Of a stretch of 64,000 bases of DNA, positions 1-64,000 are shown in pieces. The notes beneath the pieces were generated by a model. That model had not been told where the DNA came from. It saw only the letters and a list, made by a program, of their open reading frames with translations, and did not search any database. The position numbers and the translations under genes were made by a program. Position 1 is the first letter of the stretch, and every line of letters begins with the position of its first letter. This DNA is from Aureimonas sp. Leaf427 (GTDB lineage: Bacteria > Pseudomonadota > Alphaproteobacteria > Rhizobiales > Rhizobiaceae), in contig NZ_LMQW01000003.1 in the NCBI RefSeq assembly GCF_001425485.1, positions 1 to 64,000 of the forward strand, written 5' to 3'.

Positions 1-45
1 AATGTCCTTGCCAAGATCGACGCCCAGAACCCTGATCTCATTCAT
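1..45 (-). CDS. IS110-like transposase, N-terminal fragment (runs off window)
   Basis: Only the first 15 codons are inside the window. They read MNEIRVLGVDLGKDI, which fits the start of the RuvC-like DEDD domain of IS110-family transposases (a short strand leading to G-[VI]-D-L-[GA]-K, where the Asp is the first catalytic acid). A strong AAGGAGG ribosome-binding sequence lies about 7 nt upstream of the ATG. Sugar kinases and ROK proteins can also begin with a short strand and GVDxG, so the call rests on the combination with D-L-G-K. The rest of the gene would be needed to confirm it. Confidence 0.4.
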   Translation of the reverse strand, partial: MNEIRVLGVDLGKDI

Positions 46-160
46 CGCCTCGCCTCCTTGCCAGTCTCAAACGGCGCAGATCATGCGCCGAGGAAAAGGG
101 GCGAGCCATTCCATAAACGATCGACGCCGGCGGCTCCGTCTGGAGATGCCACCGGCGGCT

Positions 161-202
161 GGCATACCCCGACTCCGGGAAAATCCGGTGGAGGGGTATG
201 CC
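161..202. repeat. Inverted repeat in the noncoding flank of the IS110-like gene
   Basis: GGCATACCCC at 161-170 is repeated in reverse complement at 193-202, a perfect 10-bp inverted repeat with a 22-nt spacer that contains two CCGG units. It lies in the roughly 200 nt upstream of the transposase start. In IS110-group elements this noncoding left end encodes the structured guide (bridge) RNA. The repeat is seen directly; its assignment to an IS end is inference. Confidence 0.4.
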
Positions 203-227
203 GAGCCGAGCGGCGCTTGAGCCCCTT

Positions 228-244
228 GCCGGACTTCGTCCGGC
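228..244 (-). terminator. Short perfect hairpin beyond the transketolase stop
   Basis: GCCGGAC and GTCCGGC form a perfect 7-bp stem with a 3-nt loop, beginning 12 nt past the transketolase stop codon. There is no U-run on either strand, so this is at best a weak or Rho-assisted terminator. It may also mark the boundary between the core gene and the IS-like flank. Confidence 0.3.
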
Positions 245-255
245 GCAAAAGTAAA

Positions 256-2361
256 TCAGGACTGCTTTTGCGACGCCCGCTTGGCGATCTGCTCCTTGGC
301 GAGCTTCACGACATTGTCGGCGGTGAAGCCGAACTTCGCCTGGAGCTTGGCGATCGGGGCGGAGGCGCCGAAGGTGGACATGGTGACATGCGCGCCCTTG
401 GCGCCGACATAGCGATCCCAGCCGAGCGTTCCGCCCTGCTCCACTGCCACGCGAGCCATGATGTCGGGCGGCAGCACGCTGTCGCGATAGACCTCGTCCT
501 GTTTCTCGAAGAGGAACCAGGACGGCATGGAGACGACGCGCGAGGAAACGCCTTCGCCGAGCAGCCGCTCGTGCGCTTCGAGGCAGAGCGAGATTTCCGA
601 GCCCGTGCCGATGAGGATGACCTCCGACACCTCCTCCGCCTTGCCCGCCAGGATATAGGCGCCCTTTTCGAGGCCCGAGGCCGCCGCGTATGTCGAGCGG
701 TCGATCGTCGGCAGCGGCTGGCGCGAGAGGATCAGTGCGGTGGGCTCGTGGCTCTGGCGCATCGCGACCTTCCAGGCCTCCGCCGTCTCGTTGGCATCGG
801 CCGGACGGATCGTGTTGAGGCCGGGGATCGCGCGAAGGCTCGCCAGCTGCTCGATCGGCTGGTGGGTCGGCCCGTCCTCGCCGACGCCGATGGAATCATG
901 CGTGAAGACGAAGACGACCGGGATTTCCATGATCGCGGCCAGCCGGATCGGCGGGCGCATGTAGTCGGAGAAGACGAGGAAGGTCGCCGTGTAGGGGCGC
1001 AGATAGGAGAGCGCCATGCCGTTCGCGATCGAGCCCATGGCGTGCTCGCGAATGCCGAAATGGAGATTGCGGCCGCCATAGTCCTTCACCTCGAAAGAGC
1101 CGGCGCCCTCGAAGGTCAGAAGCGTCTTCGTGGAGGGCGCCAGATCCGCCGAGCCGCCCGTGAGATACGGCACGTTCGCGGCGATGGCGTTCAGCACCTT
1201 GCCGCCGGCATCGCGCGAGGCGAGGCCCTTGGCATCCGCCTCGAAGCTCGGGATCGCGCTGTCCCAGCCCTCCGGCAGCTTGCCACGGCGCATCGCCTCG
1301 ATCTCGGCGGCGAGCTTCGGGTTCGCCTTCGTATAGGCGGCGTAAGTCGCCTCCCAGGCCTCGCGCAGCGCCTTGCCCCGGCCTGCGACGGCCGCCTGCA
1401 CGGACTGCGCCACCCCGTCCGGCACATGGAAGGACAGGTCCTCCGGGAAGCCATAGGCGCGCTTGGCGCCCTTCACGTCCTCGGCGTCGAAGGCCTCGCC
1501 ATGAGCCTTGGACGTACCCTGCTGCTTCTGGAGCCCGTAGCCGATGACGCTGTCGACGACGATGAGCGTCGGCCGGTCGTCGGTCGCACGAAACTCCGCC
1601 AGCGCCTTGGCGATCGCGGCGGTATCGTTGGCGTCGGAGACGTAAAGCGTCTTCCAGCCATAACCGCGGAACCGTTCGGCGACGTTCTCGGAAAAGGCGA
1701 GATCGGTGAAGCCTTCGATGGAGACGTGGTTGTTGTCGTAGAGCCAGCAGAGGTTGGACAGCTTGAGGTGACCCGCCATCGAGGCAGCCTCGCCCGAGAC
1801 GCCCTCCATCATGTCGCCGTCGCCGCAGAAGACGTAGACGTCGTGGTCGAAGATCGTGGCGTCCGGCCTGTTGTAGCGCGCCGCGAGCTGGCGCTCGGCG
1901 ATCGCCATGCCGACCGAGGTCGCGCAGCCCTGGCCGAGCGGGCCGGTCGTCGTCTCGACGCCCGTCGTCATGCGATATTCGGGATGGCCGGGCGTCTTGG
2001 AATCGAGCTGGCGAAAGGCCTTGATGTCGTCGAGCGAGACGGCGGGCTTGCCGGTCGGCCGTCCCTCGGCATCGATCTCGCGCACGCCCGCCAGATGCAG
2101 GAGCGCGTAGAGCAGCATGGAGCCGTGCCCGACCGAGAGCACGAAACGGTCCCGGTTCGGCCAGTCCGGCCGCTCGGGATCGTAGCGCAGAAACTCCGTC
2201 CAAAGCGTGTGGCCGGCGGGCGCCAGGCCGAGCGGCGCGCCGACATGGCCCGAATGCGCGGCGAGAACCGCGTCCAGCGTCAGGGTGCGGATCGTGTCGA
2301 TCGCAAGACCGCTCGTGTCTCCGCTCGTGGCATCGATGGTGGTTTTGGCTGTCGCGCTCAT
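256..2361 (-). CDS. tkt: Transketolase
   Basis: Thiamine-diphosphate enzyme of the non-oxidative pentose phosphate pathway that moves two-carbon ketol units between sugar phosphates in the cytosol. The 701-residue protein shows the family layout: an N-terminal TPP domain with [12 protein letters not shown] and the [12 protein letters not shown] motif for TPP/Mg binding, a middle Pyr domain with GIREHAMG (catalytic Glu) and the [14 protein letters not shown] histidine loop, and a C-terminal domain with the GTGSE phosphate-contact region. The frame opens 16 codons earlier, but the ATG of MSATAK is chosen because a GAGAGGGA ribosome-binding sequence precedes it and homologues start there. It stands alone; no other Calvin or pentose-pathway gene is next to it. 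Confidence 0.95.
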
Positions 2362-2433
2362 GGAACCGTCCCTCTCTTCGAGGGCTAAGATAGGAGCGTC
2401 GCGCGACATGACGATGGCGAAAAACCATCATTT

Positions 2434-2455
2434 CAATCGATTGGAATGCTTCCAA
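2434..2455. promoter_or_regulatory. Overlapping palindromes upstream of tkt
   Basis: Two palindromes share bases in the tkt/GGDEF intergenic region: CAATCGATTG (2434-2443, perfect) and TTGGAA-TGC-TTCCAA (2441-2455, 6-bp arms). They sit about 75-95 nt upstream of the tkt ATG, a normal operator position. The binding factor is unknown. A third small inverted repeat (GATGG/CCATC) lies nearby at about 2413-2429. Confidence 0.3.
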
Positions 2456-2545
2456 GAAGGTCCGGCTGATCCCGTCGGAACTGCCACGTCTTCTGTTGTG
2501 GACCGCCGGAAAGCTCCGGCCGATCGGCCGGCTCGGGCGAACCCG

Positions 2546-3496
2546 TCATCTCTCGACGATCCGGTTGCGGCCTTCGCGCTTGGCGCAATAGAGGGCCTGA
2601 TCGGCGCGGGCGTAGATCGATTGTGCGTTGTCGCCCAAGCGCGACGTGGCCAGTCCGCCCGAGCACGTATAGGTGAAATCGGGATGGGCGAGGAGCGGGC
2701 GGCTGCGACGGACCTCGTCGAGGACGCCTTCGATGATCCCCCTCGCCGCCCCGGCATCCGTCTCGGGCAGGATCAGGAGGAATTCCTCGCCGCCGACGCG
2801 GCCGAAATGGTCCTTCAACCGGATGCCGGAGCGCATGAGCTGAGCGAAGCTCACCAGCACGAGATCACCTGCGGGATGCCCGAAGATGTCGTTGACCGAC
2901 TTGAAGCGATCGAGGTCGAGAAGGCAAAGGGTGAACGGCTCGGCGCCTCGATCGTCCGCGCGCTCGAGAAGTGCGTCGAGCGCGGCGATGACATGCCGTC
3001 TGTTCGAGACGCCGGTCAGATCGTCCGTGACGGACGCCTTCCGCGCCCGGTCGCACTCCTGGCGTATCGTGCGCTCGGACCGGCGAAGCTCTGTGATGTC
3101 GCTTCCCACGAACATCATCCAGCCGTCCGTCCGAACCGTCTCGACGATCCAGAGCCAGCGTCCGTCGTAGAGATTGGATTCGATGGTCCGGCTCGCGACC
3201 TTGCCGCGCCGGGAGGTGACGGACGCGAGCCAGACCTCGATATCCCGGGTCTCGATCATCGTTCCCCGCTGCGCCGAGTGGTTCCGGCGCATGATGTCCC
3301 GCCAGAGCGGCGTCTCGTCGTCCTCGATGAAATAGGCGGATCGAAAGGCGCGATTGGCATAGCGAAGCCGATCGCCGGGATCGTAGACCGCGATCAGCGC
3401 ATCCGTTTCTTCCTGGAGAACCGCCAACTGGTCGGTAACTGAAACCAAGCTCGAGACCTCGCCGCCACGCGACAAGTCCGCGTCCTGAGCGGCCAT
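2546..3496 (-). CDS. PAS-GGDEF diguanylate cyclase
   Basis: Likely makes cyclic di-GMP from two GTP. The 316-residue soluble protein has an N-terminal PAS-like sensor (about residues 31-138) and a C-terminal GGDEF domain (about 151-314). The active-site loop is GGEEF (235-239), an accepted active variant. RLKD (226-229), five residues upstream, fits the RxxD inhibitory product-binding I-site, so feedback inhibition is expected. No signal peptide or membrane segment is seen, so the PAS domain should sense a cytoplasmic cue. Separated from tkt by about 180 nt, it appears monocistronic. The ligand cannot be read from the sequence. Confidence 0.9.
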   Translation of the reverse strand: MAAQDADLSRGGEVSSLVSVTDQLAVLQEETDALIAVYDPGDRLRYANRAFRSAYFIEDDETPLWRDIMRRNHSAQRGTMIETRDIEVWLASVTSRRGKVASRTIESNLYDGRWLWIVETVRTDGWMMFVGSDITELRRSERTIRQECDRARKASVTDDLTGVSNRRHVIAALDALLERADDRGAEPFTLCLLDLDRFKSVNDIFGHPAGDLVLVSFAQLMRSGIRLKDHFGRVGGEEFLLILPETDAGAARGIIEGVLDEVRRSRPLLAHPDFTYTCSGGLATSRLGDNAQSIYARADQALYCAKREGRNRIVER

Positions 3497-3562
3497 CTCG
3501 TAATGGGCGCAGGTTACAATCGGGCTAAGGTATGCCCGAGGGCTTCGAACGTCTCGGCGAAG

Positions 3563-3751
3563 CTATTGTCCGGCGAGGCGGGCTTCCGCCGTGCGCGACG
3601 GCCATTCGGTTGCCGCCGCATGGCGCACGCTTGCGTGGTCGCTCGGAGTGGAGGCGTGCTGCGGGACGAAGGTCAGGAAGCCCACCATGGCGATCGCCCC
3701 GACAAGGGCGCCCCAGTCGCGGACGGTCGTCATGATCTCGCGCTTCGTCAT
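3563..3751 (-). CDS. Possible small single-pass membrane protein
   Basis: This 62-codon frame begins MTKREIMTTVRDWG and contains one hydrophobic stretch (WGALVGAIAMVGFLTFV, about residues 13-29) followed by a polar tail. An alternative GTG lies seven codons upstream. GAAGG is about 8 nt before the ATG, and a GATAAT -10-like hexamer lies on the same strand about 60 nt upstream. No family is recognised. The 440-bp gap it occupies has no better candidate, but short frames are common by chance in this GC-rich DNA. Confidence 0.35.
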   Translation of the reverse strand: MTKREIMTTVRDWGALVGAIAMVGFLTFVPQHASTPSDHASVRHAAATEWPSRTAEARLAGQ

Positions 3752-3935
3752 CGACCGGCCCTTCGTCGACACGCCGCTCGCAGCGGCGCGCCAGAAACAT
3801 CTTGGACCAGATTATCCATCAGCGGAGTAGACCGATAAAGGAACGATCGTCCGCCGCGGAGCTGCCCCGCGCAAAATCCTTCGCGCGGAGCGGGCTTCTC
3901 GGGTCGGGGACCGGCGTCGAGGGCTCGGGCAGGTC

Positions 3936-5078
3936 TCAGGGCTGGCGGGGCCGGCCGAGAAAGAATCGAACCATCTCGCGCGACGCGTCGGGGCCGGCCG
4001 GATCGGCATAGGTGCCGCCGGCATCGCCGCCCGACCAGGCATGGCCGAGACCCTCGACGGTCCAGTACTCCACCTCGGGCAGAGGGCCTCCGGCGCGCAG
4101 ATGCCGCGCATAGCCCCGCCCGCCCGAGACGCCGCGCTCCACGGTCTCGTCCGGCCTCGACGGGCCTGCCACGGCCCCGCCATTCGACGGGTGGACCGTT
4201 CGGTCCCCATCGCCGTGGAACACGATGAGACGCGGCGCGGGGCCCCCCCGGGCGCCGGGCGCGACGCCGCCCTTGCCGCTGCGCATCAGCGACAGGGCGG
4301 AGCCGACATCCGTGGCCGCGCCATAGGGAAGACCGGAATGCACGCCGACGCCTGCAAAGAGCTGCGGATGGGTGGCGCCGAGCACGGCCGCCATGGCCCC
4401 GCCCGCGGACAGTCCGGCCACGAAGATCGCGCTTTCGTCCACGGTCTGCGTCGAGACGACCTGCCGGACGATGCCGGCAAGGATCGCCGGTTCGCCGCGC
4501 TCGGCCTTCTGGTGCGCGGGTTCGAACCAGTTCCAGCAGAGGCGCGCATTGGCCGATTGCGGCTGTTCGGGATAGGCGACGAGAAGGCCCGCTTCCTCCG
4601 CCACCGCGTTCATCCGCGTTCCCCGCGCGAAGTCGTCCGGGTTCTGCGTGCAGCCGTGCAGCATCAGGATCAGCGGCCGAGGACCTGCCGGCAGCGAGGA
4701 CGGCAGATAGAGCCTGAAGCTTCGGCTGCCCTCGGGACCCTCGTAAACATGCGTCTCGAAACGGGCGCCGTCGGGCAGATGCACGGGCGCGGGCACCGGC
4801 TGGGCGGCCGGCATCCTGAAGCGCGGACGCGTGGCGAGGAACGGCGCGAACGCCTCGACCCCGCCGAACTTTGCGGGGCCGGGCTTGGCCGAGCGGTCAC
4901 TGGACGTCTCTCCGGCGCCCGCCTTCAGCTCGATGCTCGGCCCGTCATGACGTGCCGCACCCGTCGGCCCTTTGCGTCCGCCGAGCGCCTCTTGGATCAC
5001 GGCGGTCGCGTCCTCCAGACGGCGGACGGACACGAGGGAGCGGGCATCCCGCATGAGGTCGGAGAAGGTTTTCGTCAT
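3936..5078 (-). CDS. PHB depolymerase-family esterase (LpqC-like)
   Basis: Alpha/beta hydrolase of the esterase-PHB-depolymerase family, expected to cleave short polyhydroxyalkanoate or other ester bonds. The 380-residue protein has a variable N-terminal region (1-100), then LMLHGCTQN (oxyanion region, about 138-146), the nucleophile elbow GLSAGG (Ser225), and GLGHAWSGGD carrying the catalytic His. No classical signal peptide is visible, so it may act on intracellular substrate. The internal ATG is preferred over the frame's first Met: it lies 14 nt past the upstream gene's stop and has an AAAGGA ribosome-binding sequence. It is cotranscribed with the RHH regulator upstream. The exact substrate is unknown. 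Confidence 0.85.
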   Translation of the reverse strand: MTKTFSDLMRDARSLVSVRRLEDATAVIQEALGGRKGPTGAARHDGPSIELKAGAGETSSDRSAKPGPAKFGGVEAFAPFLATRPRFRMPAAQPVPAPVHLPDGARFETHVYEGPEGSRSFRLYLPSSLPAGPRPLILMLHGCTQNPDDFARGTRMNAVAEEAGLLVAYPEQPQSANARLCWNWFEPAHQKAERGEPAILAGIVRQVVSTQTVDESAIFVAGLSAGGAMAAVLGATHPQLFAGVGVHSGLPYGAATDVGSALSLMRSGKGGVAPGARGGPAPRLIVFHGDGDRTVHPSNGGAVAGPSRPDETVERGVSGGRGYARHLRAGGPLPEVEYWTVEGLGHAWSGGDAGGTYADPAGPDASREMVRFFLGRPRQP

Positions 5079-5091
5079 GGCGGCGGTCCTT

Positions 5092-5508
5092 TCAGCGGAT
5101 GCGGTCGGCAAGCGCCGCTTTCAGCTCGCGGCTCGCCTGAAGCGCACCGAGAACCGTGATGGAGGAGATCGTCTCACGGGCAAGATCCGGTGAGACGTCC
5201 TCGTCGATCGTGACGAGGCCGAGAACGCGGATGTCGAGCTTTCTTCCCGCCGCGAGGGCGGCTTCGAGATCGGCGCGCCCGTAGCGGCGAAGGCCGAGAT
5301 CGAGGGACAGATGCTCCGCCGACTTGCGGAGCCGATCGTCGTGGAGGTCGAGCTGGCGGCGGATGGCCGATCGGATGAAGTCGCTCCGATGGGCATAGAA
5401 TCCCTCGCGGACGAGGAGATCGATGCCCCCGAGATCGACATAGCCGAGGTTCAGCGTCAGCTTCTCGCTCTCGCCTCCCCGCTCCTGCAAAGCCGACTTC
5501 CGGGGCAT
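5092..5508 (-). CDS. Ribbon-helix-helix (CopG-type) regulator paired with esterase
   Basis: A 138-residue protein whose first third reads as a ribbon-helix-helix DNA-binding domain: a beta strand (KLTLNLGYVDLG) followed by two helices containing FYAHRSDFIRSAIRRQLD. The rest is a small alpha/beta domain of unknown role. This kind of regulator commonly sits directly upstream of PHB-depolymerase-type esterases, as here, with 13 nt between the genes. It probably controls its own operon. The start has a GAGG ribosome-binding sequence within tandem TACCATCC repeats (about 5512-5529) that could themselves be the operator. Confidence 0.75.
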   Translation of the reverse strand: MPRKSALQERGGESEKLTLNLGYVDLGGIDLLVREGFYAHRSDFIRSAIRRQLDLHDDRLRKSAEHLSLDLGLRRYGRADLEAALAAGRKLDIRVLGLVTIDEDVSPDLARETISSITVLGALQASRELKAALADRIR

Positions 5509-6019
5509 CCTACCATCCTCTTACCATCCACTTGGATGACAGGTGGTGACGCGAACAGGCAGTACAAGAGATCGCAGGATACAAAAGCGAAATGATCTTC
5601 TTTCGCATGATGCCCATCGACATGGCGGACATTTGCACCCATCCTCCATTTATCACTTCGCCGGATAGATAAGGTCCTCTTTCCTTGCAATCTACGGCGA
5701 TGGATACAGGGTGCGGAATGACGTACGTCTATCAACCAACCGTGATTGGCGGGGGACGGATGAACGAAACACGATGATCTCGTGGGCTCGGCCGTGCCAA
5801 AACGGTAACTGGATGCTGGCAGGAGGAAGCAGGTCGCGAGGCGACCTGGTTTGGCACCGGTAAAATCAAAGGTAGGCGTACCAGTTACGGAGACGCCGCC
5901 TTTCGGGACAATCCTCCGAAAGATGCAATCGACATTTGCATCCGAGAGTAGCAGAACTGAAGGTGCAACGGCGTCTCGACGGCGCGTTTCGCTTTCGGAA
6001 ACCATTGACGCTTTGCAGG
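5509..6019. other. 511-bp intergenic region with nested inverted repeats
   Basis: No convincing gene. Base composition is more AT-rich than the surroundings. Visible structure: GTGCCAAA (5794-5801) pairs with TTTGGCAC (5850-5857) around a perfect 8-bp, 3-nt-loop hairpin (5830-5848). CGGTAACTGG (5803-5812) is inverted at 5881-5890 with one mismatch. GATGCAA-N7-TTGCATC lies at 5922-5942. The 10-mer GACATTTGCA occurs at 5628-5637 and again at 5931-5940. The region separates the RHH gene from the first GntR gene and must hold both promoters. Confidence 0.5.
5922..5942. promoter_or_regulatory. Candidate GntR operator
   Basis: A perfect inverted repeat, GATGCAA-TCGACAT-TTGCATC (7-bp arms, 7-bp centre), lies about 80 nt upstream of the GntR/FadR-type gene. 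Size and position fit autoregulation by a dimeric winged-helix repressor. No direct evidence links the two. Confidence 0.35.
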
Positions 6020-6808
6020 ATGGAAACGGCCCGGGCAATGGAAAAGCTTCTCGTCCCGCTGGAGGACGCCGTTCCGAGCGGCCATAAGTTCAGCCCGATC
6101 GGCAATGTCTCGCGCCTTCAGGGCGAACGCGTGCATGTCCACATCGCGGTCGAGATCGGCCAGCGGATCGTGCGGGGCGAGTACCCGCCGGGCTCGATCC
6201 TCCCCAACGAGGCCAAGTGGGCCGAAATCTTCAAGGTCAGCCGGTCCGCGGTGCGCGAGGCGGTGAAGATGCTGACGGCCAAAAGCCTCCTCGCATCGCG
6301 GCCGAAGATCGGCAGCCGCGTCGAACCGCGCGCGCGCTGGAACCTGCTCGATCGCGACGTGCTCGACTGGTACTCCGCGGTGCCCGACAGTGCCCGCTTC
6401 CTCGCCCAGGTGCAGGAGTTCCGCCATTTCGTGGAGCCGGAGGCGGCGGCGCTCGCCGCGACGCGCCGGAGCGAGGCGCAGATGGCCGATATGTCTCTCG
6501 CCTGCCGCGAGATGAAAGCGGCCCCATCGCGGGACATCTGGATGGAGGCCGACATCCGCTTCCATCTCGCCATTCTCGCGGGCTCGGGGAACGACCTTCT
6601 CCTGCCGCTCGGCGTCATCGTGGACTCGGCCCTGCGCCAGCTGTTCCTGTTTCTCTATCCGAGCGACGTCGATTTGGGGAAGGTCACCGCCTTGCACGCA
6701 TCGGTCGAGCGCGCCATCCGTCTCCAGCGGCCGGACGCGGCGCGCAAGGCCATGCGCCAGTTGCTCGACTACACGGACGCGGCCATCGCCCGCAAACTGC
6801 GCGGCTGA
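6020..6808 (+). CDS. FadR-subfamily GntR transcriptional regulator
   Basis: A 262-residue regulator with an N-terminal winged helix (about residues 30-100; recognition region SRSAVREAVKMLTAKSLL) and a C-terminal all-helical FCD effector domain (about 120-255). Its metal-binding pattern is visible as D..R.H in the ADIRFHLAIL region and a later His in LHASVERAI. FCD regulators typically bind sugar acids or other carboxylates. It lies just upstream of, and in the same direction as, the dehydratase and GMC genes, so it most likely controls them. Three in-frame Mets are close together; the ATG of METARAM is used, with MEKLL six codons later equally possible because neither has a clear ribosome-binding sequence. 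Confidence 0.85.
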   Translation: METARAMEKLLVPLEDAVPSGHKFSPIGNVSRLQGERVHVHIAVEIGQRIVRGEYPPGSILPNEAKWAEIFKVSRSAVREAVKMLTAKSLLASRPKIGSRVEPRARWNLLDRDVLDWYSAVPDSARFLAQVQEFRHFVEPEAAALAATRRSEAQMADMSLACREMKAAPSRDIWMEADIRFHLAILAGSGNDLLLPLGVIVDSALRQLFLFLYPSDVDLGKVTALHASVERAIRLQRPDAARKAMRQLLDYTDAAIARKLRG

Positions 6809-6911
6809 TCGCCTTCATCGCGAATGCCCGGTCGGGCGTCGCTTTCAGGCTGGCGACGGGCGGAAGCTTGGGGCGAAATCGCGCCATCGCCTCCGACCAA
6901 GGCCGCGCCCC

Positions 6912-8132
6912 ATGAAGATCGCATCGCTCGACATTCATGTCGTCGCCGTCCCGCCGCCTCATCTGGGCGGCATGTACTGGATTCTCGTCCGGCTCCACAC
7001 GGCCTGCGGCATCGAGGGCGTCGGCGAAATCTACGCGACGGCCTTTCACCCGGACGCCCTGAAGCCCGCGATCGCGGACGTCTTCGAGCGCCATCTCCTC
7101 GGCCACGACCCCCACGACATCGAGCGCTTCTGGCGCGCGGCCTATTCGAGCGGCTTCACCCAGCGCCCCGATCCCACCATGATGGGCATCGTCTCCGGCC
7201 TGGAGATCGCCTGCTGGGACATCGTCGGCAAGGCGGCGGGCAAGCCGGTCCACGCGCTGATCGGCGGGCTGGTCCACGAGCGCCTGCGCGCCTACACCTA
7301 CCTCTATCCGAAGAACGCGGCCGGCGAATACGACTACGACGATCCCGATCTCGCCGCCTCCTGCGCGAGCGACATGGTCGAGCGCCTCGGCTTCACGGCC
7401 GTCAAGTTCGATCCGGCCGGCCCCTACACCGCCTATTCCGGCCACCATCTGTCGCTCGGCGTGATGGACCGTTGCGAGACCTTCTGCGCGAGGGTTCGCG
7501 AGGCCGTCGGCTCGCGCGCCGATCTTCTCTTCGGCACGCATGGGCAGATGGTTCCGGCCTCCGCGATCAGGCTCGCCAAGCGGCTGGAGAAATACGATCC
7601 GCTCTGGCTGGAGGAGCCGGTGCCGCCGGGCCAGGAAGAGGCGATGGGCCGCGTCGCCGCCAAGACCACGATTCCCGTCTCGACCGGCGAGCGGCTGACG
7701 ACCAAATACGAGTTCCAGCGCGTGCTGCAGACGGGCGCCGCCTCGATTCTCCAGATGAACGTCGCCCGCGTCGGCGGCATTCTCGAAGCCAAGAAGATCG
7801 CCGGCATGGCGGAGGCCTTCTATGCCGAGATCGCCCCGCATCTCTACAACGGCCCGGTGGGCGCGGCCGCCTCGATCCAGCTCTCCGCCGCCTCGCCGAA
7901 CTTCCTCATCCACGAGGCCATCATGGATTTTTCCGGCTTCCATGCGGAGATCCTGAAAACCCCGCTCGTCTTCGAGGACGGCTATCTCATTCCCTCGAAG
8001 GAGCCCGGCCTCGGCATCGAGCTCGATCTCGACGCCATCGCGCGCCACAGCCCCTATACGGGCGAGCGGCTGCATCTCCAGATGGCGCCGAACCCCGCCG
8101 ACGTCAAAGACTTCGCGCCGGCCAAGGGCTGA
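6912..8132 (+). CDS. Mandelate racemase/galactonate dehydratase-like enolase-superfamily enzyme
   Basis: A 406-residue member of the enolase superfamily, predicted to dehydrate or epimerise a sugar acid. The N-terminal capping domain (about 1-120) is followed by the TIM barrel. Visible active-site elements are VKFD (165-167), FGTHGQ (207-211, His210), LEEP (Glu234), STGER (Glu260) and APHLYNG (His310, the mandelate-racemase-type base). The first metal ligand, usually Asp two residues before His210, is Gly here, as in a GTHGQ subgroup. It follows the GntR gene and is 5 nt from the GMC gene, so the two are co-expressed. The substrate is not readable; context suggests an aldonate. Confidence 0.85.
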   Translation: MKIASLDIHVVAVPPPHLGGMYWILVRLHTACGIEGVGEIYATAFHPDALKPAIADVFERHLLGHDPHDIERFWRAAYSSGFTQRPDPTMMGIVSGLEIACWDIVGKAAGKPVHALIGGLVHERLRAYTYLYPKNAAGEYDYDDPDLAASCASDMVERLGFTAVKFDPAGPYTAYSGHHLSLGVMDRCETFCARVREAVGSRADLLFGTHGQMVPASAIRLAKRLEKYDPLWLEEPVPPGQEEAMGRVAAKTTIPVSTGERLTTKYEFQRVLQTGAASILQMNVARVGGILEAKKIAGMAEAFYAEIAPHLYNGPVGAAASIQLSAASPNFLIHEAIMDFSGFHAEILKTPLVFEDGYLIPSKEPGLGIELDLDAIARHSPYTGERLHLQMAPNPADVKDFAPAKG

Positions 8133-8137
8133 GACGC

Positions 8138-9781
8138 ATGGTTGGCGACGGCGACGAGACCTTCGATTACGTCGTGGTCGGCTCCGGCTCGGCCGGCTCG
8201 ATCGTCGCCGCGCGCCTCGGCGAGGACGGGCGGAACAGCGTCTGCGTGATCGAGGCCGGCGGAAACGACCGCTCGATCTGGCTGAAGATCCCCGTCGGCT
8301 ATGCCAAGAGCTACTACGATCCCGCCGTGAACTGGATGTATTCGACCGAACCCGAGCCCGAACTCGGCGGACGGCGCATCTACACGCCGCGCGGCAAGGT
8401 GCAGGGCGGCTCCGGCGCGATCAACGCCATGATCTTCGTGCGCGGCGCCGCCGGCGACTTCGACGGATGGCGCGATGCCGGAAACCCCGGCTGGGGCTTT
8501 GCCGACGTGCTGCCGCACTTCAAGCGGATGGAGCGCCATGCCGGCGGGGCCTCGCCGTGGCATGGCGGCGACGGGCCGATCGGCGTGACGCCGATGCGCG
8601 GCGCGACGCATCCGATCACGGACGCCTTCCTGGCCGCCTGCCGCGAGATCCAGCTTCCCGAGACGCCCGACTTCAACGGCGCCGCCATCGAGGGCGCCGG
8701 CATCTACGACGTGAACACGCGCCGGGGCCTTCGCTCCTCCGCCGGCGCCGAGTATCTGCGCCCCGCCCTGAAGCGCGAGAACGTCACGATCCGGCGTCAC
8801 GCCCGGACGACGCGCATCCTCCTCGACGACGAGCATCGCGCGACCGGCGTCGAGATCCTGCAAGGGGGCCAGAGGCGCACGATTCGCGCGCGATGCGAGG
8901 TGATCGTCTCGGCCGGCGCCGTCGAGACGCCGAAGCTGCTCCAGCTGTCCGGCATCGGCGACGGCGCGCTGCTCGGACGGCTCGGCATCGCGCCGCGCCG
9001 TCATCTGCCCGCCGTCGGCGCGAACCTGCAGGACCATCTCTGCGCCAGCCTCTATTACCGCTCGACCGTGCCGACGCTGAACGGACCCTTCTCCAGCCTC
9101 GCCGGCCAGGCCGGGCTCGCGCTTCGCTACATCCTGACCCGCAAGGGGCCCTTCGCGATAAGCGTGAACCAGGCCGGCGGGTTTTTTCGCGGCCGGCCGT
9201 CCGAGCCGCGCGAGAACCTGCAGCTCTACTTCAACCCCCTCTCCTACCGCATTCCGAGCGATCCAGGCGCGGGACTGAAGGCCGAGCCCTATCCGGGCTT
9301 TCTCCTCGCCTTCAACGCCTGCCGCCCGACGAGCCGCGGCCGGGTGGAGATCGCCTCGCCCGATGCGGAAGGCGCGCCCCGGATCCGGCCGAACTATCTC
9401 TCGACGGAGGAGGACCGCGACGAAGCGGTGCAGGGCGCCCGCCTTGCCCGGCGCATCATGCAGGCGCCCGCCCTTCGCGCCGTCACCGCCGAGGAAATGC
9501 CGCCCTCGGCGGGTGTCTCGACCGACGACGAGATCCTCGCCTATTTTCGGGAGAATTGCGGCTCGATCTATCATCTCTGCGGCACGGCCGGCATGGGGCC
9601 GGACCCTGCGACCTCCGTCGTCGATGCCCGCCTTCGCGTCCACGGGATCGCCGGCCTTCGCGTCGTCGACGCCTCGATCTTTCCCACCATCACCGCCGGA
9701 AACATCAACGCGCCCACCATGATGGTGGCCGAGAAGGGCGCGGCGACGATCCTTGAGGATGCGGCGGCGCGTCAGCGGTAG
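8138..9781 (+). CDS. GMC-family FAD-dependent oxidoreductase
   Basis: A 547-residue flavoprotein of the glucose-methanol-choline family, oxidising a primary or secondary alcohol. The N-terminus has the FAD Rossmann motif GSGSAGS (15-21). GKVQGGSGAINAM is GMC signature 1, SAGAVETPKLLQLSGIG is signature 2, and the C-terminus has the catalytic His in IYHLCGT (about His479) and the partner Asn in GNINAPT (about 522-524). The open frame extends far upstream, but the ATG used lies 5 nt past the dehydratase stop with an AAGGG ribosome-binding sequence. It ends in a 10-bp convergent overlap with otnI. Its role in the acid-sugar pathway is inferred from position. Confidence 0.9.
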   Translation: MVGDGDETFDYVVVGSGSAGSIVAARLGEDGRNSVCVIEAGGNDRSIWLKIPVGYAKSYYDPAVNWMYSTEPEPELGGRRIYTPRGKVQGGSGAINAMIFVRGAAGDFDGWRDAGNPGWGFADVLPHFKRMERHAGGASPWHGGDGPIGVTPMRGATHPITDAFLAACREIQLPETPDFNGAAIEGAGIYDVNTRRGLRSSAGAEYLRPALKRENVTIRRHARTTRILLDDEHRATGVEILQGGQRRTIRARCEVIVSAGAVETPKLLQLSGIGDGALLGRLGIAPRRHLPAVGANLQDHLCASLYYRSTVPTLNGPFSSLAGQAGLALRYILTRKGPFAISVNQAGGFFRGRPSEPRENLQLYFNPLSYRIPSDPGAGLKAEPYPGFLLAFNACRPTSRGRVEIASPDAEGAPRIRPNYLSTEEDRDEAVQGARLARRIMQAPALRAVTAEEMPPSAGVSTDDEILAYFRENCGSIYHLCGTAGMGPDPATSVVDARLRVHGIAGLRVVDASIFPTITAGNINAPTMMVAEKGAATILEDAAARQR

Positions 9782-10524
9782 GCGCGCATCCAGCCGAGGC
9801 CGTCGTCGGTGCCCGCGCGCGGCCGATACTCCGCGCCGAAGGGTCCGCTCCATCCGAGCGCAGGCAGCAGGCGCTCGAAGGCGACCTCGCCTTCGTCGGG
9901 CTCGGCACGCGAGGGAACGGCCGCGAACTGAACATGGCCGACGAGGTCGCGATGGCGCTCGAAGCGGCGGACGAGATCGCCGCCCATGATCTGCTGGTGG
10001 TAGAGGTCGAACATGATGCGCACCTCCGGCCGCCCCAGTGCCCCCACGATATCGGCCGCCTCTTCCACCGTCTGGTGGAAATAGCCCGGCGCATCCCGCG
10101 CGTTCAGCGGCTCGATCAGGACCACCATCCCGTATTTGCCGCCGAGATCGGCCGCATAGGCGAGGTTTTCGAGGAAGGCCTCGCGGGCGCCCTCGACCCC
10201 GCGCGAAGCGCCCGCCATCACATGCACCGCGCCCGCCCCGATCTCCGAGCCGTAGTCGAAGGCCTCGTCGATCGCCGCCCGCGCCTCGCTTTCGCGGCCG
10301 GGCATCGCGGACAGCCCGTTCTCGCCCTCCCGCCCACGCCGCGTGTTCAGCCCGAGCATCGAGAGGCCCGTCTCGTCGAGCGCGGCGCGCACGTCGGCTG
10401 CCGGCATTTCGTAAGGCCAATGGCACTCGACGGCATCGAAGCCCGCAGCCTTGGCCGCGCGGATCGCGTCGGGCAGCGCCCGGTCCTTCCAGAGAAAGCC
10501 GAGATTGGCGGAAAGCTGGATCAT
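9772..10524 (-). CDS. otnI: 2-oxo-tetronate isomerase (hydroxypyruvate isomerase family)
   Basis: A 250-residue TIM-barrel protein of the hydroxypyruvate isomerase family, matching OtnI, which interconverts 2-oxo- and 3-oxo-tetronate. Seen in the sequence: LSANLGFLW at the N-terminus, FDAVECHWPYE, a metal Glu in VLIEPLN, and MFDLYHQQIM and GHVQFA lining the metal site, then a C-terminal GAEYRP. The start is the ATG of MIQLSANLG; the upstream in-frame extension overlaps otnK coding sequence. It is the last gene of denD-otnK-otnI, 19 nt after otnK. Without that context it could only be called a hydroxypyruvate-isomerase-like protein. Confidence 0.85.
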   Translation of the reverse strand: MIQLSANLGFLWKDRALPDAIRAAKAAGFDAVECHWPYEMPAADVRAALDETGLSMLGLNTRRGREGENGLSAMPGRESEARAAIDEAFDYGSEIGAGAVHVMAGASRGVEGAREAFLENLAYAADLGGKYGMVVLIEPLNARDAPGYFHQTVEEAADIVGALGRPEVRIMFDLYHQQIMGGDLVRRFERHRDLVGHVQFAAVPSRAEPDEGEVAFERLLPALGWSGPFGAEYRPRAGTDDGLGWMRAYR

Positions 10525-10543
10525 CGTCGCATTCCTTACCGTC

Positions 10544-11797
10544 TTACCGGACACGGTCGCCGAGAACGTCGAGCGCGGTCTCGAAGAAATCGGCATCGCC
10601 GAAATTGCCGGACTTCAACGTGAGCCAAAGCGGCCGGTCGGCGGCCTTCACGGCGGGAACGCCGGGCGCGATCTCCGGGCCGATGTCGAGCGCGACGAGG
10701 CCAAGCCCTTCCACGACCGCGCCGGACGTCTCCCCGCCCGCGACGACGAGGCGCGTGACGCCGGCCGCCGCGAGCCGCCGGGCGAGATCGGCGAAGAAGC
10801 CCTCGATCGCTCCGGCCACCGCCTCGCGCCCGTGCCGCTCCTGCGCCGCCCGCACGGTGGCGGGCTCGGCGGACGTGTAGATCAGCGGCGCCTCGGCACC
10901 TTGCGCGAGCGCCCATTCGGCGACCTCGGCGGCATCTGTCGTCCCGGCCATCAGCGCATCCGGCAGGATCTCGCGCGCCGGATGGCTCGCCGCATAGCGC
11001 GCGACCTGCACCCGCGTCATCGCGGAGCAGGAGCCGGACAGGATCGCGCCCGGCCCGGAACTGCCGGTCCAGGCCGCCCCCACCGCCGACGGCGATGCGC
11101 CGAAGAGGGCGGGCAGTCCGATGGCGATGCCGGAACCGCCGGTGATCAGCCGGAAGTCGCGCGTCGCCTCGCCGAGCGCGACGAGATCCTCGTCCCGCAG
11201 CGCATCCGCCACCAGGACGGGCCGCCCGGCGGCGACCTCGGCCTCGACGGCGGCGCGGATCGCATCCGGTCCCGCAAAGACCGCCCGGGCCGGAACATGG
11301 CCGACGCCGTGCCTCGTCTGCGGGGCGAGCCAGCGGCGCAGGTCGGGATCGGTCATCGGCGTCAGCGGATGGTTTTCCATGCCGCTTTCGCTGAGCAGCC
11401 GGTCGCCGACGAAGAGATGGCCTTGATAGATGGAGCGCCCCGTCGCGGGAAAGGCCGGGCAGACGATCGTGCGATCCGAGCCGAGCCGCTCCATCAGCGC
11501 ATCGATGACGGGACCGATATTGCCCTCCGGCGTCGAATCGAAGGTCGAGCAGTATTTGAAGAGGAACCGGCGGCACCCCTGGCGCTCCAGCCAGTCCGCC
11601 GCCGCCAGCGAGAGCGCGATGGCCTCCGCCGGCGGAATCGTGCGCGATTTCAGCGCCACGATCCCCGCCTCGACGCCCGGCTCGGCCGCGCCGGACGGGA
11701 CGCCGCAATATTGCGTCACCCGCATCCCGCCCTTCGCCAACGTGTTGGCAAGGTCCGAGGAGCCGGTGAAATCGTCGCCGATGCAGCCGAGCAGCAT
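10544..11797 (-). CDS. otnK: 3-oxo-tetronate 4-kinase (four-carbon acid sugar kinase, DUF1537)
   Basis: A 417-residue four-carbon acid-sugar kinase. The N-terminal substrate-binding domain starts LLGCIGDDFTGSSDLAN, the DDxTG signature of the family, and continues with FKYCSTFDSTPEGNIG. The C-terminal nucleotide-binding domain contains VVAGGETSGAVVEGL and LTLKSGNFGD. OtnK phosphorylates 3-oxo-tetronate in D-erythronate and D-threonate catabolism. It sits 4 nt after denD and 19 nt before otnI, so translation is likely coupled. The related DtnK and YgbK branches share these motifs; the otnI/denD neighbours are what favour OtnK. Confidence 0.9.
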   Translation of the reverse strand: MLLGCIGDDFTGSSDLANTLAKGGMRVTQYCGVPSGAAEPGVEAGIVALKSRTIPPAEAIALSLAAADWLERQGCRRFLFKYCSTFDSTPEGNIGPVIDALMERLGSDRTIVCPAFPATGRSIYQGHLFVGDRLLSESGMENHPLTPMTDPDLRRWLAPQTRHGVGHVPARAVFAGPDAIRAAVEAEVAAGRPVLVADALRDEDLVALGEATRDFRLITGGSGIAIGLPALFGASPSAVGAAWTGSSGPGAILSGSCSAMTRVQVARYAASHPAREILPDALMAGTTDAAEVAEWALAQGAEAPLIYTSAEPATVRAAQERHGREAVAGAIEGFFADLARRLAAAGVTRLVVAGGETSGAVVEGLGLVALDIGPEIAPGVPAVKAADRPLWLTLKSGNFGDADFFETALDVLGDRVR

Positions 11798-11801
11798 GAT
11801 G

Positions 11802-12791
11802 TCAGACCCTCGCCTGCCCGCCCATCTCGTCGTCGAGATGCGCCCGGATGATCTCGTCGAAGGAGCTTTCCACCGTGAAGCCGAGCTCGCGGGCGCGCTT
11901 GCCCTCGATATCGGGCGCCCAGCCGTCGACGATGCGGATGATCATCGGATCGGGCTCGCGGCGGATCAGCTTCACGGCCTTCTCCCCGACGATCCGGCCG
12001 AGCGCCGCGATCTCGTCGCCGACCGTGGCGGACAGACCGGGCAGGCTGATATTGCGGCGCGGACCGACCTTGGACAGATCCATCGTCGCGGCATGAAGGA
12101 AGAAGCCGATCGCCGCGCGCGGACTGGCGAAGAAATGGCGCACGCTGTCGGCGACGGGCAGAACCGCCTCCTGCCCGGCGATCGGCTCGCGCAGGATGTT
12201 GGAGAAGAAGCCGGAGGCCGCCTTGTTCGGCTTGCCCGGCCGGATGCAGATCGTGGGCAGGCGCAGGCCGATGCCGTCGAAGAAGCCGCGCCGCGTGTAG
12301 TCGGAGAGGAGCAGCTCGCCGATCGCCTTCTGCGTGCCGTAGCTCGTCAGCGGCGTCTGGAAGAACTCGTCCGGGATCGCTTTCGGGAACGGTGCGCCGA
12401 AGACCGCGATCGAGGAGGCGAAGACGACGCGCGGCTTGTAGCCGGAGGCGCCGTGCTCCAGCCGGATCGCCTCGAAGAGATCGCGCGTGCCGTCGAGATT
12501 GATGCTGTAGCCCTTCTCGAAGTCGAGTTCGGCCTCGCCGGAGACGATCGCGGCGAGGTGGAAGATCACGTCCGGCCGCTCGGCGACGAGCGGCTTCGAC
12601 GCGCCGGGCACCGAGATGTCGAGCGCCTGCGTGCGGACGTTCGAAATGCGCCCGGCCGGCACCTCCGGCTGGATGACGTCGACGAGCACCATTTCGTCCA
12701 CCGCCGTCTCGCCGAGGCCGCCATCGGCCGAAATGCGCTCGGCGAGCTTGCGTCCGATCATGCCGGCCGCGCCGATAATGAGAATCTTCAT
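11802..12791 (-). CDS. denD: D-erythronate dehydrogenase (extended SDR family)
   Basis: A 329-residue extended short-chain dehydrogenase. The NAD Rossmann motif is GAAGMIG (7-13), and the catalytic set is Ser126/127 in VFASSIAVFG plus Tyr151 and Lys155 in YGTQK. DenD oxidises D-erythronate at C2 to 2-oxo-tetronate, feeding OtnI and OtnK, which follow immediately. The ATG has an excellent GGAGGAGGA ribosome-binding sequence. A homologous nucleotide-sugar epimerase assignment is less likely given the otn genes. The last enzyme of the pathway, OtnC aldolase/decarboxylase, is not in the window. Confidence 0.85.
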   Translation of the reverse strand: MKILIIGAAGMIGRKLAERISADGGLGETAVDEMVLVDVIQPEVPAGRISNVRTQALDISVPGASKPLVAERPDVIFHLAAIVSGEAELDFEKGYSINLDGTRDLFEAIRLEHGASGYKPRVVFASSIAVFGAPFPKAIPDEFFQTPLTSYGTQKAIGELLLSDYTRRGFFDGIGLRLPTICIRPGKPNKAASGFFSNILREPIAGQEAVLPVADSVRHFFASPRAAIGFFLHAATMDLSKVGPRRNISLPGLSATVGDEIAALGRIVGEKAVKLIRREPDPMIIRIVDGWAPDIEGKRARELGFTVESSFDEIIRAHLDDEMGGQARV

Positions 12792-12895
12792 CCTGTCCTC
12801 CTCCTTCGAACACTCGTCCGCCGCGCATGTTTCGCGGGGGCGGAAAGGTCTGCCGGAACGGGCGGGCCGACCGACCGCCCCCTCCGGTCCTTGTT

Positions 12896-13651
12896 TCAGC
12901 CGCCCCTCTCGGCGGCATCGAGACTGCTGCGCGTGGTGCGGTGGATGCGCTCCAGATGCACCTCGAAGCCGGCGGCGACGGCCTGCGGATCATGGGCCTT
13001 CAGAGCCTCGACGATGCGGCGATGATCGTCGTAGCTGGCCGCGATGGCGCCGGGCTCGGAGACGGCCCGCCGCCGATGCTCCATCATATAGCCGTAGAGA
13101 TCGATGACAAAATCGGCGAGCGCGGGATTTCCGCAGGCGCGATAGATCGCGAAATGGAACTCGCGATCGGTGATGAGAAAGCGCACGGGATCGTCGATCG
13201 CGGCCCGCTGGGCCTCCAGCGAATCCGACAGGAAGCGCAGCGTCTCCTCGTCGATCCGCAGGGCGGCATCGGCGACGACGCGCAGTTCGACATGCAGCCG
13301 CGCCGCATGGATGTCGGAAAGGCCGTAGCTGTTGATCAGCCGGGGTTCGCGCGTCTGCTTGAACTCGGGCCCGACCTCGTCGGAGACGACGCGCGTGCGT
13401 GCCCCCTGCACGACCGCGATCAGCCCCTTGGCCGAAAGGATCTGGATGCCGCCGCGCACCGATTCCCGGCTGACGCGCAGCGCCACGGCCAGATCGCGCT
13501 CGCTCGGCAGATCGTCCCCGACCTTCAGAAGCCCCGCCGCGATGAGGCTCGCGATCTTCTCCGCCACGACGTCGCGAATGGTCCGCCGCACGATCGCCTC
13601 GCGAAGCTCCCGCGCATTTTCGAGGACGAAGTTCATGGGCGCCACGCGCAT
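12896..13651 (-). CDS. FadR-subfamily GntR regulator upstream of denD-otnK-otnI
   Basis: A 251-residue regulator. The winged helix (about residues 22-90) contains the typical PSERDLAVALRVSRESVRGGIQ recognition region, split here as LPSERDLA and VSRESVR, and an FCD domain (about 105-240) follows with FLITDREFHFAIYRACGN and a C-terminal HRRIVEALKAHD. It lies about 100 nt upstream of denD in the same orientation and probably represses that operon until a tetronate or related acid binds. Two starts are possible, MRVAP and MNFVLE five codons later; neither has a clear ribosome-binding sequence. A FadR-like palindrome touches its 5' end. Confidence 0.85.
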   Translation of the reverse strand: MRVAPMNFVLENARELREAIVRRTIRDVVAEKIASLIAAGLLKVGDDLPSERDLAVALRVSRESVRGGIQILSAKGLIAVVQGARTRVVSDEVGPEFKQTREPRLINSYGLSDIHAARLHVELRVVADAALRIDEETLRFLSDSLEAQRAAIDDPVRFLITDREFHFAIYRACGNPALADFVIDLYGYMMEHRRRAVSEPGAIAASYDDHRRIVEALKAHDPQAVAAGFEVHLERIHRTTRSSLDAAERGG

Positions 13652-13655
13652 TGAT

Positions 13656-13682
13656 CAACTGGTTCGGCCAGCAAGCCAGTTG
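13656..13682. promoter_or_regulatory. FadR-type operator at the GntR gene start
   Basis: CAACTGG at 13656-13662 is inverted at 13676-13682. Within it, AACTGGTTCGGCCAGCA (13657-13673) matches the E. coli FadR operator consensus AACTGGTCNGACCAGTT at 12 of 16 fixed positions. The site begins 5 bp upstream of the regulator's first possible start codon, which fits autoregulation. TTGATCAA (13651-13658) is a further palindrome overlapping it. Confidence 0.45.
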
Positions 13683-13738
13683 TCCCACGCGTCGTCGGAA
13701 AGTGTCAAGCCGATGGTCGGATCATGGGACGATGCAGG

Positions 13739-14554
13739 TCAGCCCTCGTCGCGCCAGAAGCTGCGCGACCAGCGGCGAGCGACCGATGCGCTCTTCCAGG
13801 GCGTCAGCCCTTTCTCGGCGAGCACCACGAGGAGAAAGGACACGACGCCGAGCAACGCCAGGAATGCGATCGCGGCGAAGGTGCCGGCCGTATTGAGCCG
13901 GGAGTTGGCTTGGAGGAGATAGGCGCCGAGACCGCCGGACGTGGAGGCCGTCCATTCTGCGATGACGGCGCCCGTGACGGAGAAGGTCGCCGAAAGCTTC
14001 AAAGCTGAGAAGAGCGGCGAATAGGTCGCGGGCAGTTTCACATGGCGAAAGGTCGCGAGCTTCGAGGCGCCCATGGATCGAACGAGATTCAGAACGTCGC
14101 GATCGACGGAAGCGAGACCGTCCAGCACATTGACGACGACGGGAAAGAACACGACGAGCGCCACGATCACGAGCTTGGGCGCGAGGCCGAAGCCGAGCCA
14201 GATCGTCAGCGCCGCCGAGATCGCGACGATCGGAACCGCTTGGCTTGCGATGAGCACGGGATAGAGCACGCCGCGCACGGTCTTCGAGGCGTCCATCGCC
14301 ACCGCGAAGAGAAAGCCGCCGCCGGCCCCCAGCACGAAACCGAGCAGGAACTCGGTAAAGGTGATGACGAACCCCTCGATCAGCGTCTGCCAGTCCAAAG
14401 CGATGTGTTCGGCGACCTGTCCGGGCGAGGGCATGACGTATCGCGGGATCTGGAAAACCTCGACGGCCGCCGCCCAAAGGCCGACGACGAGACCGAGAGC
14501 CAGGATCGGATAAGCGATCTGGACGAATAGCGACCGCCGCTCATCAGGCTGCAT
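13739..14554 (-). CDS. ABC transporter permease (SsuC/TauC/ThiX type)
   Basis: Inner-membrane permease of the NMT1/THI5-type importer. The 271-residue protein has six or so hydrophobic segments and the coupling (EAA) loop, here read as VRSMGASKLATFRHVKLPA, which docks on the ATPase. It overlaps the ATPase gene by 11 bp and is the last gene of the operon. Family members carry sulfonates, pyrimidines, thiamine precursors or similar small solutes. The sequence alone does not fix the ligand. Confidence 0.9.
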   Translation of the reverse strand: MQPDERRSLFVQIAYPILALGLVVGLWAAAVEVFQIPRYVMPSPGQVAEHIALDWQTLIEGFVITFTEFLLGFVLGAGGGFLFAVAMDASKTVRGVLYPVLIASQAVPIVAISAALTIWLGFGLAPKLVIVALVVFFPVVVNVLDGLASVDRDVLNLVRSMGASKLATFRHVKLPATYSPLFSALKLSATFSVTGAVIAEWTASTSGGLGAYLLQANSRLNTAGTFAAIAFLALLGVVSFLLVVLAEKGLTPWKSASVARRWSRSFWRDEG

Positions 14555-15344
14555 GAACCGTCTCCCCGGCCAAGGATGCCGTATCGTAGATAAGGCCGAG
14601 AATGCGCGCCTTCAGCGCGCTGAAGACGGGATCGGTCAGGATCGACATCGGCCGGGGACGTGCGAGGGGTACGGGAATGATCTCCCGGATGCGGCCCGGT
14701 CGCGGCGACATGACGACGACCCGGTCAGCGAGGAGAATGGCCTCGTCGATGTCGTGCGTCACGAAGACAACAGTTCGTTTTTGCTCGGCCCAGATGCCGA
14801 GGAGCCATTGCTGCATGGACAGGCGTGTCTGCGAATCCAACGCGCCGAAGGGCTCGTCGAGAAGCATCACGTCGCGGTGCATCGCGAGCGTTCGCATGAG
14901 GGCGACGCGCTGGCGCATGCCGCCGGACAGCGCCGCCGGATAGTGGTTGATGAAGTCGCCGAGCCCGTAGCGCCGGGCCAGCGCCACGCCCTCCGCCCGC
15001 TCGGCCCGGCTCGCGCCCCCTTTCAGGATGGCGCCGAGCACGATGTTGTCGACGACGGTGCGCCAGGGAAGGAGGAGATCCTTCTGAAGCATGTAGCCGA
15101 CCTCGCCGGCGCGGCCAGTCACGTCGCGCCCGTCGATGAAGACGCGGCCCGTCGAGGGCGTCAGGACGCCGGCGACGACGTTGAAGAGGGTGGATTTGCC
15201 GCAGCCGGACGGCCCGACCACCGAGACGAACTCGCCGGCGGCGACCGACAGGTGGGTCTCGGCCAGCGCCTGCGTCTCTCCGAACCGCTGCGAGACGCCA
15301 TCGAGCACGAGCTTGAAGCCGGACGGCTCGCGGGGCTTCGTCAT
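14544..15344 (-). CDS. ABC transporter ATP-binding protein (SsuB/TauB type)
   Basis: Cytoplasmic ATPase of the same importer, 266 residues. Walker A is GPSGCGKS (44-51), the Q-loop is MLQKDLLLPW (85-94), the signature is LSGGMRQ (139-145), Walker B/D-loop is MLLDEPFGALD (160-170), and the H-loop is VTHD. It starts 10 nt after the M24 peptidase gene with a GAGGA ribosome-binding sequence and overlaps the permease gene. Presumably it forms a homodimer with two permease subunits. Confidence 0.95.
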   Translation of the reverse strand: MTKPREPSGFKLVLDGVSQRFGETQALAETHLSVAAGEFVSVVGPSGCGKSTLFNVVAGVLTPSTGRVFIDGRDVTGRAGEVGYMLQKDLLLPWRTVVDNIVLGAILKGGASRAERAEGVALARRYGLGDFINHYPAALSGGMRQRVALMRTLAMHRDVMLLDEPFGALDSQTRLSMQQWLLGIWAEQKRTVVFVTHDIDEAILLADRVVVMSPRPGRIREIIPVPLARPRPMSILTDPVFSALKARILGLIYDTASLAGETVHAA

Positions 15345-15354
15345 CTCGGCATCC

Positions 15355-16068
15355 TCAAAGAACTGTGCAGGCGTCGCGGCCGAACCAGACGAGGTCCTCG
15401 ACCTTCACCGCGACCCCGTCGCGCGAGACGAAGGGCTCGACCGCCCAGGCGCCCCACATCGCCGTATCGTTGCCGGCATCGATGAATTGGTGAAGGTAGG
15501 CCGCGCCCGGCGTGAGGGAGTGACCGATATTGGCGAGAAGGTCGAGCAGCACGAAGCCCTCCGCGGTAAGCCTTTCCTCAGAAAGGCCGAAGAGCACGTT
15601 AGCCGGCATGCCCGGGCGGCATTTCGCAAGCGTTTCGCGATGAATGGCGGTAAGATCGGCCAGCGCTTTGCGGGCCTCCGGATAGTCGCCGACGATGCCG
15701 CAGCGCGTGCAGTCGCCCCAGAATCCCTCCGCCGTGATCGGATGGACGTCGATCATGACGAGATCGCGCTCGGACGCCGCAAGATCGGTTGGCGGATGGG
15801 TCGGAAAACAGATCCTGGCATTCTCGCCGAGACCGACATTGGTGATCGTCCAGACATGGGCGACGCCCTCGGCGGCGAGATAGGCACCGATCGCGAGCTC
15901 GATCTCTCGCTCGGTGACGCCCGGCAGAAGCGCCGCGATGCCCGCAGCCGCCGCGCCCTTGGCGAGGTCTTGCGCCTTGACGAGACCCGGCGGCGGTTCG
16001 ATCGCCACGTCCGGCCCCGGACGATAGGTCCAGGGCGGGACGATGCGCGGGCCGGCCGCCGCGCTCAC
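15355..16068 (-). CDS. M24-family metallopeptidase/creatinase-fold enzyme
   Basis: A 237-residue pita-bread-fold enzyme with all five metal ligands of family M24 in order: Asp107 (MIDVHP), Asp119 (WGDCTR), His183 (NIGHSLTPG), Glu211 (VEPFVS) and Glu224 (VKVEDLVW). It lacks the extra N-terminal domain of Xaa-Pro dipeptidases. It starts at GTG, whose last two bases are the first two of the upstream gene's TGA stop, a classic coupled 4-bp overlap; earlier in-frame Mets would sit inside the binding-protein gene. Its place inside an importer operon suggests it processes the imported solute. Whether that is a dipeptide or a creatinine-like compound is open. Confidence 0.85.
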   Translation of the reverse strand: MSAAAGPRIVPPWTYRPGPDVAIEPPPGLVKAQDLAKGAAAAGIAALLPGVTEREIELAIGAYLAAEGVAHVWTITNVGLGENARICFPTHPPTDLAASERDLVMIDVHPITAEGFWGDCTRCGIVGDYPEARKALADLTAIHRETLAKCRPGMPANVLFGLSEERLTAEGFVLLDLLANIGHSLTPGAAYLHQFIDAGNDTAMWGAWAVEPFVSRDGVAVKVEDLVWFGRDACTVL

Positions 16069-17060
16069 GGCGCCACGTAGGCATTGGTGTAATAGGCGGA
16101 CGGCTCCAGCGGCGCCTTCACCACGTCGAACTTTTTGAGCGCGGCGAGAAGCTGGACCCAGTCGGCATCGTTCATCACCATCATGTCCGGCCCCTGCTCG
16201 CCGAAGAGCGGGATCGTGTCCTTCCATTGCTGGTCGATGAACTTCGGGTCATAGGCCTTCGAGTAGCGCGCGGCGAAGGCGGCGAGGCCTTCGTCGGGAT
16301 GGGCGATGGCATAGTCGATGCTCTTGCGCGTCGCGCGCAGAAACGCCTTGGCGATCTCGGGATTGGCCTTCAGCCAGTCGTCGTTCGCCGCAAGCATGAA
16401 GATCGGCGTGTTGGGCACGCCGTGCTCGGCGGCGGGCAGGAACTCCGCCTTCTGACCGCCGAGGACCGACATGCCCGTCATCTCGGCATTTGTGATGCCG
16501 GTGATCGCGTCGACCCGCTTCTGCAGGAGAAGCGGCACCGTGTCGTCGGCGGCCGCGACCGTCTTCACGTCGGCCATCGTGAGACCGCCATCCGCCAGCA
16601 TCATGGTCAGCTGTGCCGTCGTCCAGGCGTCGTTGTAGATGCCGATCGTCTTGCCCTTGAGCTCGGGCACCGCGAGCTTCTGCCCCTCGGGAGAGAGCAC
16701 GCCCCAGTTGTTTCCGCGCCCGTAGCGGGCGATCGCCGTGACCGGCGCCTGCTGCTCGCGCGCAAAAATCACGTCCATGACCGTTGTGAAGGCGACCTGC
16801 GCGCGGCCCGTACCCAGAAACTTCGTCGTATCGGCTACGGTCGGCGGCGTGACGATGTCGAGTTCGATCCCCTCCTGTGCGTAGAAACCCTTGTCGCCGC
16901 CGAGAATCCAGGGGACCCAGAAGCCGTCCGGCACCGGCCATTCCTGAATGAAGGTCAGCTTGGTCAGCGGCTTGTCTTCGGCATGCGTGGCCGTAGCGAC
17001 CAAGCCGAGGGCGGCGGAGCCGGCAAGAAGGACCGTGAACAGGCGGCGGGTCAGCGTCAT
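16065..17060 (-). CDS. ABC transporter periplasmic binding protein (NMT1/THI5-like)
   Basis: A 331-residue periplasmic solute-binding protein. It begins with a Sec signal peptide (Arg-Arg then LFTVLLAGSAALGLVA, cleavage probably after THA), followed by two alpha/beta lobes typical of the NMT1/THI5 fold: WVPWILGGDKGFYAQEGIELDIV, then LKGKTIGIYN, then ADGGLTMADVKTV. The ATG of MTLTRR is chosen because it gives the signal peptide and has an AAGGA ribosome-binding sequence; the frame opens 115 codons earlier. It is the first gene of the operon and should define its substrate. Thiamine-pyrimidine precursors, sulfonates and nitriles are all known ligands of the fold. Confidence 0.9.
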   Translation of the reverse strand: MTLTRRLFTVLLAGSAALGLVATATHAEDKPLTKLTFIQEWPVPDGFWVPWILGGDKGFYAQEGIELDIVTPPTVADTTKFLGTGRAQVAFTTVMDVIFAREQQAPVTAIARYGRGNNWGVLSPEGQKLAVPELKGKTIGIYNDAWTTAQLTMMLADGGLTMADVKTVAAADDTVPLLLQKRVDAITGITNAEMTGMSVLGGQKAEFLPAAEHGVPNTPIFMLAANDDWLKANPEIAKAFLRATRKSIDYAIAHPDEGLAAFAARYSKAYDPKFIDQQWKDTIPLFGEQGPDMMVMNDADWVQLLAALKKFDVVKAPLEPSAYYTNAYVAP

Positions 17061-17129
17061 CGCAAGATCCTTGTTCGCGTCGGGCCACCGATCGTGGCGT
17101 CGGGGGCCGACCGCAGCTTCGCAAGGGGA

Positions 17130-17159
17130 ATAGTGACCCCGCCCGAAAAATCTTGTCAA
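17130..17159 (-). promoter_or_regulatory. Candidate sigma-70 promoter for the ABC operon
   Basis: On the minus strand a perfect TTGACA -35 box (17159-17154) is followed after 18 nt by CACTAT (17135-17130), which matches the -10 consensus at only 3 of 6 positions. It is about 70 nt upstream of the binding-protein ATG. Confidence 0.4.
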
Positions 17160-17161
17160 TG

Positions 17162-17189
17162 GACTTGCAGTCATATCAAGCGACTTGCA
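17162..17189. promoter_or_regulatory. Direct repeat GACTTGCA in the divergent promoter region
   Basis: GACTTGCA occurs at 17162-17169 and again at 17182-17189, exactly 20 bp apart (two helical turns), between the divergent ABC operon and hydrolase/XRE genes. This is the layout expected for a dimeric regulator bound to direct half-sites. The XRE-cupin protein encoded at the end of the plus-strand unit is the obvious candidate. Confidence 0.35.
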
Positions 17190-17244
17190 AACATGCTCAT
17201 CGGCTGTGCAATCGCATGGCCATGAGCAAGCGACAGGAGGCGAC

Positions 17245-18123
17245 ATGGCGTCGACCCGACCCGAGGCCGGACTGACCGTGGCGGTGATCCAGATGGAACC
17301 GCGCTTCGGCGAGACGGAGGCCAATGTCGCGCGGTCCATCGAGGCGATGGAGAGGGCCGCGGCACAAGGCGCGGGGCTCGTCGTGCTGCCCGAACTCTGC
17401 AACACCGGCTACGTCTTCCAAAGCCGCGCGGAGGCTCGCGAACTGGCGGAGACCATTCCGGACGGGCCGACGACCCGCGCCTGGATGACGGCCGCGGCGC
17501 GCCTCGGTCTCCACGTCGTCGCCGGCATTGCGGAGGCGGACGGGCCGATCCTCTACAATTCCGCCGTCGTGCTGTCGCCGGAGGGCTTGGTCGGCCGTTT
17601 CCGCAAGATGCACCTCTGGGCGGACGAGGCGCTCTATTTCGCGCCCGGCAATCTCGGCTTTCCCGTCTTCGACACCGCCATCGGGCGCATCGGCTGCCTC
17701 ATCTGCTACGATGGCTGGTTTCCCGAAAGCTATCGTCTCGCCGCGCTCCAGGGCGCCGAGATCGTCTGCGTGCCGACGAACTGGGTGCCGATCCCGGGCC
17801 AGGACCCCAAGCGCGAGGCCATGGCGAACATTCTCGCTATGGCGGCCGCCCATTCCAACTCGATCTTCATCGCCTGCGCCGATCGCGTCGGCACCGAGCG
17901 CGGCCAGCCTTTCATCGGACAGAGCCTGATCATCGGCCCCGCCGGCTGGCCGATCGCCGGCCCCGCGGCGCCGGAGGGCGAGGAGATCCTCTTCGCCACG
18001 ATTGATCTGGCCGACGCCCGCCGCAAGCGAAACTGGAACGCCTTCAACCAGGTCCTGCGCGATCGGCGCGGCGATGCCTATGGCGAGATGCTGGGCAGCG
18101 CTCACACGCCCGGTTGGTACTGA
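17245..18123 (+). CDS. Carbon-nitrogen hydrolase (nitrilase superfamily amidase)
   Basis: A 292-residue nitrilase-superfamily enzyme that cleaves a non-peptide C-N bond (amide, carbamoyl or nitrile). The catalytic triad is clear: Glu50 (LVVLPELCNTG), Lys121 (RFRKMHLW) and Cys154 (GCLICYDGWFPE). The chosen ATG has AGGAGG five nt upstream; the frame extends 20 codons further without support. Length and motifs are near N-carbamoylputrescine amidase and aliphatic amidases. It is transcribed divergently from the ABC/M24 operon and its stop overlaps the start of the XRE-cupin gene. It probably hydrolyses the imported compound. Confidence 0.9.
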   Translation: MASTRPEAGLTVAVIQMEPRFGETEANVARSIEAMERAAAQGAGLVVLPELCNTGYVFQSRAEARELAETIPDGPTTRAWMTAAARLGLHVVAGIAEADGPILYNSAVVLSPEGLVGRFRKMHLWADEALYFAPGNLGFPVFDTAIGRIGCLICYDGWFPESYRLAALQGAEIVCVPTNWVPIPGQDPKREAMANILAMAAAHSNSIFIACADRVGTERGQPFIGQSLIIGPAGWPIAGPAAPEGEEILFATIDLADARRKRNWNAFNQVLRDRRGDAYGEMLGSAHTPGWY

Positions 18124-18725
18124 TGGCCGCGCGTCCGCCCGCATCGGACGAGGAAGGCGCGAGCGCCAGCGCGCGGCTCGGCACGCGGCTGAAGCTGGCG
18201 CGGCAGACACGCGGCATGACGCTGAAGGCCGTGGCACTCGGGGCGAACTGTTCGGAAAGCCTGCTCTCCAAGATCGAGAACGGCAAGGCGTCGCCGTCCC
18301 TCCCCATGCTGCATCGCCTCGTCGAGGTGCTGGAGACCAATATCGGCTGGATGTTCGAGGAGGTCGACGGCGAGGAGGGGATCGTCTTCCGCGCCGGGCA
18401 GCGCCCGCTGATCGCGCTCGACCCGCTTCGGCGCGGCGAGGGCATCTCGCTGGAGCGCGTCATCCCCTATTCGGCCGGCCACATGCTCCAGTGCAACATC
18501 CACCACATCGACGCGGCCGGCGAGAGCGCCGGGCCGATCCGCCATGCCGGCGAGGAGGTGGGGCTGGTGCTGGCGGGCGAGGTCGAGCTGATCGTCGAGG
18601 ACCAGACCTTTCGGCTCGGGCCGGGCGACGCCTTCGTCTTCCGCTCCGAACGGGCGCATCACTACCGCAATATCGGGCGCGAACAGGCCAGCATCTTCTG
18701 GGTCAACACGCCTCCGACGTTCTGA
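18123..18725 (+). CDS. XRE-family regulator with C-terminal cupin
   Basis: A 200-residue regulator. The N-terminal XRE-type HTH (about residues 18-72) has RLKLARQTRGMTLKAVA and CSESLLSKIENGKASPS; the C-terminal cupin (about 120-196) has GEEVGLVLAGEVEL and a second strand with HHYRNIG. Proteins of this architecture (PuuR-like) bind small amines or acids in the cupin and control nearby catabolic genes. The ATG shares its A with the hydrolase stop codon (TGATG), so translation is coupled. It likely regulates both divergent units. Confidence 0.9.
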   Translation: MAARPPASDEEGASASARLGTRLKLARQTRGMTLKAVALGANCSESLLSKIENGKASPSLPMLHRLVEVLETNIGWMFEEVDGEEGIVFRAGQRPLIALDPLRRGEGISLERVIPYSAGHMLQCNIHHIDAAGESAGPIRHAGEEVGLVLAGEVELIVEDQTFRLGPGDAFVFRSERAHHYRNIGREQASIFWVNTPPTF

Positions 18726-18851
18726 CGCCGCGATCAAATTGGGAAAAGCACCACGCGAATCCGGGGAAGCACGAGTCTCTTAACGGACCATCCGTAGAAT
18801 GCCGAGCTTCGTCCCGGCCGTCACGCATCGCCCGAAAGGATCGTCCCCGCC

Positions 18852-19298
18852 ATGTCACAGCCGCTGTATCAGCTCGTCTATTGCAGCCGGAACCGGATCG
18901 CCGGATCGCCGAATGCGGTGGCCGCCGAAGTCGGCTCCCTTCTCGCGGTCAGCCGCCGCAACAATGCGCTGGCCGGCGTCACCGGTGCCCTGCTTCTGCA
19001 CAAGGGCTGGTTCGCGCAGGTTCTGGAAGGCCCGCGCGAGGCGGTCGAGGCGAGCTTCGCCGCCATCCGGCAGGACACGCGCCACGGCGATGCGACGCTT
19101 CTCGCCCTGGAGCCGATCGCCCAGCGCAGCTTCGGCGACTGGACCATGGGCTTCGTCGGCTCCTCCCCGGAGAATGCGCGCCGCTTCGCCGAGGTCGGCA
19201 TCGCCGCCGGCTTCGATCCCGCGCGCCTCGGCGCCAAGGCCCTGCACGCGATCCTCCTCGACCTGACGCTGACCACGGACTTCGCCCTCGCGGCCTGA
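18852..19298 (+). CDS. BLUF-domain blue-light photoreceptor
   Basis: A 148-residue protein that is almost entirely one FAD-binding BLUF domain (about residues 5-100) with a short helical tail. The photocycle residues line up with AppA: Tyr10 (LVYCSRN), Asn38 (NNALAGVTG), Gln56 (WFAQVLEG), Trp97 and Met99 (GDWTMGF). Light should rearrange the Tyr-Gln-flavin hydrogen bonds. There is no output domain, so it must signal by protein contact. It has its own gap of about 125 nt upstream and is followed about 250 nt later by an old yellow enzyme gene. The partner is unknown. Confidence 0.92.
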   Translation: MSQPLYQLVYCSRNRIAGSPNAVAAEVGSLLAVSRRNNALAGVTGALLLHKGWFAQVLEGPREAVEASFAAIRQDTRHGDATLLALEPIAQRSFGDWTMGFVGSSPENARRFAEVGIAAGFDPARLGAKALHAILLDLTLTTDFALAA

Positions 19299-19549
19299 CC
19301 GCGCGCAGGCGGATAAGCCGGTCTGCATCGTCCGCGGCTCGGAGGGCGGCGACGCCCATCGGGCGCCCATCGAGGGACGCGGTGTGCAAACCGGCGCCGG
19401 ATGCCCCATCTTCGCGAACGCGGACCGTCCCCCGCGATCGCTTCCCTCGTCCCGGCGCATTTTTCCCATGCGCCGTCGGCCGGTGGAGAACGGCTCGCTC
19501 CCGGACGGCTCCGTCGATCGAAGACGCCCGTCATCCTCCGGAGCCTGTC

Positions 19550-20671
19550 ATGAGCCACCTCTTCTCGCCCCTCGCCCTTCGCGGGACGACCTTCCGCAAC
19601 CGCCTCGTCCTCTCGCCCATGTGCCAGTATGCGGCGGAAAACGGCTTCGTCGGCGACTGGCATCGGGAGCACCATGCCCGTCTGGCGCTCGGAGGGCTCG
19701 GCGGCGCCATTCTGGAGGCGACCGCCGTCGTGCCGGAAGGGCGGATCACGCCCGGCTGCCTCGGCATCTGGAGCGAGGATCACATTGCCGGCCTCTCCGA
19801 GATCGTCGCGACCTACCATCGCCACGGCACGGCCGTCGGCATCCAGCTCGCCCATGCCGGCCGCAAGGCGAGCACCGCGCTGCCCTGGGAGGGCAACGGC
19901 CCCCTGCCCGAGGGCGACCCGCGCCGCTGGACGACCAAGGGCCCGAGCGCCCTCGCCTTCGCCGAAGGGCGCCCGACGCCGGAGATGCTGACCGAGGCCG
20001 AGATCGGCGATATCGTCGCCGCCTTCGGCGCGGCGACGCGGCGCGCCATGGCGGCGGGCTTCGACTTCGTCGAAATCCACGGCGCGCATGGCTACCTGAT
20101 CCACGCCTTCCTGGCGGACATTTCCAACCGGCGCACCGATGCCTATGGCGGCTCGATCGAGAACCGCATGCGTCTGGCGCTGGAGGTGACGTCCGCCGTG
20201 CGCGCCGCCTTGCCGGAGGAGGCGCCGCTCCTCTTCCGGGTTTCCGCGATCGACGGCGTCGCCGGCGGTACGACGATCGAGGAGACCGTCTCTCTCGCCA
20301 AGGCCCTGAAGGCGGCGGGCGTCGATCTCGTGGACTGCTCCTCGGGCGGCATCGGCGGGCCTTCGGGCGTCACCGGCGTGAAGCCGACGCCCGGCTTCCA
20401 GGTCCCGCTGGCCGCCGAGGTGAAGCGCGGAGCCGGCATTCCCACCATGGCCGTCGGCCTCATCCGCGATCCGGAGCTCGCCGAAACCGTCGTCGCGGAA
20501 GGCTCGGCCGATCTCGTCGCCATGGGCCGCGAGCTTCTTGCCGACAGCGCCTTCGCCTATCGCGCCGCGCGGGAGCTGGGGCTCGAGGACCCGGAATCGG
20601 TCCTCCCGCTGCGGTTTGGCTTCTTCCTCGCCCGCCGCCCGCCGAGCCCGGCCGCGCGTCCGGCGAGCTGA
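19550..20671 (+). CDS. Old yellow enzyme / NADH:flavin oxidoreductase (YqjM/NamA class)
   Basis: A 373-residue FMN TIM-barrel ene-reductase that reduces activated C=C bonds with NAD(P)H. The YqjM-class features are present: the redox-tuning Cys25 in LSPMCQYAAENG, the substrate-binding pair in EIHGAHGYLIHAFL, and the terminal Arg-rich region with LRFGFFLARR. The start is the ATG of MSHLFSP, with GGAG upstream; the frame continues back through non-homologous sequence. A 7-bp inverted repeat with a T-rich loop (19454-19474) lies in the leader. It stands between the two photoreceptor genes, but a functional link is not shown. Confidence 0.9.
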   Translation: MSHLFSPLALRGTTFRNRLVLSPMCQYAAENGFVGDWHREHHARLALGGLGGAILEATAVVPEGRITPGCLGIWSEDHIAGLSEIVATYHRHGTAVGIQLAHAGRKASTALPWEGNGPLPEGDPRRWTTKGPSALAFAEGRPTPEMLTEAEIGDIVAAFGAATRRAMAAGFDFVEIHGAHGYLIHAFLADISNRRTDAYGGSIENRMRLALEVTSAVRAALPEEAPLLFRVSAIDGVAGGTTIEETVSLAKALKAAGVDLVDCSSGGIGGPSGVTGVKPTPGFQVPLAAEVKRGAGIPTMAVGLIRDPELAETVVAEGSADLVAMGRELLADSAFAYRAARELGLEDPESVLPLRFGFFLARRPPSPAARPAS

Positions 20672-20800
20672 GTCCTGCAGCGCCGGGCAGGGCGGAAAGC
20701 GACGGCCGAGTCGCGGCGCCGGAACCCTTCCGGCCCGCCGCCCCTTCCATCCCGGAAATCCCGGCCTGCCCGGGAGAACCTCGCACGAAGGAGCGACGCC

Positions 20801-20986
20801 ATGTCGAACACGCCCAAGCCCGACCTTCTCGACAACATGAGCCAGCGCACCGACAACGACTTCAACGGCGTTCGCGACGACAGCCTGATCGGCCAGGATC
20901 TTCCCGACGACGAGGCGGAGGACGAGAGCGCGTACGGCGGGGACGAACTTGCGCCCGAACGGTCGCAGGACCCGAAGTCGATCTAA
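20801..20986 (+). CDS. Small acidic hypothetical protein (61 aa)
   Basis: A 61-residue, very acidic, probably disordered protein: DLLDNMSQRTDNDFNG, then DLPDDEAEDES. It has a good AGGAG ribosome-binding sequence and is followed at once by a strong hairpin, both supporting a real gene. It has no recognised domain, membrane segment or Cys pair. It lies 129 nt past the old yellow enzyme and converges on the receiver gene. Function unknown. Confidence 0.65.
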   Translation: MSNTPKPDLLDNMSQRTDNDFNGVRDDSLIGQDLPDDEAEDESAYGGDELAPERSQDPKSI

Positions 20987-20998
20987 ACTGGAAACGAC

Positions 20999-21020
20999 GA
21001 GGGCGCCCGCGGGCGCCCTC
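20999..21020. terminator. Bidirectional hairpin terminator
   Basis: GAGGGCGCCC and GGGCGCCCTC form a perfect 10-bp GC-rich stem with a minimal loop, between converging genes (small acidic protein on plus, receiver on minus). It is followed on plus by CTTGTCCTT, only weakly U-rich. Confidence 0.6.
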
Positions 21021-21028
21021 CTTGTCCT

Positions 21029-21475
21029 TCAGCTGGCCCAGTCCTGAAGGTAGCTCGGTGCGAGCGACAATCCGACCGGCGGCCCGTTCGAGGGCGGCGG
21101 ATCGAGGACGCCCTCCTGCAGATAGCGCAGCGTGCCCACGAGCTTGGCGTGGGTGAAGGGTTTCGCCAGCACGCCGATCGCCCCGCAATAGTCGGGCTTC
21201 AGCATGGACGGATTGGCGGTCAGGAAGATGAAGTTCGTCCGGCCGCGCGTGCGCAGATGATGCGCGACGTCGATGCCGCTCGATCCGTTGAGAAGGTGGA
21301 TGTCGAGGAAGACGAGGTCCGCGCCCACCTCCTCCACCATCGCGATCGCCTCCTCGGCCGAGGTCGCCCAGCCCGCCACGATATGGCCCTCGTCCTCGAC
21401 GGTCGCCTCGATGTCCATGGCGATCATGCCCTCGTCCTCGACGATGAGGACGCGAAGCGGACGAAGATCGCTCAT
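21029..21475 (-). CDS. Stand-alone response regulator receiver
   Basis: A 148-residue CheY-like receiver with no output domain. The acidic pair is in VLIVEDEGM, the phospho-acceptor is Asp58 (LVFLDIHL), the conserved Thr is in FLTANPS, and the Lys is in LAKPFTHAKL. The ATG overlaps the kinase stop by 4 bp (ATGA), and the kinase is a LOV protein, so this is almost certainly its phosphorelay partner. HisKA_2/HWE-type kinases often work with such single-domain receivers. The downstream effector is not in the window. Confidence 0.92.
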   Translation of the reverse strand: MSDLRPLRVLIVEDEGMIAMDIEATVEDEGHIVAGWATSAEEAIAMVEEVGADLVFLDIHLLNGSSGIDVAHHLRTRGRTNFIFLTANPSMLKPDYCGAIGVLAKPFTHAKLVGTLRYLQEGVLDPPPSNGPPVGLSLAPSYLQDWAS

Positions 21476-22713
21476 GGCCGTCCCCTGCCGGCCTGAAGCG
21501 GAAAGGCGACGGTCGCCCGCGTGCCCGGCTGGGCATCCGTCCATTCCAGCGTGCCCCGGATCTGCCGCACCAGCGAATCGACCAGCCGGTGGCCGAACGT
21601 CTTGCGCTCCGTCCGTCCGGTCGCGCCGAGCCCGACCCCGTCATCCTCGACGATCAGCGTCGCCGTCGTCCCGTCGTTGCGCGTCGCGACGCGGATGCGG
21701 CCGGTATCCCGTTCGCCGGGAAAGGCGTGCTTCAGCGCATTGGTCAGAAGCTCGTTGACGAGAAGGGCGAGCGGCGACGCGCTGGCCGAGGCGACTTCGA
21801 CGGGCTCGAGATCCAGTTCCAGGCGAATGCGCGACTGACCCGCCGACTCGATGACGCCGCTGGCGATCTCGCCGATGAACTCGCCGACGCTGAAGGTCGC
21901 GATATCCTTGGATTCGTAGAGCCGCCGGTGGACCGCGCCGAGCGTCTCGACCCGCGCGAGCGTCGCGACAAGCGAATCCTGCACGGCCGGCGCGCCCGAA
22001 AAGCGCGCCTGGTTGCGGATCATGGCGGCCACCATCTGAAGATTGTTCTTCACGCGGTGATCCACCTCGTGGAGCAGCATGGTCTTCTGGGCGAGCGCGG
22101 CCTCCAGCTCGGCCGTGCGCTCGCGCACGGCGCGCTCGAAGAACTCCTTGCCCTCCACCGCCGCGATCTCGCGCTCCTTGCGGTCGGTCACGTCGAACTG
22201 GGAGGCGAAGTAGAACTGCAACTCGCCGGATTCGGAGAAGACGGGGCTGATGTAGAGCGCGTTCCAGAAGGGCTCGCCGTCCTTCTTGTGGTTCAGAATT
22301 TCGACGGAAACGTCGGTGCGCGCCTCGATCGCCTGACGGATCAGCGCCACGTCGCCGGCATCGGTATCGGGCCCCTGCAGGAAGCGGCAGTTGCGGCCCA
22401 GAACCTCGTCCCGCTCATAGCCGGTGAGGCGGCAGAAGGCGTCGTTGCAGAAGACGATGGGATTGTCGATCTGGCGGGGATCGGTGATGATCATCGGCAT
22501 GCGCGTGGCGCGCACGGCTGCGGCGAACGGATCGCCACGGCCCTGCTCGGCATGCAGTCGGTCGGTCAGTTCGACGGCGTCGATACGCTCCAAAACGCAA
22601 CTCCAAGATCGCCAGGACTTCCCGCTGGGCCTCGATCCAAGATGCGTCGAGCGCCGGCCCTGTCCAGACGCTGCAACCGCGACATGGTTCCGCACTTCCA
22701 TGCGATCGCACAC
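21472..22713 (-). CDS. LOV-domain blue-light sensor histidine kinase (HisKA_2)
   Basis: A soluble 413-residue kinase. The LOV domain (about 62-176) has the photoactive GRNCRFLQ with Cys109, which forms the flavin-cysteinyl adduct in light, and the signalling Gln172 in ASQFDVTD. A helical linker leads to a HisKA_2 domain with HEVDHRVKNNLQ (phospho-acceptor His219) and an ATPase domain with LLVNELLTNALKHAF (N box) and VEDDGVGLG. This architecture matches short LOV-HK proteins such as Erythrobacter EL346. The start is uncertain: the frame opens at GTG, an ATG lies four codons in, and a TTG with GGAG upstream lies nearer the LOV domain. It is cotranscribed with the receiver. Confidence 0.92.
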   Translation of the reverse strand: MCDRMEVRNHVAVAASGQGRRSTHLGSRPSGKSWRSWSCVLERIDAVELTDRLHAEQGRGDPFAAAVRATRMPMIITDPRQIDNPIVFCNDAFCRLTGYERDEVLGRNCRFLQGPDTDAGDVALIRQAIEARTDVSVEILNHKKDGEPFWNALYISPVFSESGELQFYFASQFDVTDRKEREIAAVEGKEFFERAVRERTAELEAALAQKTMLLHEVDHRVKNNLQMVAAMIRNQARFSGAPAVQDSLVATLARVETLGAVHRRLYESKDIATFSVGEFIGEIASGVIESAGQSRIRLELDLEPVEVASASASPLALLVNELLTNALKHAFPGERDTGRIRVATRNDGTTATLIVEDDGVGLGATGRTERKTFGHRLVDSLVRQIRGTLEWTDAQPGTRATVAFPLQAGRGRP

Positions 22714-22786
22714 GTCTTCAACCTGAGAGAGCAGGATTCGCGCGAGGTTCCGGGCGTCCTCGCGCAGCCGCTCGTTCGATGCAGGA

Positions 22787-24034
22787 TCAGACGGTCCCGG
22801 CCGCCCGAAGCGCCTCGACCGCCGCCGCGTCGAGATCGAGCCAGTCGGCCAGAACCTCGGCCGTCTGTCCGCCCAGGGCCGGCGGGGCCGAGCGGTAGCT
22901 GACGGGGGTTCGCGACAGCCGCACGGGGCTGGCCACGAGCGAGACCGAACCCGCCGTCTCGTGCGGCACCTCGACGCGAACGCCGCGCGCCTTCACATGT
23001 GGGTCCTCGAAGACGTCCGCGATCGCGTTGACCGGGCCGCAGGGCACGCCGACCGCCTCCAGCGCGGCGATCCAGTCGGACGTGTACCGCAGGCGCGTGG
23101 CCTTGGCGATCATCGGCACGAGGTCGGCGCGATGCGCGACGCGGGCGCGGTTGGTCGCGAAGCGCGGGTCCTCGGCCCATCCGGCATGGCCGAAGACGCT
23201 TGCCGCGCGGGCGAACTGCGCGTCGTTGCCGACTGCCAGGATCATCGCGCCGTCGCGCGTCGGAAAGTCCTGATAGGGCACGATGTTGGGATGGGCGTTG
23301 CCGAGCCTCTGCGGGGAAACCCCGGAGGCGAAGAAGTTCGTCGCCTGGTTGGCGAGGCTCGCGATCTGCGCGTCGAGAAGCGCGATGTCGACATGCTGCC
23401 CCTCGCCCGTCCGCTCCCGCGCGTTCAGCGCGGCGAGGATGCCGATCGTGGCGTAGAGGCCGGTGACGACGTCGGTGATGGCGACGCCCACCTTCTGCGG
23501 CCCCGCCCCCGGCTCGCCTTCGCGCCCGCCGGTGATGCTCATCAGACCGCCCATGGCCTGGATCAGGAAATCGTAGCCGGCGCGCGCGGCATAGGGGCCG
23601 TCCTGGCCGAAGCCGGTGATCGAGCAGTAGATGAGGCGCGGGTTCACCTGGCGCAGCGAGTCGTAGTCGAGCCCGTATTGCGCGAGCCCGCCGACCTTGT
23701 AGTTCTCCAGAAGAATGTCCGCCTTGGCTGCCAGCGCCCGCACGATGCGCTGCCCCTCCGGCGTCGCGATGTCGAGCGTCACCGAACGCTTGTTGCGGTT
23801 GGCGCAGAGGAAATAGGCCGCGACATCCGTCTCCGCGCCATCGCGGTCCTTCAGGAAGGGGGGGCCCCAGCCGCGCGTGTCGTCGCCGGCGCCCGGCCGC
23901 TCGATCTTGACGACGTCGGCGCCGAGATCGCCGAGCGTCTGCCCGGCCCAGGGGCCGGCGAGAATGCGCGACATATCGAGGACGCGGAGCCCCGACAGCG
24001 CTCCCTCGGCCGGTTCCGCATTCGCCTGCGCCAT
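22787..24034 (-). CDS. Class III CoA-transferase (CaiB/BaiF/Frc family)
   Basis: A 415-residue acyl-CoA transferase that moves CoA between carboxylic acids through an aspartyl intermediate. Family marks: LRVLDMSRILAGPWAGQTLGDLGADVVKIE at the N-terminus (seen as LRVLDMSRILAGPW and LGDLGADVVKIE), NKRSVTLD, and the region GYDFLIQAMGGLMSITG following YCSITGFGQDGP. The catalytic Asp is expected in the ALLDAQIASL segment region. The ATG has AAGGG upstream; a TTGACA hexamer at 24125-24130 on this strand could be its -35. Its neighbours are unrelated, so the acid substrate is unknown. Confidence 0.9.
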   Translation of the reverse strand: MAQANAEPAEGALSGLRVLDMSRILAGPWAGQTLGDLGADVVKIERPGAGDDTRGWGPPFLKDRDGAETDVAAYFLCANRNKRSVTLDIATPEGQRIVRALAAKADILLENYKVGGLAQYGLDYDSLRQVNPRLIYCSITGFGQDGPYAARAGYDFLIQAMGGLMSITGGREGEPGAGPQKVGVAITDVVTGLYATIGILAALNARERTGEGQHVDIALLDAQIASLANQATNFFASGVSPQRLGNAHPNIVPYQDFPTRDGAMILAVGNDAQFARAASVFGHAGWAEDPRFATNRARVAHRADLVPMIAKATRLRYTSDWIAALEAVGVPCGPVNAIADVFEDPHVKARGVRVEVPHETAGSVSLVASPVRLSRTPVSYRSAPPALGGQTAEVLADWLDLDAAAVEALRAAGTV

Positions 24035-24181
24035 GGTCTCGCCCTTCCCGATCGCGCGGCGTGCCGCATTCGGCGTAGACCACGCCTGCCGCTCCGATCC
24101 TTGGGAAGCCGCTCCGCCGCCCATTGTCAACGGTGCGCAAAAGACGGCACGGTGGCGAAGGACGGCGGGGGAGGACGAGGC

Positions 24182-24814
24182 ATGGCATCGAGCGGAGAGC
24201 GGCGGCCCCTGGCCTCGCGCCAGACACGCTGGGCGGCGGCGCTCCTGAAGGCGCTTCTGGCGACGCCCGTCACCGCGAACGGGATCTCCGTCCTCGGCAT
24301 CCTCTTCGCGATCCTCGCCGGTCTCGCGCTCGCGGCCGCGCCGGACCATCCCGTCCTCTATCTGGCGGCCGCCCTTCTCGTGCAGCTTCGCCTCGTCTGC
24401 AATCTCATGGACGGGCTGGTCGCCGTCGAGGGCGGGCGCGGCTCGGCGGTCGGCGCGCTCTACAACGAGGCGCCGGACCGATTGGAGGACAGCGCGATCC
24501 TCATCGGCCTCGGCTATGCCGCCTTCCTTCCGGAAGCGGGCTTCGTCGCCGCGATCCTCGCGGTCTTCACGGCCTATGTGCGCATGCTCGGCGGCTCGCT
24601 CGGGCTTCCCCAGGATTTCGGCGGGCCGATGGCCAAGCCCCAGCGCATGGCGGCGGTGACGCTCGCCTGCATTCTCGCCGCACTGGAAGCCTGGTTCCTC
24701 GGCTCGCACTGGTCGCTGCAGATCGTCCTCGCCGTCATCGTTCTCGGCACCGCCTATACCGGGCTGCGGCGGCTGCGGCGGCTCGGCACGCTTCTGCGCG
24801 AGCGCGGGACATGA
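24182..24814 (+). CDS. CDP-alcohol phosphatidyltransferase-like membrane protein (YnbA-like)
   Basis: A 210-residue, multi-pass membrane protein related to CDP-alcohol phosphatidyltransferases, which swap CMP for an alcohol head group. The usual signature DxxDGxxAR...GxxxDxxxD is degenerate: Asn74-x-x-Asp77-Gly78-x-x-Ala81-Val82, then Gly91-x-x-x-Asn95-x-x-x-Asp99. The first and third Asp are Asn and the Arg is Val. This NLMDG version recurs in proteins encoded next to CdsA-like genes, as in E. coli ynbA-ynbB. It overlaps the acyltransferase gene by 4 bp. It may use an unusual head group or have lost catalysis. Confidence 0.8.
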   Translation: MASSGERRPLASRQTRWAAALLKALLATPVTANGISVLGILFAILAGLALAAAPDHPVLYLAAALLVQLRLVCNLMDGLVAVEGGRGSAVGALYNEAPDRLEDSAILIGLGYAAFLPEAGFVAAILAVFTAYVRMLGGSLGLPQDFGGPMAKPQRMAAVTLACILAALEAWFLGSHWSLQIVLAVIVLGTAYTGLRRLRRLGTLLRERGT

Positions 24815-25440
24815 GGATCGCAGCGAGCATTCTGCGCACGGCGTTGATCGCCACGACGCGCTTCGTCATCGGCGGGCATGCGCGCTGGATCGGCTCGGTG
24901 CCGACGACGCGCCAGCGCATCTACTTCGCCAATCACGGCAGCCATCTCGATACGATCGTGCTCTGGGCGGCACTCCCGCCGATGCTCCGCCGCACCACCC
25001 ATCCCGTGGCCGCCGCCGACTATTGGGGCGCCACGCGCGCCCGGCGCCATGTCGCGCTCGACATTCTCAACTGCGTCCTGATCGACCGAAAGCGCGCCGA
25101 GGCCGGCGCCGATCCCCTGGCGCCGCTCCATGCCAAGCTCGTCGAAGGCGGCTCGCTCATCCTCTTTCCCGAGGGCACGCGCGGCACGGAGGCCCTGCCC
25201 GGCCCCTTCAAGCGCGGGCTCCACACGCTCGCCGCCACCTTCCCAGATGTCGAGCTCGTCCCGGTCTATCTCGACAATCTCTCGCGCGCCTTCCCGAAGG
25301 GCGCCTATCTGCCCGCCCCGATCAGCTGCAGCGTGCGCTTCGGCGCGCCCATCGAGCTCCGGCCGATGGAGGACCGGGCGGATTTCCTGAGCCGGGCGCG
25401 GGATGCGGTCGCGGCCCTCGCGGCCCCGGTCGCTCCATGA
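24811..25440 (+). CDS. 1-acyl-sn-glycerol-3-phosphate acyltransferase (PlsC family)
   Basis: A 209-residue membrane-associated acyltransferase that would make phosphatidic acid from lysophosphatidic acid and an acyl donor. The catalytic NHxxxxD is NHGSHLD (41-47), and the substrate-binding FPEGTR is present in LILFPEGTRGTEALPGPFK. The ATGA overlap with the preceding gene shows translational coupling. Placed between a CDP-alcohol transferase and a CdsA homologue, it completes a three-step phospholipid cassette. It is shorter than housekeeping PlsC in many relatives, so it may be an accessory copy. Confidence 0.9.
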   Translation: MRIAASILRTALIATTRFVIGGHARWIGSVPTTRQRIYFANHGSHLDTIVLWAALPPMLRRTTHPVAAADYWGATRARRHVALDILNCVLIDRKRAEAGADPLAPLHAKLVEGGSLILFPEGTRGTEALPGPFKRGLHTLAATFPDVELVPVYLDNLSRAFPKGAYLPAPISCSVRFGAPIELRPMEDRADFLSRARDAVAALAAPVAP

Positions 25441-25485
25441 TGCGCGCCCGCGGCCGGACGGCACGAGAAGACAGATCGGACCGTC

Positions 25486-26424
25486 ATGGATAGAACCACG
25501 CTCACCCTCTTTCTCGGCATCGGCGCGATCCTCCTCGTCGCCTCCCTCGTCGGCGCCGTGCTGAAGCGGCGCACGACGAGCGAGGCCGGGCGCGCGACGG
25601 TGGAGAACCTGAACCAGCGCGTGAAGGCCTGGTGGCTGATGGTCGCGATCTTCGGCGCGGCCTTCGCCTTCGGCCAGACGGTGACGCTCGTCCTCTTCGC
25701 GCTGACCTCCTTCTACTGCCTGCGCGAGTTCATCACGCTGACGCCGACGCGTCCGGCCGACCACCGCTCGGTGGCGGCGGCCTTTTACGTCTTCATCCCG
25801 CTGCAATACTATCTCGTCGGCATCGACTGGCTGTCGCTCTTCTCGATCGCCATTCCGGTCTACGCCTTCCTGATCCTGCCCATGCTCTCGGTCATGGCCG
25901 GCGAGACGCAGAACTTCCTGCAGCGCACCGCGAAGATCCAGTGGGGCCTGATGCTGACGGTCTACTGCATCAGCCACGCGCCCGCGCTGCTCATGCTCGA
26001 CCTGCCGGGCTTCGAGGGCCGGAACTTCCTTCTCCTCTTCTTCCTCATCACCGTCGTCCAGCTTTCCGACGTGTTGCAATACGTCTTCGGCAAGCTCTTC
26101 GGCCGGCGCAAGGTCGCGCCGAACGTCAGCCCGTCCAAGACCTGGGAAGGCCTGATCGGCGGCGCTTTCAGCGCGACCGCGATCGGCGCCGGCCTCTTCT
26201 GGATCACGCCCTTCTCGCCCCTCCAGGCGGGCGCGCTGGCCTTCGCCATCGTCGTCGCCGGCTTCTTCGGCGGGCTCGTCCTCTCCGCCATCAAACGCTC
26301 GCTCGGCGCCAAGGACTGGGGCACGATGATCGAGGGCCATGGCGGCGCGCTCGACCGGATGGACAGCGTCACCTACGCCGCGCCGATCTTCTTCCATCTC
26401 GTGAACTACTTCTTCGTCCCCTGA
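25486..26424 (+). CDS. Phosphatidate cytidylyltransferase (CdsA family)
   Basis: A 312-residue polytopic membrane enzyme that makes CDP-diacylglycerol from phosphatidate and CTP. The C-terminal family signature is intact: SAIKRSLGAKDWGT followed by EGHGGALDRMDS, with the catalytic KD and DR..D residues. About eight membrane helices are visible. It is 45 nt after the acyltransferase gene and belongs to the same operon. Sequence resembles YnbB-type accessory CdsA proteins rather than proving the essential copy. Confidence 0.9.
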   Translation: MDRTTLTLFLGIGAILLVASLVGAVLKRRTTSEAGRATVENLNQRVKAWWLMVAIFGAAFAFGQTVTLVLFALTSFYCLREFITLTPTRPADHRSVAAAFYVFIPLQYYLVGIDWLSLFSIAIPVYAFLILPMLSVMAGETQNFLQRTAKIQWGLMLTVYCISHAPALLMLDLPGFEGRNFLLLFFLITVVQLSDVLQYVFGKLFGRRKVAPNVSPSKTWEGLIGGAFSATAIGAGLFWITPFSPLQAGALAFAIVVAGFFGGLVLSAIKRSLGAKDWGTMIEGHGGALDRMDSVTYAAPIFFHLVNYFFVP

Positions 26425-26484
26425 CGCCTGTCCGCGCGTCCGGCGGCATCCCCAACGGAAACCGGGGAGAATGCCGGGCCTTTC

Positions 26485-26513
26485 TTGACCTTTGGCGCCG
26501 GGGAAGCTAAGCG
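26485..26513 (+). promoter_or_regulatory. Possible promoter upstream of the DUF6481 gene
   Basis: TTGACC (26485-26490), a 17-nt spacer and TAAGCG (26508-26513) give a reasonable -35 and a poor -10. The site is about 120 nt upstream of the next start codon, in the first AT-richer stretch after cdsA. Confidence 0.3.
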
Positions 26514-26631
26514 AAGGTCTCTCGTGACAGCGTGCGACGAGCGGCGCATTCTGCGACGCTTCTCCGGCTCGACCGAGCCAGGGAGGCGGCAATCTCCCGT
26601 TTATCTCCTTCAATAGCGGTAACAACAAGCA

Positions 26632-27000
26632 TTGAGCACTCCCAAGGACAACGACTTCGCCGATCGTCGCAAGACGGCCATCGAGGCCAAGAAGGCGCTT
26701 CTGGAAAAGTTCAAGGCGAAGCCCGACGAGAACGATCCGGCCGTCCAGGCCCGCATCGCCGAGCGTAAGGCGATCGCGGAGGCGCGCGAGGCGCGCGCCG
26801 AGCAGAAGCGCGCCGAACTCGCCCGCAAGGCCGAGGAGGAGAAGCTCCTCGAGGAGCAGCGCGAGCAGGAGCGCATCGCGGAGGAGGCCCGCAAGAAGGC
26901 CGAGGCCGACGCGCACATCACCCGCCTCCTCGCCGACGAGGCCGAGCGCAAGGCAGCCCGCGACGCGCGCTACGCCGCCCGCAAGCAGCGCAAGAAGTAA
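26632..27000 (+). CDS. DUF6481-like Lys/Glu/Ala-rich helical protein
   Basis: A 122-residue, highly charged protein predicted to be one long helix or coiled coil, made of Ala, Glu, Lys and Arg (for example ARKAEEEKLLEEQREQERIA). Composition and the N-terminal RRKTAIEAKKALLEKFKAKP resemble the DUF6481 family of small alphaproteobacterial proteins. The start codon is TTG, with no strong ribosome-binding sequence, so the first residues are uncertain. Function is unknown; the basic tail ending RKQRKK could bind nucleic acid. It precedes an RNA helicase gene but is separated by a hairpin. Confidence 0.65.
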   Translation: MSTPKDNDFADRRKTAIEAKKALLEKFKAKPDENDPAVQARIAERKAIAEAREARAEQKRAELARKAEEEKLLEEQREQERIAEEARKKAEADAHITRLLADEAERKAARDARYAARKQRKK

Positions 27001-27004
27001 GACC

Positions 27005-27024
27005 GGCGCCCGATCGAGGGCGCC
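27005..27024 (+). terminator. Hairpin after the DUF6481 gene
   Basis: GGCGCCC and GGGCGCC form a perfect 7-bp stem with a 6-nt loop, starting 4 nt past the stop codon. No U-run follows, so termination would be partial or Rho-dependent. Confidence 0.4.
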
Positions 27025-27297
27025 GCAACGACGACCCGGCGATGGGGCCGCGATCTCGTTCCGCAGGGAACGGTCGCGGCGATCGCCATGGAGCACACTG
27101 GGTCCGGGAGGGGCTCGCGAGGCTCCGACCCCATGAACCCTCGGCACTGCATTTCCCGGCGATCGGCAACGATACCGGGAGGCGTGCCTCCTGCCCGCGG
27201 GATGATCCCGTGGTGCGTGCCTCCGCCGGTCCGACCGAGGCCGGCTCCGGCCGGGTCCTTTCGCGTACGGCCGCCCTCATTCCGAAGGATTGCCGCC
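27025..27297 (+). other. Leader region of the RNA helicase gene
   Basis: No gene is convincing here; the helicase frame runs back through this stretch but without recognisable homology. Two consecutive small hairpins are visible: GGAGG-CGTG-CCTCC (27179-27192) and CGGGA-TGA-TCCCG (27199-27211). Long structured leaders are common on cold-inducible helicase mRNAs, so this may be a 5' UTR. That link is inference. Confidence 0.35.
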
Positions 27298-29088
27298 GTG
27301 CCGTTCCGACCGACCGCCCCCGCCCTCGAACGCGCCCTCGCCGCGCGCAACTATGCCGAGCCGACGCCGGTTCAGGACGCCGTCCTTGAGCCGCACACCG
27401 AGGGCCGCGACCTTCTCGTCTCCGCCCAGACCGGCTCGGGCAAGACCGTCGCCTATGGCCTCGCCATCGCCAAGACGCTGCTCGGCGACGCCGAGCGCTT
27501 CGAGGAGGCCGGCGCCCCGCTCGCCCTCGTCGTCGCGCCGACGCGCGAGCTGGCTCTTCAGGTCCATCGCGAGTTCGAGTGGCTCTACGGCGAGACCGGC
27601 GCCAAGATCGTCACCTGCGTCGGCGGCATGGACCCGCGCGCCGAGCAGAAGAAGCTCCAGGCCGGCGCCCATATCGTCGTCGGCACGCCCGGCCGCCTGC
27701 GCGACCATCTGGAGCGCGGCCGTCTGCAGATCGGCGGCCTTCGCGCCGTGATTCTCGACGAGGCCGACGAGATGCTCGATCTCGGCTTCCGCGAGGATCT
27801 GGAGTTCATGCTGGAAGCGACGCCGGAAAGCCGTCGCACGCTCCTCTTCTCCGCCACGCTCCCGAAGGCCATCAACGCGATGGCCAAGCGCTACCAGCGC
27901 GACGCGCTGCGCATCGAGGCGACGCGCGGGGCGACCGGCCATGTCGACATCGAGTATCGCGCGATCCGCATCGCGCCGAACGAGGTCGAGCACGCCGTCG
28001 TCAACATGATCCGCTTCACGGAGGCGCCGAGCGCCATCGTCTTCTGCAACACGCGCGAGGCGGTCCGCCATCTCCATTCGGGCCTCGTCGAGCGCGGCTT
28101 CTCAGCCGTCTCGCTGTCGGGCGAACTCGGCCAGTCCGAGCGCAACGCCGCCATGCAGTCGCTGCGCGACGGCCGGGCGCGAGTTTGCGTCGCGACCGAC
28201 GTCGCCGCACGCGGCATCGATCTGCCCAGCCTTGGCCTCGTCATCCATGCCGAGCTGCCGAACGACGCCGAGACCCTCCAGCACCGCTCCGGCCGCACCG
28301 GCCGCGCCGGGCGCAAGGGCGTCTCGGTCCTGCTCGTGCCGATCTCGCGCCGCAAGAAGGCCGAGCGACTTCTGGCCGAAGCGCGCATCACGCCCACCTG
28401 GGGCGGCGCGCCGACGGCCGACGACATCCGCAAGCTCGACGAGGAGCGTCTCCTCTCCGACCCGATCCTGACGCAGGAGAACGGCGAAGAGGACATGGCC
28501 GTCGCCAAGGCGCTCCTGGAGCGCCATTCGGCCGAGGATCTGGCCGCCGCGCTCGCCCGCGTCTGGCGCTCGCACCTGCCGGCGCCCGAAGACGTCTACG
28601 ATCCCGGTTTCGGCCGCGACCCCAAACCCGCCAAGGACTATGCGGAAGGTCACGAGCGGGGCACCCGCAAGGAGCGCGACACCGCCCGCGGCGGCCCGAC
28701 CGGCGCGACGACCTGGTTCCACATGGATATCGGCCGGCGCAACAATGCCGATCCGAAATGGCTGCTGCCGCTGATCTGCCGCCGCGGCAAGGTCACGCGC
28801 TCGGAGATCGGCGCCATCCGCATCTTCGACCGGGAGACGAAATTCGAAATTTCCGAAGAGGCCGCCAAGCGCTTTCTCGCCAGCGCCGAGGGCACGGACG
28901 GCGACGACATCACGATCACGCTGGCGCCCGAATCCTCCGGCGGCGAGTTCGCCGCCGCTCCGGCCGGCAAGCCGCGTCCGCGCAAGCCCTTCGTCAAGCG
29001 CGACGGCCCCGCGGGCGGCGCCCCGCGCCCGGCCGGCGGCGACAAGGCTTATGCCAAGCCCCGCCGCCCGAAGAAGCCGCAGGCCTGA
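27298..29088 (+). CDS. DEAD-box RNA helicase with DbpA-type RNA-binding domain
   Basis: A 596-residue ATP-dependent RNA helicase of the DeaD/CsdA-DbpA group, acting in ribosome assembly or RNA turnover. Motifs in order: Q motif TPVQ (23-26), Walker A AQTGSGKT (43-50), PTRELA (81-86), DEAD (154-157), SAT (185-187), then ARGIDLPSLG and HRSGRTGRAGRKG in RecA-like domain 2. A DbpA-like RNA-binding domain follows (about 470-545: WFHMDIGRRNNADPKWLLPL), then a Pro/Arg/Lys-rich basic tail. The GTG start is chosen for its GAAGGA ribosome-binding sequence and fit to homologues. Confidence 0.92.
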   Translation: MPFRPTAPALERALAARNYAEPTPVQDAVLEPHTEGRDLLVSAQTGSGKTVAYGLAIAKTLLGDAERFEEAGAPLALVVAPTRELALQVHREFEWLYGETGAKIVTCVGGMDPRAEQKKLQAGAHIVVGTPGRLRDHLERGRLQIGGLRAVILDEADEMLDLGFREDLEFMLEATPESRRTLLFSATLPKAINAMAKRYQRDALRIEATRGATGHVDIEYRAIRIAPNEVEHAVVNMIRFTEAPSAIVFCNTREAVRHLHSGLVERGFSAVSLSGELGQSERNAAMQSLRDGRARVCVATDVAARGIDLPSLGLVIHAELPNDAETLQHRSGRTGRAGRKGVSVLLVPISRRKKAERLLAEARITPTWGGAPTADDIRKLDEERLLSDPILTQENGEEDMAVAKALLERHSAEDLAAALARVWRSHLPAPEDVYDPGFGRDPKPAKDYAEGHERGTRKERDTARGGPTGATTWFHMDIGRRNNADPKWLLPLICRRGKVTRSEIGAIRIFDRETKFEISEEAAKRFLASAEGTDGDDITITLAPESSGGEFAAAPAGKPRPRKPFVKRDGPAGGAPRPAGGDKAYAKPRRPKKPQA

Positions 29089-29134
29089 GCTTTCGGAAGC
29101 AGGCCGGAGGCCGTCAGCTTTCAGAACGAGTCTT

Positions 29135-29269
29135 CTTCTCCCCTCCGGGGAGAAGGTCCGGCAGGGGATGAGGGGCCCCCTGCCGCAGACGCACATAAGC
29201 CGAGCGAACCCGCCAGCGCCGCCGACCCCTCATCGCTTGCCGGCACGTCTCTCCGCAGGAGGGGAGAAG
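29135..29269. repeat. Palindromic intergenic element between helicase and prfC
   Basis: A 135-bp element fills the gap between two converging genes. Its left arm has a 9-bp hairpin (CTTCTCCCC/GGGGAGAAG, 29135-29155) and a second 9-bp inverted repeat (CGGCAGGGG/CCCCTGCCG, 29159-29185). The right end carries inverted, imperfect copies: CCCCTCATCGCTTGCCGG (from 29227) and GGGGAGAAG (29261-29269). This is the look of a dispersed, RIME/REP-like palindromic repeat of Hyphomicrobiales genomes. It may also terminate both genes. Confidence 0.7.
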
Positions 29270-29291
29270 CAAGCTGGAAGCGACGAGTGGA

Positions 29292-30914
29292 TCAGTGCCG
29301 TTCCTTCGTCGTCGCGAAGCGCACGGCAGGATAGTTCTTCTGGGCGTAGCCGAGTTCCCAGGAGTTGCGCGCCAGGAAGACCGGGCGGTCCTCCCGGTCC
29401 CGCGCCAGATCGCCCTGGTTCGACTTCACGAACCGCTCGAGTTCGGCCGGATCGTCCGAATCCACCCAGCGTGCGGTGTCGAAGGCCGAGGTCTCCAGCA
29501 TGACCTCGACGCCATATTCGTTGATCAGCCTCGATTGCAGCACTTCCAGCTGCAGCGCGCCGACGACGCCGACGAGCCAGGCCGCGCCGATCACCGGGCG
29601 GAACACCTGGACGACGCCCTCTTCCGCCAGATCGTTCAGAGCCTTGGCCAGCTGCTTGGTCTTCATCGCGTCGGGCAGGCGCACGCGGCGGATGAGCTCG
29701 GGCGCGAAGCTCGGAATGCCCGTCACGTTGAACTCCGAGCCCTCCGTCAGCGTGTCGCCGACCGACAGCGTGCCGTGGTTCGGAATGCCGACGATGTCGC
29801 CGGCCACCGCCTCGTCGGCGATCTCGCGCTCGCGGGCGAAAAAGAACATCGGGCTCGACACCTTCATGTCTTTCGCCGTGCGAACGTTGCGAAGCCGCAT
29901 GCCGCGCTTGAAGACGCCAGAGGTCAGCCGCACGAAGGCGATGCGGTCGCGGTGGTTGGGGTCCATGTTCGCCTGAATCTTCAGGACGAAGCCGGACACT
30001 TCCGGGTTCGCCGGCTGGATCGGCTCGGGGTTCGCCGGCTGGGGCAGCGGCGACGGCGCGAACCGGCAGACGGTCCGCAGGAGATCGTGCACGCCGACCT
30101 CGCGCATGGCCGAGCCGAAGACGACCGGCGTCAGGTGCCCCTCGCGATAGGCCTTGAGGTCGAAGGCCGGCAGCGACATGCGGGCGATCTCCATGCCCTC
30201 GATCGAGGGGGCGAAGACCGGATCGTTCGCCAAGGCGGGATCGGCCGCGAACGTGGCGAGATCGGCATAGTCCTGGCGCGAGCGGTTGCTGCGCGTCAGC
30301 GTCACCGGACCCTCGTTCATCGTGACGATGCCCTTGAAGTCCGTGCCCATGCCCATCGGCCAGGTCAGCGGCGTCGCGTCGAGCGCGAGCGAGGACATGA
30401 TCTCGTCCAGCGTCTCCAGCGGATCGCGGCCTTCGCGGTCGATCTTGTTGACGAAGGTGATGATGGGAATATCGCGAAGCCGGCAGACCTCGAAGAGCTT
30501 CAGCGTCTGCGCCTCGATGCCCTTGGCGGCGTCGATCACCATGATCGCGGAATCGACGGCGGTAAGGGTTCGGTAAGTATCTTCGGAGAAGTCGGCGTGA
30601 CCCGGCGTGTCCAAAAGGTTCAGAACAAGGCCGTCATACTCGAAGGTCATGACCGAGGAGGAAATCGAAATGCCGCGCTTCTGCTCGATTTCCATCCAGT
30701 CGGACCGAGTGCGCCGGCGCTCGCCACGCTCCTTGACCTGGCCTGCCAGCCGGATCGCGCCGCTCTCGAAGAGCAGTTTCTCGGTCAGCGTCGTCTTGCC
30801 GGCATCGGGATGCGAGATGATGGCGAAGGTCCGCCGGCGCGTATGGCCCGAGGCGAGATCGAAAAGACCATCGTCGATGCGCCCGACATCGGCGCTACCC
30901 TGCAAGTCGCTCAT
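29292..30914 (-). CDS. prfC: Peptide chain release factor 3
   Basis: A 540-residue translational GTPase that removes RF1/RF2 from the ribosome after peptide release. The G domain has SHPDAGKTTLTEKLL (G1), the RF3-type insert with RRTRSDWMEIEQKRGISISSS (seen as SDWMEIEQKRGIS), DTPGHADFSEDTYR (G3) and FVNKIDRE (G4). C-terminal domains II and III end LGYAQKNYPAVRF. The ATG of MSDLQ is used; an in-frame GTG 14 codons earlier also exists. The gene is monocistronic and converges on the helicase gene across the palindromic element. Confidence 0.95.
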   Translation of the reverse strand: MSDLQGSADVGRIDDGLFDLASGHTRRRTFAIISHPDAGKTTLTEKLLFESGAIRLAGQVKERGERRRTRSDWMEIEQKRGISISSSVMTFEYDGLVLNLLDTPGHADFSEDTYRTLTAVDSAIMVIDAAKGIEAQTLKLFEVCRLRDIPIITFVNKIDREGRDPLETLDEIMSSLALDATPLTWPMGMGTDFKGIVTMNEGPVTLTRSNRSRQDYADLATFAADPALANDPVFAPSIEGMEIARMSLPAFDLKAYREGHLTPVVFGSAMREVGVHDLLRTVCRFAPSPLPQPANPEPIQPANPEVSGFVLKIQANMDPNHRDRIAFVRLTSGVFKRGMRLRNVRTAKDMKVSSPMFFFAREREIADEAVAGDIVGIPNHGTLSVGDTLTEGSEFNVTGIPSFAPELIRRVRLPDAMKTKQLAKALNDLAEEGVVQVFRPVIGAAWLVGVVGALQLEVLQSRLINEYGVEVMLETSAFDTARWVDSDDPAELERFVKSNQGDLARDREDRPVFLARNSWELGYAQKNYPAVRFATTKERH

Positions 30915-31152
30915 GAAGTTCCGTCTGTCGATGATCTGCCCGGCTGGAGAAGCCACGGGAAAAAGGCCGGCGGGAGAGACGATCCGATTCGCGCGCGAAA
31001 GGTCGCGGTCGGATCTACGTCCGTCCGGTCATATCATCTGGAACCCATGGCGGCGCAAGCCCAAACCCTTGATCAGTCGGACTGACAATTCGCATTTGCA
31101 CATACAGGACTTTTAGACGATTGACATCGGAGCGAAACTCCGCGCCTTCTTC

Positions 31153-31171
31153 AAGTGATGATCTGTCACTT
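31153..31171. promoter_or_regulatory. Candidate MarR operator
   Basis: AAGTGA-TGATCTG-TCACTT, a perfect 6-bp inverted repeat with a 7-bp centre, lies about 46-64 nt upstream of the MarR-type gene in the prfC/marR divergent region. This fits autorepression by a winged-helix dimer. Confidence 0.4.
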
Positions 31172-31216
31172 TTACGTCAACGGCACGCATGCCGGTACGA
31201 TCACGTGGGAGGTCCC

Positions 31217-31693
31217 TTGAAGACCCAGACCATATCCGCAGCCGCTCTGGCCAGTCTTCTCGAGCAGGTGGCTCGACGCATCCACAGCCAGGGCTACGCC
31301 TCGGATCTGTTTCCCGCCCAGTGGGCGGCGATCCGCTATCTCGATGCGGCACCGCCGCAGTTGCGCACGGCGATCGATCTGGCGCGCTTCCAGGGCCTCG
31401 CCTCCGGCGCGGTGGCGCGAACGGTGCGCACGTTGATCTCCAAGGGCCTCCTCGTCAAACTCGGCACGATCGGTCGCGGCCGCGCCGAGCAGCTGGAACT
31501 GACCGATCTCGGGCGTCGCATCCTCGCCGACGACCCGCTCCAGTCGATCGCCGCCGCCCTAGAGATCCTGCCGCAGAAGGATCGCGAGACGCTGGCCACC
31601 GGGCTCGAGATCGCCATCCGCGCCACCATGCCGGAAGCGCCGCCTCTGGACGAGGACAAGATCGAGGAAGGCCTCGCTGCGGAGGCCTCGTGA
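31217..31693 (+). CDS. MarR-type winged-helix regulator
   Basis: A 158-residue winged-helix protein: FPAQWAAIRYLDAAPPQLRTAIDLARF leads to the recognition helix region GLASGAVARTVRTLISKGLL, then the beta wing KLGTIGRGRAEQLELTDLGRRIL (seen as LGTIGRGRAEQLELTDLG). The TTG at this start is preferred because GGGAGG lies five nt upstream; the frame opens 32 codons earlier at another TTG. The C-terminus is acidic. No catabolic gene is adjacent, so its targets are not obvious. It may autoregulate through the nearby inverted repeat. Confidence 0.75.
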   Translation: MKTQTISAAALASLLEQVARRIHSQGYASDLFPAQWAAIRYLDAAPPQLRTAIDLARFQGLASGAVARTVRTLISKGLLVKLGTIGRGRAEQLELTDLGRRILADDPLQSIAAALEILPQKDRETLATGLEIAIRATMPEAPPLDEDKIEEGLAAEAS

Positions 31694-31832
31694 CGAAGCT
31701 TCCATCCTCTGGCATGCTGGTTCGAAGGTTCCCGCATTGAGCCGAAGACGCTCCGGCTGCCTGCCGGGGCTCGACGATCGAACGATGACGCCGTTTTGGC
31801 GCACGTCTCCCACGCCACGGATATGAGTTCCG

Positions 31833-34118
31833 ATGTCCGGGCTTCGGCTTCTCGTCCTTCTCATCCTCGCGATGCTGCCGCTCTCCTCCTGCGCCACGCG
31901 GGAGGCGCGGCTGTCCGAACTCCTGGTCTCGGAGGTCGAGAGCTTCGTCGATCCCGACGGCTCGCTGCCGATCGGGGAGATCGACGCGCGCCGCGACCAG
32001 CTCTTCCAGCCCGGCCGGTCGGCGGCCTCGCGCTTCGGACTGCCGCGCGTGAACCGGACGACCGTCTGGATGAAGATCGACGAACGGGCGATCCTTGCTT
32101 TGGCCGGGCGCGGTTGGTCAGAGCCCATCGTCCTGATGCTCGAGGACAATCAGGTGCGCGAGGCGCGCCTCGTTCTCGTCGGCGGCGATGCCCTGCAGAG
32201 CCAGGTCTGGAAAAAGCTGAACGAGGAAAACCATGCGGGGGAGGACGGCTTCCGCTATCCCGTCTTCCTGCTCGATCCCGCAGATCTGTCGCACGGCCGC
32301 CTCTATCTGTCGCTGCGCGCGGAGGGGCCGATCGTCGGCAGCCCCCGGATCGCGGATTTCCAGAGCTTCGCCAGCATCTACGACGGCGGAACGCGGCTCC
32401 TGACGCTCGTCATCGGCGTTCGGGTGGCGATCTTCGCCTATATCCTGGCGCTCGGCCTGTCGCTGAAGAGCCGCACCAATCTCTGGCTCGCCGGCTTCGT
32501 CGGCGTCACTCTTCTCCTGATCGCGCTGAACAACACGATCTTCGACTTCGCCGCTCTGCCCGGCGGCGTCGCCTTCACGCGTGGACTGACGCTCGGCGCG
32601 ACGTTCCTCGTCCATCTCTGCGTGATCGGCTTCGCCGCGCGCTTCCTGCGCGTCCATTCGCGGGCACCCGCCGTCTTCTCGGTCTATGTCGTCCTCGGCA
32701 ATCTCTTCATAGCGGGAACGGTGGCCGCGACGATCGACGGGCTCTTCGACATCGGCATCATGCCCGAACTCGTGCCCTATCTGCGCATCGCCGTTCTCCT
32801 CTTCACGCTGGTCGCGGCGGCGGCCGTCCTGCCGCGCGGACCCGCCCGCGCCTGCGGCTTCTTCCTCGCCTGGACCCCGGTCATGGGCGCCGTCGTGCTG
32901 CGCGTCCTTCAGGACTTCGCGCCGCTATGGGCGCCGCAGACCATTTCCAACGGGGCGATGCTCAGCGGCACGACCCTCTCGCTCGCCCTCTTCGCCGTCA
33001 TTTCCTCGATCGACGTGCAACGCCGCGAGGCCCGGCTGAAGGCGAATGTCCGGCACAATGCCGAGCGCTTCAAGGCCTTCGCCGAGATCGGAACGGACGC
33101 CTCCTGGGAGGTGGACGGAACCGGCTACATCTCCTTCGTGGCGGGAAATCCGGCCCCCCTCGCCCGACTGAAGCTCGGCGACGCCTTCGTGGAATGCATC
33201 GAACGGGCGACGAGCCCGGAAGCCGCCGCCCCCGTGCGCGCGGCGATCGCCGGCCGCTTTCCCTTCGACGACGTGCGCCTGCGACTGTCCGACAATCCCA
33301 ACCGAGAAGCCTGGATCAGCCTCAGCGGCCGGCCGATCCTCGATCGAACGCATGCCCTCTTCGGCGGCTCGGTCTATCGCGGGCTGATCCGCGACGTCTC
33401 CGACGAGGTCGAGCGGGAAAGCCGGCGGCTGGTCGAACAGCAGGTCTTCGCCCTCGGCCAGCTGGCCGGCAGCGTGGCGCACGAGATCAACAACCTGCTC
33501 CATCCCGTGATCAACCTGACCAAGCGCCTGCGCGCCCGCCGCTCCTCGGCCGGCGACCCCGAGGGCGCGCGCATGCTGGATCTCATCGACCAGTCGAGCC
33601 GGCAGGCCGCGCGCGTCGTCTCGGAGCTACTCCAGACGATGCGCGGCGACCGAGGCAAGGATGTCGCGCGGCCCCTTTCCGTCGCGCTGGAACAGGCGCT
33701 GGACGGCATCCGCCCCGCCCTGCCGTCGGGCGTCGCCATCGATCTCGTCTGCGAGCCGGGCCTCTATCCGCCGGTGCGCGTCGGGGACATGCTCCAGGTG
33801 CTCGGCAATCTCGTCTCCAACGCGGTCCACGCGATGGACGGGCATGGCGCCATCCGCATCCATCTCGTCCAGACCGGCCGGGTCGCCAAGATGACCGTCG
33901 CGGACACCGGCCAGGGCATGCCGGAGCATGTGCGCATGCGCGCCCTTCAGCCCTTCTTCAGCACGAAGACGGATGGTCGGGGAACCGGCATCGGACTTTA
34001 CATCGTGCAACGGATTATCGGCGATTATAACGGACGCATCGCCATCGACTCGGCGCCGGGAACCGGCACGAGCGTGACGATCCTGATCCCGAACCCGGGG
34101 GAGACCGATGACGACTGA
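31833..34118 (+). CDS. Seven-TM (7TMR-DISM-like) sensor histidine kinase
   Basis: A 761-residue membrane kinase. The N-terminus looks like a lipoprotein signal (LVLLILAMLPLSSC, lipobox Cys20), followed by an extracytoplasmic beta-rich domain (about 25-185), seven hydrophobic helices (about 190-395), a PAS-like domain (about 413-523), a HisKA domain with GSVAHEINNLLHP (His550), and an ATPase domain with GNLVSNAVHAM, VADTGQGMP and GRGTGIGLYIV. The layout matches 7TMR-DISM sensors of carbohydrate-like ligands. It overlaps the receiver gene by 11 bp. The start codon has no obvious ribosome-binding sequence. Confidence 0.88.
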   Translation: MSGLRLLVLLILAMLPLSSCATREARLSELLVSEVESFVDPDGSLPIGEIDARRDQLFQPGRSAASRFGLPRVNRTTVWMKIDERAILALAGRGWSEPIVLMLEDNQVREARLVLVGGDALQSQVWKKLNEENHAGEDGFRYPVFLLDPADLSHGRLYLSLRAEGPIVGSPRIADFQSFASIYDGGTRLLTLVIGVRVAIFAYILALGLSLKSRTNLWLAGFVGVTLLLIALNNTIFDFAALPGGVAFTRGLTLGATFLVHLCVIGFAARFLRVHSRAPAVFSVYVVLGNLFIAGTVAATIDGLFDIGIMPELVPYLRIAVLLFTLVAAAAVLPRGPARACGFFLAWTPVMGAVVLRVLQDFAPLWAPQTISNGAMLSGTTLSLALFAVISSIDVQRREARLKANVRHNAERFKAFAEIGTDASWEVDGTGYISFVAGNPAPLARLKLGDAFVECIERATSPEAAAPVRAAIAGRFPFDDVRLRLSDNPNREAWISLSGRPILDRTHALFGGSVYRGLIRDVSDEVERESRRLVEQQVFALGQLAGSVAHEINNLLHPVINLTKRLRARRSSAGDPEGARMLDLIDQSSRQAARVVSELLQTMRGDRGKDVARPLSVALEQALDGIRPALPSGVAIDLVCEPGLYPPVRVGDMLQVLGNLVSNAVHAMDGHGAIRIHLVQTGRVAKMTVADTGQGMPEHVRMRALQPFFSTKTDGRGTGIGLYIVQRIIGDYNGRIAIDSAPGTGTSVTILIPNPGETDDD

Positions 34119-34494
34119 AGCCTCGTTGCCGACCGCGCTGATCGCCGAAGACGTGCCCATGGTGCGCGAGAGCCTCGCCATCGCCCTGCGGGAAGCAGGT
34201 TTCGATGTCGTGGCCGCCGCCAATGGCCGAGAGGCGCTGGAGGCGCTGGCGGAACGCCGCTTCGACGTTCTCGTCACCGACATGTGGATGCCGGAGGTCG
34301 ATGGTCTGCGGCTTCTGAAGGAGATCCGCGGCCGCCATGCCGGCATGCGCGTCTTCGGCGTGACCGGCGGCGGCCCGCGCCTGACGATCGAGGCCATGAC
34401 CTCGCTCGCCGAAATCTGGGGCGCGGAGAAGGTCTTCCTGAAGCCCTTCGACGAAGACGATCTCGTCGCCGCCATCCGCGCGCCCCGGGGCTGA
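34108..34494 (+). CDS. Single-domain response regulator
   Basis: A 128-residue receiver without output domain. The acidic pair is Glu14-Asp15 (LIAEDVP), the phospho-acceptor is Asp58 (LVTDMWMP), the Thr is in FGVTGGG, and the Lys is in VFLKPFDEDD. It overlaps the end of the seven-TM kinase gene and is its evident partner. As no DNA-binding or enzymatic domain is attached, the signal must pass on through protein contact or a further phosphotransfer step. Confidence 0.9.
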   Translation: MTTEASLPTALIAEDVPMVRESLAIALREAGFDVVAAANGREALEALAERRFDVLVTDMWMPEVDGLRLLKEIRGRHAGMRVFGVTGGGPRLTIEAMTSLAEIWGAEKVFLKPFDEDDLVAAIRAPRG

Positions 34495-34529
34495 TCCCGG
34501 CAAGGCCGGTCGCGCAGAGGCGCGGGCGC

Positions 34530-35231
34530 TCAAGACGGGATGGGCAGGCGTACGATCGCCGACAGGGCCCGATGGTCGGAAAGGCGCCGGAGGCTCTCGT
34601 CCTCGGCTTCGGCCTCCAGCTCGATCCCGGCGGAGGCGTAGATCCGGTCCATCCGCGCGACGGGCCGGCCGGCCGGCCAGCTCTTCGGCGACAGGCGCGT
34701 CGGCAGGGCCGACGACAGCGCGGCATCGACGGGCCCGCCGAGGCGCCACTCGTTGAGGTCGCCGAGAACCAGCACCGGCAGATCAGTCTCCGCCGTCCAG
34801 TCCCGCAAGGCCTCCGCCTGCCGGCGTCGATCGCGCCCGAAGAGGCCGAAATGGGTGGAGAGAACGCGCAAGGGTCCGCCCGGCACCGCCAGCACCGCAT
34901 CGATGGCGAAGCGCTTCTCGACAAGGCCGCCGGGCAAGGGCCGCACGCGCGAGCTTTCGATCGGCCAGCGGCTCCAGAGGAGATGGCCGTAGTCGCGGCC
35001 GGGGCGCGGCACGGTGCGGGCCTCCACGACATGGCACCCGAGGCCGGCGGAAAAGCGCTCGAAGGCCCGCTCCTGCCGGCCGAAATGCGTCCGCCCGTCG
35101 ATCTCCTGCAGCGCCAGGATGTCCGGCTGCAGGCGCCGGATCGCGTCGAGGATGCGGCCGGGATCGCAGCGGCCGTCGGCGCCGACCGCGCCATGGATGT
35201 TCCAGCTCGTGAGGCGCAGCACGCCGGTCAC
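34530..35231 (-). CDS. Endonuclease/exonuclease/phosphatase-family hydrolase
   Basis: A 233-residue metal-dependent phosphoesterase of the EEP (DNase I-like) fold. Core motifs: LTSWNIHG (Asn), ILALQEIDGR (metal Glu), STHFGLFGRDRRRQ, VLVLGDLNEW (Asp/Asn), and SDHRAL at the C-terminus (catalytic His). The frame runs far upstream inside the neighbouring gene, so a GTG 14 nt past that gene's stop is taken as start; a second GTG is three codons later. Substrates of this clan range from nucleic acids to phosphoinositides and lipids. It is probably cotranscribed with the SAF-domain dehydrogenase. Confidence 0.8.
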   Translation of the reverse strand: MTGVLRLTSWNIHGAVGADGRCDPGRILDAIRRLQPDILALQEIDGRTHFGRQERAFERFSAGLGCHVVEARTVPRPGRDYGHLLWSRWPIESSRVRPLPGGLVEKRFAIDAVLAVPGGPLRVLSTHFGLFGRDRRRQAEALRDWTAETDLPVLVLGDLNEWRLGGPVDAALSSALPTRLSPKSWPAGRPVARMDRIYASAGIELEAEAEDESLRRLSDHRALSAIVRLPIPS

Positions 35232-35245
35232 GCGAAGCTGCCCGG

Positions 35246-36568
35246 TCAGGCGAGGAAGCGCTGGTCCGCCGCGTCGAGATCGCGGCGGATGCGGGTGACG
35301 AGCAGCGTGTCGTCCGCCGTGCAGTTCTCGTGCGTCAGGAGGTCCCCCGCCTTGATCGGTCTGGCGACCCGCGCCTTTTCGGCAAGGCCGAGCGGCAGCG
35401 CGTGCTGCCGGCGCCCCTCGGCCCAGGTCATGGCCCAGCCGCGATAGTCGCTCTCCCCGATGCGGCCGAGCGTCTCGCCGACGGCAAGGTCTCGCTTGGC
35501 GACGGCGCCGCATTCGGCGACGGGCCGCTCCACCGGCTCCATGTCGGGCCGGCGGTGGAGGACCGCGCGGATCGCCGAGAGCGGCGTTTCGAGCGAAGTC
35601 AGATGGAAGGGTCGGATGAGCGCGAAGCAGGGACCGGAGCCGACCTTCAGGTCCGCCATGCGCTCGATCGCGCGCTCGTGGCGCGGCTTCACCACGCAGA
35701 AGACGCCGGGCGCGACGCCCGTGCCGATCGTGTAGTCGACACGTCCGGATCGGGAGAGAATGCCGCCATCGGCCTTCGAGCAGAGCACCTGCGCCAGCGT
35801 TTCGCGCGTCACGTTCGGCCCGTGCATGCCGGCCACGTCGGGCACGAGGCCCGTGCAATTGGCGATGGCGGTCATCTCCACCATGGTCTTGGAGCCGTCG
35901 ATGAATTCGACGAGCATCCGCGCGTTCATGTTCCGCCGCGCCGCCTCCTCTTCGTAGTCGGCGGGAAGGGCATGGAAGTCGAGCGGATTGTTCTTGCCCT
36001 TGCCGGCGGCGACGATCTCCATGCCCAGGCTCTGCGCAAAGGCGATGAGCTCCAGCGTCGAGGCCGGCTCGTCGCCGGCCGAGCCGGTGTAGACGACGCC
36101 GGCCCGCTTGGCTTCGGCGGAGAGATGACGGCCGACCGTGATGTCGGCCTCGACGTTCAACATGACGATATGCTTGCCGTTGCGAATGGCCTCGAGCGCC
36201 AGCCGCGCGCCGATATCCGGGCTTCCCGTCGCGTCGATCACGACGTCGATCCGCCCGGCGGCGCAGAGGTCGAGAATGTCGTCGGTGATCGCGATCCCGC
36301 CCGCTTCGATCACGCGGTCGATGTCGGAAGCGCCGGAGGCGATGCGGCCATGCCCGGCCTCGTAGCCGGCCATGGCGATCGCCTCCATCGGGCGCGTCGG
36401 GCGGCTCGCGGCGATGGCGCCGATCCGGAAGCCCGTCATCAGCGCGGCCTGCACGACGATGTCGGTTCCCATCTGGCCGGCGCCGGCAAGGCCGACCGTG
36501 ATCGGGCCCTTGGCCGCGACATGGGCGTCGAGTTCTGCGGCAAAACCGACGCGGTCGATCGTGGTCAT
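35246..36568 (-). CDS. NAD(P)-binding oxidoreductase with C-terminal SAF domain
   Basis: A 440-residue protein. The N-terminal Rossmann domain has ITVGLAGAGQMGTDIV (about 23-38) and VVIDATGSPDIGARLALEA, resembling homoserine-dehydrogenase-like or Gfo/Idh-type enzymes. The middle contains AGKGKNNPLDFH. The C-terminal part (about 365-430) is a SAF domain (RPIKAGDLLTHENC), as in sugar-acid dehydratases and sialate synthases. Homologues of this fusion occur in acid-sugar catabolism, but the reaction is not established here. The ATG has AGGA upstream, and the gene is probably cotranscribed with the EEP gene. Confidence 0.75.
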   Translation of the reverse strand: MTTIDRVGFAAELDAHVAAKGPITVGLAGAGQMGTDIVVQAALMTGFRIGAIAASRPTRPMEAIAMAGYEAGHGRIASGASDIDRVIEAGGIAITDDILDLCAAGRIDVVIDATGSPDIGARLALEAIRNGKHIVMLNVEADITVGRHLSAEAKRAGVVYTGSAGDEPASTLELIAFAQSLGMEIVAAGKGKNNPLDFHALPADYEEEAARRNMNARMLVEFIDGSKTMVEMTAIANCTGLVPDVAGMHGPNVTRETLAQVLCSKADGGILSRSGRVDYTIGTGVAPGVFCVVKPRHERAIERMADLKVGSGPCFALIRPFHLTSLETPLSAIRAVLHRRPDMEPVERPVAECGAVAKRDLAVGETLGRIGESDYRGWAMTWAEGRRQHALPLGLAEKARVARPIKAGDLLTHENCTADDTLLVTRIRRDLDAADQRFLA

Positions 36569-36816
36569 GGCGGCGTCCTGGCGGCTGGGCCGCAAGGCGG
36601 CGTCTGCGGGTGGGTCGGCCCTATCTAACATTCCCGGCGCTCTTGGGAAGCGCCCGCCCCGGCGCGACGCCCCGCCGCAGCGCGCAGAAGGCGGCAGCGG
36701 TCTTCGACCCGCCGAGGGACCGGGACCCGGCGAGGGACTGGACGGGAGACCCTCCTTCGCGCTTTGGATCGCAGCGAGACGGGCGCCCGACGGGGCTGGA
36801 CAGGGACGGGCAGTCG

Positions 36817-36993
36817 ATGGCGGAGAAGACGAGAGCCGAGCAGGCGGCGGAAGACCGACGCCGCCGGGCCGAGGAATCGCTGAAGGCCAACCTCAGGCGC
36901 CGCAAGGAGCAGGCGCGCGCGCGCCGCTCCATCGGCCCCGAGGAGGATGCCGGAGCCGAGGCCCCGGCCGTGCCGCCCGAAGGCGAAGTCTGA
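36817..36993 (+). CDS. Small basic protein of 58 aa
   Basis: A 58-residue protein with a charged helical N-terminal half (RAEQAAEDRRRRAEESLKAN, LRRRKEQARARR) and an acidic Pro-rich tail. Short proteins with the NLRRRKEQARAR motif are common in Hyphomicrobiales, function unknown. The ATG follows AGGGACGGG. The frame extends upstream, but that part shows no support. It converges on galE with only 3 nt between stop codons. Confidence 0.55.
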   Translation: MAEKTRAEQAAEDRRRRAEESLKANLRRRKEQARARRSIGPEEDAGAEAPAVPPEGEV

Positions 36994-36996
36994 TCC

Positions 36997-37983
36997 TCAG
37001 CCGTTGCGCCGCATCAGGTGCTTTTCCCAAGATAGGGCGTGCTCGACGATGGTCGGCAGGTCGTCGAGCGTCGGGCTCCAGCCGAGATCCGCGCGCGCCT
37101 TGGAACTGTCGGCGACGATGCTCGGCGGATCGCCGGCCCGGCGCGGCGAGAGCCGGACGGGGAAGTCCACCTTCGAGACCTCGCGCACCGTGTCCAGCAC
37201 CTGGCGCACGGAAAGGCCCTGCCCGTAGCCGACATTGGCGATGATGCTGTCGCCCCCGCCGCGCAGGTGGTCGAGCGCGTGGAGATGAGCGGCGGCGAGA
37301 TCGGAGACGTGGATATAGTCGCGGATGGCCGTGCCGTCCGGCGTCGGATAGTCCGTGCCGAAGATCTCGATGCCGTCGCGCTTGCCGAGGGCCGCCTCGA
37401 CCGCGACCTTGATGAGATGCGTCGCGCCCTTGGTCGCCTGACCCGACCGCCCCTGCGGATCGGCGCCCGCGACATTGAAGTAGCGCAGAGCCGCGTAGGT
37501 CAGATCGTGCGCCGCGGCCACGTCCTCCAGCATCATCTCGCTCATCAGCTTGGAGCGGCCATAGGGCGAGATCGGAAGAAGCGGCCGGTCCTCCGTCACC
37601 GGCTCCGCGCCGGTCACGCCATAGGTCGCGGCGGTCGAGGAGAAGATGAAATGGGGCACGCCCGCCCCGACCGCGGTGGCGATGAGGTCGCGCGTCTTGG
37701 ACGTGTTGTTGTGGTAGTATTTGAGCGGATCGGACACCGATTCCGGCACGACGATCGAGCCCGCGAAGTGCACGATCGCATCGACCTTGCGCTCGGCGAT
37801 CACGCGCCCGACCAGCTCCGCATCGGCGATGTCGCCCTGCACGAGTTCGGCGGAGGGCGAGACCAGCCAGTCGAATCCGGTGACGAGATTGTCGACGACG
37901 ACGACCTCCTCGCCGCGATCGACAAGCGCCAGAACCATGTGGCTGCCGATATAGCCGGCGCCGCCGGTGACGAGGACGGTCAT
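36997..37983 (-). CDS. galE: UDP-glucose 4-epimerase
   Basis: A 328-residue extended SDR enzyme that interconverts UDP-glucose and UDP-galactose for surface polysaccharide synthesis. It has the NAD motif TGGAGYIGSH (6-15), VHFAG, the catalytic Ser/Thr in FSSTAATYG (115-117) and Tyr141/Lys145 in YGRSK, then the substrate loop NVAGAD and IRDYIHVSDLA. An AAGG ribosome-binding sequence precedes the ATG. It is divergent from hemA across 161 nt. No other polysaccharide genes are adjacent. Confidence 0.95.
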   Translation of the reverse strand: MTVLVTGGAGYIGSHMVLALVDRGEEVVVVDNLVTGFDWLVSPSAELVQGDIADAELVGRVIAERKVDAIVHFAGSIVVPESVSDPLKYYHNNTSKTRDLIATAVGAGVPHFIFSSTAATYGVTGAEPVTEDRPLLPISPYGRSKLMSEMMLEDVAAAHDLTYAALRYFNVAGADPQGRSGQATKGATHLIKVAVEAALGKRDGIEIFGTDYPTPDGTAIRDYIHVSDLAAAHLHALDHLRGGGDSIIANVGYGQGLSVRQVLDTVREVSKVDFPVRLSPRRAGDPPSIVADSSKARADLGWSPTLDDLPTIVEHALSWEKHLMRRNG

Positions 37984-38144
37984 GAGCGAACCTTAGAAAA
38001 CCAATTTCGAGGGGACATCGTTCAACACTCCTTCATCACGCGGGCGGAGCCTTTGGAAGCGCGGCTCGCTTGGACAATTCGCCCCAAACCCAGCGTAGAC
38101 TTCATCGATCGAGCCTTTTAGAACCGTTCTGGAAGGAGTCGTCC

Positions 38145-39425
38145 ATGATCGATTACCAAGGTCACTTCGAATCCGCGATCGAGGCGCTGCACGTCGAAAA
38201 GCGATACCGCGTCTTCGCCGATCTCGAAAGGATCGCCGGCCGTTTCCCCGCCGCCGTCTGGCGCAATGGTGAAGAGTCCCGCGAAATCACCGTCTGGTGC
38301 TCCAACGACTATCTCGGCATGGGCCAGCACGAGAGCGTCGTCTCGGCGATGACCTCGACGGTCTCGGCGCTGGGGTCCGGCGCCGGCGGCACGCGCAACA
38401 TTTCCGGCACGAGCCATCCGCTCGTCGAGCTGGAGCGCGAGCTTGCGGACCTGCACGGCAAGGAAGCCGCCCTCGTCTTCACCTCCGGCTTCGTCTCCAA
38501 CGAGGCCTCGATCTCGACGATCGCCAAGCTCCTGCCGGACTGCCTCATCCTGTCGGACGAACTGAACCACGCCTCGATGATCGAGGGCGTGCGCAAGTCC
38601 GGCGCGCGCAAGCAGATCTTCCGCCACAACGACGTCGCCCATCTGGAAGAGCTGTTGAAGGCCGCCGACCGCGACCGGCCGAAGCTCGTCGTCTTCGAGA
38701 GCGTCTATTCGATGGACGGCGACATCGCGCCGATCGCCGAGATCGTGGCGCTCGCCGAGCGCTACAACGCCATGACCTATATCGACGAGGTCCATGCGGT
38801 CGGCATGTACGGTCCGCGCGGCGGCGGCATCGCCGAGCGCGAGGGCCTGTCGCATCGGCTCGACGTGATCGAGGGAACGCTCGCCAAGGCCTTCGGCGTG
38901 CTCGGCGGCTATATCGCCGGCACGAAGGCCGTCATCGACGCCGTGCGCTCCTACGCGCCGGGCTTCATCTTCACGACCGCCCTGCCGCCCGCCCTCGCCG
39001 CGGCCGCCACCGCCTCGATCCGCCATCTGAAGACGAGCCAGGTCGAGCGCGACGGCCAGCAGCGTCAGGCCGCCCGCGCCAAGGCCGTCTTCGCGGAGGC
39101 CGGCCTGCCCGTCATGCCGTCCGAGACGCATATCGTGCCGCTGCTCGTCGGCGATGCCGATCTCTGCAAGCAGGCGAGCGACCATCTGCTGGAAACGCAC
39201 GGCATCTACATCCAGCCGATCAACTACCCGACCGTGCCGCGCGGCACCGAACGCCTGCGCATCACGCCGACCCCGCTTCACGACGACGCGCTGATCGACA
39301 CGCTGCGCGAGGCGCTGGTCGAGACCTTCACGGCGATCGGCATTCCCTTCGTCGGCGAGCGCCCCGCACTGGAGGCCCGCTCGGCGGGGTTCATGCCGCT
39401 GGTCGTATCGAAGGCAGGCGGCTGA
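38145..39425 (+). CDS. hemA: 5-aminolevulinate synthase
   Basis: A 426-residue PLP enzyme of the alpha-oxoamine synthase family that condenses glycine and succinyl-CoA, the C4 (Shemin) entry to heme, siroheme and related tetrapyrroles. Features: the N-terminal [62 protein letters not shown], and the PLP Lys in [12 protein letters not shown]. The ATG has an excellent GGAAGGAG ribosome-binding sequence. This form of the enzyme is a hallmark of Alphaproteobacteria and supports the assignment of the genome. Confidence 0.97.
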
Positions 39426-39475
39426 CGGAACTGACGAGACAGGCGGACTTGGTGGTCTGCCGAGGTCTGCGCGAT

Positions 39476-39598
39476 GCGCCCCCCTCTGTCCTGCCGGACA
39501 TCTCCCCCTCAAGGGGGGAGATCGGAGGCTTCGACGGTTGATCGACTGGACTGATCTCCCCCCTTGAGGGGGAGATGCCGGCAGGCAGAGGGGGGCGC
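39476..39598. repeat. Palindromic intergenic element with ~21-bp terminal inverted repeats
   Basis: The stretch between hemA and the AbrB-type gene begins GCGCCCCCCTCTG and ends with the reverse complement; the ends match over about 21 bp with one base of slippage (39476-39497 against 39578-39598). Inside are two further hairpins built on TCTCCCCC/GGGGGAGA around 39500-39522 and 39554-39575. The architecture resembles the 29135-29269 element, but the sequence differs. It is probably a dispersed noncoding repeat that may double as a terminator for the two converging genes. Confidence 0.75.
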
Positions 39599-39674
39599 CG
39601 TAGGGCGCAACCATTTCAAAACGCCTGAGATCGACACTGCTCGACAGGCCCCGCCCTCGAGCAGATCGACCCCT

Positions 39675-40727
39675 TCACCCCTCCGCCCCGCCGCCCCCTC
39701 CCCGCATCAGCCTCTTGGCGACCACCGGCACGAGCAGCGCCAGGAAGATGAAGCGCACGACGTGATGGGCCGCGACATAGGCGGGGTCCTGGTCGAACTG
39801 GTAGGCGAGCACCGTCAGCGCCTCCAGCGCGCCCGGCGCATAGGCGAGCGCGACCTTGCCGAAATCGATGCCGAGCGTCGCGACGCCGAGGACGGCGGCA
39901 GCCGTGGAAATGCCGAGGCCGATGGCGAAGGCCCCGAGCGAAGCCGGCAGAAGCTGGAGCATCGCCCGCCGGTTTTCCGATTTCAGCCGGCTGCCGATCG
40001 TGGCGCCGAGGACCACGAGCGCCGGCACCGAGAGCCAGAGCGGCACCGCGACGGGCGCCGCTCCCGTTGCGTGCAGCACGGCGCTGACGATGAGCGCGCC
40101 GAGAAGCAGCCCGCCCGGCAGGCGCGAGACATGGCCGAGCATGGCCCCGCCGGCGCAGAGCAGAAACAGGACGAGATACTGGACCGGCGTGCCCGCGACG
40201 CCGCGTGCGACCGGCACGATCCCGTCGCCGCCCTCCAGCCAGGCGAGCACCGGCACGAGCGCGCCGAGAAGAAGCAGCAGGCGAAGGCTCTGCACGACCG
40301 TGACGCGGGTCATGTCCGCCTTCGTGTCCGAGGCCGCCGCGAGCACGAAGGACATGGCGCCGGGCACGGAGGCAAAGAGCGCCGTCTCCGAATTCCAGCC
40401 GAAGACCCCGCGCAGGAAAGCGTAGGTCGCCAGGATCACGAGGAGAACGCCCGCCATCTGGATCGCGAAGGAGACCGGCCAGAGCGCGATCTGCCCGAGC
40501 ACGTCGGGCGTGACCCCGGCGCCGGCCTGGACGCCCAGCACGAAGAAGGTCGCGTCGCGCAGCGTCTGGGGAATATGCGTGCGCAGGCCGGAAAGGCTCG
40601 CGACGGAAACGGCGGCGGCCGAGCCGAGAAGCCAGGCGACGGGCAACGCGACCAGCCAGGCGAGCATGCCGCCCGATGCGGCGATGAGAAGCGTCGCCGC
40701 GAGAGCCGCGAGGGAGCGCCGCGTCAT
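39675..40727 (-). CDS. AbrB-family membrane protein (putative transporter/AmoA-like)
   Basis: A 350-residue polytopic inner-membrane protein of Pfam AbrB (not the DNA-binding AbrB), built from two repeated halves. The repeats are visible as LPVAWLLGSAAAVSVASLSG and LPGGLLLGALIVSAVL, each preceded by a Gly-rich helix, and TALFASVPGAMSF pairs with ALAYAPGALEALTVLA. About ten membrane helices are present. The family's substrate is not known. It starts 7 nt after the aminotransferase gene, so the two form an operon, which may hint at export or uptake of an amino-acid-related compound. Confidence 0.8.
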   Translation of the reverse strand: MTRRSLAALAATLLIAASGGMLAWLVALPVAWLLGSAAAVSVASLSGLRTHIPQTLRDATFFVLGVQAGAGVTPDVLGQIALWPVSFAIQMAGVLLVILATYAFLRGVFGWNSETALFASVPGAMSFVLAAASDTKADMTRVTVVQSLRLLLLLGALVPVLAWLEGGDGIVPVARGVAGTPVQYLVLFLLCAGGAMLGHVSRLPGGLLLGALIVSAVLHATGAAPVAVPLWLSVPALVVLGATIGSRLKSENRRAMLQLLPASLGAFAIGLGISTAAAVLGVATLGIDFGKVALAYAPGALEALTVLAYQFDQDPAYVAAHHVVRFIFLALLVPVVAKRLMRGGGGGAEG

Positions 40728-40734
40728 GATGCTC

Positions 40735-41901
40735 TCAAAGCCGGCCGATCCAGGAAGCCAGCCGCTCGGCCGCCGTCTCGATCTCGTCGATCCGGCGATG
40801 GAAGCAGGCGCGCAGGAAAGGACTGCCAGCCGGGCCGAAGGCGATGCCCGGCGCGAGGCCGACGCCCGTGTCGTCGACGATGCGGAACGCGGCCGCGCGC
40901 GTGTCCTCCAGCCCGTCGATCGCGAAGAACGAGTAGAAGGCCCCCTTCGGCGCCGCGATGCGCACGCGGTTGGTGGCCTTCAGCGTCTCCGTCCAGATAT
41001 CGCGCGCGACATGGGCGCGCTCGATCTGGCTCGTCACGAACGGTTCCCCTTCGTCCAAGGCCGCGATGGCGCCGCGCTGCATGAAGGCCGCGACGCCCGA
41101 GCTGGAATACTGGATGAGGTTCTCGATGACGTCGCCGAGCTCGGCGGGCGCCTCGATCCAGCCGATGCGCCAGCCCGTCATCGCCCAGTTCTTGGAGAAG
41201 GAATTGACGAAGAGGATGGCCTCGTCCGGCTCCATCACGTCGTGGAACGACGGCGCCCGGCCGCCCTCGTAGTGGAAGCGGCTGTAGATCTCGTCCGCGA
41301 TGACGACGAGGCCGGCCTCGCGCGCCAGGCCGAGGATCGCGCGGAGCATGTCGTGATCCGCCGTCCAGCCGGTCGGATTGGACGGCGTGTTGACGAAGAG
41401 CGCCTTGGTCTTCGGGCCGATCGCCGCCTTCAGCTTGTCGATGTCGAGCTGCCAGCCGTCCTCGCCCCAGTCGAGCGAGACCTCGCGCGGCACCCCGCCG
41501 GCCAGCGCCAGCGCGGCCTCGAAGTTCGGCCAGACCGGGCCGATGAAGGCGATCTCGTCGCCGGGGCCCGCGATGGCCGTGATGGCGATCTGGATCGCCT
41601 GCATGCCGGACTGCGTGACGAAGAAGCGCTCCGGCACCTCGGGGATGCCGTAGAGGCGCCCGGCATAGCGCGCGATGGCCTGGCGAAGCTCGGGAATGCC
41701 GCGCTGCCACGTGTAGAAGGTCTCGCCGGCGGCAAGGCCCTTCGTGGCGGCGTCGGAGATGAAGGCCGGCGTCGGCAGATCGCCCTCGCCCGTCCAGAGC
41801 GGGATCAGGCCCTCGCGCCCGCGCGCGTAGTTCATGATGGCGACGATGCCGCTTTCCGGCGCAGCGAGGGCTTCGCGGCGCAGGCGATCGAGATGGGTCA
41901 T
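40735..41901 (-). CDS. PLP-dependent class I/II aminotransferase
   Basis: A 388-residue fold-type I aminotransferase. The PLP Lys is in NSFSKNWAMTGWRIGW. Other family marks are the Asn of NTPSNPTGW, the Asp of VIADEIYSRF, and the carboxylate-binding Arg in LRACFHRRI near the C-terminus. The ATG is taken where homology begins, although the frame stays open far upstream as an antisense artefact. Substrate specificity (aspartate, aromatic or branched-chain) cannot be fixed from the sequence. It is the first gene of a pair with the AbrB-type membrane protein. Confidence 0.9.
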   Translation of the reverse strand: MTHLDRLRREALAAPESGIVAIMNYARGREGLIPLWTGEGDLPTPAFISDAATKGLAAGETFYTWQRGIPELRQAIARYAGRLYGIPEVPERFFVTQSGMQAIQIAITAIAGPGDEIAFIGPVWPNFEAALALAGGVPREVSLDWGEDGWQLDIDKLKAAIGPKTKALFVNTPSNPTGWTADHDMLRAILGLAREAGLVVIADEIYSRFHYEGGRAPSFHDVMEPDEAILFVNSFSKNWAMTGWRIGWIEAPAELGDVIENLIQYSSSGVAAFMQRGAIAALDEGEPFVTSQIERAHVARDIWTETLKATNRVRIAAPKGAFYSFFAIDGLEDTRAAAFRIVDDTGVGLAPGIAFGPAGSPFLRACFHRRIDEIETAAERLASWIGRL

Positions 41902-41981
41902 GGAGGCCGGCCTTCGGGGGAGAATGACGGGGTCTTCGATGGCCCCCGCATCGCTCCTCCGCGCCCGCCCGTCAACCCGCC

Positions 41982-42452
41982 TCAGCTCGGGTCGGTGAAG
42001 CTGCCGAAGCGCGCGGGCTCGCGGCGGCTCTCCGCCTGGGCGCCGGCGAGAAGGTCGCGGATCTCCTCCAGAAGCTTCTGCTCGGCCGGAATGTCGGCCG
42101 CCTCGACCGGCTTTGCCTCCTCCTTGCGCTTCAGACGGTTCATGCCCTTGACGATCATGAAGAGGACGAAGGCGACGATCGCGAAATTGATGAGGAGGGT
42201 CAGGAAGTTGCCGTAGGCCAGCACGGCGCCCTGCTCGCGGGCGACGGCAAGGCTCGCCGAATTGACGCCGGCGGTCAGACCGAGGAACTTGTTGGTGAAA
42301 TCGACGCCGCCGGTGAGCAGACCGACGATCGGCATGATGATATCGGCGACCAGCGACTGGACGAGGCCGGAGAAGGCGGCGCCGATGATGATGCCGATGG
42401 CCAGATCCACCATATTGCCCTTGAGGGCGAATTCCTTGAATTCTTTCAACAT
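41982..42452 (-). CDS. mscL: Large-conductance mechanosensitive channel
   Basis: A 156-residue MscL that opens under membrane tension to release solutes during hypo-osmotic shock. The amphipathic N-terminal helix ([20 protein letters not shown]) leads to pore helix TM1 ([21 protein letters not shown]), then a periplasmic loop, TM2 ([20 protein letters not shown]) and a cytoplasmic helical bundle with [17 protein letters not shown] ribosome-binding sequence sits before the ATG; the in-frame extension upstream is not conserved. It is monocistronic and divergent from the hybrid kinase. Confidence 0.97.
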
Positions 42453-42585
42453 GCCGATCCCTCCAGGTCGCGCCCGATCGGCGCCTGTCCATTTGGTAAC
42501 ATTGCCGGGCATGTTCGACTATACGAGAAGCGAACCATTCACAGGCGATGCCTGCTGGGGTTGAAGGCAGGGGCGGGGGCGGATC

Positions 42586-45500
42586 GTGCAGAGCTGGATC
42601 ATCGCGGTCGTCGCGATCGCCTATCTCCTCTTCCTCTTCGTCGTCGCCCATTTCGGCGACCGGAGGAGCCGGGCCCGCAGCGCCGGCGGGCGGCCGGGCG
42701 TCTATGCGCTCAGCCTTGCCGTCTACTGCACCTCCTGGACCTTCTTCGGCTCGGTCGGCGTCGCCGCGCGGGACGGGCTCGCCTTCTTCGCCATCTATTG
42801 CGGCCCGATCCTCGTCTTCGTCTTCGCGACGCCCGTCCTCGATCGCATCATCACGCTCGCCAAGGCCGAGAAGATCACCACGATCGCCGACTTCATCGGC
42901 TCGCGCTACGGCAAGAGCACCTCCGTCGCGGCCATCGCGGCGCTGATCGCCCTGATCGGCGCCGTGCCCTACATCGCGCTTCAGCTCAAAGCGATCTCGA
43001 TCGGCGTCGCGACCGTCGTCGAACATTACGGGCCGGGCGCCCCGAGCGATCCCCCCGTCTTCGGCGACGCCGCCTTCTACATCGCGCTGGCGCTCGGCAT
43101 CTTCGCCATCCTCTTCGGAACGCGCCACGCCGACGCGACCGAGCATCAGGACGGGCTGGTGCTCGCCGTCGCCCTGGAATCGATCGTCAAGCTCGCCGCC
43201 TTCCTCGCCGTCGGGCTCTGGGTGACGTTCGGCCTCTTCGAGCCGGACGACCTCCTGCGCGAGGCGCTCGCGAGCCCGAGGATCGCGGAGGCCTTCGCGG
43301 GCGGGCTCGACGGGCGCTTCGTCGCCTCGATGATCCTCAGCGCCTGCGCCATCGTCTTCCTGCCCCGCCAGTTCCACATGACGGTGGTCGAGAACCGGAC
43401 GCGCGAGGAGCTGAGGCGGGCCCGCTGGCTCTTCCCGCTCTACCTCGTCGCGATCAACATCTTCGTCCTGCCCGTCGCAGCCGCCGGTCTCCTGCGCCTC
43501 GGCGATACGGCGGAGGCCGACTTCTACGTCCTGGCGCTGCCCCTCGCCGAGGGCCACGACGTCCTCTCCCTCGTCGCCTTCATCGGCGGTCTCTCCGCGG
43601 CCACCGCCATGGTCATCGTCGCCTGCGTCGCGCTTTCCATCATGGTCTCCAACGACCTCGTCCTGCCGCTGATCCTCAAGCGCGACGCGCCGGCCTCCGA
43701 TGCGGACGCGACGCGGCTGATCCTGAAGATCCGGCGCTCGGCGATCCTCGCCATCGTCCTTCTCGGCTATCTCTACTATCGCGTCGCGGGCGGCAGCTCG
43801 GCGCTGGCCGCGATCGGCCTCCTCTCCTTCGCTGCCATCGCGCAGTTCGCGCCCGCCGTCTTCCTCGGCCTTCTCTGGAAACGGGCGAATGCGCGGGGCG
43901 CCAAGGCGGGCCTTCTCATCGGCATCGCAGCCTGGGCCTATACGCTGCTCCTGCCCGCCGTTTCGCCGGAAGCTGCGATCGTCGGCTCCGGGCTCTTCGG
44001 CCTCTCGTGGCTGCGGCCGGAGGCCATGTTCGGGCTCGATCTCGACCAGCTCATGCACGGTGTCTTCGTCAGCCTCTCCGCCAATTCGGCCGCCCTCGTC
44101 ATCGGCTCGCTGACCCGGCGGGCGACGCCGCGCGAGCGCATCCAGGCCTCGATCTTCGTGCGGCCGGACGGCGCCGGCGCAGCCTTCCGCCGGCCGCGGG
44201 CGGAGGTGACGGTGGGCGAGCTGAAATCCACGATCGCGCGCTATCTCGGCCCCGAACGCACCGAGCGCTCCTTCCGCACGCTGGAGACGGAGGACCGGCG
44301 CGCCCTTCCCGACACGCTGGAGGCGGACGGGCGCGTCATCGGCTTTTCCGAGCAGCTTCTCGGCTCGGCCATCGGCTCGGCCTCCTCGCGCCTCGTCCTG
44401 TCGCTGCTTCTCCAGCGCCACAAAGGCAGCACCCGCTCGGCGATCCGCCTTCTCGACGACGCCTCCGAGGCCCTGCAGTACAATCGCGACATCCTGCGCA
44501 TCGCGCTCGATCAGGTCGACCAGGGCCTTGCGGTCTTCGACGGCGACTTCCGCCTGACCGTCTGGAACCGCCAGCTGCGCGAGCTCCTCGATCTGCCGCA
44601 GCAGTTCGGCCAGGTCGGAACGCCGCTGACCGCGATCCTCGACGAGCTGCGGGCCCAGGACGAGATCGACGCGGCGGAGCTGCAGCGCAGCTTCGAGTTC
44701 CTGACGGAAAGCCCCGCCCGGCACCAGATGTCCCTGAAGCGCTCCAACCGCGTCATCGAGATCCGCACCAATCCGATGCCCGGCGGCGGCCTCGTCGCCA
44801 CCGTCTCCGACATGACCGAGCGCGTTCGCCGCGCCGCTGCCCTTCGCGACATGAACGAATCGCTGGAGGAGCGCGTGCGCCAGCGCACGGCAGAACTCGT
44901 GGAGGCGAACGAGGCGCTCGGCGAGGCCCGGCGCATCGCCGATGCCGCCAATCTCGGCAAGACGCGCTTTCTCGCCGCCGCCGGCCACGACATTCTCCAG
45001 CCGCTGAACGCCGCGCGCCTCTACGCCGCCGCCCTGCAGGAGAAGCATGCCACCCTGCCCGGCACCTCGCTCGCCGCCAACATCAATTCCTCGATCGAAT
45101 CCGTCGAAGCCATCCTCGGCGCGATCCTCGACATCTCGCGGCTCGATGCCGGCGCCATGCCCTCCCGCCTGGAGGACGTGGAGCTGCAGCCGCTGCTCGC
45201 CATGATCCAGACCGATCTCGCGCCGCTCGCGGCCGAGAAGGGCGTGCGCCTGACCTTCGTGCCGACGACGGTCACGGTTCATTCGGACCGCAATCTCCTG
45301 CGCCGTCTCGTCCAAAATCTGGTCTCCAACGCGGTGAAGTACACGCGCGAGGGCAAGGTCGTCGTCGGCATCCGGCACTGCCGCATGGCGAAGACGGTGG
45401 ACATTTCCGTCGTCGACAGCGGGATCGGCATTCCCGGCGACCAGCTGGAGCGGATCTTCCAGGAGTTCATCCGGCTCGACGAGGGCACGCGCACGGCCGA

Positions 45501-46059
45501 AGGACTCGGCCTCGGCCTCTCCATCGTCGACCGCATCGCGCGCGTTCTGGATCACCCGGTCTCCGTCACCTCCGAACACGGGCGCGGCACGCGCTTCCGC
45601 GTGACCTTGCCGAAGGTCGGCTCCAAGCTTCTCGCCCCGCCCCGCCCGCTTGCCGCGCGCGTCCATCGGGCGCTGAAGCTCGACGGCATGCGCGTCCTCG
45701 TCGTCGACAACGAGGCGACGATCCGCTCCGGCATGGAGGTGCTTCTGACCGGCTGGAACTGCCGCGTCGCGCTCGCGGCGACGCCGGCCGAGGCCCTGGA
45801 ACGGGCCTCTTCGACCTCGCTCGACATCGTCCTCGTCGACTATCACCTCGGCGAGGCCAACGGGCTCGACGTCGTGGCGGAGCTGCGACGGGCGATCGAC
45901 CCCGCCCTTCCCGCCATTCTCATCACAGCCGACCGCTCGGCTTCTCTGCGCGAGACAGCCGCTCAGGCCGGCATCGATCTCCTCACCAAGCCGGTGAAGC
46001 CCGCTTCCTTACGCGCGGCCATGGCGCAGGGGCGCGGGCGGCGCGTGGCGGCGGAGTAA
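42586..46059 (+). CDS. Sodium:solute symporter-fused hybrid sensor histidine kinase (CrbS-like)
   Basis: A 1157-residue hybrid kinase. Residues 1-510 form an SSS-family transporter-like membrane domain with about 13 helices. A linker (about 540-640) may correspond to the STAC domain. A PAS domain (about 641-745) and coiled coil (750-790) precede HisKA with AAAGHDILQPLNAAR (His801) and an ATPase domain with NLVSNAVKYT and LGLGLSIV. The C-terminal receiver has Asp1085 (VLVDYHLGE). Relatives such as CrbS couple a transported solute, for example acetate, to acs expression. The start is GTG. Confidence 0.9.
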   Translation: MQSWIIAVVAIAYLLFLFVVAHFGDRRSRARSAGGRPGVYALSLAVYCTSWTFFGSVGVAARDGLAFFAIYCGPILVFVFATPVLDRIITLAKAEKITTIADFIGSRYGKSTSVAAIAALIALIGAVPYIALQLKAISIGVATVVEHYGPGAPSDPPVFGDAAFYIALALGIFAILFGTRHADATEHQDGLVLAVALESIVKLAAFLAVGLWVTFGLFEPDDLLREALASPRIAEAFAGGLDGRFVASMILSACAIVFLPRQFHMTVVENRTREELRRARWLFPLYLVAINIFVLPVAAAGLLRLGDTAEADFYVLALPLAEGHDVLSLVAFIGGLSAATAMVIVACVALSIMVSNDLVLPLILKRDAPASDADATRLILKIRRSAILAIVLLGYLYYRVAGGSSALAAIGLLSFAAIAQFAPAVFLGLLWKRANARGAKAGLLIGIAAWAYTLLLPAVSPEAAIVGSGLFGLSWLRPEAMFGLDLDQLMHGVFVSLSANSAALVIGSLTRRATPRERIQASIFVRPDGAGAAFRRPRAEVTVGELKSTIARYLGPERTERSFRTLETEDRRALPDTLEADGRVIGFSEQLLGSAIGSASSRLVLSLLLQRHKGSTRSAIRLLDDASEALQYNRDILRIALDQVDQGLAVFDGDFRLTVWNRQLRELLDLPQQFGQVGTPLTAILDELRAQDEIDAAELQRSFEFLTESPARHQMSLKRSNRVIEIRTNPMPGGGLVATVSDMTERVRRAAALRDMNESLEERVRQRTAELVEANEALGEARRIADAANLGKTRFLAAAGHDILQPLNAARLYAAALQEKHATLPGTSLAANINSSIESVEAILGAILDISRLDAGAMPSRLEDVELQPLLAMIQTDLAPLAAEKGVRLTFVPTTVTVHSDRNLLRRLVQNLVSNAVKYTREGKVVVGIRHCRMAKTVDISVVDSGIGIPGDQLERIFQEFIRLDEGTRTAEGLGLGLSIVDRIARVLDHPVSVTSEHGRGTRFRVTLPKVGSKLLAPPRPLAARVHRALKLDGMRVLVVDNEATIRSGMEVLLTGWNCRVALAATPAEALERASSTSLDIVLVDYHLGEANGLDVVAELRRAIDPALPAILITADRSASLRETAAQAGIDLLTKPVKPASLRAAMAQGRGRRVAAE

Positions 46060-46074
46060 AACGCCGGACACGAA

Positions 46075-46102
46075 AACGCCCGACCGTTGCCGATCGGGCG
46101 TT
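46075..46102 (-). terminator. Hairpin terminator between kinase and small gene
   Basis: AACGCCCGA and TCGGGCGTT form a perfect 9-bp stem with a 10-nt loop. On the minus strand it is followed by TTTTCG, a short U-run, so it terminates the small minus-strand gene best; it may also serve the plus-strand kinase gene, which ends 16 nt before it. Confidence 0.6.
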
Positions 46103-46152
46103 CATCGGATGATGGGGCGTCGAAGCGGTCCGGCCTCGGCCGGAGCGGCCCG

Positions 46153-46305
46153 TCAGCGGCGGCCGGCGGCCGCCTCGCAGACCTCGACATGCTTGCGAAG
46201 GGCATCCATGCCGAGCATGGCGGTAATGGTCTTCACGTCGCGGCCCTTGAGCTGCGGCGCGTGCTCGACATCGCTCAGTCGCTTCAGAAGTTCGGCTCTC
46301 GTCAT
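46153..46305 (-). CDS. Small hypothetical protein (50 aa)
   Basis: A 50-codon gene. It reads MTRAELLKRLSDVEHAPQ, then LKGRDVKTITAMLGMDALRK, and ends HVEVCEAAAGRR. It has a good GAGGAAC ribosome-binding sequence about 6 nt before the ATG and a hairpin terminator with a U-run 50 nt past the stop, which together make a real gene likely. The protein appears to be a small helical domain; no known family is recognised with confidence. It lies between the hybrid kinase and minE. Confidence 0.6.
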   Translation of the reverse strand: MTRAELLKRLSDVEHAPQLKGRDVKTITAMLGMDALRKHVEVCEAAAGRR

Positions 46306-46453
46306 GTTCCGTTCCTCTTCGTTTCACGGCCCCGTCCGCGGGGGCTGAGGTCCAGTCGTGCCGGCGGCCCCGATCGAAACCGCCGTCATCCCGCGCCGAG
46401 AGGCGCGGCGGCCGATCCCGACAGGTCGGGGATCGAAGCCACTGGTACGATAG

Positions 46454-46492
46454 AGGCGCCGTCCGCCCCTTTGAGGGCAGCGGTCGGCGCCT
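46454..46492 (-). terminator. Hairpin beyond minE
   Basis: AGGCGCCG (46454-46461) is inverted as CGGCGCCT (46485-46492), with an inner GCCC/GGGC pair. It begins about 22 nt past the minE stop and is placed to end the min transcript. No U-run follows. Confidence 0.4.
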
Positions 46493-46513
46493 TGGACCGC
46501 CGAAGTCCGGAAA

Positions 46514-46828
46514 TCAGGCCCGGCGGATCTGTGCGAACTTCGTGCGGTCCGGCGCGTCCGCGACGCTCGCCCGGCTGGCCAGAACGGGAAGCTCGATGTC
46601 GACCTCGAGGGTCGAGACGGCGTCGCCCTTCTGCATCTTGACCTTCACCTGATCGCGGTCGATCGCGACATGCTTGGCGATGACGGCGAGGATCTCCTCG
46701 CGCAGCACGGCGACGAGATCGGACTGGCCGATGCTCGCCCGCTCGTGCGCCAGCAGAACCTGGAGGCGTTCGCGCGCGGCGGGCGCGGTGGTCGAGCGCT
46801 TGGAGAAGAAAGAAGAGAAGATCGTCAT
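46514..46828 (-). CDS. minE: Cell division topological specificity factor MinE
   Basis: A 104-residue MinE. The N-terminal membrane-targeting/anti-MinCD segment starts MTIFSSFF and continues with [15 protein letters not shown], and the C-terminal topological domain has [16 protein letters not shown] and a beta strand. MinE stimulates MinD ATPase and drives pole-to-pole oscillation so that division occurs at mid-cell. The C-terminal tail is a little longer than in enterobacteria. The ATG overlaps the minD stop by 4 bp. Confidence 0.95.
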
Positions 46829-47637
46829 GCCGCCCTCCGTCCGAACAGGCGGCCGAAGAGGCCCTTGCGGTCGTCCGGGATGGTCATCGCGATCTCGGCG
46901 CCGTTCAGCCGGCGCGCGGCGTCGGTATAGGCTCTGGCGGGCGCGCTGGTCGGCTCGCCCAGCGTCACGGGCGACCCGGTGTTGGAGGCGCGCAGCACGT
47001 CCGAGCTCTCCGGGATGATGCCGAGAAGCGGGATCGACAGGATGTCGAGCACGTCGTCGACCTTCAGCATGTCGCCGCGCTCGGCGCGGGCCGCGTCGTA
47101 GCGGGTGAGAAGGAGATACTTCTCCATGCGCTCGCCGCGTTCGGCGCGCAGCGTCTTGGCGTCGAGAATGCCGATGATGCGATCGCTGTCGCGCACCGAG
47201 GAGACTTCCGGATTGGTCACGACCACGGCGACGTCGGCATGGCGCATGGCGAGCGTGGCGCCGCGCTCGATGCCGGCGGGGCTGTCGCAGATCACCCAGT
47301 CGAAGCGCTCGCGCAGCTCGGCCATGACGCGATCGACGCCCTCGACGGTGAGGTTGTCCTTGTCGCGGGTCTGGGAGGCCGGCAGCAGCGACAAGGTGTC
47401 GATGCGCTTGTCGCGGATCAGCGCCTGCGAGAGGTTCGCGTCGCCCTGGACGACGTTGATGAGATCGTAGACGACGCGCCGCTCGGCGCCCATCACGAGA
47501 TCGAGATTGCGCAGGCCGACGTCGAAATCGACGACGCAGACCGTCTGTCCGCCGAGCGCCAGAGCCGCGCCGAGTGCTGCCGTCGTCGTCGTCTTGCCGA
47601 CGCCGCCCTTGCCCGATGTGACCACCAAGACTGTCAT
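46825..47637 (-). CDS. minD: Septum site-determining ATPase MinD
   Basis: A 270-residue deviant Walker ATPase. The P-loop is [10 protein letters not shown] (8-17) with the signature Lys, followed by [23 protein letters not shown], and a C-terminal amphipathic helix containing [11 protein letters not shown] that binds the membrane. MinD recruits MinC to the poles and is released by MinE. The ATG has AAAGGA upstream. It is the middle gene of minC-minD-minE. Confidence 0.97.
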
Positions 47638-47663
47638 AGATGATATCCTTTGTTCGTTACGGG

Positions 47664-48437
47664 TCAGGCGAGAGCCACGGTCTTCAGCCTGTCCCCGTCC
47701 AGCCAGATCTGAACGGATTGGCCATGTAGTTTCGGCTCGATGTCCTCGGCGGTCTTGTAGAGACCGTCGATGGCGATGAGTTCGGCTTCGAGCTTGCGGC
47801 AGAAGATGCGCGCATCCGTCTGCCCCGCCGAGCCCGCCAGCGCCCGGCCGCGCAGCGAGCCGTAGACATGGATGGACCCGCCGGCGATGACCTCGGCGCC
47901 CGAAGCGATGGAGCCGAGAATGGTGACGTCGCCCTCGGGGAAGATGATCGACTGGCCCGACCGGACCGGCGCGTCGATGACGAGCGAGGACTTCTGTGCG
48001 GCCTGCACGAGGGCCGGAAGAGGAGCCGCCGCGGCGGGGGCGGCGGACGGCGCGGGCGCCTGACCGGGCGCGGCGGCGACCGGGGCGGCTTCCGGCTGAA
48101 TCTCGCCGGCCTCGCGGCCGCCGCGCATGGCGGGCGGCATGCCGGGGCCGAGCTGCGAGGGCGCGGCGCCCTCGATGCCCATGATGCGCACGCCGCGCGA
48201 GGCGAGCGCGGCGACGAGATCGGACAGTTCCTGCGCGGTGAAGCCGAGCCCGTCATTGTTCAGCCCGTCGACGTCGAGCACGATCGGCCGGCCGAGGAAG
48301 AAGCCGGTGGACCTTGCCGCCAGATCGTCGAGGCTCGCCAGCCAATCGGAAAAGGGCAGTTCCGGCGAAAGAACGAGCGCGAGGAAGGAGCGTCCGCGCA
48401 GGCGGACGGGTTTCACGGGTTGCCGAGCGGCGGTCAT
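47664..48437 (-). CDS. minC: Septum site-determining protein MinC
   Basis: A 257-residue FtsZ inhibitor. The N-terminal domain (about 10-110) contains [13 protein letters not shown] and [10 protein letters not shown]; an Ala/Pro-rich linker follows (about 120-150); the C-terminal beta-helix has [45 protein letters not shown], of which [14 protein letters not shown] and [14 protein letters not shown] are the diagnostic parts, and ends with [15 protein letters not shown]. The ATG of MTAARQP is used; the frame opens 59 codons earlier without support. It is the first gene of the min operon. A CtrA-like box lies about 42-56 nt upstream. Confidence 0.95.
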
Positions 48438-48478
48438 CGGGGCCAATTCCGGGTTGCCGGGACCGAAGCGCCCCGTCG

Positions 48479-48493
48479 TTACTAAGACGTTAA
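48479..48493 (-). promoter_or_regulatory. CtrA-like box upstream of minC
   Basis: TTAC-N7-TTAA on the plus strand (TTAA-N7-GTAA on the coding strand) matches the CtrA consensus TTAA-N7-TTAA at 7 of 8 positions with the correct 7-nt spacing. It lies 42-56 nt upstream of the minC ATG, the only AT-rich spot in that leader. CtrA control of the min genes has been reported in Sinorhizobium. Confidence 0.5.
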
Positions 48494-48650
48494 AATGGGC
48501 CTCCAGGCTGGCGCGAAACCTACGTCGAGGGCGGCGGGAGGCGATCGGGAGCGGCACCGCGCCGCCCGACGGGCGACCTCCGCAAGGGAAGCCGGCAACG
48601 TCGGATGCACCCAAAATGCGGCCGAAACCGGCCTGCCCGCGGGCCTCGGA

Positions 48651-49304
48651 TCAGCCGGGAGCGCCGTCGCGGCCGGTGTTCAGCCGCGCCAGCCGGATCA
48701 CCGCCTGGGTGCGCGAATCGACGCCGAGCTTGCCGAGGACGGCGGAGACATGGGCCTTGATCGTCGCTTCCGAAATGCCGAGCTCGTAGGCGATCTGCTT
48801 GTTCAAAAGCCCCTTGCCGAGCATGGTGAGGACGCGCGTCTGCTGCGGCGTCAGCGTGCGCATGCGACCGATCATCTCGGCCACTTCCGGGTCGCCCTCG
48901 CCCTCCAGCGAGACCTGCGGCGGCAGGTAGACGTCGCCGTCGAGAATGCGGCTGATCGCCTCGCGAATCTCGTCGAAGCCGGAGCTTTTCGGAATGAAGC
49001 CGGAGGCGCCGAGATCGAGCGCGTGGCGGATCAGCCGGTTGTCCTCGCTGCCCGAGACCACCGCCACCGGCACGCCCGCATGCTCCGCCCGCATCAGGGC
49101 GAGGCCGGAGAGGCCGTCCGAGCCGGGCATGGCGAGGTCGAGCAGCAGGAGGTCGGCCTCCGGGTGGCGCTGCAGGGCCAGCGCCGCCTCGTCGAAATCC
49201 TTGGCCTCGACGATCTGGTGCTCGCCTGGAAGCGCCGAGAGAATCTCGCGGAGCGCGCCGCGAAAGAGCGGATGGTCGTCGGCGATGATGAAGGTGCGGT
49301 TCAT
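48651..49304 (-). CDS. NarL/LuxR-type response regulator (CrbR-like)
   Basis: A 217-residue regulator. The receiver (1-120) has Asp9/Asp10 (IIADDHP), phospho-acceptor Asp56 (LLLLDLAMPGSDGL), VSGSED and Lys in GFIPKSSG. A LuxR-type HTH follows (about 148-203: LTPQQTRVLTMLGKGLLNKQIA and ISEATIKAHVSAVLGKLGV). It resembles regulators paired with symporter-fused kinases (CrbR, which controls acs), and such a kinase lies 2.6 kb away on the other side of min. That pairing is inference. It follows yjbQ by 25 nt. Confidence 0.9.
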   Translation of the reverse strand: MNRTFIIADDHPLFRGALREILSALPGEHQIVEAKDFDEAALALQRHPEADLLLLDLAMPGSDGLSGLALMRAEHAGVPVAVVSGSEDNRLIRHALDLGASGFIPKSSGFDEIREAISRILDGDVYLPPQVSLEGEGDPEVAEMIGRMRTLTPQQTRVLTMLGKGLLNKQIAYELGISEATIKAHVSAVLGKLGVDSRTQAVIRLARLNTGRDGAPG

Positions 49305-49329
49305 GGCGACGGCCTTTCGGGTCCCGGGC

Positions 49330-49791
49330 TCAGCGGCGGGCGGGCGCGGGCGCCACGCTGGCGCCGGCCGCCCCCGTGCGTGTGCCGGAATAGTGGAGAA
49401 CGACCTCGCGCGTGTGCGGCCGGGCGCGGTGCTCCACCACGTAGAGCCCCTGCCAGGTGCCGAGCATCAGCTGGCCGCGCAGGACGGGTATGGCGATGCT
49501 GGTCGAGGTGACGGCCGCCTTGATATGGGCGGGCATGTCGTCGGCCCCCTCGATCGAATGGCGATAGATGGGACCGGCCGGCGCGAGCCGATCCAGCGCG
49601 TCGAGAAGATCGGCCTGCACGTCGGGATCGGAGTTTTCCTGGATGACGAGGGATGCGGACGTGTGGCGGATGAAGGCGGTGAGCAATCCGTCGGCCGCCT
49701 CGAACGTCTTCAGGCGCTCGGCGACGGCTCCCGAAATGTCCAGCATCGACCGCCCCCTGGTGCGGATCGCCAATGTCTCGATGAACTGCAT
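49330..49791 (-). CDS. YjbQ/UPF0047 family protein
   Basis: A 153-residue member of the YjbQ family (UPF0047), small beta-rich trimers reported to have weak thiamine-phosphate-synthase activity. Conserved parts visible: FIRHTSASLVIQENSDPDVQ, YRHSIEGADDMPAHIKAAVT (seen as HSIEGADDMPAHIK), and the C-terminal GTWQGLYVVEHRARPHTREV (seen as GTWQGLYVVEHR), with the metal-type His cluster. A GAGGG ribosome-binding sequence is five nt before the ATG. The C-terminal 20 residues are an Ala/Pro extension. It is cotranscribed with the downstream response regulator. Confidence 0.88.
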   Translation of the reverse strand: MQFIETLAIRTRGRSMLDISGAVAERLKTFEAADGLLTAFIRHTSASLVIQENSDPDVQADLLDALDRLAPAGPIYRHSIEGADDMPAHIKAAVTSTSIAIPVLRGQLMLGTWQGLYVVEHRARPHTREVVLHYSGTRTGAAGASVAPAPARR

Positions 49792-49908
49792 CAACCCTCG
49801 CGGCCTTGCCGGTCCGCGCAGAAGAAGCGCCGACCCGGATCTCCGCCGAACGTGGCGGAGCCCTTATGGTTTCTCTCACGCCGCGCCCGCTGCCCGCAAT
49901 GGCGTCTA

Positions 49909-50102
49909 CCGTCCGCAAGGACGGGCAAGCACACTTGCCTGTCTCTCCTTAATCACGGCGCATTGTCGCGTGCTTGATTCGCCGGGCATCGAATCAGCGT
50001 GACGGAACAGGAGGGCATGACAGACCGTCGGGACACGGACCGGGGCCGCCGCCACCGAGGCGCCGGCCGGCCGCGATCTCCGTGCGACGGTCCGTCATGC
50101 CC
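49909..50102. other. Series of strong hairpins (possible structured RNA or leader)
   Basis: In the 340-bp divergent gap between yjbQ and the esterase gene four inverted repeats follow one another: CCGTCC-GCAA-GGACGG (49909-49924, a GNRA-type loop), GGCAAG-CACA-CTTGCC (49924-49939), TGATTCG-N8-CGAATCA (49975-49996), and a long 18-bp pairing of 50013-50030 with 50085-50102 having one mismatch and a GC-rich 54-nt loop. No protein-coding frame here is convincing. It could be a 5' leader of the esterase gene or an independent RNA. Confidence 0.4.
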
Positions 50103-50131
50103 TTTCAACGCCCGCGAAGGAGAGTTTGGCC

Positions 50132-51145
50132 ATGCGACGACTGACGATCGACCCCGCCGTCTTCGACCTTTCGCGCGCCGAGCCCGAACTGATCGCGACC
50201 AATGCCGACATCATCGCGATGCAGAAGGCCAAGCCCAGCCCCTGGACGCTGCCGATCGAGACCGTGCGGCAGGCGCGGCGCGACGGGCGCGGCACCTTTC
50301 CCGCCGTGGCGCCCGACCCGGACGCCGAGACCGGTTCCTTCACGAGCCGAAGCGGCCATGCCATCCCCTTGCGCATCTTCCGCCCGGCGGGCACGGAGCC
50401 GCGCGGCACCTATCTCCACTTCCACGGCGGGGGCTGGGTCTTCGGCGCGGCCGCCGAGTTCGATCCGTTCCTGCGCCGCCTCGCCCAGCAGACCGGGCTC
50501 GTCGTCGCCTCCGTCGATTACCGGCTGGCGCCCGAACATCCGTTTCCGGCAGGGCCCGACGATTGCGAGGAGGTCGCGCTCGCCCTCGCTTCGGGGCTGA
50601 TTCCCGGCCTTCCCACCGGCTTCCTCGCCATCGGCGGCGAATCCGCCGGCGCGCATCTCTCGGTCCTGACGCTGATCCGGCTTCGCGACCGCCACGGGCT
50701 GGCGCCCTTCGGCGCCGCCAACCTCAATGCCGGCTGCTACGATCTGTCGATGACGCCGAGCGTCCGATCCTGGGGCGAGGAGCGGCTGGTGCTGAACACG
50801 GAGGATATCGGCCAGTTCGTCCAGCGCTTCCTGAAGAACGGCGAGGACCCCCGCTCCGCCGCCGTCTCGCCGCTCTATGCCGGTCTCAAGGGCCTGCCGC
50901 CCGCGCTCTTCACGGTCGGCACCTGCGATCTCCTGATCGACGACACGCTCTTCATGGCGCAGCGCTGGCTCGCCGCCGGCAACGGGATGGAACTGTCGCT
51001 GCACAATGCCGGCTGCCACGTCTTCCAAGCCTTTCCCTCGGCCGCGGGCGTGCGCTCCATGGCCGAGATCGAGACCTTCATCCGCCACCGCTATGCCGAG
51101 ACCGTCGCCGGCGGCGCCCGGACGGGCGCGACAGTGGACGCTTGA
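50132..51145 (+). CDS. Alpha/beta hydrolase, HSL family (GDXG lipolytic enzyme)
   Basis: A 337-residue esterase of the hormone-sensitive-lipase family. The oxyanion motif HGGG is at 98-101 (HFHGGGWVFG), the nucleophile elbow is GESAG with Ser171, the Asp is in TVGTCDLLIDD, and the His is in NAGCHVFQAF. It has no signal peptide, so it is cytoplasmic and acts on short-chain esters. The ATG has AAGGAGA upstream; a TTG two codons earlier is less likely. It converges on the next gene, with 4 nt between stop codons. Confidence 0.9.
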   Translation: MRRLTIDPAVFDLSRAEPELIATNADIIAMQKAKPSPWTLPIETVRQARRDGRGTFPAVAPDPDAETGSFTSRSGHAIPLRIFRPAGTEPRGTYLHFHGGGWVFGAAAEFDPFLRRLAQQTGLVVASVDYRLAPEHPFPAGPDDCEEVALALASGLIPGLPTGFLAIGGESAGAHLSVLTLIRLRDRHGLAPFGAANLNAGCYDLSMTPSVRSWGEERLVLNTEDIGQFVQRFLKNGEDPRSAAVSPLYAGLKGLPPALFTVGTCDLLIDDTLFMAQRWLAAGNGMELSLHNAGCHVFQAFPSAAGVRSMAEIETFIRHRYAETVAGGARTGATVDA

Positions 51146-51149
51146 TCGT

Positions 51150-51569
51150 TCAAGTCCGGTCGGGCGCGGCGGCGGGCGGCGGCTCGGCCTCGATCTCCTT
51201 GGCGATGTCGCCGAAAGCGCGGAACACGCGCTTCATGCGGCCGAGCGCGCGCTCGAATTCCTCGTCCTCAGCGGCCTCAGCCCGTCCTTCGACGGATGGG
51301 GCCGTCGCGGAGGACGCGCGCGGCGACGCGGCGCCGGCGGCCGCAGGTTCCATGTCGCAGGCCAGGGTGGCCGGATCGATCCGGCAGATGGTGATCTCGC
51401 CCGTCGCCGTGTCGAGCCGCGCCAGACCGCCCTCGACCGGCTGGAACTGGTAGCGGCCGGGTGCGGGCTCGCCAGCGGGCGGCGTCTGCGCGAGGGACGG
51501 CGCGGCCGCGAGGACTAAGGCGCCGACAAGGGCGGCGGGCCGCCAAAGACGTGCAACACTCGGCTTCAT
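51150..51569 (-). CDS. Putative periplasmic protein with signal peptide, function unknown
   Basis: A 139-residue protein with a Sec signal peptide (RLWRPAALVGALVLAAAPSLAQ, cleavage after SLA). The mature part has YQFQPVEGGLARLDTATGEITIC, containing two Cys (TICRIDPATLACDM) that could form a disulfide, then an Ala-rich linker and a charged C-terminal helix (EFERALGRMKRVFRAFGDIA). The family is not named with confidence, though short proteins with an RLDT-TGE-C core are common in Hyphomicrobiales. A GGAGGG ribosome-binding sequence fixes the ATG. Confidence 0.75.
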   Translation of the reverse strand: MKPSVARLWRPAALVGALVLAAAPSLAQTPPAGEPAPGRYQFQPVEGGLARLDTATGEITICRIDPATLACDMEPAAAGAASPRASSATAPSVEGRAEAAEDEEFERALGRMKRVFRAFGDIAKEIEAEPPPAAAPDRT

Positions 51570-51795
51570 CGAACATCCCTCCAGTGCTATGCCTCCGCCG
51601 GACCGAACCGGCTCGGGGCTTCGCAGTCGTAGAGCGCAAATCCGGCGAGAATGGCGCGCCGCCTCGGCCGCCCGGATCGCGGGACGGTTCGACCGGGCGG
51701 GCCGGGAACCGAACCGGCCGGCACGACGATTATACGTTTTCTTCGCGGCGCACCGAAGCGGCAGGCCGCGAACCATATGACGAGGGCACCCGTCG

Positions 51796-52146
51796 ATGAC
51801 CAGCGCACCCATCTACAAGATCGCGCCGCGGGCGCTCTGGCGGGAGGCCGAAGACAAGGGCCGCTTCGAGGGGGCGCCCGTCGATCTCGCCGACGGCTAC
51901 ATCCATTTCTCGACGGCCGCCCAGGTGCGCGAGACCGCCTCCAAGCATTTCGCGGGACAGGCCGATCTCGTCCTCGTCGGCATCGACCCGGACAGGCTCG
52001 GCGCGGCGCTGAAATGGGAGCCCTCCCGCGGCGGCCAGCTCTTTCCCCATCTCTACGGGCCGCTCGATCTCGGCGCCGTCCTCTTCGCCGAAGAGCTGCG
52101 CATCGGCCCCAACGGGTTCCACCTCTTTCCCGCCAGCATCCGATGA
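51796..52146 (+). CDS. DUF952 family protein
   Basis: A 116-residue protein of the DUF952 family: IYKIAPRALWREAEDKG at the N-terminus, ADGYIHFSTAAQVRETA (the family's most conserved HFST segment), and FPHLYGPLDLGAV. Function unknown; the family has an ADP-ribosyltransferase-like fold according to remote comparisons, which is not tested here. GAGGG precedes the ATG. Its stop overlaps the pyrD start by 4 bp (ATGA), so the two are cotranslated, an arrangement frequent in Hyphomicrobiales. Confidence 0.88.
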   Translation: MTSAPIYKIAPRALWREAEDKGRFEGAPVDLADGYIHFSTAAQVRETASKHFAGQADLVLVGIDPDRLGAALKWEPSRGGQLFPHLYGPLDLGAVLFAEELRIGPNGFHLFPASIR

Positions 52147-53240
52147 TCCCCTTCTACCGCATCGCCCGTCCGATCCTCTTCCAGATGGATGCGGAGAACG
52201 CCCACACGCTCTCCATCAAGGCGCTGAAGCGCGGAATGCTCCCGCGCGTCGACGTGCCGACCGATCATCGGCTGCGCGTGACCGTGGCGGGCCTTCAGCT
52301 ACCGAACCCGCTGGGCCTCGCCGCCGGATACGACAAGAACGCGGAGGTGCCGGACGCCGCGCTTCGCCTCGGCTTCGGCTTCGCCGAAGTCGGCACCGTC
52401 ACCCCCCTGCCCCAGGTCGGCAACGAGCGCCCGCGCGTCTTCCGCCTGCCGGAATCGGGCGCCGTCATCAACCGGCTCGGCTTCAACAACGAAGGCCATG
52501 CCGCGGCGCTGGCAAGGCTCCAGGCGCGCAGCCGCAAGCCCGGCATCGTCGGCGTCAATGTCGGCGCCAACAAGGATTCGGCCGACCGCATCAAGGACTA
52601 TGTCGACGGCGTCTCGCTCTTCGAGCCGGTCGCGAGCTACATCACGATCAACATTTCCTCGCCGAACACGCCGGGCCTTCGCAAGCTGCAGACCGGCGAG
52701 GATCTCGACCGGCTGCTCCACGCCGTCGTCGGCGCGCGCAACGGGTTCGCGGCCATGTCCGCGACGGCCAAGAAGCCGATCTTCCTGAAGGTCGCGCCCG
52801 ACCTCGCCCGCGACGACATCGCGGAAATCGCGCGCGCGGCGGCGACGCACGGGATCGACGGGCTGATCGTCTCCAACACGACGCTGTCGCGTAACGGCCT
52901 TCCCGACGCGGCACAGAACCGCAACGAGGCCGGCGGGCTTTCCGGCCGCCCGCTCTTTCGCCGCGCGACCTGGACGCTCGCCGCCTTCCGCCGCGCGCTC
53001 GGACCCGACATGGCCCTCATCGGAGCCGGCGGCGTCGAGAATGCCGAGACCGCCATGGCCAAGATCGAGGCCGGCGCCGACCTCGTCCAGCTCTATACCG
53101 GCCTCGTCTACGGCGGCCCGCGCCTGCCCGTGCGCATTCTCAACGGCCTGCGCGAAATCCTCGACCTCGAAGGCGTCGGCTCCATCGCCGACCTGCGCGA
53201 CCGCCGGACCGACGAGATCCTGGCGGCCGGCCCCGAATAG
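52143..53240 (+). CDS. pyrD: Dihydroorotate dehydrogenase (quinone), class 2
   Basis: A 365-residue membrane-associated FMN enzyme of pyrimidine biosynthesis that oxidises dihydroorotate and passes electrons to quinone. The N-terminal amphipathic helices (MIPFYRIARPILFQMD, HTLSIKAL) mark class 2. Barrel motifs: NPLGLAAGYDKN, GFAEVGTVTPLPQ, NRLGFNNEG, VGVNVGANKD, the catalytic Ser in ITINISSPNTPGLR, and FLKVAPD. FMN-phosphate contacts appear as IGAGGVENAETA. The start is fixed by the ATGA overlap with DUF952. Confidence 0.97.
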   Translation: MIPFYRIARPILFQMDAENAHTLSIKALKRGMLPRVDVPTDHRLRVTVAGLQLPNPLGLAAGYDKNAEVPDAALRLGFGFAEVGTVTPLPQVGNERPRVFRLPESGAVINRLGFNNEGHAAALARLQARSRKPGIVGVNVGANKDSADRIKDYVDGVSLFEPVASYITINISSPNTPGLRKLQTGEDLDRLLHAVVGARNGFAAMSATAKKPIFLKVAPDLARDDIAEIARAAATHGIDGLIVSNTTLSRNGLPDAAQNRNEAGGLSGRPLFRRATWTLAAFRRALGPDMALIGAGGVENAETAMAKIEAGADLVQLYTGLVYGGPRLPVRILNGLREILDLEGVGSIADLRDRRTDEILAAGPE

Positions 53241-53273
53241 GTATTACCAGCGGTCCCGGCCAGGGCCGCCGGA

Positions 53274-54617
53274 TCAGGCCCCGAAGGTCGCGCGCCTTCG
53301 GGCCGGCAGGGCGGCCAGGAGCGTGAAGCCGCGAAGGCAGAGGAAGACCTGGAACGCGAACCAGAGGCCGTGATTGCCGAAGACCGGCAGGAGCGCATAG
53401 GCGAGCGCGGCATAGAGGAGCGTCGAGACGATCATCATGTTGCGCATGGTGGACGACCAGGTCGCGCCGATGAAGACGCCGTCCATCAGGAAGGCGAGCG
53501 CGCCGGAAAAGCAGGAGAGCGCCGCCCAGCCGAGATAGGGCTCGGCGGCCGCGCGGATCGCGGCATCGGTCGTCAAAAGCGCGACGACCCCCTCGCCCGT
53601 CGCGAGGAAGAGCAGCGCCAGGCCGCCGCTGAGCGCCAGACCCCAGAGGGTGGTGAGCTTCACCGCCCGGTCGAAGGCAGGCCGCCAGTCGGCACCGACG
53701 GCCCGGCCGACCAGTTGCTCGGAGGCGTTCGCGAGCCCGTCGAGGAAATAGCCGCCGACCATGAAGAGCGTCAGGAGAACGCCGTTCGCCGCCAGCGTCA
53801 GCGCGCCGAGGCCCGCGCCGAGCCGTGTGAAGAGCGCGTATCCGCCGAGGAGGCAGAAGGAGCGGATCATGATGTCACGGTTCACCGCGATCATCGCTCC
53901 GAAGGCCTCGGCGTCGAGAATGCGCGAAAGGCCCGGCCGCCGCGCCTTCGAGAATCGCCGGGTCACGACGAGAAAGCCGATCAGCGCGCCCAGCGCCTCG
54001 CCCGTCGCCGTGCCCAGCGCGACGCCGGCGATCCCGCCCTCCAGCACCAGCCCGAAGAGGATCGAGAAGACGATGTTCGCGCCGTTGATCAGAAGCTGGA
54101 GGAGAAGGCCGAGCGTCGCCTGCCCGCGCCCGAGCACGCTGCCGAGAACCGCGAAGTTCATGAGCGACATCGGCGCCGCCAGCATGCGCCAGAAGACGTA
54201 GACCCGCGTCGCCTCCGCAACGCCCGGCTCCGGCGAGATCGCGAGAAGGCCGAGTTCGGTGACGAAAGGCTGGAGCACGACGAGCGCCGCGCCGATGACG
54301 AGCGCCAGGATGACGGCCCGCCAGAACACCGCCTGCATCTCCGCCTCGTCCTCGGCGCCGAAGGCCTGCGCGGTGAGGCCGGTCGTTCCCGAGCGGACGA
54401 AATTGAAGGTCAGGAAGGCGAAATCGAAAATCAGCGCGCCGACGACGAGCCCGGCGAGAAGCTCGGCATTCCCGAGGCGCCCGATGACGGCGGTATCCGT
54501 GATGCCGAGAAGCGGCTGCGTGAGGAAGGCCAGCGTCATCGGAACGGCGATGCGCAGGACCTCGCCATTCGTCACCTCGAACGGCCGTGGCGCAAGCGCC
54601 GGATCGCCGCTGCCCAT
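53274..54617 (-). CDS. MATE family efflux transporter (DinF-like)
   Basis: A 447-residue, twelve-helix exporter of the MATE family that uses Na+ or H+ gradients to expel organic cations or toxic metabolites. The two six-helix halves are visible: [28 protein letters not shown] at the first helix (seen as [18 protein letters not shown]) and the second half near [13 protein letters not shown]. The subgroup is DinF-like. The frame runs 162 codons upstream, but the ATG of MGSGDPA matches homologues and has GAGGGG upstream. It converges on pyrD. Confidence 0.9.
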
Positions 54618-54727
54618 CCCGGATGTTCCCCTCTTGTTCCCCGCCAGATCAGGCGTGCCATCTCGTCGCGGCGAATGCAAGCGCGATCCTTCGCCCACGC
54701 AGCAGGATCGCCTATATCCAGCACGCC

Positions 54728-55630
54728 ATGAGCCTTGCGATCGTCCATCACCCCGCCTTCGATGCGCAGTTCGACCAGCGGCATCGCTTTCCCATGTCGA
54801 AGTTCTCGCGCATCGCCGCGATTCTCGAAGAGGACGGCGTGGTCGGGCCGAACGGCTTCCACCTGCCCGTGCCCGCCCACCCCGAATGGCTGCGGCTCGC
54901 CCATGCGCCGGACTATGTGGATGCGGTGCTGGAGGAGCGCGTCTCGCCCGCGATCGAGAAGGCGATCGGCTTTCCGGTGGACGAACGCGTCTCCATGCGC
55001 TCGCGCTGCGCGACGGGCGGCACGGTGCTCGCGGCGCGTCTGGCGCTTGCCGAGGGGCTCGCCTGCAACACGGCCGGCGGCAGTCACCATGCGGCGGCGG
55101 CAAGCGGCGCGGGCTTCTCGGTCTTCAACGACGTCGCGGTCGCCGCGCGCGTCATGGTCGCGGAGGGCCATGTCGGCCGCATCCTCGTCTTCGACTGCGA
55201 CGTCCACCAGGGCGACGGCACCGCGAGGATCTTTGCCGACGATCCCGCCGTCTTCACGCTCTCGATCCACGCGGCCCGCAACTACCCCGACGTGAAGCCG
55301 CCCTCCGACCTCGACATTCCCCTCCCCGACGGCACGGGCGACGCCGCCTATCACGCCGTCCTGCCCTTCGCGCTGGAAACGGGGCTGGCCGAGGGCGTGC
55401 CCGATCTCGTCTTCTACAATGCCGGCGTCGATCCCCATGTCGACGACCGGCTCGGCCGCCTCTCCCTCACGGAAGAGGGTCTGGCCGAGCGGGACCGGAG
55501 GGTGATCGGCTTCTTCCGCGAGCGCGACGTGCCCGTCGCCTGCGTCATCGGCGGCGGCTATTCGCGCGACATCGAAGCCCTGTCCCGCCGGCACACGATC
55601 CTCCACCGGGTGGCGAGCGAGTTCGCCTGA
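54728..55630 (+). CDS. Histone deacetylase-family amidohydrolase
   Basis: A 300-residue zinc amidohydrolase of the arginase/deacetylase superfamily. Catalytic His120-His121 (GGSHHAAA), zinc ligands Asp156/Asp158 and His160 ([12 protein letters not shown]), a further zinc Asp in [11 protein letters not shown], and the C-terminal Gly-rich loop VIGGGYSRD are all present. Bacterial members deacetylate acetylpolyamines, acetoin or similar small amides. Neighbours (MATE exporter, BrkB) do not reveal the substrate. The ATG is supported by homology rather than by a strong ribosome-binding sequence. Confidence 0.92.
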
Positions 55631-55693
55631 AAGATCAACTGTTTCGGCGGCTGTCGGGAAAGATGGCAAAAGCCGGGCAACCGCAGACGCCCC

Positions 55694-55732
55694 GGCTCAT
55701 TTCACCTCGGTAGCGAAAACGTGAAACGAGCC
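55694..55732 (+). promoter_or_regulatory. Inverted repeat directly upstream of the BrkB gene
   Basis: GGCTCATTTCAC (55694-55705) and GTGAAACGAGCC (55721-55732) are inverted with one mismatch over 12 bp and a 15-nt spacer. The right arm ends 5 nt before the start codon, so in RNA it would hold the ribosome-binding region, and in DNA it could be an operator. Confidence 0.4.
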
Positions 55733-55737
55733 CCGCC

Positions 55738-56874
55738 ATGCCATCTTCCCCGTCCCAATCGAGCGCCGCATCCACGACGCGCGGCCGCGAGGCCCACGGT
55801 CCGCTGCAGATCCCGACATCCGGATGGAAGGACGTGCTGTGGCGCGTCTATGGCGAGATCAACGGCGACCGCGTCATGCTGACCGCGGCGGGCGTGACCT
55901 ATTATCTCCTGCTCGCCTTCGTGCCAGGCCTTTCGGCCTTCCTCTCGCTCTACGGCCTCGTCGCCGATCCCGCCACGGTGGCCGAGCATGTCGGCCAGCT
56001 TCGCGGAATCGTTCCGGAGGGCGGGCTCCAGATCCTCGACGAGCAGCTGAAGCGCCTCGCCTCGGAGGGTCAGGCGACGCTCGGCATCACGCTCGCCATT
56101 TCGCTCGCCATCGCGCTCTGGAGCGCCAATGCCGGCGTGAAGTCGCTCTTCGAATCGATGAACGTCGCCTATGACGAGGTCGAGAAGCGCTCCTTCATCA
56201 AGCTGAACGCGGTGTCGCTGCTCTTCACCTTCGGCGCGATCGTGACCATGATGCTGATGCTCGGCGTCATCGTCGTCCTGCCCGCCGCCCTCGCCTTCGT
56301 CGGCCTTGCCGAAGGCACGGAGTGGCTGATCCGCATCGCGGGCTTCGCGGCGCTTCTCCTCGTTTTGTCGCTCGGCATCGCCGCGCTCTACCGCTGGGGC
56401 CCCGACCGGTCGGCCGCCAAATGGCGCTGGATCACGCCGGGCGCGGCTCTCGCGCTCGTCGCGACGATCGTCGTCTCCGCGCTCTTCTCCTGGTACGCGG
56501 CGAATTTCGGCTCCTACAACGCCACCTACGGCTCGCTCGGCGCCCTCATCGGCTTCATGACCTGGATCTGGCTGACCTCGACGCTGCTCATCGTCGGCGC
56601 CGAGCTGAACTCGGAACTGGAGCACCAGATCAGCACGGACTCCACGACCGGCGCCGAGCGCCCGCTCGGATCGCGCGGCGCGATCATGGCCGACAGCGTC
56701 GCGGGCATCGACGAGACGGCGCGGGACGAGACCGTCAATGGCGCCGCCCGTCGGCGAGGCCGGGCGCAAGGCAGGCGCGAGGGCGCCGCCATCGGCTCGC
56801 TCGCCGTCGCCGTGCCCGCGGCCCTTCTCCTCACCTTCCTCCAGCGCCGCGCGGAGCGCAGCGGGCGCTGGTGA
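55738..56874 (+). CDS. YihY/BrkB family inner-membrane protein
   Basis: A 378-residue polytopic membrane protein of the YihY/BrkB (formerly RNase BN) family. About six helices follow a polar N-terminus; the family hallmarks are GDRVMLTAAGVTYYLLLAFVPGLSAFLSLYG near residue 45, SANAGVKSLFESMNVAYD, YRWGPDR, and FGSYNATYGSLGALIGFMTWIW. A charged C-terminal extension (RRGRAQGRREG) precedes a last hydrophobic segment. The function is unclear; a transporter or envelope role is usually proposed. Confidence 0.9.
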   Translation: MPSSPSQSSAASTTRGREAHGPLQIPTSGWKDVLWRVYGEINGDRVMLTAAGVTYYLLLAFVPGLSAFLSLYGLVADPATVAEHVGQLRGIVPEGGLQILDEQLKRLASEGQATLGITLAISLAIALWSANAGVKSLFESMNVAYDEVEKRSFIKLNAVSLLFTFGAIVTMMLMLGVIVVLPAALAFVGLAEGTEWLIRIAGFAALLLVLSLGIAALYRWGPDRSAAKWRWITPGAALALVATIVVSALFSWYAANFGSYNATYGSLGALIGFMTWIWLTSTLLIVGAELNSELEHQISTDSTTGAERPLGSRGAIMADSVAGIDETARDETVNGAARRRGRAQGRREGAAIGSLAVAVPAALLLTFLQRRAERSGRW

Positions 56875-56881
56875 GGTCGTC

Positions 56882-57157
56882 TCAGCGGCTGCCGCTGCGC
56901 CCGACCTTCAGAAAACGGGAGATCAGGAAGATCGGGATCACGATGGCGGCGCCGAGCAGGAAATAGTCGGTCGCCCGGCGGAAGGAGCCGAAGACCGAGA
57001 CCCAAGCCCAGCGGACGAAATCCTCCGCCGCGTCGTAGACGTCGCGCGGGCTCCAGTCGAGCCAGGAGAGGAGCACGCCGACCACGACGGACAGGATGAT
57101 CAGGCGGATCGCGACGGAGAGCGGCGATCCGCCGAGAAAGCTTTCGATGCCGGACAT
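56882..57157 (-). CDS. DUF6460-like small membrane protein
   Basis: A 91-residue protein with two hydrophobic helices: SVAIRLIILSVVVGVLLSWL and YFLLGAAIVIPIFLISRFLKV. Between them lies RDVYDAAEDFVRWAWVSVFGSF. The N-terminal FLGGSPLSVAIRL is typical of DUF6460 proteins of Hyphomicrobiales. Function unknown. An AGAGGA ribosome-binding sequence supports the ATG. It converges on the BrkB gene, with 7 nt between stop codons. Confidence 0.75.
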   Translation of the reverse strand: MSGIESFLGGSPLSVAIRLIILSVVVGVLLSWLDWSPRDVYDAAEDFVRWAWVSVFGSFRRATDYFLLGAAIVIPIFLISRFLKVGRSGSR

Positions 57158-57235
57158 GGGGTCGTTCCTCTGCTCTGCCTTGCCGGACAGGAGGTGGGCG
57201 ATCTCGGCGCGCCGCGCAAGCCGTCGCCTGACGAA

Positions 57236-58894
57236 TCACCCTTCGCCGAGCATGGCCTGCAAGGTCTCGATGCGATCGGCCTCGAAGGCGGGCTTGTCCC
57301 AGCGCAGGCGCGAAATGCGCGGAAAGCGCATGGCGACGCCGCTCTTGTGGCGCGTCGAGCGCTGCAGCCCCTCGAAGGCGACCTCCAGCACCAGCCCGTG
57401 GTCGGGCTCGGCCCGCACCGAGCGCACGGGGCCGAAGCGCTGGATCGTGTTGTCGCGGATGTACTTGTCGAGCAGCTTCAGCTCCTCGTCGGTGAAGCCG
57501 AAATAGGCCTTGCCCACCGGCACCAGCTCCGGCTGGTCCGCCTCGCCCGCCCAGACGCCGAACGTGTAGTCGGAATAGAAGCTCGACCGCTTGCCGTGCC
57601 CGCGCTGGGCATACATCAGCACCGCGTCGATCAGATGCGGGTCCTGTTTCCACTTGAACCAGGGCCCCTTCGGCCGCCCCGGCACGTAGGCGCTGTCCCA
57701 CCGCTTCAGCATCACGCCCTCGATCACCGGATGAGGCGGGTTCACGCGCAGGCGCCCGAGATCCTCGAAGCTCTCGAAGGGCACGAAGGGCGAGATGTCG
57801 AAGCGCGTCGACTCCAGCGCAGCGACGAACGGGTCCAGCCGCTGGCGCCGCTCGGCGAAGGGCAGCGCGCGCAGATCCTCCGGCCCGTCCTGCAGGAGAT
57901 CGTAGGCCCGGAGGAACACCGGATGCTTGTCCATGACGGCCGCCGAGACCGCCTTTCGGTTCAGCCGCTGCTGGAGATCGGAAAAGGTGCCGACGACGAT
58001 GTCGTCCTCCGGCGGTCCCTCATGCGGCTTCACCTTCGCGCGGCCCTTCGCGGCCGGTCGCGCCACGAGGAGCTCGCCGTCGAGCGAGCCCTCGTAGTCC
58101 ATGGCCGCCAGGAGATCGGGGAAGGCGTGGCTGATGTCGTCGCCGGTGCGCGAATAGAGCCGGCGCACGCCGCGCTCCACCGTCGCCTGCACGCGGATGC
58201 CGTCCCACTTCCACTCCGCCGCGTAGTCCGCGGGCAGTATGCGCCCGTAATCCGGCGCCTCCAGCGGCTGCGAGAGCATCACGGGCCGGAACGGCGAGGC
58301 CGCCGCCGAGACGGGCTTCTCCGCGCGGCCCTCCAGCCAGGCGAAGAGCTCGAGATAGGGCACGTCCAGCCCGTGCCAGAGCTCCTCGATCTCCGACACG
58401 TCCTTCTGCCCGAAATCGGCCAGAGCCTGCTTGGCGAGGCGCGAGGACACGCCGATGCGCATGGAGCCGGTGACGAGCTTTAGAAGAGCGTAGCGGCCGG
58501 ACGAATCCAGTCGGTCCAGCCAAGCCTCCACGAGCTTCGGCCCCTCCGCCCGCGTCGCCGCGTCGAGTTCCGAGATCACCTCCTCCAACGTCGGCGGATC
58601 GGTCTCGCGGTCGCCGTCGTGCGGCGCCGGCCAGACGAGCGCGATCGTCTCGGCGAGATCGCCCACATAGTCGTAGGAATAGCCGAAGAGCACCTCGTCC
58701 ATCCGGTCCGCCATCAGCGCGCGCAGCATGGCGGGCTTCACCGAGCGGATGTCGAGCCCGCCCGTGATCGCCGCCAGCGCATAGCCGCGCTCGGGGTCCG
58801 GCACGTCGCGGAAATGATCCGCCATCAGCCGCAGCTTGCCGTTGCGGGACGGCGTGAGGACGAGGCGGTCGAGAAGTTCGGCGAAGGGCTGCAT
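57236..58894 (-). CDS. ATP-dependent DNA ligase (LigC/LigB-type)
   Basis: A 552-residue ATP-dependent DNA ligase, an accessory repair enzyme beside the NAD ligase of the replication machinery. An N-terminal helical domain (1-200, with LLKLVTGSMRIGVS) is followed by the adenylation domain with the lysine motif EWKWDGIRVQ (Lys229), RLYSRTGDDIS, a metal Glu in SLDGELLV, and EGVMLKRWDSAYVPGR (motif IV/V region), then an OB-fold with FGFTDEELKLLD. In relatives this gene often pairs with a metallo-beta-lactamase exonuclease. Here its neighbour, 36 nt upstream, is a DEDDh exonuclease. Confidence 0.92.
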   Translation of the reverse strand: MQPFAELLDRLVLTPSRNGKLRLMADHFRDVPDPERGYALAAITGGLDIRSVKPAMLRALMADRMDEVLFGYSYDYVGDLAETIALVWPAPHDGDRETDPPTLEEVISELDAATRAEGPKLVEAWLDRLDSSGRYALLKLVTGSMRIGVSSRLAKQALADFGQKDVSEIEELWHGLDVPYLELFAWLEGRAEKPVSAAASPFRPVMLSQPLEAPDYGRILPADYAAEWKWDGIRVQATVERGVRRLYSRTGDDISHAFPDLLAAMDYEGSLDGELLVARPAAKGRAKVKPHEGPPEDDIVVGTFSDLQQRLNRKAVSAAVMDKHPVFLRAYDLLQDGPEDLRALPFAERRQRLDPFVAALESTRFDISPFVPFESFEDLGRLRVNPPHPVIEGVMLKRWDSAYVPGRPKGPWFKWKQDPHLIDAVLMYAQRGHGKRSSFYSDYTFGVWAGEADQPELVPVGKAYFGFTDEELKLLDKYIRDNTIQRFGPVRSVRAEPDHGLVLEVAFEGLQRSTRHKSGVAMRFPRISRLRWDKPAFEADRIETLQAMLGEG

Positions 58895-58930
58895 GATCTC
58901 CGGCGCGCAGCGTGATGCCGCCCGGAGAAC

Positions 58931-59737
58931 CTAGAGCGTTGCGGCGACGGGAAGAGGTCGGGCGCCGCGAATCGTCTGACGTGCGAGATGATGCCGCGCG
59001 GTGAAGACGGCGTCGGCGTCCATGCCGGGCTCGGCCACCAGCCATTCCAGATAGTCCGCCGGCACCTCGGCGAGCGGCACGCCCTTGTGCTTGCCGAAAC
59101 GCAGCTTGGCCAGGAGCGCCGGCTGCTTGGTCACGCGCTCCGCCCGGTCGAGGAAATCCTCCACGTCGCGGCAGCGCGGCATCAGCACATCCGCGATCCG
59201 GCGAAGCAGCACGGCGGTCGCCAGCGCGTCGTAGAGCGCCCTGTGCGGATGCAGCCCCGCCATCAGCGGCCGGACCTCGGTCAGGTCCAGCGGGACATAC
59301 TTGACCAAGCTCTGGAGCCCGTGCGCCCGAACCTCGGGAAAGGCCCGCAGCGCCAGCTTGTAGGTACAGAGCCAGCGGCCCGCGAGCTTCAGGCGCGGCC
59401 GGTCGAAATCCGAGCGCTGCGCGGCATAGGCCGGGGCGCCAGCAAAGCGCTGGACCGCCTCCTCGAAGGACGGCGCGCCCGTCAGCATCTCGTCGGAGAT
59501 CTGGTGCACGCGGCGGGCATGCGGATTGATCTCGACGCCGGCGGGATCGCAGAGCGACTGGAGCGGATTGAAGATCGCGCCGGTGGAAAGATCGAAATCG
59601 ACCGATCCGATCTCGATGACCGCATCCTTCTCGAAGCTCTGCCCGGCCGTCTCCGTGTCGATGACGCGCACGAGCGAGGGCACGCAATCGGCGAAGAGGG
59701 ACGGCGTTACGGGCGCGAGCGGAAAGAGGTCGAGCAT
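58931..59737 (-). CDS. DEDDh 3'-5' exonuclease (ExoX/DnaQ-like) with extra C-terminal domain
   Basis: A 268-residue nuclease. Exo I is IDTETAG (Asp27, Glu29), Exo II is AAQRSDFDRPRL, and Exo III is HRALYDALATAVLL, completing the DEDDh set. The C-terminal part, LRFGKHKGVPLAEVPADYLEWL, is a small domain often attached to exonuclease X-like proteins (DUF3820-like). The ATG of MLDLFPL is used; an in-frame TTG lies 12 codons upstream and neither has a good ribosome-binding sequence. It is probably cotranscribed with the ligase. Confidence 0.85.
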   Translation of the reverse strand: MLDLFPLAPVTPSLFADCVPSLVRVIDTETAGQSFEKDAVIEIGSVDFDLSTGAIFNPLQSLCDPAGVEINPHARRVHQISDEMLTGAPSFEEAVQRFAGAPAYAAQRSDFDRPRLKLAGRWLCTYKLALRAFPEVRAHGLQSLVKYVPLDLTEVRPLMAGLHPHRALYDALATAVLLRRIADVLMPRCRDVEDFLDRAERVTKQPALLAKLRFGKHKGVPLAEVPADYLEWLVAEPGMDADAVFTARHHLARQTIRGARPLPVAATL

Positions 59738-59986
59738 CGGGTTCAAGGTCGGTTCTGGCGGCGCGCTTGGCAAGCCCCCCGCCCGCGCGCATCGTCGCGC
59801 TCCCCAACCTGTCCAGAGAAATTCTTCGTTTCACGCGCGACTGTGGCCGCGGCGCACGCTCGCCAATGGATGAGGTCGCTCGCTGTCGCGCCGCTCCGGC
59901 CGGCGCCAAGCCGCTTGATCCGAACCCGCGATCCCGCTAGGCAAGAGCCCGATTGACGTAAACGTCAAAGCGAAGCGGAGTTCTTC

Positions 59987-60949
59987 ATGGCCCTGCCCAT
60001 CATCCTCAAAGACCGGCTGCGCGTTCCGGTCGTCGCCGCGCCGCTCTTCATCATCTCGCATCCGCCCCTCGTCATGGCGCAGTGCAAGGCCGGCATCGTC
60101 GGCTCCTTCCCCGCGCTCAACGCACGCCCCGCCGCCCAGCTCGACGAATGGCTGCACGAGATCAAAGAGGGCCTCGCCGCACACGACCGCGAGCATCCCG
60201 ACCGGCCGGCCGCGCCCTTTGCCGTCAATCAGATCGTCCACAAGTCCAACGACCGGCTCCAGGCCGATCTCATGGTCTGCGTGAAGCACAAGGTGCCGAT
60301 CGTCATCACCTCGCTCGGCGCGGTGCCGGAGGTGAACGAGGCCGTCCATTCCTATGGCGGCATCGTCCTTCACGACGTGATCAACGACCGCTTCGCCAGA
60401 AGCGCGATCCGCAAGGGCGCGGACGGGCTGATCGCGGTGGCGACGGGCGCGGGCGGCCATGCCGGGACGCTCTCGCCCTTCGCGCTCGTCTCCGAGATCC
60501 GCCGCTGGTTCGACGGCCCGCTCTTCCTCTCCGGCGCGATCGCGACGGGCGGCGCCGTCCTCGCGGCCGAGGCGATGGGCGCCGACGGCGCCTATATCGG
60601 CTCGGCCTTCATCGCGACGGAGGAGGCCCGCGCCGCCCCCGCCTACAAGGAGGGCATCGTAGCAGGTTCCGCCTCCGACATCGTCTACACCAATCTCTTC
60701 ACCGGCATTCACGGCAACTACCTGAAGGCCTCCATCGAAGCCGCGGGCCTCGATCCCGACAAGCTGCCCGAGAGCGATCCCTCCGCGATGAACTTCGGCG
60801 GCTCCAGCGCGGCCAAGGCCTGGAAGGACATCTGGGGTTCCGGCCAGGGCATCGGCTCCGTCGACGCCGTCGTGCCGGCCGCCGCCCTCGTCGACCGCCT
60901 CGCCGACGAATACGCCGCCGCCCGCCGCCGCCTCTTTCCGCAAGCCTGA
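59987..60949 (+). CDS. Nitronate monooxygenase (2-nitropropane dioxygenase family)
   Basis: A 320-residue FMN TIM-barrel enzyme that oxidises alkyl nitronates. The N-terminus has VPVVAAPLFIISHPPLV, then GIVGSFPALNARP; the catalytic His is in ATGAGGHAG; and FMN-phosphate binding is seen in LSGAIATGGAVLAAEAMGADGAYIGSAF (of which GAIATGGAVLAAEAMGADG is the core). Some members are enoyl-ACP reductase (FabK)-like, but the GAGGHAG motif favours NMO. GGAG lies about 10 nt before the ATG. It is monocistronic. Confidence 0.9.
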   Translation: MALPIILKDRLRVPVVAAPLFIISHPPLVMAQCKAGIVGSFPALNARPAAQLDEWLHEIKEGLAAHDREHPDRPAAPFAVNQIVHKSNDRLQADLMVCVKHKVPIVITSLGAVPEVNEAVHSYGGIVLHDVINDRFARSAIRKGADGLIAVATGAGGHAGTLSPFALVSEIRRWFDGPLFLSGAIATGGAVLAAEAMGADGAYIGSAFIATEEARAAPAYKEGIVAGSASDIVYTNLFTGIHGNYLKASIEAAGLDPDKLPESDPSAMNFGGSSAAKAWKDIWGSGQGIGSVDAVVPAAALVDRLADEYAAARRRLFPQA

Positions 60950-61039
60950 GGACAGCTTGACGACGATTGCCGCTTGAACCCGGCCGCGATTGCGTCTATC
61001 AGACCCCTCGTCCGGCGCAGCAGCGCTTCGCCAGGGCAG

Positions 61040-61115
61040 GCCGCTTTAGCTCAGTTGGTAGAGCACGTCATTCGTAATGACGGGGTCAGGTGTTCGAGTC
61101 ACCTAAGCGGCACCA
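61040..61115 (+). tRNA. tRNA-Thr (anticodon CGT)
   Basis: A complete cloverleaf of 76 nt including an encoded CCA. The acceptor stem is GCCGCTT/AAGCGGC, the D-arm has TAGCTCAGTTGGTAGAGC, the anticodon stem CGTCA/TGACG encloses TTCGTAA with CGT at 61073-61075, and the T-arm is AGGTG-TTCGAGT-CACCT. It reads ACG codons. The discriminator base is A. Confidence 0.97.
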
Positions 61116-61148
61116 TTTCCTTTCAAGCAATCAGCATTCGATAACCTT

Positions 61149-61170
61149 GGGCGCCGGAAGGCGCCTTTTG
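61149..61170 (+). terminator. Rho-independent terminator after tRNA-Thr
   Basis: GGCGCC-GGAA-GGCGCC (61150-61165) is a 6-bp GC stem closed by a GNRA-like tetraloop and followed by TTTTGCGTTT. It starts 34 nt past the tRNA. It is the clearest intrinsic terminator in the window. Confidence 0.8.
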
Positions 61171-61581
61171 CGTTTGCGGACACTTGCGGGCTGGACGCTT
61201 ACCCTCCTCAGCATTTTTCTTCCCCGCCTGAACGACGACGTCCGCCGGATAAATCCGGGCGCCGACAGCCGCTTTTTTCTGATCGAGACGAGGCGTCGAC
61301 GGCGCCGGAGGCGGGGCCGCTTTCCCCTGCCCTATAGGGGCTGCGCCATTTCTTCGAGGCCGGTCACGGGGCCGCCCTTCTGTTCGCCCGAGACCGGGGA
61401 GAGATTTCGCCCGCCCCCGGCCGAGCGGGACCGAGCCCGCCTCGACAGGTTCGGATAAGGGTTGACCGCCAGACTCCCGAGACGGTAAGCGTTAATTATA
61501 TTCATTGCTTAGCTAACGATCGCCTTGAAATGTCCTAGAGTTAGCCAACCCAGCTGAGCGACAACGGGGAGAGTGGGCAAA
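61171..61581. other. Lower-GC intergenic region upstream of the glycosidase gene
   Basis: About 410 bp without a convincing gene; a plus-strand frame of 122 codons crosses the terminator and has no ribosome-binding sequence. The last 100 bp are the most AT-rich in the window (GTTAATTATATTCATTGC around 61491-61508). TTGACC at 61462-61467 could be a -35. GCTAAC (61512-61517 region) and GTTAGC (61540-61545 region) form an inverted pair about 45-70 nt before the start codon. The promoter of the large repeat protein must lie here. Confidence 0.4.
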
Positions 61582-64000
61582 ATGCCTCTTCAGAACGCTG
61601 TGCGCGTGTCCGATCTGATCGACACGATGGGGGTCGCAACCCATATCGACTACACCGACGGCCAGTACCGCGACATCGACGCCGACATCGCCGCGCTGAA
61701 GTTTCTCGGGATCAACCATGTCCGCGACGCCGCGCCCAATCCGGCCTCAGACGCGTTCGGCCAGGGGCATCTCGCCGATGCCGCCAAGGCGGGCCTGAAG
61801 TTCACCTTCGTCGTTCAGGGCAATGTCGATCCCGAGGTCGTCGTCGGCCGCCTCCACCAGTTCGCCGCCGCCCATCCGGGCGCCATCACCGGCATCGAGG
61901 GGCCGAACGAGGTCAACAACTGGCCCGTGACCTATCGCGGACTGACCGGCACGGCGGGCGCCCAGGCCTATCAGGCGGCCCTCTTCGACGCGGTCAATGC
62001 CGATCCTCTCCTGAAGAACATCCCCGTTCTCGGCTTCACCGACTACCCGGTCCATGCGTCCGATTCGGACTGGAACAACATCCATCCCTATCCCAAGAAC
62101 GGCGACCAGCCGCGCGACACGGTCGTGGCGGAAGCCAAGGCGCAAGCGGCGATCGATCCCGGCAAGGGCTTCGCGATCACCGAGGGCGGCTACCACACCT
62201 CGCTCAGCGCGGACCGGAACGGCGGCTGGGAGGGCGTCGACGAAGCCACCCAGGCCAAGCTGACCCTCAACATGTACATGGACGCGGCCCAGCAGGGCTC
62301 CAAGATCACCAATCTCTACCAGCTGCTCGACGCCTATCCCGACCACAAGGGCGGCGGCGACCAGGAAAGCCATTTCGGCATGTTCCGGCTGGACGGCTCG
62401 GCCAAGCCCGTCGCGACGGCCATCCACAATTTCACGACGATCCTGCGCGATGCCGGCGGCAGCGCCGGCGGCTTCAAGGCGGGCTCGCTGGACTATTCCG
62501 TCAGCGGCCTGCCGAGCACAGGGCACACCTATCTCATGCAGAAGTCGGATGCCTCCTTCCAGATCATCGCCTGGAACGAGCCGGACATCTGGGACCAGGC
62601 CGCCAACCGCGCGATCGCGGCCCCGACGAGCACCGTCACCGTCAGCCTCGGCAAGACGTTCGAGACCGTGCAGGTCTTCGATCCGCTGAAGGGCACCGGA
62701 GCCATCCAGACGCTCCACAACGTCTCGTCCGTCCAGCTCGGCCTGACCGATCACCCGCTGGTGCTTCAGGTGTCCGGGGCCACGGGCGTCCAGACGCCTC
62801 CGACCGTTCCCGTCACCCCGGCTCCGACACCGACGCCAACGCCGCCCCCGACGACGACGCCCAAACCCGTCGACACGACCATCGGCACGGGACCGGACAA
62901 GCTGGTTTTGAAGATCAGCGAGGACGCTCACAAGGGCGACGCGCAGTTCACCATCTCGGTCGACGGCAAGCAGGTCGGCGGCGTTCTCACCGCCCATGCC
63001 TCGCACGCCGCCAAGCAGTCCGACACGATCACCGTCAACGGCAACTGGGCGCCCGGCGACCACAAGGTCACCGTCAACTTCCTCAACGACTATTCCGAGG
63101 GCAGCACCAAGACGGACCGCAACCTCTACGTCGACGGCGCCACCTACAACGGCAAGGCCATCGCCGGCAGCGAGATCGCGTTGAAGGTCGGCGGCCCCCA
63201 GAACTTCACCCTGCGCGACACGGCAGCGCCCACGGCACCGACCACCCCGGCGCCGTCGCACACGACGATCGGGACAGGGCCGGACAAGCTGGTTCTGAAG
63301 ATCAGCGAGGACGCCTACAAGGGCGACGCGCAGTTCACCATTTCCGTCGACGGCAAGCAGATCGGCGGCGTTCTCACCGCCCATGCCTCGCACGCCGCCA
63401 AACAGTCCGACACGATCACCGTGAACGGCAACTGGGCGCCCGGCGACCATAAGGTCACCGTCAATTTCCTGAACGACGTCTATGACGGCGCGGCCGGCAA
63501 GGACCGCAATCTCCATGTCGACGGCGCCACCTACAACGGCAAGGCCATAGCGGGCAGCGAGTTCTCGCTGAACAGCTCGGGCGCCAAGGACTTCACGCTG
63601 CGCGACACCGCGGAGGCGACGGCCCCGGCCACCCCGGCCACCCCGGCACCGTCGCCGTCGCCCGCCGGCACGACCATCGGCACGGGGCCGGACAAGCTGG
63701 TTCTGAAGATCAGCGAGGACGCCTACAAGGGCGATGCGCAGTTCACCATCTCCGTCGACGGCAAGCAGGTCGGAGGCGTGATGACGGCCCATGCCTCGCA
63801 TGCCGACAAGCAGTCCGACATCGTGACCGTGAACGGCAACTGGGCGCCCGGCGACCACAAGGTCAGCATCAACTTCCTGAACGACGCCTATGACGGCACC
63901 GTCAAGACCGACCGCAATCTCTATGTCGACGGCGCCACCTATAACGGCAAGGCGATAGCGGGCAGCGAGTTCTCGCTGAACAGCGCGGGCGCCAAGGATT
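61582..64000 (+). CDS. Glycosidase-like protein with tandem CBM60-like modules (3' end outside window)
   Basis: An open frame of at least 806 codons. Residues 1-390 look like a GH-A clan TIM barrel: TGIEGPNEVNNW (acid/base Glu110) and FAITEGGYHTS (nucleophile Glu201). Three modules of about 115 residues follow (starting near 433, 562 and 698), each beginning TIGTGPDKLVLKISEDA and containing SVDGKQ, VNGNWAPGDHKV, FLND and DRNLYVDGATYNG, matching Ca-dependent CBM60-like modules, joined by Pro/Thr linkers. No Sec signal peptide is seen, so type I secretion is plausible. GGGGAGAG lies just before the ATG. Confidence 0.8.
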   Translation, partial: MPLQNAVRVSDLIDTMGVATHIDYTDGQYRDIDADIAALKFLGINHVRDAAPNPASDAFGQGHLADAAKAGLKFTFVVQGNVDPEVVVGRLHQFAAAHPGAITGIEGPNEVNNWPVTYRGLTGTAGAQAYQAALFDAVNADPLLKNIPVLGFTDYPVHASDSDWNNIHPYPKNGDQPRDTVVAEAKAQAAIDPGKGFAITEGGYHTSLSADRNGGWEGVDEATQAKLTLNMYMDAAQQGSKITNLYQLLDAYPDHKGGGDQESHFGMFRLDGSAKPVATAIHNFTTILRDAGGSAGGFKAGSLDYSVSGLPSTGHTYLMQKSDASFQIIAWNEPDIWDQAANRAIAAPTSTVTVSLGKTFETVQVFDPLKGTGAIQTLHNVSSVQLGLTDHPLVLQVSGATGVQTPPTVPVTPAPTPTPTPPPTTTPKPVDTTIGTGPDKLVLKISEDAHKGDAQFTISVDGKQVGGVLTAHASHAAKQSDTITVNGNWAPGDHKVTVNFLNDYSEGSTKTDRNLYVDGATYNGKAIAGSEIALKVGGPQNFTLRDTAAPTAPTTPAPSHTTIGTGPDKLVLKISEDAYKGDAQFTISVDGKQIGGVLTAHASHAAKQSDTITVNGNWAPGDHKVTVNFLNDVYDGAAGKDRNLHVDGATYNGKAIAGSEFSLNSSGAKDFTLRDTAEATAPATPATPAPSPSPAGTTIGTGPDKLVLKISEDAYKGDAQFTISVDGKQVGGVMTAHASHADKQSDIVTVNGNWAPGDHKVSINFLNDAYDGTVKTDRNLYVDGATYNGKAIAGSEFSLNSAGAKD
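62878..64000 (+). repeat. Tandem repeat units coding for CBM60-like modules
   Basis: Units begin at about 62878, 63265 and 63673 (spacing 387 and 408 bp, the difference lying in the linkers). The DNA is very similar between units two and three, including shared synonymous codons over long stretches, which points to recent duplication or gene conversion. The third unit runs off the window, so the true copy number is unknown. Confidence 0.85.

Follow-up and report, generated by a model that had tools for sequence, protein, structure and literature searches.

A PslG-like glycosidase without a signal peptide and with a tail of four CBM60 modules in Aureimonas sp. Leaf427, a candidate type I-secreted exopolysaccharide hydrolase

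At the end of the window (the 64,000 nucleotides of Leaf427 DNA analyzed here, G000:C3:1-64000), a gene encodes a glycosidase-like domain joined to carbohydrate-binding modules with no signal peptide in front, which raises the questions of how such an enzyme would leave the cell and which glycan it would cut. The best start is the ATG at 61582, a GTG at 61573 being possible with the addition of three residues, and the frame runs 422 bases beyond the edge of the window to give a protein of 946 amino acids. Residues 1-400 form the glycosidase-like domain; a Pro/Thr linker then leads to four CBM60 modules, of which the first three lie inside the window and the fourth past position 64000. Features are listed in Table 1. 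This is the plan described in an earlier note on the window, which had a glycosidase-like N-terminal part and CBM60 modules in a frame open from ATG 61582 to the window edge.

Table 1 Features of the GH-CBM60 gene, in window coordinates unless a contig position is given
Feature	Position	Strand	Basis
GH-CBM60 protein-coding gene	61582..64000, ends outside window at G000:C3:64422	+	Reading frame and domain search
GGGGAGAG, likely ribosome-binding site	61566..61573	+	8 nt before ATG 61582; inferred from reading the sequence
PslG-like glycosidase domain (barrel, C-terminal beta-sandwich)	61582..62781	+	Alignment, model, structure comparison
Glu110 codon (EGPNE), presumed acid/base	61909..61911	+	Invariant in 30/30 aligned rows
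Glu201 codon (TEGGY), presumed nucleophile	62182..62184	+	Invariant in 30/30; aligned with PslG TEWG
Pro/Thr-rich linker	62782..62874	+	Sequence
CBM60 module 1 (104-aa core)	62875..63186	+	Domain search, unit alignment
CBM60 module 2 (104-aa core)	63262..63573	+	Domain search, unit alignment
CBM60 module 3 (104-aa core)	63670..63981	+	Domain search, unit alignment
CBM60 module 4 core	C3:64063-64374, outside window	+	Domain search

An AlphaFold2 model of the N-terminal domain (pLDDT 93.1, pTM 0.93) consists of a barrel and a beta-sandwich with PslG and GH39 as its nearest structures, in agreement with the glycosidase fold that had been proposed for it. PslG was the first Foldseek match (E 1.1e-20, TM 0.68/0.66) and was aligned over 345 residues in a second structure comparison (Z 29.9, 3.5 A, 17% identity), where it tied with a Bacteroides GH39 enzyme (5jvk, Z 29.3); the next rows began at Z 24.0. 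An alignment of 30 rows, from which a split homologue (G034) was left out, has 15 invariant columns that include E110, E201, R48, H168, Y170, and Y246, and a barrel with two presumed catalytic glutamates, as in PslG and GH39, is thus present in model and alignment. By profile, E201 is aligned to TEWG of PslG (motif TE.G), and a pairing of E110 with PslG is absent from the sequence alignment. Against the PDB, the 30-row profile found the pollen allergen CJP38 (E 4.6e-7) slightly ahead of PslG (7.7e-7, spanning profile positions 170-286 only), followed by GH39 (6e-6) and a GH17 enzyme (1.5e-5), while a five-row profile gave weak rows only, with PslG at 0.053, and the full protein gave no direct PDB sequence match. 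No Pfam GH family matched the domain at E <= 1. The Pfam families CE2_N, DUF5783, 4HBT_3, and Coa1 were nominally above the Pfam cut-off with no stretch passing alone and were disregarded, as were other weak Pfam and NCBIfam rows. The ties in fold together with the profile matches place the domain among the Glu/Glu barrel glycosidases. It is PslG-like, and is called so rather than a GH39 member, the sequence alone not singling out PslG; PslG is the nearest barrel glycosidase with a known exopolysaccharide role.

The CBM60 identity of the modules, also proposed in the earlier note, is borne out by both profile score and fold. PF16841 (CBM60) matched the full protein in four stretches with 198.5 bits (E 2e-59; curated cut-off 28.2), single modules scoring 53.5-61.1 bits each, and these are the four CBM60 places in the genome, all within this gene. 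The model of module 4 (pLDDT 93.5) adopts a vCBM60-like beta-sandwich and matches the vCBM60 structures 2xfd (Z 10.5) and 2xhh (Z 10.0), the next row falling to 6.9. For this model Foldseek alone returned no row at E <= 0.001, and a CBM60 profile found nothing credible in the PDB, with two GTPase rows at E 0.81 and 0.98. In the model the protein ends four residues past the last strand of module 4. CBM60 is calcium-dependent and, by name, xylan-binding (Pfam description; calcium also appears in the title of 2xhh).

The same modules had been read as near-identical, expanding repeats with nearly the same DNA in the last two units of the window, and this reading did not hold. Over 300 nt, units 1-2 and units 2-3 are each 88.7% identical and units 1-3 87.7%, and unit 4 is 80.0-82.7% identical to units 1-3. 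The differences fall mostly at third codon positions (7, 7, and 20 by codon position for units 2-3). Recent repeat expansion is ruled out by the 80-89% identity together with the excess of third-position changes, an excess that points to older duplication under purifying selection, so that the array looks like a settled one. Module number does vary among nine complete GH-CBM60 members, being one in five, two in two, and four in two: four in the Leaf427 protein, one and four in neighbouring genes of Siccirubricoccus phaeus (L155), two in Lichenibacterium ramalinae (L166) and Roseomonas mucosa AD1, and one in Lichenicoccus roseus (L147), Siccirubricoccus soli (L180), Methylobacterium J-088 (L135), and Roseomonas mucosa HV2. 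Two frames are not counted: L137, with at least two modules and its 3' end cut, and a further L180 frame, which stops within its module. Such variation would suit a matrix-anchoring protein whose hydrolase activity is minor or lost and whose array cross-links or tethers the matrix with a strength set by module number, a role made improbable by the invariance of Glu110, Glu201, Arg48, His168, Tyr170, and Tyr246 in 30/30 rows, which argues for maintained catalysis.

With regard to export, no signal peptide is possible in this frame because only five codons separate an in-frame stop from the earliest start, GTG 61573, and the same stop excludes a signal peptide further upstream in frame. Over 12-residue stretches close to the N-terminus, hydropathy peaks at 1.35; in nine control proteins, whose signal peptides were assigned by eye, it peaks at 2.02-2.98. 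The lack of a Sec signal seen earlier from the window is therefore upheld. The note had taken it as a sign of type I secretion and proposed to read past position 64000 for RTX repeats and type I secretion genes; both are absent there. RTX repeats (PF00353) have no match in the full 946-aa protein, and no secretion genes were found beside the gene, the nearest PrtD of the five over the curated cut-off in this genome lying ~68 kb away. Passages of PMC8861453 describe a tendency of RTX proteins to end in [FLI][VAI]. The C-terminus of the Leaf427 protein is LHDDGLA, whose last two residues, LA, fit this pattern, a modest match to a type I signal.

The relatives of the catalytic domain carry a range of tails. 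Among five congeners searched, the domain is present in one and absent from four, one of which is 65% complete. The congener's homologue (G001) is 71% identical over the domain and signal-less, has an RTX tail (PF00353), and ends in DFWII; it sits in a different genomic place, with no synteny in the 19 kb compared. The G014 homologue has the same domain followed by RTX (by eye), the G007 homologue, from the same family, has an acidic low-complexity tail, and homologues in another family of the order continue into some 700-1000 residues of repeats, mostly ending in DFMFV, DFVFV, NFLFV, and similar; the repeat tail of one of them had no Pfam match. Hydrophobic N-terminal stretches were found in a paralogue on contig C23 of Leaf427, in L096, and in five PslG-like proteins, and are possible in L082, L083, and L099. 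Across 397 genomes of the order, the GH profile matches 20 and CBM60 occurs in 22 (17 over cut-off); across 385 genomes of the class, the 30-row GH profile matches four, Leaf427 included. Judging from these comparisons, the same catalytic domain is exchanged among RTX, CBM60, and other tails.

Several of these relatives lie next to type I secretion genes. In G007, PrtD (6475-8460) is directly downstream of the GH gene (L098:8492-10555, minus strand) and groups with the C1 PrtD of Leaf427 (G000:C1) at 100/99, both on long branches, this being the one grouping of the PrtD tree that was used. In G306, a CBM60 + DUF5648 protein is followed by PrtD, and in Methylobacterium J-088 (L135) a GH-CBM60 gene, 55% identical over the GH domain, is followed by PrtD-HlyD. 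Named genomes were then surveyed with a seven-module CBM60 alignment as the query, taking the best 80 of 108 relatives in 78 loci, a sample biased by its query to this CBM60 type. PrtD, called at >35% identity to the C2 copy of Leaf427, was present in 15 of the 78 loci with an HlyD-like neighbour in each, compared to 0.30 expected from 39 PrtD over cut-off in 134.6 Mb (20 host genomes chosen from the 78 loci), a Poisson value of 7e-21 that ignores the relatedness of loci. Nine of the 15 are from Methylobacterium: seven with an uncharacterised N-terminal domain and CBM60 (L133 cut at the 5' end) and two of the GH type, of which L135 is complete and L154, being cut, was assigned from its tail. 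The other six are GH16-CBM60 loci, four of them Rhizobium-like and two Bosea-like, with GH16 identified by Pfam in L146 and by eye in the others. As the 15 represent about four arrangements in three lineages, they do not count as 15 independent events. In the remaining 63 loci, the stretches examined, some of which are shortened by contig ends, contain no PrtD at >35% identity; in one of these loci, L156, an ABC protein of 28% identity is present. Linkage of type I substrates to their ABC and membrane-fusion protein genes is common, not obligatory.

The survey also bears on whether the protein is exported at all. That it stays in the cytoplasm or is released by lysis or in vesicles, its tail having lost the export signal kept by the RTX relatives, would be consistent with the missing RTX, the lack of a linked type I system, and the weak C-terminal signal. 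Against this, 40 of 85 CBM60 open-reading frames in the 78 loci are RTX-less (fewer than three GGxGxD) with a terminal CBM60 (within 45 residues of the C-terminus). This architecture is thus frequent and also occurs beside PrtD-HlyD, so that simple decay does not account for the absence of RTX; in addition, the Leaf427 frame is open and its module differences are concentrated at third positions. Lack of export is highly improbable. The other frames are 35 RTX-less with a different C-terminus, four with three or more GGxGxD, and six cut at the 3' end; 10 of the 85 lack the 5' end and could have an RTX block or signal further upstream that went undetected. Of the 75 with a 5' end, three have a hydropathy of at least 2.0 close to where the stop-to-stop frame begins, and in L147 and L157 the hydrophobic stretch lies before the likelier start (by eye). 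Endings in [FLI][VAI] were found in 17 of 39 terminal-CBM60 RTX-less proteins (the 40 minus one whose frame is broken inside its module), with seven of the 17 sharing a related FTFHDYLV end and 22 having no match, and in 21 of the 35 RTX-less frames with another C-terminus; inside the proteins the dipeptide has a frequency of 0.025, with 0.032 expected from composition. Among 25 GH-profile frames listed, 11 end in this way, and the 14 that do not are five PslG-like proteins with a signal peptide, L096, one piece of a split gene, and seven signal-less or uncertain frames. Given the linkage in relatives, the type I route of the earlier note stands as the most likely one, even though the RTX repeats and type I genes looked for past 64000 did not appear. 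We infer type I export of the GH-CBM60 protein as well supported from its relatives rather than from this locus. No link of CBM60 to type I secretion was found in the open-licence literature among the matches listed, and PF16841 was not found in that literature.

The substrate was approached through gene neighbourhoods. The C23 paralogue, which is 39% identical and has a signal peptide, is surrounded by a flippase (PF13440), a GT2 glycosyltransferase, a Wzc-like protein, and a bacterial sugar transferase. L086, from a genome of the order, has within 19 kb both the signal-less GH gene and a gene for a PslG-like protein with a signal peptide, accompanied by PF13440, four group 1 glycosyltransferases, a pyruvyl transferase, and an acyltransferase. 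The GH-CBM60 gene of Roseomonas mucosa AD1 adjoins a glycosyltransferase near a polysaccharide tyrosine autokinase in a plasmid exopolysaccharide locus; that of Roseomonas mucosa HV2 has no such neighbours. In Leaf427, the GH-CBM60 gene has no exopolysaccharide gene next to it other than one for a polysaccharide deacetylase, which lies 184 bp downstream and probably has a signal peptide. It is reasonable to take the bacterium's own exopolysaccharide as the substrate, and with the PslG-like fold and the relatives in exopolysaccharide loci, the self-acting exopolysaccharide hydrolase suggested in the earlier note is the most likely role.

The name of the modules could suggest a different target, namely that a type I-exported hydrolase binds plant xylan with its CBM60 array and cuts a plant cell wall polysaccharide. 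Pfam names CBM60 as xylan-binding, module 4 resembles the vCBM60 structures 2xfd and 2xhh, the GH profile also reaches plant GH17-type beta-1,3-glucanases, and several CBM60 carriers belong to Methylobacterium, Rhizobium, and Bradyrhizobium, which are plant- or soil-associated genera. This target is nonetheless unlikely, since the nearest folds are PslG and GH39 and not a xylanase, several relatives, like the paralogue, are found in exopolysaccharide loci, and relatives are present in human skin isolates of Roseomonas mucosa.

Taken together, we consider it likely, with a probability of roughly two in three, that the gene encodes an extracellular PslG-like glycosidase of the bacterium's own or a similar exopolysaccharide, exported by a PrtD-type type I system and carrying four CBM60 modules in place of RTX. 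The protein, without a signal peptide, would exit through one of the PrtD-type systems of the genome with its C-terminus leading; the CBM60 modules would be unfolded in the calcium-poor cytoplasm and fold outside on binding calcium, which may aid export; the four modules, standing where some relatives have an RTX block, would hold the enzyme on the glycan by avidity; and the catalytic domain would cut the exopolysaccharide made by the bacterium itself or one closely resembling it. That CBM60 takes over the calcium job of RTX is a hypothesis put forward because CBM60 is calcium-dependent, because RTX repeats behave as described in passages of PMC3034196, and because the tails are exchanged. More tentatively, and at somewhat less than even odds, tandem CBM60 could be a distinct RTX-free type I tail in Alphaproteobacteria, in which the calcium-binding module takes on tasks otherwise divided between RTX and a separate lectin, first holding the passenger unfolded where calcium is low and folding outside to drive export, then anchoring the protein to glycan, with enzymes (PslG-like GH, GH16, and others) swapping RTX and CBM60 tails.

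Known systems share parts of this arrangement. PslG of Pseudomonas aeruginosa (PDB 4zn2, 5bx9, 9g17) has the same barrel and beta-sandwich fold and TE.G motif and, like the C23 paralogue with its signal peptide, is a glycosidase encoded in an exopolysaccharide gene cluster. According to passages of PMC9075953, E165 and E276 are the key residues of PslG, which is located at the inner membrane and in the periplasm. The Leaf427 protein differs in being 17% identical to PslG, in having no signal peptide, and in its four CBM60 modules. In rhizobia, ExsH, PlyA, and PlyB are GH16 enzymes with repeat tails. Parts of PMC1403797 and PMC2275737 describe them as exopolysaccharide glycanases with PrtD-type (PrsDE) export; compared to these, the Leaf427 enzyme has a different catalytic fold and a CBM60 array without RTX as its tail. 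In S. meliloti, succinoglycan is cut by both ExoK and ExsH, the latter secreted through PrsDE (passages of PMC1403797), a two-enzyme arrangement that resembles the Leaf427 paralogue pair, and R. leguminosarum has two type I candidates described without a classical RTX domain in passages of PMC2275737. Closer in tail are the GH16-CBM60 proteins of Rhizobium and Bosea-like genomes (L146, L167), signal-less and RTX-less near PrtD-HlyD with the same type of C-terminal CBM60, differing from Leaf427 in a GH16-like catalytic domain and one or two modules in six loci. Roseomonas mucosa WP_323874281, annotated as a carbohydrate-binding domain-containing protein, has the same GH domain with two CBM60 modules, no signal-like start (by eye), and no RTX, is ~35% identical to the Leaf427 protein, and lies in a plasmid exopolysaccharide locus beside an autokinase and glycosyltransferases. 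Bap/RTX adhesins such as BapP likewise have arrays of calcium-binding beta-sandwiches in a putative type I substrate, BapP being an adhesin with cadherin-like and BIg domains, and the passages of PMC12153261 in question name no glycosidase or CBM60.

The enzyme probably trims the cell's own slime, and it would add a version with another fold to the two-enzyme trimming of exopolysaccharide, in which one enzyme has a signal peptide and one does not. The same catalytic domain with an RTX tail in the congener G001 and a CBM60 tail in Leaf427 is a natural swap with which one could test whether another calcium-binding beta-sandwich acts as the export ratchet. Judging from other genomes, arrays of CBM60 may have been overlooked as tails of proteins that leave through both membranes in a single step. 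If such arrays do replace RTX, many signal-less CBM60 proteins would be predicted to be type I-secreted matrix enzymes, a class missed by RTX-based searches and carried by Methylobacterium, Belnapia, Roseomonas, and rhizobia.

Homologues of the glycosidase domain at L081 and L085-L093, loci in genomes of the same order, are very large proteins of ~1135-1470 aa with long repeat tails, and the C-termini of most of these are T1SS-like. One of these repeat-tailed proteins was tested against Pfam, and no family was matched. In another genome, G034, a homologue combining the glycosidase domain with RTX-like repeats was observed in two overlapping frames separated by a frame change, a split that could be an assembly error in a genome of 1890 contigs.

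On contig C1 of the source genome G000, the sequence of a putative T1SS substrate contains an unknown residue (X), and genes nearby include those for PrtD-HlyD, a UDP-glucose dehydrogenase and a ManC-like protein. Two glycosidase-like genes, both with likely signal peptides, were observed in an exopolysaccharide locus on contig C23. The anticodon of the tRNA gene preceding the window gene was read by eye as CGT (Thr).

Coordinates of the features discussed
Feature	Position	Location	Remark
Putative T1SS substrate	L111:15600-17999	G000:C1	C-terminal end HFLFV
Window GH paralogue	L006:9063-10439	G000:C23	Exopolysaccharide locus
Glyco_hydro_cc (PF11790) gene	L006:2955-3959	G000:C23	Exopolysaccharide locus
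tRNA gene	61040-61112	Window	~470 bp upstream of window gene; Rfam tRNA, 69 bits
Split GH + RTX-like homologue	L095:7826-10107	G034	

CBM60 modules were also observed on other proteins. Those of G147:C296, G070:C60 and G291:C36 (L105, L106 and L027) carry two or three at the C-terminus, show no RTX repeats by eye, and presumably resemble sorbosone-dehydrogenase-type propellers. At six Methylobacterium loci (L127, L148, L158, L164, L165 and L168), gene order is conserved, with a CBM60 protein gene followed directly by those for PrtD and HlyD; the CBM60 protein consists of an unknown N-terminal domain and a single C-terminal CBM60, and ends in FTFHDYLV.
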